Translations under genes and position numbers: made by a program | NCBI GenBank assembly: GCA_021775385.1 | Contig: JAJFHW010000389.1 | Coordinates: forward strand, 1-16,908 | Direction: 5' to 3' | Source: Hyphomicrobiales bacterium | GTDB taxonomy: Bacteria > Pseudomonadota > Alphaproteobacteria > Rhizobiales > HXMU1428-3 | Length of the DNA: 16,908 nt | Notes under the pieces: model-generated | What the model was told of the DNA's origin: nothing | Database searches by the model: none | The model's input: only the letters and a program-made list of their open reading frames with translations | Shown here: piece after piece, positions 1 through 16,908 of the stretch | Layout: every line of letters begins with the position of its first letter | Position numbering within the stretch: position 1 is the stretch's first letter

Positions 1-70
1 AGCGACATATGTTTCCAAGACATACAAAGAGAATCGATCGTTTCTCCATTTTTTTCACCTCTCTCTTAAG

Positions 71-140
71 TGGTGCCTTCAGGTTGCCCACTTTTTTGTT
101 TGGTTTCAGTTTCCCACCAGAAACCGCCACAAGCAACCTG
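71..140 (+). repeat. Nested palindromic repeat, TTCA/CCAC family
   Basis: A complete unit lies at 101-129: arm TGG, unpaired TTCA, stem GTTTC, loop CCACCA, stem GAAAC, spacer CG, arm CCA. It sits inside a second unit that is split into a left half (71-91, containing TTCA-GGTTGC-CCAC) and a right half (131-140, containing GCAACC). The split halves can still pair (GGTTGC 82-87 with GCAACC 133-138), giving a hairpin on top of a hairpin. The same family occurs at 8740-8926 and 10444-10475, always with TTCA on the + strand. Confidence 0.7.
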
Positions 141-262
141 CGCGTTAGTCCCGCCTTTTGGTTACTCTTTTTTTCTCCAGGGTTGCTGACAAAGCATCTC
201 TTCAGAACAGCCAGTGTTTTAACTTGAGCTCCAGGATAGGTTAACCTGTATCTAGTTTTCAG

Positions 263-294
263 TTGAACACAATATCGTTGAATTGTGATAAAAT
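263..294 (+). promoter_or_regulatory. Candidate sigma70-type promoter for the dehydratase gene
   Basis: A TTGAAC hexamer (263-268) is followed 18 bases later by GATAAA (287-292, inside TGATAAAAT), about 35 bases upstream of the start codon. The match is moderate and was judged by eye. Confidence 0.4.
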
Positions 295-328
295 TAATTA
301 TCTTTACACCTAAAAGGAGTACTCAACT

Positions 329-613
329 TTGAGCTTAATCAAACTAGATGAAATTGCCACTATTTTAGCTGAGTTAGACGGCTGGGAAAACGATGCAAAT
401 CGTCCTGCCCTTAAGAAGAGCTATCATTTTAAAGATTTTAATGAAGCTTTTGCGTGGATGACAAAGGTTGCCCTTTATGCGGAAAAAGCAAATCACCATC
501 CGGAATGGTTTAATGTCTGGAACAGAGTTGATGTGACTTTAACAACACATGATGCTGGTGGTATCACGTCAAAAGATATTCAACTCGCTCATTTTATGGA
601 AAAGGCCAGATAA
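329..613 (+). CDS. phhB: Pterin-4-alpha-carbinolamine dehydratase
   Basis: Predicted to dehydrate 4a-hydroxytetrahydrobiopterin, recycling the pterin cofactor of aromatic amino acid hydroxylases in the cytoplasm; homologues also serve as a dimerisation cofactor (DCoH). The 94-residue length is normal for the family, and the signature region is present: an EKANHHP stretch with HHP at residues 56-58, followed by W60, W64 and H74. The start is TTG, chosen because AGGAG (315-319) sits 9 bases upstream and no better in-frame ATG keeps the N-terminal helix. The gene is monocistronic, convergent with the DUF2865 gene. No phenylalanine hydroxylase gene is visible nearby, so the partner enzyme is unknown. 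The symbol is by analogy. Confidence 0.9.
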
Positions 614-661
614 AAGTCTCAGCAGATTTAATATCTGGGCGGACTTAGTATCTGGCCTTTT
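600..661. terminator. Bidirectional stem-loop between convergent genes
   Basis: AAAAGGCCAGATA (600-612) pairs perfectly with TATCTGGCCTTTT (649-661), with a small inner hairpin CAGAT/ATCTG (623-627 and 633-637) in the 36-base loop. The left arm lies in the last codons of the dehydratase gene, up to its stop. Runs of four T on both strands make it a plausible terminator for both convergent genes. Confidence 0.6.
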
Positions 662-686
662 CGAAGAGTGATAAACTTCTTAAATA

Positions 687-1748
687 TTACCAATTATTAT
701 ATTGGTAGCTGTATTTTTTATATTTTTTAGGTCTATAAACTTTCTTGCGCTTATAAATCCGGGCTACCTTCTTACGATATCTAGCTTTTTTCGTACGCCT
801 TGCTCTTTTAACTGCGGTATTTAAAGTCCGGGTATATTTGGCTTTTAATTTTCTATATTTTCTCTTTGATGTTAGCGCAGCTACCCTTAAATTTTCAGCT
901 CGTTTTGACTGAGCAATATGCATGCGGCGTTTCTTTTCAGAATCAAGGATTGCATATTTTTTGTGAACGGCCTTTGCTTCAGCGCTCCAGGGTTTTGGTT
1001 TGCAATTTGCGTCTTTCACATATTTTTTACGATAAAGGAATGCTGTTTTTAGGGACGCATAACGTTTCCCCTTTAAATCTCGCATGCTTGCGATTTCATC
1101 GCTAGTATTGCGGTAATAATATAGACGCACCTTACCAGAACAGCTTTTTTGGCATTTAATCCGATCTTTTCTGAGATCAGATTTGCTTCTGGCAAAACTA
1201 ATTGGCCAATAAAACCCATCTTTTAAGCGAACGCACATCGTTCTATATGCGCCTGATCCTTTTGATCTCTTGATACGCTTTTTCTTGATGATATATTGCT
1301 CTGTATCATCAAAATACTGACCGTCTAATCCACTATTATATTTATAGGTTTTTATATAACCTTTAGGATTTTTAAAACCGAGTGAATATTTTGGCGCCTT
1401 GACTTTGTATTTGTTGTGAGCTTTTGCTTTCTTCTTCTTTTTATATTTTTTGTATTTTTTTGGCTTTAGACTTGTTGCATATGGATTGAAAAATCCAAAT
1501 TCAGCATCTGCAACCCTGACGTATTTTTGCATAGAGTTGGGAACGCCTACGGTTTTCACATAATATGTTGTGATGTCCGTTTGCTGGGAAGTTGCCGCAT
1601 TTAAGGTGGAAAAATTAGCAAAACAAGTCAGCATTATGAATGACGTAAAGGCAATCAATGCAGTTTGTATTATTGATAATTTACTAATTTTTTTGTGGCG
1701 GTAAAAACTCACTTTACCTTCACTTACTGCACTCATCACTACAGTCAT
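687..1748 (-). CDS. DUF2865 domain protein, exported, Lys/Tyr-rich
   Basis: Function unknown. The N-terminus has a basic stretch followed by a hydrophobic segment (about residues 24-44) ending near LNAA, fitting a signal peptide or a membrane anchor. Residues about 168-255 match my recollection of DUF2865, a domain of alphaproteobacterial envelope proteins: a RTMCVRLKDGFYWPISF stretch, then cysteines at 172, 199, 203 and 249 and the ASLKTAFLYR motif. The domain is flanked by extremely basic segments, K/Y-rich at about 98-125 and K/R/Y-rich at 296-350. These could bind anionic polymers such as nucleic acid, lipopolysaccharide or peptidoglycan; that is inference. The first ATG is used, with a GGGGA about 10 bases upstream; an ATG four codons later is an alternative. 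The gene stands alone, with a long divergent upstream region. Confidence 0.75.
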   Translation of the reverse strand: MTVVMSAVSEGKVSFYRHKKISKLSIIQTALIAFTSFIMLTCFANFSTLNAATSQQTDITTYYVKTVGVPNSMQKYVRVADAEFGFFNPYATSLKPKKYKKYKKKKKAKAHNKYKVKAPKYSLGFKNPKGYIKTYKYNSGLDGQYFDDTEQYIIKKKRIKRSKGSGAYRTMCVRLKDGFYWPISFARSKSDLRKDRIKCQKSCSGKVRLYYYRNTSDEIASMRDLKGKRYASLKTAFLYRKKYVKDANCKPKPWSAEAKAVHKKYAILDSEKKRRMHIAQSKRAENLRVAALTSKRKYRKLKAKYTRTLNTAVKRARRTKKARYRKKVARIYKRKKVYRPKKYKKYSYQYNNW

Positions 1749-1937
1749 TTTCTGATGTCCCCAAACTCTTTTATAATACGTAGATAATCAAAAAAACGTA
1801 CTCGCTCCTTAGATCGTCCAAACTTTGATAACTACTTTGCAACCTGTACGACCGGTGCAATCTGAGTAACCTATGTATTTTACTCTTGCTCGTTCAGTAC
1901 TTTTTTCATCTATTTCTACCTAGAAAATTGCCTCTCA

Positions 1938-1952
1938 AGAGCAAATTGCTCT
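1938..1952. promoter_or_regulatory. Palindrome AGAGCAA-A-TTGCTCT, possible operator
   Basis: Two perfect 7-base arms around a single A. It lies about 190 bases upstream of the DUF2865 start and 395 bases upstream of the YkvA start. It has the size and symmetry of a dimeric regulator site, but no regulator is assigned. Confidence 0.35.
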
Positions 1953-2101
1953 CAAAATTTCCGGCTGAAAGATTGAACCAAAAATTTTTGCTTTGCACAG
2001 CAGATGCTATAATGAGCCCTTACACACGTGTTGCGAACAAGAGCTCATCTCATTCACCTTAATGTTAACATCTTAGACGTTTTTATCCGCTCTAAACAGT
2101 C

Positions 2102-2117
2102 TTAACAAAAGGTTAAC
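2102..2117 (+). promoter_or_regulatory. CtrA-type binding site TTAA-N7-TTAAC
   Basis: TTAA (2102-2105), seven bases, then TTAAC (2113-2117) matches exactly the consensus known for the cell-cycle regulator CtrA of alphaproteobacteria. Additional GTTAA half-sites flank it (near 2064 and 2124). It lies 230 bases upstream of the YkvA gene and 354 bases upstream of the DUF2865 gene, so the target is uncertain. Confidence 0.45.
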
Positions 2118-2201
2118 GCAACTGGTTAATCGCAACCTAACAAATCAACAACTACAACACTAGTGTTTTTTTGCTGTTTTTCATTATGTTAAGAGTTTTT
2201 T

Positions 2202-2230
2202 TTGACACAAAGGTGGAAACTTTATAAATG
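2202..2230 (+). promoter_or_regulatory. Candidate promoter upstream of the YkvA gene
   Basis: A perfect TTGACA (2202-2207) is followed by TATAAA (2223-2228) at 15 bases or TAAATG (2225-2230) at 17 bases. It would give a leader of roughly 110 bases before the ATG at 2347. Confidence 0.4.
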
Positions 2231-2346
2231 ATGCAAATATGTTGAACGAACCACTTAATGGATTTGAATAATCTTCATTAAAGGTTATATCCTATCCAAC
2301 AGGTAGAAATAACACTGAGCTAACACAATATATTCTAGGAGCTTTT

Positions 2347-2688
2347 ATGACTGATCCTGATGAAAAATCAACGACAAAAAATGGTTTTTTACAATTTGTC
2401 GGAAAAATTCCAGGAATTATGCAGACTGCTTCACTGTTTTATTGTGCGATTGATAAAGAAACACCAACTGGCGTTCGTTTCTTTGGTTTGTTCGCACTCT
2501 TTTATCTAGCGTTTCCAGTTGATCTGATCCCTGATGTTTTTCTCATTATAATGGGAGTGGGAGCGCTTGATGATTTAGCAGTCATTTACATGGCCTATAA
2601 ATTTGCCCATTCCCACATCAAGCCACATCACAGACAACAGGCGCTAGATTTTTTTCAAATCTCGGAAGAAGACTTAAAAACCTCCTGA
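2347..2688 (+). CDS. YkvA family (DUF1232) membrane protein
   Basis: A 113-residue protein with the DUF1232 signature: two hydrophobic segments (about 42-57 and 62-84) joined by PVDLIPD (57-63), then LDDL (74-77). The family is found widely as small inner-membrane proteins; its biochemical role is not established. Start ATG has AGGAG (2337-2341) five bases upstream. The gene is monocistronic, ends convergent with the MDR gene, and is preceded by a CtrA-type site, which would be consistent with cell-cycle control if real. Confidence 0.85.
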   Translation: MTDPDEKSTTKNGFLQFVGKIPGIMQTASLFYCAIDKETPTGVRFFGLFALFYLAFPVDLIPDVFLIIMGVGALDDLAVIYMAYKFAHSHIKPHHRQQALDFFQISEEDLKTS

Positions 2689-2701
2689 AGGCCTCTTAAA
2701 G

Positions 2702-2717
2702 CCACTTTTTCAAGTGG
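2702..2717. terminator. Weak hairpin between convergent genes
   Basis: CCACTT (2702-2707), loop TTTC, AAGTGG (2712-2717). It lies between two gene ends but lacks a clear T-run on either strand, so terminator activity is uncertain. Confidence 0.35.
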
Positions 2718-2731
2718 AGTGCTTAATTGAG

Positions 2732-3736
2732 CTAGTCTCTAGCATTTTGCTCTAATGACTTAACCTCTATTAAAATTTTACCGGTTGCTTTGCGTTCAGC
2801 AATTAAACTCAGTGCTTCAACCGTTTTTTCGATTGGATAGATGCTTTCTATATGAGGTCTAAGTTTTCCTTCATGACACCATGCTAATAATTGCTTCATA
2901 TGTCTTTGAAAATCTTCGGGTTGTTCTTCAATAAACCGTCCCCAAAAGACACCTGACACGTGAATACCTTTCAGCATGATTAGATTAAGCGGTATTTTTG
3001 GAATTTCACCAGCCGCAAATCCTACGACCAAGTAACGCCCTTTCCATCTTAAGGCGCGTAAGCTTGGCTCAGCTAATTCGCCGCCGACACAATCATAAAC
3101 CCCATCAAGCCCACTATTATCATTTAGGCTTTTTAGCTTGGCTTTTAAGTCAGGTATTGTTGAAAGAATGCCGTCAACCGCACCATGTTCTTTTGCCAAG
3201 TTCAGTTTTTCTTCACTTGATGCAATGGCTAGAGGCGCAAGATCCATTGCCTTGGCGATTTCAACCGCTGCGAGCCCAGCGCCACCTGCTGCACCAAGGA
3301 CGGCAATTAAATCTCCCTTTTTAAATTCTCCCTGGTCCATGAGCCCGTGCATGGCTGTTCCATAGGTTATTGAAAGGCTTGCCGCGACTTCATCTGAGAC
3401 ATCGTCGGGTAATTTTACTAACTGTTTTGCACCGACTATAACTTGCTCTCGGATACCGCCATGACCAATATAAGCCATCACTCTATCCCCAACCTCAAAA
3501 CCAGTTACAGAGCTTCCTATTTGAGTTATTTTACCGGAAATTTCGCCACCAGGTGAAAATGGCAAATCTGGTTTTACCTGGTATTTACCCTTTGTGATCA
3601 AAGTATCGAAGAAATTTAGTGCTGCCATATGAACATCTACAATCACTTCATTTTCTGTAATTTCTTTAGGACCCACTATATTTTCCAGGGAGAGATCTTG
3701 ATATCCGGTCAAGTCATTACAGATGATAGCTTTCAT
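2732..3736 (-). CDS. NAD(P)H:quinone oxidoreductase-like MDR enzyme
   Basis: A 334-residue medium-chain dehydrogenase/reductase of the zinc-free quinone oxidoreductase type, cytoplasmic, expected to use NADPH to reduce a quinone, enone or enoyl substrate. The N-terminal GroES-like domain has FSPGGEISGKI (about 60-70) and VGDRV (82-86); the Rossmann domain has GAAGGAGLAA (148-157), then an ATGKI-type C-terminus. The zinc-ligand cysteines of alcohol dehydrogenases are not seen. The substrate cannot be told from the sequence. ATG start; the ribosome site is weak. The gene is alone on its strand, and its promoter carries a palindromic operator (3818-3831), so control by a dimeric repressor, as for many redox-stress or degradation enzymes, is inferred. 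Confidence 0.85.
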   Translation of the reverse strand: MKAIICNDLTGYQDLSLENIVGPKEITENEVIVDVHMAALNFFDTLITKGKYQVKPDLPFSPGGEISGKITQIGSSVTGFEVGDRVMAYIGHGGIREQVIVGAKQLVKLPDDVSDEVAASLSITYGTAMHGLMDQGEFKKGDLIAVLGAAGGAGLAAVEIAKAMDLAPLAIASSEEKLNLAKEHGAVDGILSTIPDLKAKLKSLNDNSGLDGVYDCVGGELAEPSLRALRWKGRYLVVGFAAGEIPKIPLNLIMLKGIHVSGVFWGRFIEEQPEDFQRHMKQLLAWCHEGKLRPHIESIYPIEKTVEALSLIAERKATGKILIEVKSLEQNARD

Positions 3737-3799
3737 TTGCGGGTTACTTTCTTCAAATTATGAAAATTTATTTTTTGAGATTCGTACAATCTTTTTAGT

Positions 3800-3831
3800 T
3801 TTATAAAGTTTGGTCTCTTTGACCAGTCAAA
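3800..3831 (-). promoter_or_regulatory. MDR gene promoter overlapped by TTTGAC-CA-GTCAAA operator
   Basis: Read on the minus strand, TTGACT (3825-3830) and TTATAA (3801-3806) are 18 bases apart, a good sigma70-type promoter. A perfect inverted repeat TTTGAC/GTCAAA with a two-base centre (3818-3831) covers the -35, and a further GGTC...GACC repeat lies in the spacer. This is the expected layout of a repressor site. A shorter core of the same motif (TGAC-TG-GTCA) occurs at 16894-16903, upstream of the DUF4166-epimerase pair. Confidence 0.6.
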
Positions 3832-3954
3832 AGACATTTTATACGGTTTGCTATTGTTATTTGGCTGCTTTTAAGTGTTAGAATATAGTTTAAAAAGAAA
3901 AATCAAGTGCAAGACTAGTGTTTTTCGTTCAAAATGTTGTATATGTTTCCTGCA

Positions 3955-4055
3955 TTAGAGCATATTGCTTTTTTACAGAATTACTTGGATGCTCTAACTC
4001 TTTGTTTCAGCGAATTGTTTTTCGCAAAAACTGGTACCCACTATTGCGAAGGCAC
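3955..4055. repeat. Rhizobial intergenic mosaic-type palindromic repeat
   Basis: TTAGAGCAT (3955-3963) and ATGCTCTAA (3989-3997) form perfect 9-base arms; directly after comes a second hairpin, TTCGCAA (4021-4027) with TTGCGAA (4044-4050), with ACTGGTACCCAC in its loop. The layout and wording closely resemble a repeat I know from Rhizobium, Sinorhizobium and relatives (the RIME type, with AGAGCAT arms and a CCGGTTCCCAC core). Assignment is by memory only. Confidence 0.6.
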
Positions 4056-4092
4056 GCTTTATGGGGAATTAAACTTATTTAGGATGTGATTT

Positions 4093-4623
4093 ATGCAGGT
4101 TTTGTTCAAAAAATTTACTCGCTCAATGCTCGGTGTTCTTATCTCTTCTTTACTTATTATGGGTGGCAACTTAGCTGCGCATGCTGCAGATAGTACTGTT
4201 GTTAAACGCTTTAATGATTGGACAGTCTATAAAGCTAAAACTAAAGATGGAGCGCTTTGCTTTGCCGCTTCCACGCCTAAAGACATTGAGCCAAAAAATG
4301 TGAAACGTGGCGACATCTTCTTTTATGTGACGACTTGGCCAAAATTTAAGGTCCGTGAAGAGGTAAGTGTAAAACTTGGGTATCCGCTTAAAGCCCAATC
4401 AACTCCTTCAATCACAGTTGGAGCCAAGAATTTCACTTTATATGATAAAGGCGAACGGGCTTATATCCACTCTAGCTTAGAGAATAACTTACTAGCGGCA
4501 ATGAGAGCTGGATCCAAGATGGTGATAAAAGGCACGTCTAAGAGGGGGACGCAGACCACTGATGTTTATTCTCTTTCTGGTATAACGGCAGCGCTTAAAG
4601 CTGCGGTTTCAGCTTGTAATTAG
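4093..4623 (+). CDS. Invasion-associated locus B (IalB) family exported protein
   Basis: A 176-residue protein with a clear signal peptide: basic start, hydrophobic core at about 12-28, and an AHA-AD cleavage site after residue 31. The mature part matches the IalB family: FNDWTVY (40-46), a cysteine at 56, central KVREEVSVKLGYPL, and a C-terminal cysteine at 175 that could form a disulfide with C56. The family was named in Bartonella, where IalB takes part in erythrocyte invasion, but it is widespread in free-living Hyphomicrobiales as periplasmic or outer-membrane protein of unclear role, so a pathogenic function should not be inferred. Ribosome site AGGA (4081-4084), eight bases before the ATG. 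Monocistronic, ending at a strong hairpin. Confidence 0.85.
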   Translation: MQVLFKKFTRSMLGVLISSLLIMGGNLAAHAADSTVVKRFNDWTVYKAKTKDGALCFAASTPKDIEPKNVKRGDIFFYVTTWPKFKVREEVSVKLGYPLKAQSTPSITVGAKNFTLYDKGERAYIHSSLENNLLAAMRAGSKMVIKGTSKRGTQTTDVYSLSGITAALKAAVSACN

Positions 4624-4684
4624 TTTTTTTTAAAATTTACTAAACTTACCATCTCAAAAATGCATGTTTAGTGATTGATATTTA

Positions 4685-4714
4685 GAGCTCACTTTTAAAT
4701 GGAAAAGTGAGCTC
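4685..4714 (+). terminator. Strong hairpin after the ialB-like gene
   Basis: GAGCTCACTTTT (4685-4696) pairs perfectly over 12 bases with AAAAGTGAGCTC (4703-4714) around a six-base loop. It is followed by ATTTTC, a weak T-run, so it is a likely terminator or mRNA-end stabiliser. Confidence 0.6.
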
Positions 4715-4794
4715 ATTTTCATTGGCTTTTAAGTTCATTTGCTTAAACTTTAAGTCGTACTGTTTGATCGTAAACTGCTTTTTGTTTCACTATT

Positions 4795-4824
4795 TTCGAC
4801 TTTTTTAGTCGATCTGTTTATAAT
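4795..4824 (+). promoter_or_regulatory. rlmN promoter with inverted repeat at the -35
   Basis: A perfect TATAAT (4819-4824) has TTCGAC (4795-4800) 18 bases upstream. An inverted repeat TCGACT-TTTTT-AGTCGA (4796-4812) covers the -35 and could be an operator. Transcription would begin near 4831, which argues against translation from the TTG at 4832 and for the ATG at 4901. Confidence 0.5.
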
Positions 4825-4900
4825 CAGATTATTGGATTTAATTTACAAAAAACCTAACAGTGACACAACAAAGACTGTGACCCAAAAAAGACTGAGACCC

Positions 4901-6130
4901 ATGACAAATTTAACGCCCTTGCTTGGGCTTTCAAAAGAAGAAGTCCAATCCGCTCTGGCCTCCATTGGGGTTAAAGAGAAGCAATTACGTATGCGGGCTA
5001 ACCAGCTTTGGCATTGGCTTTATTACAGAGGGACAACAGATTTTAATGACATGACAACTATGTCACTTAGTCTACGAGAAGAATTAAAAGAACATTTCAC
5101 CATTGAGCGACCAGATATTGTTTCTGAACAAATCTCAATTGATGGAACACGTAAGTGGTTGATGGCATTAAAACCGCTAAGCCCGCGTGAGAAGGCTCCG
5201 GAAGTTGAATGTGTTTATATTCCTGAGAGCGATCGTGGCACTCTTTGCATCTCTAGCCAAATAGGCTGTACATTGAATTGCAGTTTTTGTCACACAGGTA
5301 CCCAGCGCCTGGTTAGAAACCTGACGTCAGGTGAAATCATTGCCCAAATTATGCTTGCTAAAGACCGTATAGGGGACTGGCCAGAAATTGAGGCTGAGGA
5401 CAAAACCGGCTTACCCGACAGTGACCGGAAAATCACCAATATTGTTCTCATGGGAATGGGTGAGCCGCTTTATAATTTTGACAATGTGAAAGCGGCGATG
5501 AAACTTGCTATGGATGATGATGGTCTTAGTTTTTCACGGCGGAAAATTACGCTCTCTACATCTGGACTAGTACCTGAAATTAAAAAGTGCGGCGATGAGA
5601 TTAATGTGATGTTGGCTATCTCGCTCCATGCGGTGCGTGATGATTTACGCGACATATTGGTTCCGATTAATAAGAAATACAAAATTGCCGAATTACTTGA
5701 TGCGTGCCGGAATTACCCTGGTGCCTCCAATGCACGGCGCATTACATTTGAATATGTAATGCTTAAAGGTGTGAATGATAGTTTAGCTGATGCAAAAGAG
5801 CTTGTTCGCTTGCTTGCAGGTATACCGGCGAAGATTAATCTCATTCCTTTTAACCCCTGGCCGGGCAGTCCATATGAATGTTCTGAGTGGGAGCAAATTG
5901 AAGCGTTTGCAGAGATTGTGAATAAGGCAGGTTATGCGAGCCCTGTTCGCACCCCTCGCGGACGTGACATTATGGCGGCCTGCGGTCAGCTTAAATCTTT
6001 AAGTGAAAAGTTACGTGCAAGTGATGCTGATCTAAATGAGATAGCAGGCTATGAAGCCCCTGATAATTTGACTAAAGTGGTGGTTGCTGAAGCTGAGGCA
6101 CCGGTTAAGTCACCTGTTGAGGCCGAATGA
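4901..6130 (+). CDS. rlmN: Dual-specificity rRNA/tRNA adenine-C2 methyltransferase RlmN
   Basis: Radical-SAM enzyme that methylates C2 of A2503 in 23S rRNA and, in E. coli, A37 of some tRNAs; cytoplasmic. From the ATG at 4901 it is 409 residues, the usual size. Key residues seen: the iron-sulfur cluster motif CxxxCxxC at C123, C127, C130 ([14 protein letters not shown]); C116 in [22 protein letters not shown] near 185-196; and C361 in the MAACGQLK motif, the cysteine that carries the methyl group in the family. The frame extends 23 codons upstream to a TTG at 4832, but that lies at the predicted transcription start and the extra residues look unstructured. An acidic, proline-containing tail follows residue 380. 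A short membrane-protein gene follows after 46 bases. Confidence 0.95.
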
Positions 6131-6155
6131 GTTTCCACACTGTGTTTAAACTCAT
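6127..6155 (+). other. Intercistronic stem-loop overlapping the rlmN stop
   Basis: ATGAGTTT (6127-6134) pairs with AAACTCAT (6148-6155), with an additional ACAC/GTGT pair inside. There is no following T-run, so it is more likely an mRNA stability or processing element than a terminator. Confidence 0.35.
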
Positions 6156-6176
6156 ATACACGAGAGATTGATTAAG

Positions 6177-6626
6177 ATGGTTTTCAGAATATTAGGCCGT
6201 ATTATCGTTGTTGGCTTTGGCCTCTTTCTTTCTGTTCTCTTTGGCTTTCTTATTTTGACATATCTTGGAAGCACTCTTGTTTCAGAAGATTTAGCGGGAC
6301 GATATGGCACAGAAGCACAAAATTCAGACATAGAGACAACAATTTTGACGTTTTTAGGTGCAGTCAGCTTTGTCTTTTCGCTCTATCCTGCTTTAACGAT
6401 ATTACCAGCGTTGTTCGTGGCTGCTATCGGTGAAATAGGACATATTCGCTCGTCACTGTTTTATATCATCGCAGGTGGGCTTGGGGCTCTTTCTATACCA
6501 CTTTTATATGTTGTCATGAGCCCAGAAGTTAATGATATGCCCACCCAAAATTTTCTAGCTATTTTTGCAACTTCCGGCTTCGGTGCTGGGCTACTTTATT
6601 GGCTCATTGCCGGGCGCCGAGCTTAG
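6177..6626 (+). CDS. Small four-helix membrane protein, family not recognised
   Basis: About 149 residues with four strongly hydrophobic segments, at roughly 7-29, 53-75, 85-107 and 122-145, joined by short loops; the loop after the first segment is acidic (SEDLAGRYGTEAQNSDIE). No catalytic motif is visible. I prefer the ATG at 6177, because GAGAG (6162-6166) is ten bases upstream; the TTG at 6168 in the same frame would touch that site. It sits between rlmN and argG on the same strand and may be co-transcribed with rlmN. Function unknown. Confidence 0.7.
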   Translation: MVFRILGRIIVVGFGLFLSVLFGFLILTYLGSTLVSEDLAGRYGTEAQNSDIETTILTFLGAVSFVFSLYPALTILPALFVAAIGEIGHIRSSLFYIIAGGLGALSIPLLYVVMSPEVNDMPTQNFLAIFATSGFGAGLLYWLIAGRRA

Positions 6627-6723
6627 AACTAGTCCTTTTTATAACAAGTGACAGATATAAGGTCTTTGCATTATGTCATTGCCCACGCTTAAACTCTTTG
6701 CTAGTAAGTTTTTCATATTAGCT

Positions 6724-6729
6724 TTGACA
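6724..6729 (+). promoter_or_regulatory. Possible -35 element upstream of argG
   Basis: A perfect TTGACA lies 82 bases before the argG start, but no good -10 follows at 16-18 bases, so the promoter is tentative. Confidence 0.25.
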
Positions 6730-6764
6730 CCTCATTATTTTTGATGTTTTCCAAGACATTTCAC

Positions 6765-6788
6765 AAGGTGGTGGCAGAGTTTCACCTT
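6765..6788 (+). promoter_or_regulatory. Hairpin in the argG leader
   Basis: AAGGTG (6765-6770) pairs with CACCTT (6783-6788), followed by TT, ending 22 bases before the argG start. It could be a weak attenuator or simply structure near the ribosome site. No arginine-rich leader peptide was found. Confidence 0.3.
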
Positions 6789-6810
6789 TTAACTTCAATA
6801 GGTTTATTTC

Positions 6811-8031
6811 ATGGTCGATAAAAATAAAATCAACAAAGTCGTTCTGGCTTATTCTGGCGGTTTAGATACTTCTATTATTTTGAAGTGGCTACAAACTGAA
6901 TATGACTGCGAAGTGGTAACTTTTACAGCTGATTTAGGCCAGGGTGAAGAGCTTGAACCTGCTCGCGCCAAAGCTGAATTACTTGGCATTAAAGAAATTT
7001 ACATTGAAGATGTACGCGAAGAATTTGTTCGCGATTATGTGTTTCCTATGTTTAGAGCAAACGCTCTTTATGAAGGCATTTACCTTCTCGGCACCTCGAT
7101 TGCTCGCCCGCTTATTTCGAAGCGTCAAATTGAGATTGCCCGCGAGACCGGTGCAGATGCTGTTTGTCATGGTGCTACCGGCAAGGGCAATGATCAGATC
7201 CGTTTTGAGCTTAGCTACTATGCACTCAACCCTGACATTCATGTGATTGCACCGTGGCGCGAATGGGATCTAACATCTCGTACGTCATTGATAGATTTTG
7301 CTGAAAAGAATCAAATCCCAATTCCTAAAGATAAACGCGGTGAAGCGCCCTATTCCTGTGATGCAAACCTTTTGCACACCTCATCAGAAGGCAAAGTGCT
7401 TGAAGACCCTGCAATAGAAGCTCCTGAATATGTGTATCAACGCACGCAATCACCTGAAGAAGCACCGGATAAGCCTGAAATTATTGAAGTTGGTTTTGAG
7501 AAAGGTGATGCTGTTTCTATCAATGGTGAAAAGCTCTCACCAGCTGAATTGCTCACCAAACTAAATGAATATGGTCGTGTGCATGGCATTGGCCGCCTTG
7601 ATTTGGTTGAGAACCGGTTTGTTGGCATGAAGTCCCGCGGCATTTATGAAACTCCTGGCGGAACCATTCTTCTCTCTGCTCACCGGGGTATTGAGAGCAT
7701 TACGCTTGATAGTGGAGCTGCTCACCTTAAAGACGACATTATGCCTCGCTATGCAGAGCTTATCTATAACGGTTTTTGGTTCTCACCAGAGCGTGAAATG
7801 CTACAAGCTTTAATCGATACGTCACAAGAATATGTTACTGGCTCTGTATCAATTAAACTTTACAAGGGACGTTCTGATGTGATTGGCAGGACTTCGCCCT
7901 TTTCACTCTATAGTGAAGACTTAGTGACCTTTGAAGAAGGCTCGGCAGCTTATGACCATAAAGATGCTGAGGGCTTTATTCAGCTTAATGCGCTTCGCTT
8001 GAAGACTCTTGGTCGCAGAAAACTGAAATAA
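6811..8031 (+). CDS. argG: Argininosuccinate synthase
   Basis: Joins citrulline and aspartate with ATP to make argininosuccinate, the penultimate step of arginine synthesis; cytoplasmic homotetramer. The 406-residue length is typical. The N-type ATP pyrophosphatase motif AYSGGLDTS is at 13-21, the second signature [13 protein letters not shown] at 121-133, and APWREW follows at about 146-151. C-terminal synthetase region is complete, ending in [10 protein letters not shown]. Start ATG with a weak TAGG site eight bases upstream. The next gene follows after 55 bases with its own strong ribosome site and may share the transcript. Confidence 0.97.
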
Positions 8032-8086
8032 TCAGCTTTTTAGAAGATGATTTTAAACAAGCTATTTGTTAGGAGATTTTGTAGTT

Positions 8087-8713
8087 ATGACACGGCGTAC
8101 TTTAAAGAGACAAATTCGCAAATTTGTAAGTGTTATGATGTTGCTTATTCTCATTGCTGGTGCTGCAAAATTTTCTACCGAATTTGGTTGTCCTTTAAAA
8201 TGGCTTGAGAGTGTTTATAAATTCATTATCGATATGTCCTTGTTGATTTTTACAATCGGCGCGGCCTATTTGGCGAATATTTTTCAACAACGTTCAAATT
8301 TTATCACCAACCTCAAAGATGAGTGGCATGAGATTGTGCGGGCTAAGTCTTCTTTGATAGTTTATCTTGATAAGCCGAACAGATCAGTTGATGATTATTT
8401 TCATGCTTATCAGCAACTTTCTCAATGTATTGATTACATGCGCATTGTTTATCGTAATGTTGGTGAGACCGATAAGTATATTGGCAAATACCCATATGAA
8501 TCTTTGCATGATATGCGCCGCTCGATTGAAAGCGTTGATCCGCGCAGAGGACAAGTTACTGAAGATGCACTGCTTGTTGCCAGGGCTGATATCTGGGACA
8601 CCTTTAATGCTTTGCGTGAGCGGTTCCTTGAAGAACTCGACTTAGAAACTCCTGAGCGCCCTATCATAGCATCGGGCGTCAAGCGCAAGAAAAAAGAAGG
8701 AGCGGCATTATAG
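8087..8713 (+). CDS. Membrane protein with cytoplasmic helical domain, unrecognised
   Basis: About 208 residues. A basic N-terminus (TRRTLKRQIRK) precedes two hydrophobic segments (about 13-29 and 44-66); the remaining 140 residues are charged and probably helical, ending in a basic KRKKKEG tail. The positive-inside rule puts both termini in the cytoplasm. I do not recognise the family. AGGAG (8071-8075) lies 11 bases before the ATG at 8087; a TTG at 8066 in the same frame lies upstream of that site and is less likely. Downstream of argG and possibly in its transcript; ends in a strong terminator that includes the stop codon. Confidence 0.7.
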   Translation: MTRRTLKRQIRKFVSVMMLLILIAGAAKFSTEFGCPLKWLESVYKFIIDMSLLIFTIGAAYLANIFQQRSNFITNLKDEWHEIVRAKSSLIVYLDKPNRSVDDYFHAYQQLSQCIDYMRIVYRNVGETDKYIGKYPYESLHDMRRSIESVDPRRGQVTEDALLVARADIWDTFNALRERFLEELDLETPERPIIASGVKRKKKEGAAL

Positions 8714-8738
8714 AACCGTTCTATATGCCTTCTTTTTT
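8704..8738 (+). terminator. Rho-independent terminator including the stop codon
   Basis: GGCATTATAGAA (8704-8715) pairs with TTCTATATGCC (8719-8729) with one bulged T, followed directly by TTCTTTTTT. The TAG stop at 8711-8713 lies in the stem. Good match to a factor-independent terminator. Confidence 0.8.
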
Positions 8739-8739
8739 G

Positions 8740-8926
8740 TGGCCCCTTCAGGTTGCCTACTAGCAACCGGGGCTATTTTGTGGCCCCTTCAGGTTGCCTT
8801 TTTAGTGTGCCTTCAGTTGCCCACTAGCAACCGGCACGAAGCATCCGCACTTTTTGATGTGCTTCAGATGCCCACAAAGCATCCGCACTTTTCGATGTGC
8901 TTCAGATGCCTACGAAGCATCCGCAC
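8740..8926 (+). repeat. Cluster of palindromic repeats, TTCA/CCAC family
   Basis: Four complete units and two half units lie between convergent genes. Complete: 8740-8775 (GCCCC-TTCA-GGTTGC-loop-GCAACC-GGGGC), 8807-8837 (GTGCC, GTTGC), 8859-8888 and 8897-8926 (GTGC, GATGC). Half units: a left half at 8781-8798 and a right half at 8838-8850. Each is an outer stem, an unpaired TTCA on the left side, an inner stem, and a loop starting CCAC or CTAC. Both stems differ between units but stay paired. Most units are preceded by a T-rich tract (TTTTG/TTTTT). All are in the same orientation. Confidence 0.85.
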
Positions 8927-8935
8927 AAGCTTCTA

Positions 8936-10405
8936 TTATTCACTGTTTTGCAAATTGGTGTAAGCGTCTAATGCGACCTGCCTGCTTGTCTTTAAATCCA
9001 CAATTGCGTCAGGGTATGTTTCACCTAACGTTACTCCCGCTTCTTTTAAAACATCTTTAGGAGCTGCTGTTGGGTTGTGGATGAATTTATTTGGCATGTT
9101 GCTCAGCTCTGGAATGAACTCCCTGATGAATTTACCTTCTTTATCAAACTTCTCGGATTGTGTGACAGGGTTGAATATTCTGAAGTAAGGCGCTGCGTCG
9201 GCGCCAGTGCCAGCCACCCATTGCCAGCCGCCAGTGTTATTTGCAAGGTCGGCGTCTAACAACGTATCCCAAAACCAGGCTGCGCCGTGGTGCCAATGTA
9301 GGCGCAAGTTTTTCACAAGGAATGAGCCTACTACCATACGTAAACGATTGTGCATCCAACCTGTTTGCCAGAGCTGGCGCATGGCTGCGTCTATAATAGG
9401 GTAGCCTGTTTTCCCCTGTTGCCACGCTTTGAGAAACTCCTCGTTTTCTTCCCATGTGAAATTTTTGAATTTATCCTGAAAAGGCTCTTCTATAATTTCA
9501 GGCCAATGGGATATGAGATGATAACAAAATTCTCGCCAACCTAATTCTCTTTGATAAAAATCAGCCCCTTCATGCCCTTCCACTTTGTGCCAAAGCTCAC
9601 GTATGCTGATATTTCCGAATGCTAAGTAGGGTGAGATTTTTGACGTTCCTTTTATGGAAGGGTAATCTCTCATTTTCTTATATGATGCGATAGGTCCTTT
9701 GAGAAATACATCTAAAACATCGCTTACATGTTCCTCACCTGGTTGCCAAAGCTGACTGAATTGAGCGGCCCAGTTTGGTTTTGCTGGTAATAACTTCCAA
9801 CTTTCTAGTGTTTCTGTTTTTGGAAAATGCTTCGGACCTGGAATGGCTTTGGGGGGTGCAATTGGTTTTGATGGCCGTTTCTGACTAAGACATGTACGCC
9901 AAAAGGGCGTGAAGACTTTATAGGGGGTGCCGCTAGCTGTTGCTATGTTTTTGGGCTCGAAGAGCAATTCCCCTTTAAAGCGTTTGCATTCAATATTTTT
10001 TTCCTGGCAAAGTTTAGCAAGTTCGTTTTCTATGTCTGCTTCACCTGACAGTACCGAATGGTGAAAATATAAGTTCTCAACATTCAACTCACTGATTAAT
10101 TCTCTTATGACATCTACAGCTGGACCAGAACGCAGCAGCAACTTACTGCCTTTTTGTTCTAGTGATTTACTTAAATTGCCTAGACTATGATGCAGCCACC
10201 AAAGACTGGCACCGCCATATTTCGTGATGTTTGGTGAATGGTTATCCAAAACATAAAGCGGTAATATAGTCGCGCCTTTTTCTTTATGTTTTGTCTCCTT
10301 ATATTTTTTCAGGGCTGCATTTAACGGAGCGTGATCAGAGATACGCAAATCTCTTCGAAACCAGAGAAGAGTGATAGGCTCTGATGATTTGTTTTTTGCA
10401 CTCAT
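8936..10405 (-). CDS. phrB: Deoxyribodipyrimidine (CPD) photolyase
   Basis: Light-driven FAD enzyme that splits cyclobutane pyrimidine dimers. About 489 residues from the ATG at 10405. The N-terminal antenna domain starts TLLWFRRDLRISDH. The C-terminal FAD domain has GYPIIDAAMRQLWQTGWMHNRLRM (about 334-357) and DLANNTGGWQW then GADAAPYFRIFNP. Counting from the ATG, W318, W371 and W394 line up, at a constant offset of 12, with the electron-transfer triad W306, W359 and W382 of E. coli photolyase, supporting an active enzyme. Which antenna cofactor it uses is not clear. An in-frame GTG five codons upstream (10418-10420) is the alternative start; GAGAG just before the ATG favours the ATG. Repeat-family hairpins lie on both sides: 9 bases after its stop and about 40 bases before its start. 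Confidence 0.93.
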   Translation of the reverse strand: MSAKNKSSEPITLLWFRRDLRISDHAPLNAALKKYKETKHKEKGATILPLYVLDNHSPNITKYGGASLWWLHHSLGNLSKSLEQKGSKLLLRSGPAVDVIRELISELNVENLYFHHSVLSGEADIENELAKLCQEKNIECKRFKGELLFEPKNIATASGTPYKVFTPFWRTCLSQKRPSKPIAPPKAIPGPKHFPKTETLESWKLLPAKPNWAAQFSQLWQPGEEHVSDVLDVFLKGPIASYKKMRDYPSIKGTSKISPYLAFGNISIRELWHKVEGHEGADFYQRELGWREFCYHLISHWPEIIEEPFQDKFKNFTWEENEEFLKAWQQGKTGYPIIDAAMRQLWQTGWMHNRLRMVVGSFLVKNLRLHWHHGAAWFWDTLLDADLANNTGGWQWVAGTGADAAPYFRIFNPVTQSEKFDKEGKFIREFIPELSNMPNKFIHNPTAAPKDVLKEAGVTLGETYPDAIVDLKTSRQVALDAYTNLQNSE

Positions 10406-10443
10406 GTTCTTCTCTCTCACGGCTATTCCATGAGCTTTTTAGT

Positions 10444-10475
10444 GGCACTTCAGATACCCACCAGCATCCGTGCTA
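10444..10475 (+). repeat. Palindromic repeat copy upstream of the photolyase
   Basis: GCAC, TTCA, GATAC, loop CCACCA, GCATC, C, GTGC: the same layout as the 8740-8926 cluster, with one imperfect pair in the inner stem. It is embedded in a longer stem, ATGAGC (10430-10435) with GCTCAT (10476-10481). It lies where the photolyase promoter should be. Confidence 0.65.
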
Positions 10476-10481
10476 GCTCAT

Positions 10482-10545
10482 GAGCCTCCGAGGGGCGGCG
10501 CTCGCGCCGGGCTGCCATGTCCTGACGCCGAAGGGGCGTCACTCC
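10482..10545. repeat. GC-rich double-hairpin block
   Basis: Positions 10491-10540 contain 39 G or C out of 50 in otherwise AT-rich DNA. CGGCGC (10496-10501) faces GCGCCG (10504-10509), and TGACGCC (10523-10529) pairs with GGCGTCA (10535-10541). It looks like an inserted extragenic palindromic element of a different type from its neighbours. Confidence 0.55.
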
Positions 10546-10563
10546 TTCTTCAATATGCGAGCT

Positions 10564-10600
10564 TTTCCCCTAAATTACCCACTAACAACGGGCCGGGAAA
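10564..10600 (+). repeat. Degenerate palindromic repeat copy
   Basis: TTTCCC (10564-10569) pairs with GGGAAA (10595-10600), and the middle contains CCCACTA followed by ACAAC, as in the TTCA/CCAC family, but the TTCA has become TAAA and the inner stem is broken. It ends 6 bases before the stop of the next gene. Confidence 0.4.
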
Positions 10601-10605
10601 CCGCG

Positions 10606-11466
10606 CTAACGCACAACGTACCATTTGCCATCGATCTTAGACCAGTATTGACCGGTTAAGATGATTTTTCCACCGTTACCGTATCTGAAATAAACTCTAA
10701 TGGGAGCTAACCCATCTTTATTTGTTATTCTTACTACTTTGCCATCAGCGTAAGGGATGACGCGTAACGGCCCTAAAGGTTCTGGCTCACCTTTTAAAAT
10801 AATCTCGCCTCTATATTGGCGTCGCTCCAACCCTTCGCGGCCGGTTAGCTTTACCATGTCCTCAAAGAGGTATTTTTCAGTTTCTCGAATTTCTGCTATA
10901 TTTTTCTTCTTAAAAGCGCGATGCAGTTTATAAACGGCGGCTTTAATTTCCCTTACGTCATGAAACTCGGCTTTGCCCTTACGCCACTCCCATTCGGGTA
11001 GCTCTGCGGCCTGAATATAGTAGGTTTTTGGCGCAACTTTCTCAGCAGTATTAACTGAGGGTATGTTTCTCTGATCGAATAATTGATTTTTTGCAATCGC
11101 ACCTAATTTGGGTTGAAAATGAACTTCAGCTTTTAAAGTCATTGTATCTGGTGACTTTGCTTCCTTCGATTTGTTCATTGTGATTTGAAGTTTGTTTTCA
11201 CCGTTTAAAAGCCAGGGCGTTAAAGAGACAGTCGTGCTTCTCTTGCTTTTACCTAGTTTGTAGTTGGTAATTGATATTCCATTTAGGATGATATTGCCCT
11301 GAACATTAAGGCCTTCAAGATGGAGGTTGTGCAGAGGGAATGGATTTGGGCGCTCAGCATTGGGGTCTTTTGGCTTCATGTAAATCATGAAGGCGGCCAC
11401 CAATGTAAATGGTACGACCACCCATAAAAAGCGCTTAACATCAAATTTAGGATTAATTTTTCCCAT
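10606..11466 (-). CDS. Membrane-anchored protein of unknown function
   Basis: A 286-residue protein with a short cytoplasmic start, one hydrophobic segment (about 13-30, FLWVVVPFTLVAAFMIYM) and a long soluble part that would lie in the periplasm. Residues 45-115 are rich in beta-type, alternating hydrophobic residues (NLHLEGLNVQGNIILNGISI); 170-205 look helical and charged; the end is again beta-rich and closes with a KIDGKWYVVR motif. I do not recognise the family. ATG start; no clear ribosome site. It lies upstream of the photolyase gene on the same strand, but about 200 bases of repeat-rich DNA separate them. The J-like gene lies 88 bases upstream. Confidence 0.7.
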   Translation of the reverse strand: MGKINPKFDVKRFLWVVVPFTLVAAFMIYMKPKDPNAERPNPFPLHNLHLEGLNVQGNIILNGISITNYKLGKSKRSTTVSLTPWLLNGENKLQITMNKSKEAKSPDTMTLKAEVHFQPKLGAIAKNQLFDQRNIPSVNTAEKVAPKTYYIQAAELPEWEWRKGKAEFHDVREIKAAVYKLHRAFKKKNIAEIRETEKYLFEDMVKLTGREGLERRQYRGEIILKGEPEPLGPLRVIPYADGKVVRITNKDGLAPIRVYFRYGNGGKIILTGQYWSKIDGKWYVVR

Positions 11467-11545
11467 TTGATTTTTTTATCGTGATTTGCACGAAACTCAA
11501 AGGGTATTCTTTTATGTTTTGTTTTATTTGTGAAAGCTTGCGCTT

Positions 11546-11574
11546 CCCCTGTTCTTATTTTTCAGGAACAGGGG
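11546..11574 (-). terminator. Hairpin around the stop of the J-like gene
   Basis: CCCCTGTTC (11546-11554) pairs perfectly with GAACAGGGG (11566-11574) around an 11-base loop that contains the stop codon. There is no T-run on the minus strand after it, so it may act in mRNA stability or partial termination between the two genes. Confidence 0.5.
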
Positions 11575-12058
11575 GAGGTAACATTTCCATTTTACCTTCA
11601 AGTTGTTTGTAAGCTGAGTTTAAGCCTTTGTAACTTGTATCAAGGTAATCCAAAATTTCGTGAAAGTTTTTAAGCTGTCGTTGGTAGGCTGCTGAAATAG
11701 CCTCACTATCAGCTTCTTTATCAACACCAAGAACCTGATGTGGATCTGTTCTCAAAAAGTTCTTTAATTTGTTTGGTAGGCTTTCTTTTTCAGGTACCTG
11801 AACAGGCCGCAATGAACGCAAGCTATCCTTTGAGATGTAATGAATTTCATTATCATAAGTATAGAGTTCTATGAACTGATTTAGACCATTTAAAATACAA
11901 GCTAGGCCACCATCTACTGGCACTTCGATACGACCCTTGATGATGATGCCATCATCCATTACCAGTTCGACTAACATTTTAGCTTTTTGGGGCTGATCAT
12001 AGTGTGATTTTAACTCAAACATGATTTGCACTGTGCTTTCTGTTTCAAGATGAAACAT
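11555..12058 (-). CDS. J-like domain protein without HPD motif
   Basis: A 167-residue cytoplasmic protein in two parts. Residues about 13-85 contain a beta-rich stretch (KMLVELVMDDGIIIKGRI, then a FIELYTYDNEIHYISKDSLRSL stretch) reminiscent of small DUF6812-type domains. Residues about 104-155 read like a J domain: DPHQVLGVDKEADSEAISAAY, then QLKNFH, then a SYKGLNSAYKQL helix. The invariant HPD tripeptide of DnaJ proteins is replaced by H133-E134-I135, so stimulation of DnaK ATPase is not expected; a binding or scaffold role is more likely. ATG at 12058 is used; an ATG 12 codons later is possible, and neither has a strong ribosome site. Confidence 0.7.
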   Translation of the reverse strand: MFHLETESTVQIMFELKSHYDQPQKAKMLVELVMDDGIIIKGRIEVPVDGGLACILNGLNQFIELYTYDNEIHYISKDSLRSLRPVQVPEKESLPNKLKNFLRTDPHQVLGVDKEADSEAISAAYQRQLKNFHEILDYLDTSYKGLNSAYKQLEGKMEMLPPPVPEK

Positions 12059-12330
12059 TCGAATTTGACTAACCTAAGTCATTGCAGCTTCCTTGCCAAA
12101 ATGTTCTACCTTCTAACTTAATAAGTGAATTTGCGACAAAACGGCCCTAATTTTATAAATAAATCATCTGTTTGGATTTTATCTCCACTTAAATGTGAGC
12201 ATATTTGCTTTTTCTGTGGTGTTTTTCCTATTTTCGTGTTAATTCGCCGCTTTCCCTCGTCTATTCCATTTTTGAGCAATTTCTTAAAATATAGACGATG
12301 TCACAAAAATTTACGCGTCATTGTCTCATT

Positions 12331-12381
12331 CCGGTAATCCTTTTTATTAAGAAGACCGGTAATCCCTTTTTGTTGAAGAGG
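12331..12381 (+). repeat. Tandem duplication upstream of typA
   Basis: Two adjacent units, 12331-12355 and 12356-12381, share CCGGTAATCC, a T-run and a GAAGA tail, differing at only a few positions. They end in the ribosome site of the leader ORF. Confidence 0.7.
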
Positions 12382-12390
12382 GAGGAATTA

Positions 12391-12462
12391 ATGGTGCGTA
12401 TCATGCCCAAACTTGGGTTTAAAAAACCGTACATGTTTTTTGGTCATGTATTTTATGTATAG
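12391..12462 (+). CDS. Short leader ORF (23 codons) upstream of typA
   Basis: ATG at 12391, TAG at 12460-12462; peptide begins MVRIMPKLGFKKPY and ends FYV. GGGAGG sits about five bases before the ATG, one of the strongest ribosome sites in the window. The stop is 23 bases before the typA ATG. Translation is likely on the basis of the ribosome site, but whether it acts as a regulatory leader peptide or is incidental cannot be told. It has three Met, four Phe and four basic residues and no obvious amino-acid cluster typical of attenuation. Confidence 0.4.
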   Translation: MVRIMPKLGFKKPYMFFGHVFYV

Positions 12463-12485
12463 ATTTAAGAAAGAAGGTCGGGTCA

Positions 12486-14303
12486 ATGGACTTGCGCAAC
12501 ATCGCTATTATCGCTCACGTGGATCACGGAAAGACGTCTCTTATTGATGTTTTGTTGAAACAATCTGGTGCCTTTCGTGACAACCAGAAGGTTGAAGAAC
12601 GTGCCATGGATTCCAATGACCTCGAACGTGAGCGAGGCATTACCATCCTTGCTAAAGTGACGTCTATCATATGGAAAGATACACGCATCAATATTGTTGA
12701 TACACCTGGCCACGCCGATTTTGGCGGCGAGGTTGAGCGTATTCTAAATATGGTTGATGGTGTTATTGTTTTGGTTGATGCTGCTGAAGGCCCTATGCCT
12801 CAGACTAAATTTGTGGTTTCCAAAGCTCTCAAACTTGGCCTCAACCCGATTGTTGCTATCAATAAAATTGATAAGCCTGAAGAACGCCACGAAGAAGTGG
12901 TAGATGAAGTTTTTGATCTCTTCGCTAATTTGGATGCGAATGAAGAACAACTTGATTTCCCAATTCTTTATGGTTCAGCAAAACAAGGCTGGATGGCTAA
13001 CAACGCTGAAGGTCCACAAGAGAATATGGAACCTTTGTTTGATTTAGTGACCAAGTATGTTCCGGCGCCAGAAAAAAAGGAAGGCGCGTTTTCTATGCTG
13101 GTGACAACCATTGGCTCAGACCCTTTTCTTGGACGCATCCTTACGGGCCGCGTGACTTCTGGCACAGTGACACCTAATCAATCTATCCACGCACTTTCTG
13201 CTGATGGCTCTATTGCTGAAAAGGGTAGAATTTCTAAAGTGCTTTCATTCCAAGGCTTGGAACGTGTGCCTGTTGAAAGTGCGAATGCTGGTGATATTGT
13301 TTCTATTGCGGGTATGACAACAGCGACTGTTGCTGACACGTTATGTGACCCTGAGGTGACGTCCCCAATTGCTGCTGACCCGGTTGACCCACCTACACTT
13401 TCTATGACCTTTAGAATTAATGATGGTCCTTTTGCCGGGCAAGAAGGTTCCAAAGTGCAAAGCCGTGTTATTCGCGATCGTCTTTTGCAAGAAGCTGAAG
13501 GCAACATTGCTTTACAGATTACTCTTAATGATGAAGACCGAGATAGTTTTGAGGTTGCTGGGCGCGGTGAATTGCTGCTTTCTATTTTGATTGAAACAAT
13601 GCGCCGTGAAGGGTTTGAGTTAACTGTATCTCGCCCGAAAGTGGTTTACCAAACCATTGATGGTGTGCGCCATGAACCAATTGAAGAAGTGACCATTGAT
13701 GTTGATGAAGAGCATTCTGGTATTGTTGTTCAAAAGCTTTCTGAGCGTAAGGGTGATTTACTTGATATGCGCTCTTCTGGTGGTGGCCGCCAACGCCTTG
13801 TTATGCGGGTACCGACACGCGGTTTAATTGGCTATCACTCTGAGTTGTTATCTGACACACGCGGTACTGCAATTATGAACCGTGTGTTCCATGCTTTTGA
13901 ACCTCATAAAGGAAAAATTCAAGGGCGTCACACTGGTGTTCTAATCTCTAACAATATGGGCGATGCTGTTGCTTTTGCTCTTATGAACCTTGAAGAACGT
14001 GGGCCTTTGATGATTGGTCATGGTGTGAGGGTTTATGAAGGGATGATTGTTGGCGAACATACTCGCGGTAATGACCTTGAAGTCAATGTCATTAAGGGTA
14101 AGAAACTAACAAACGTTCGTGCTGCTGGTAAGGATGATGCGACAACCTTAACGACACCTATGCAAATGAGTTTAGAGCGGGCTCTTTCTTACATTAACGA
14201 TGATGAATTGGTTGAGATCACACCAGAGAATATTCGTTTACGTAAACGTCATCTTGATCCGAATACCAGAAAAAGAGCGGCGAAATCAGCTGAAGCTGTT
14301 TAA
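12486..14303 (+). CDS. typA: Translational GTPase TypA/BipA
   Basis: Ribosome-associated GTPase of the EF-G family that supports ribosome assembly and translation under stress, including cold. At 605 residues it has the usual length and all GTPase motifs: AHVDHGKTS (10-18), RGITI in ERERGITI (47-54), DTPGHADFG (72-80), NKID (126-129) and a GSAKQGW G5 region. Domains II, III and V and the C-terminal TypA-specific part (MRVPTRGLIGYHSELL; GEHTRGNDLEVNVIKGKKLTN as separate blocks) are present, ending in a basic KRAAKSAEAV tail. AAGAAGG (12471-12477) lies eight bases before the ATG. Monocistronic, closed by a strong terminator. Confidence 0.97.
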   Translation: MDLRNIAIIAHVDHGKTSLIDVLLKQSGAFRDNQKVEERAMDSNDLERERGITILAKVTSIIWKDTRINIVDTPGHADFGGEVERILNMVDGVIVLVDAAEGPMPQTKFVVSKALKLGLNPIVAINKIDKPEERHEEVVDEVFDLFANLDANEEQLDFPILYGSAKQGWMANNAEGPQENMEPLFDLVTKYVPAPEKKEGAFSMLVTTIGSDPFLGRILTGRVTSGTVTPNQSIHALSADGSIAEKGRISKVLSFQGLERVPVESANAGDIVSIAGMTTATVADTLCDPEVTSPIAADPVDPPTLSMTFRINDGPFAGQEGSKVQSRVIRDRLLQEAEGNIALQITLNDEDRDSFEVAGRGELLLSILIETMRREGFELTVSRPKVVYQTIDGVRHEPIEEVTIDVDEEHSGIVVQKLSERKGDLLDMRSSGGGRQRLVMRVPTRGLIGYHSELLSDTRGTAIMNRVFHAFEPHKGKIQGRHTGVLISNNMGDAVAFALMNLEERGPLMIGHGVRVYEGMIVGEHTRGNDLEVNVIKGKKLTNVRAAGKDDATTLTTPMQMSLERALSYINDDELVEITPENIRLRKRHLDPNTRKRAAKSAEAV

Positions 14304-14334
14304 GAATTGAATTTGTTCATTTTATTATAAAATT

Positions 14335-14368
14335 AAAAACAGCCATTCATCTGAATGGCTGTTTTTTT
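14335..14368. terminator. Bidirectional rho-independent terminator
   Basis: AAAAACAGCCATTCA (14335-14349) pairs perfectly with TGAATGGCTGTTTTT (14352-14366), with more T residues after it and A residues before it. It serves typA on the + strand and, from the other strand, the small secreted protein gene. Confidence 0.9.
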
Positions 14369-14373
14369 TAAGC

Positions 14374-14592
14374 TTAGTGTGAACCACGTGTATCTTTCAC
14401 ACATCTCTTTTTTGATGAACTCCACATATAACCATCTTTTTGTAGGCATTGAGCTTTCGTAAGCTTCTTACCATAAACACTAGACTGCGATGTCATCACT
14501 TTGTAATTAGCGTCCGTTGCAGCTGAAGCTTGCATTACACCCATCACCGAAACAGCACCAAGAGAGAGAGCTATTACTGCAGATTTGATCAT
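14374..14592 (-). CDS. Small secreted two-cysteine protein
   Basis: A 72-residue protein with a convincing signal peptide (hydrophobic core about 5-21, ASA-A cleavage after residue 24) leaving a mature part of about 48 residues. The mature protein is basic and has only two cysteines, C49 and C64, framing a LQKDGYMWSSSKKRC segment, likely one disulfide loop in the periplasm. The family is not recognised with confidence. AAAGGA lies eight bases before the ATG. It has its own position between the typA terminator and the epimerase gene. Confidence 0.75.
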   Translation of the reverse strand: MIKSAVIALSLGAVSVMGVMQASAATDANYKVMTSQSSVYGKKLTKAQCLQKDGYMWSSSKKRCVKDTRGSH

Positions 14593-14660
14593 TATTCATC
14601 CTTTCAGGAAATTTACTGAACATTTAATTCGATTTGGAGCTTATGATCAGCACCATGAAA

Positions 14661-16154
14661 TTAGAAATAATATTCTTGTGAGCTCTTTGTGATCTTCTCT
14701 GATTTTCTTTTTATCGGTAAAATTTTCTCAAGTGCTATTCTTAGATTTGGGGAATTAAATTTAAAACCAGATCTAATAATTTTAGTATTATCAATGTTTT
14801 GACTGGCCAATAAAAGTTCCTTAGCAAAATCACCCAATATCAATTTTAGTATGAATTCTGGCATTGGCATAAAAATTGGCCTGTTTAACGCTTGCCCTAA
14901 CATTTTTGTGAAGTCTTTATTTTGAAGAGGTTCGGGTGCGACGGCATTCAAAGCCCCATGAATTTCCTCGTTAGATAAACAATGCGCAATTAACCTTACC
15001 AGATCATCTCGTGTTATCCAGCTCATCCAGTGTTGCCCATTACCGATTGGACCACCTAATCCATATTCAAAAGGAACAAGTAGATTTGCAAGCATGCCTC
15101 CTTCAATGCCTAGTACCAGGCCAATTCTCAAATTGATTGCGCGGCAATTAAAGTTTTTTAAGCGATTGTTTTTTTGTTCAACAAGCTCGCAGACTTCATG
15201 CGTAAAGCAATTTTTAGCAGGTGTTTCTTCTGTTAGTTTTTCATCGTCTCTTAGTCCATACCAACCAATGGCTGATGCTGTGAGTACAGTTTTAGGAGGG
15301 ACATAGAGCCGTTCGCAAAGTTGATAAATTTCATCTGCAATTTTTTCTCTTGAACTTAGAATTTTTTGCTTTTTAGCCTTTGTCCAATAGCCATTTGCCA
15401 ACGGTTCACCGGCAAGGTTTATAATCGCATCAAGCGGCGCATCATCTCTGATTTGCTTTAAGTCTGTGATGATGTTAATTGGCGTTCCTAGTTTTGATGC
15501 CTTTTCAGGATTACGAGTTAGAACCGTTATGTTTTGGCCTTTTGCAATGAGCGCTTTTGTCAGCCTTTGACCAACAAAGCCGGTTGCGCCTGTAACTAGA
15601 ATATGTTGATTGGCTTTTAGCTTATAGATTAATTCTCCGCCTGGAATTTCTCTTAAATTTTCTAACCTAAGGGCTGCGAAATAATCCCTTAACCCGAAGA
15701 GGAAAACACCAATACTAGCAATCACCAGTGCGTAAGAACCTACACCATAATCAATGAATTTATAGCTGGTTGGCTGTTTTGAAAAATTCCAGAGTTCTGG
15801 TAGTAGCAAGATTAATATAGCGCCATAGTTGAGAGCAAGTAATGTATGAAGTACCCTTTCTGTTGCGGGTAATTTTCGACTTAAATCTTCTTCTACAAAA
15901 TCCCACAGGGTGATTATGACCTCAGCTATAATGAAAGCCAGAGCTAGTAATGCAAATGCACCGTTTGGTACTCCCCAGGCAAAGGTCGCAAATAATCCTG
16001 CATATATAAAATTTCTAAGGGCATGTAGTTTTAATTCTTTTTGGGCTGAGGGTTGCCAGGCCAGACGTTCTGTGAACTCGTGATGTAAGAGTGTATCAGT
16101 GCCGCCCATCAATATTTGCATAAAAACAGTGAGCCATAATAATTCGTTTGTCAT
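14661..16154 (-). CDS. TIGR01777 epimerase fused to N-terminal membrane domain
   Basis: A 497-residue two-part protein. Residues 1-165 hold several membrane segments, with a conserved-looking DTLLHHEFTERL and WDFVEEDLSRKLPATERVLHTLL pattern. Residues about 184-480 are an extended short-chain dehydrogenase/epimerase of the TIGR01777 (YfcH-like) group: NAD(P)-binding TGATGFVG (188-195), the INLAGEPL motif, SSREKIADEI, SAIGWYG, and a C-terminal DUF1731-like end. The substrate is unknown for the family. I recall similar fusions in other alphaproteobacteria, so the fusion is probably genuine. The ATG overlaps the stop of the upstream DUF4166-like gene in ATGA, showing translational coupling. Confidence 0.88.
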   Translation of the reverse strand: MTNELLWLTVFMQILMGGTDTLLHHEFTERLAWQPSAQKELKLHALRNFIYAGLFATFAWGVPNGAFALLALAFIIAEVIITLWDFVEEDLSRKLPATERVLHTLLALNYGAILILLLPELWNFSKQPTSYKFIDYGVGSYALVIASIGVFLFGLRDYFAALRLENLREIPGGELIYKLKANQHILVTGATGFVGQRLTKALIAKGQNITVLTRNPEKASKLGTPINIITDLKQIRDDAPLDAIINLAGEPLANGYWTKAKKQKILSSREKIADEIYQLCERLYVPPKTVLTASAIGWYGLRDDEKLTEETPAKNCFTHEVCELVEQKNNRLKNFNCRAINLRIGLVLGIEGGMLANLLVPFEYGLGGPIGNGQHWMSWITRDDLVRLIAHCLSNEEIHGALNAVAPEPLQNKDFTKMLGQALNRPIFMPMPEFILKLILGDFAKELLLASQNIDNTKIIRSGFKFNSPNLRIALEKILPIKRKSEKITKSSQEYYF

Positions 16155-16846
16155 TGCTCTATCTCCTCAAAAATTGCAGTTTGAAAAATTAACTCCCCCC
16201 AAAAGTTATGAGTTAATGTAAGGCTAAACCGGAAGCGCTTTGGACCTGCTTCCTTGTGACTGACACAAAGTCGGCCTGGTGTTAGAATTTTTGGTATTTT
16301 TATTTTTTTCTTCCCTAGTTTTACAAAATAGTGATCTGATATGAAATTCAAACGATCTGGCTTTGCTTCTAATGTGAGAGCAATACCAATTGATTTTGTG
16401 ATCATCTCTTCAAGCCCTGTTTCCCCTTCAAATCTTTTAATTGATTGAATGACTTGGGGTACTCTTTTTTTTCTAGGGTAGATCCGTGTCCAGATTTGAC
16501 CGTTTGTTTTGCGGCACTCTCGAACGATGACTGTTGCAGGTCCGCGCACATTGTTTTTGTCTGGAAGCGGATTCCCTATTAACCAACAAAAGCTTGAGAG
16601 CAAGCGTCCTAATTTTGAAAACCGTGTCTCCAGCAATCTACCTTGATACAGAATAACATTTCTGTTCTGTGTCCATTTCACAAATCTGTTTTGAATTGAC
16701 TTAGGTAAAGTTGCCCACTGATCTCCGACTAAAACTGGGTATCTTAATGTTTTACACACAGCAGAATGAAGTGAAGGCGTTGCTATAGTCTTCAACAAGT
16801 TTAGTTTATCTGGTCGATTATTTTGATTTTTAGCAATTAATTTCAT
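16151..16846 (-). CDS. DUF4166-like protein coupled to the epimerase
   Basis: A 231-residue protein without signal peptide or membrane segment. The pattern WATLPKSIQNRFVKW, then a GRLL-x-x-FCWLIGNPLP block, GPATVIVRE, WTRIYPRKKR, and an IPKILTPG near the end agrees with my recollection of DUF4166, a domain often found next to or fused with oxidoreductases of the saccharopine dehydrogenase or TIGR01777 kinds. Function unknown. GGTGAAG lies upstream of the ATG. First gene of a two-gene operon with the epimerase (four-base overlap). Confidence 0.75.
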   Translation of the reverse strand: MKLIAKNQNNRPDKLNLLKTIATPSLHSAVCKTLRYPVLVGDQWATLPKSIQNRFVKWTQNRNVILYQGRLLETRFSKLGRLLSSFCWLIGNPLPDKNNVRGPATVIVRECRKTNGQIWTRIYPRKKRVPQVIQSIKRFEGETGLEEMITKSIGIALTLEAKPDRLNFISDHYFVKLGKKKIKIPKILTPGRLCVSHKEAGPKRFRFSLTLTHNFWGELIFQTAIFEEIEQ

Positions 16847-16893
16847 ATCACTTCACCATTCACTTTATTCCGTTATTTCTGTACAAAGAGAAA

Positions 16894-16903
16894 TGACTGG
16901 TCA
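16894..16903 (-). promoter_or_regulatory. TGAC-TG-GTCA operator at the operon -35
   Basis: The same palindromic core as at 3820-3829 lies 48 bases upstream of the DUF4166-like start. On the minus strand it is TTGACC-AGTCA, and the TTGACC (16899-16904) has the position of a -35, though the -10 is poor. The window ends at 16908, so the site may extend. Confidence 0.5.
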
Positions 16904-16908
16904 AAAAA

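Follow-up and report, generated by a model that had tools for sequence, protein, structure and literature searches.

Bacteria commonly harbour small dispersed palindromes, the spread of which is, to our knowledge, mostly unexplained outside the RAYT systems. Several described systems come close to the locus considered here. IS200/IS605 elements such as IS608 and ISDra2 prefer the lagging-strand template, and the guide of REP elements is a GT[AG]G tetranucleotide 5' of the hairpin foot, according to the available part of PMC6006769. PATE-type elements bear near-terminal palindromes at both ends, and the transposase-free SMR-A repeats of Haloquadratum walsbyi insert, with no target duplication, in the near-terminal palindromes of PATEs and IS605-type elements (available part of PMC3119063). 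Short palindromic repeats inserted within other palindromes are described from the organelles of Volvox carteri (PMC2670323, in excerpt), and repetitive hairpin-forming elements with complementary substitutions between two types from sponge mitochondria (PMC2800124, in excerpt). Here, we describe a family of small bulged hairpins that lie in the loops of their own kind and of a second repeat and keep to one strand of the chromosome. They were followed from the window, the whole 16,908-nt stretch of DNA analysed, which forms contig C322 in the draft assembly of a genome (G000) of 2.88 Mb with a completeness of 78.8%.

The repeating unit is a single hairpin of about 31 nt, composed of an outer stem, an unpaired TTCA, an inner stem and a C[C/T]AC loop; together with a T-rich leader the full unit measures about 40 nt. 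In a set of 196 distinct units, for which TTYA, an inner stem of 5 bp and a 6-7-nt loop were required, 148 have TTTT within 12 nt of the hairpin foot and 172 have a loop that starts with C[CT]AC. Outer stems comprise at least 3 bp and inner stems 5-6 bp, chiefly of the GATGC, GTTGC, GGTTGC and GTTTC types, and the return arms of the 5-bp types carry one unpaired C.

All features of the window given here read on the plus strand. The main block starts with unit A at 8742-8773 (GCCCC/GGGGC, TTCA, GGTTGC/GCAACC, loop CTACTA), which scores 33.6 bits with R1, the covariance model that was built from the units and used for the genome searches. It is followed by a 5' half-unit B at 8783-8797 (GCCCC, TTCA, GGTTGC) without a matching 3' half; by unit C, at the loop position of B, at 8806-8837 (GTGCC/GGCAC, TTCA, GTTGC/GCAAC, loop CCACTA; 46.3 bits over 8807-8837); by an orphan 3' half at 8838-8850 (GCATC, C, GCAC); and by units D at 8859-8888 (GTGC/GCAC, TTCA, GATGC/GCATC, loop CCACAAA; 50 bits over 8858-8889) and E at 8897-8926 (GTGC/GCAC, TTCA, GATGC/GCATC, loop CTACGAA; 44.1 bits over 8896-8927). 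Near the start of the window, a host hairpin at 72-143 (outer GTGC 73-76 and GCGC 140-143 with one G-T pair, TTCA 78-81, inner GGTTGC 82-87 and GCAACC 133-138, CCAC 88-91) holds a complete unit at 101-130 between its CCAC and its 3' arm (TGG/CCA, TTCA, GTTTC/GAAAC, loop CCACCA; 39.8 bits over 100-130). One more unit, with a T-run leader and an inner stem GATAC/GCATC with one A-C mismatch, is found at 10436-10475 (36.8 bits over 10444-10474). Separately, 10558-10600 may be a decayed unit (CCCC TAAATTACCCACTAACAACGGG) and is absent from the R1 matches. An earlier note on this DNA had described the stems, the unpaired TTCA and the CCAC/CTAC loop, and all of them are in place in the block 8742-8926 and at 101-129; the hairpin family is thus real, and what the note overlooked is the nesting, visible in the half-unit at 8783-8797 with another unit in its loop position and the unmatched 3' half behind it.

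The nest at 72-143 recurs in the sister species G002 (L114), beside four near-identical tandem copies. At the locus of the main block, a GATGC-type host carries GGTTGC-type units in its loop, one in G002 and G006 and two in G003, and the arms of the host, although separated by the nested insert, differ on both sides between G006 (GATAC...GTATC) and G003 (GATGC...GCATC). The window has a rearranged version, in which a GGTTGC half (8792-8797) is followed by unit C and then by a GCATC half (8841-8845); judged by comparison of the locus between species, the orphan 3' half is perhaps the remnant of the nest-bearing GATGC-type host seen at this locus in G002, G003 and G006. The stretches of G007, G004 and G001 examined at this locus hold no unit.

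How general is this arrangement? A scan of the sampled stretches, L114, L119, L120 and the window returned 376 regex-defined 5' half-arms without a simple hairpin, most of them probably chance words. Complete units follow within 26 nt in 37 of the 376, and in 22 of these 37 (a count in which one nest in L114 figures twice and two loci are represented by G002 as well as G003) the matching 3' arm stands directly behind, versus 1, 3, 4 and 2 of 37 in displaced-window controls. The arm-swap control is weak (mean 14.3, maximum 22 of 37) and not decisive, because two arm types dominate; a first scan (17/355, swap mean 9.0, maximum 16) was contaminated by tandem neighbours. The flanks of unit clusters pair as well: with leader offsets, and at a 6-bp threshold picked after the first result had been seen, pairing of at least 6 bp occurs in 25 of 160 clusters versus a mean of 10.2 and a maximum of 21 in 500 swaps, and versus 6, 11 and 6 clusters when the right flank is shifted. 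The first flank test had given at least 7 bp in 9 of 151 clusters versus a mean of 4.4 and a maximum of 11, which is not significant, and at least 6 bp in 32 versus a mean of about 13. By reading, the hosts of the 25 flank-paired clusters are TTCA-type hairpins in 13 cases (three with an altered bulge), hairpins of the S repeat in six and unassigned in six. The nest junctions, likewise read by eye, mostly retain host loop residues (A, AA, TA) on the 3' side and are ragged on the 5' side, where the host CCAC is mostly lost and at times the entire 5' arm.

The S element, a second structured repeat, occupies 10416-10550 of the window. Its consensus, CTCACGG(G)CTATT ... CTTCTT, forms four hairpins and a closing helix, and uninserted copies measure 101-116 nt; a scan yielded 78 stretches, a few of them spurious or compound, of which 47 are of uninserted length, and 30 were aligned. 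For 15 of the 26 pairs predicted, this alignment has one or more sequences in which both partners are replaced, and the arms differ in blocks. By reading, TTCA units occupy the loops of S hairpins H1, H2 and H4, and in several S elements a TTCA unit substitutes for the 5' arm of H1; the copy in the window has its unit in the H1 loop, between CATGAGC (10429-10435) and GCTCATG (10476-10482). Two further repeats were observed alongside. The X element (T-run and GATCAGC...CTCGCT...GCTGATC) often fills the second S hairpin, H2, as in L161, L163, L105, L164 and L132. The M element, seen in the G002/G003 synteny (e.g., at 113372), reads CTAAAACCGGTA, has approximate inverted repeats at its termini and perhaps a CTA duplication, contains TTCA units and resembles an ordinary MITE.

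The stems vary in a correlated manner. Alignment A2 consists of 28 units hand-picked from 48 distinct units of the own genome, which had been found by TTYA, loop and a perfect inner stem with the outer stem unconstrained; 6-bp inner-stem types and some near-duplicates were left out. Four of its five outer pairs show two-sided changes, 89.6% of the cells of both stems are paired versus 75.4% after shuffling and 21-46% with partners slid, and the covariation score lies above all 500 shuffles. A set of 326 seeds, drawn from the G002 and G003 stretches and the window with only the 5' half and the loop as criteria, contains 265 whose 5-bp inner stem pairs perfectly, versus 116 expected after swapping 3' halves, and for the 149 distinct seeds the outer pairing sum is 3.72 of 5 versus 2.81 shuffled (maximum 3.08 in 500). 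Pairing is not universal, because a recurrent outer variant, GCTCC/GTCGC (e.g., L004 631-662), leaves two positions unpaired (TC/TC, or GA/GA on the opposite strand). As DNA, 8734-8928 folds more stably than shuffles (z -3.0), with unit A recovered and the other named stems not all so, and 68-146 gives z -2.1, with 10 of 200 shuffles equally good and the host stem alone retained in the fold as drawn. A loop:leader pseudoknot (leader TAGTG against loop CCACTA) was discarded, as the two parts do not covary (mean longest complement 2.993 observed and 2.993 swapped). The earlier note had held that pairing is maintained across differing stems, which the excess of covariation in both stems over shuffled controls upholds, and had taken this to point to selection on the fold. 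That second step does not follow from compensatory changes, because replication template switching can generate them too (available part of PMC8794818).

The family is abundant within one genus. In the own genome, R1 gives at least 179 matches at E<=0.1 (150 candidates scored). At E<=0.001, 11 of 61 genomes (the own genome and 60 relatives) have matches, including all eight of the genus, with at least 137, 3, 142, 132, 43, 30, 140 and 120 in G000 to G007, respectively; copy number is high in the sister genomes G002, G003, G006 and G007 and low in G001, G004 and G005. Outside the genus there is one match each in G008 and G045 and there are three in G059; the remaining 50 of the 61 genomes gave none with the stricter filters applied there, and neither did any of 288 other genomes in a class-wide sample with 25 candidates scored per genome. 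The exact 30-nt pattern occurs in 11 stretches of named genomes, all from MAGs of Hyphomicrobiales, with Methyloligella sp. DHS20C07 accounting for six. Of the regex-defined clusters, 96 of 134 in G002 and 48 of 66 in G003 are located outside ORFs of at least 90 aa, such ORFs covering about 80% of the sequence. The covariance-model search for which the earlier note had called thus brought up many copies in the genus, mostly intergenic. Copies also differ between species: the alignment of G003 C4 with G002 C1 is collinear for the greater part of 280 kb (78-96% identity per block), and of the 64 indels or gaps in this synteny, 32 of those listed contain regex units, 22 of them present in one species only, at least four of which (20858, 226795, 234785, 257953) are regex misses or noise. 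A clear species-specific case is a nested pair at G003 C4 178346, which is missing in G002.

Neighbouring units lie on one strand and not as inverted pairs, and this polarity extends over whole contigs in the genomes used, all of which are drafts. In G002, 144 of the 150 matches listed (178 found) are on the majority strand of their contig and six break the polarity. In G004, 41 of 44 are (C1 13/13, C2 18/21); the three clustered minus-strand units of C2 (293147-311443), versus 18 on the plus strand, possibly mark an inverted segment. For the own genome, 109 of the 113 listed matches on multi-match contigs agree and 34 of 38 such contigs are one-stranded. Counts by eye in stretches chosen near matches give 271/274 in 47 stretches of G002 and 113/115 in 26 of G003; one of the three exceptions in the G002 stretches is a reversed unit in an S H4 loop (L138, about 10097-10215). 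The other repeats are likewise uneven, with strand counts of 89:3 for S heads, 32:2 for S tails, 67:15 for a middle word and only 13:5 for the M repeat, versus at most 2.1:1 for control words.

In 30 of the 33 regions sampled from G002, the unit strand can be predicted from the sign of the AT skew; the exceptions are L112 (skew +0.005), L138 (a single regex unit on the opposite strand) and L133 (no regex unit). Counted per regex unit, with regex noise and the zero-skew L112 included, agreement is 184/206 in G002 and 80/84 in G003. The window has an AT skew of -0.107 and its CM-detected units on the plus strand. GC skew agrees in C1 and C2 of G002 but is close to zero in the majority of the other contigs of this genome. 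A single full 16S gene was found in G002, on C1, and it shares the strand of the units. The dnaA gene was located and is not a marker of the strand switch point, because units share one strand on both its sides. Leading strands are usually G/T-rich. Taken from AT skew and one 16S gene in static draft data, the pattern suggests that the TTCA strand carries the sequence of the leading strand, in other words the template of the lagging strand. Flanking genes fall into all four arrangements relative to the unit (++ 22, -- 36, +- 24, -+ 10 in G002; 10, 17, 12 and 6 in G003), and unit orientation follows replication and is not tied to gene direction.

What places hairpins in the loops of other hairpins? 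We favour, with a probability of about 0.5, that the units are non-autonomous, loop-targeting mobile hairpins that spread via single-stranded DNA by a putative ssDNA mobility activity. The combination of polarity, loop nesting and species-specific copies argues for a process on single-stranded DNA of the lagging-strand template. Insertion would take place on single-stranded DNA at the replication fork, with copies going into the template of the lagging strand and preferentially into exposed loops of hairpins, whether these belong to the family itself or to the S repeat. A candidate nuclease or recombinase would perform the insertion, and it would act on hairpins generally, because the TTCA unit and S share polarity; TTCA or C[CT]AC may serve as its recognition element. 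Several observations speak against such an activity: no enzyme was found, the 5' junctions are ragged, unlike precise HUH insertion, no target-site rule emerged for non-repeat DNA, and the polarity has some exceptions, including the one unit reversed in an S loop.

A possible, more tentative explanation does without a dedicated enzyme and invokes replication template switching on the lagging strand. The nascent lagging strand would stall at a loop, copy another hairpin and return 5' of the loop; slippage would account for the tandem arrays, and stems would stay paired as one arm is copied onto its partner. This accords with the junctions of most nests as read, with the block-wise variation and two-sided pair changes of the S arms, with the polarity common to TTCA units and S, and with the capacity of template switching to create compensatory changes. 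Hosts that lose the 5' CCAC and keep the 3' residues fit template switching better than precise cut-and-join, whereas dispersal to more than 100 places fits an enzyme better: it would be unusual for template switching on its own to carry a unit to so many unlinked places, and the process is universal, yet the family is found in one genus. It is also conceivable, with similar reserve, that in this genus a general, sequence-unspecific process acts on the template of the lagging strand and copies small hairpins into the loops of others, so that several unrelated structured repeats (TTCA unit, S and X) would nest mutually and have their stems rewritten as blocks. If so, a mobile unit would owe its identity to fold and strand and not to a cognate transposase.

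We think it improbable that the units are selected as RNA (terminators, mRNA 3' structures) or as polar signals (KOPS-like, chi-like) and have spread by ordinary duplication. Such selection would suit the covariation and the strong polarity, and divergent intergenic contexts are indeed the rarest (10/92 in G002, 6/45 in G003); however, orientation tracks replication and not genes, nested and species-specific copies exist, and 8700-10620 has no Rfam match at E<=1. A terminator or RNA function was rejected on the independence from gene direction. A known RNA family was likewise set aside, as the window has no Rfam match at gathering and 8700-10620 none at E<=1; so was phage cargo, the exact unit pattern giving 0 stretches in IMG/VR contigs; and so was mobilisation by a reverse transcriptase, as RVT_1 (PF00078) occurs in just two of eight genus genomes (G004 and G006) and was not found in G000, G001, G002, G003, G005 and G007.

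The search for a Y1 transposase bears on the affinity with REP elements. Y1_Tnp (PF01797) was not found in the own genome, 78.8% complete, where the earlier note had suggested looking for a RAYT-like gene, nor in G001, G002 and G004-G007, and four of these six Y1-negative sister genomes still have 43-142 R1 matches. Two PF01797 genes are present in G003 and one in G008. Those of G003 are RAYT-like and lie, by eye, amid hemagglutinin-like and toxin-immunity-like ORFs (L124 8451-9125 and 12011-12676); their 20-kb stretch has one R1 match at E<=0.5, about 3 kb off and within a large ORF. An R1-like unit of 38.8 bits at L124 5179-5210 was noticed in a 2166-aa hemagglutinin-like ORF, the frame of which stays open. 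At E<=0.5, R1 has no match closer than 1 kb to either Y1 gene of G003 or in the 20 kb around the G008 gene. A single one of the 196 distinct units bears the GT[AG]G guide 0-2 nt upstream of its foot (15 do when a 2-nt stem overlap is allowed). That the units are REP elements mobilised by a RAYT, as the earlier note had it, is very unlikely in view of the missing Y1 match in seven of eight genus genomes (a divergent HUH protein may have escaped Pfam), the distance of R1 matches from the Y1 genes that exist, the near-absence of the guide, and arrays in the same orientation rather than in inverted pairs, even though short hairpins (21-65 nt) with many intergenic copies are what REP/RAYT systems have, the bulge and the loop complement GTGG or GTAG would suit them, and Y1 genes do occur in G003 and G008.

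In conclusion, the TTCA family provides a natural system with well over 100 copies per genome, strong replication polarity, sister species of low copy number, and nests from which the order of insertion can be read. With it, one can ask whether hairpins are able to move through single-stranded DNA at the fork in the absence of a dedicated Y1 enzyme, and whether it is selection or template switching that gives rise to compensatory changes. A description of the family was not found in the literature searched, which did not reach most subscription journals; nor did that literature yield the combination, in a bacterial chromosome, of these traits in a self- and cross-nesting, strand-polarised family without a detectable Y1 gene in seven of eight genomes. 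Nested palindromes (Volvox organelles), palindrome-targeting repeats (Haloquadratum) and lagging-strand targeting (IS200/IS605) are already known. Compared with REP, BIME and REPIN sequences and their RAYT (TnpA_REP), the units are alike in being short, bulged, mostly intergenic hairpins of high copy number and lineage-specific occurrence; they differ in the foot guide, the Pfam Y1 gene in seven of eight genomes and the inverted pairs that they lack, and in their polarity and loop nesting. With IS200/IS605 elements (IS608, ISDra2) they may have in common the preference for the lagging-strand template and, as far as the available text goes, the importance of hairpins, which are subterminal there; unlike these, the unit is one hairpin, too short for a transposase gene, with ragged 5' junctions, and unlike PATE-like derivatives it has no palindrome at both ends. 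The sponge elements are also dispersed hairpins with complementary substitutions, but mitochondrial, and the word 'nested' is absent from PMC2800124. The Volvox repeats share the insertion of palindrome in palindrome; they belong to organelle DNA, and in the available part of their description neither a bulged covarying hairpin nor replication polarity is seen. SMR-A, in the text at hand, likewise consists of transposase-free repeats that target the palindromes of other repeats, at about 110 bp and with inverted terminal repeats, whereas the TTCA units of about 40 nt also target themselves and are strand-polarised.
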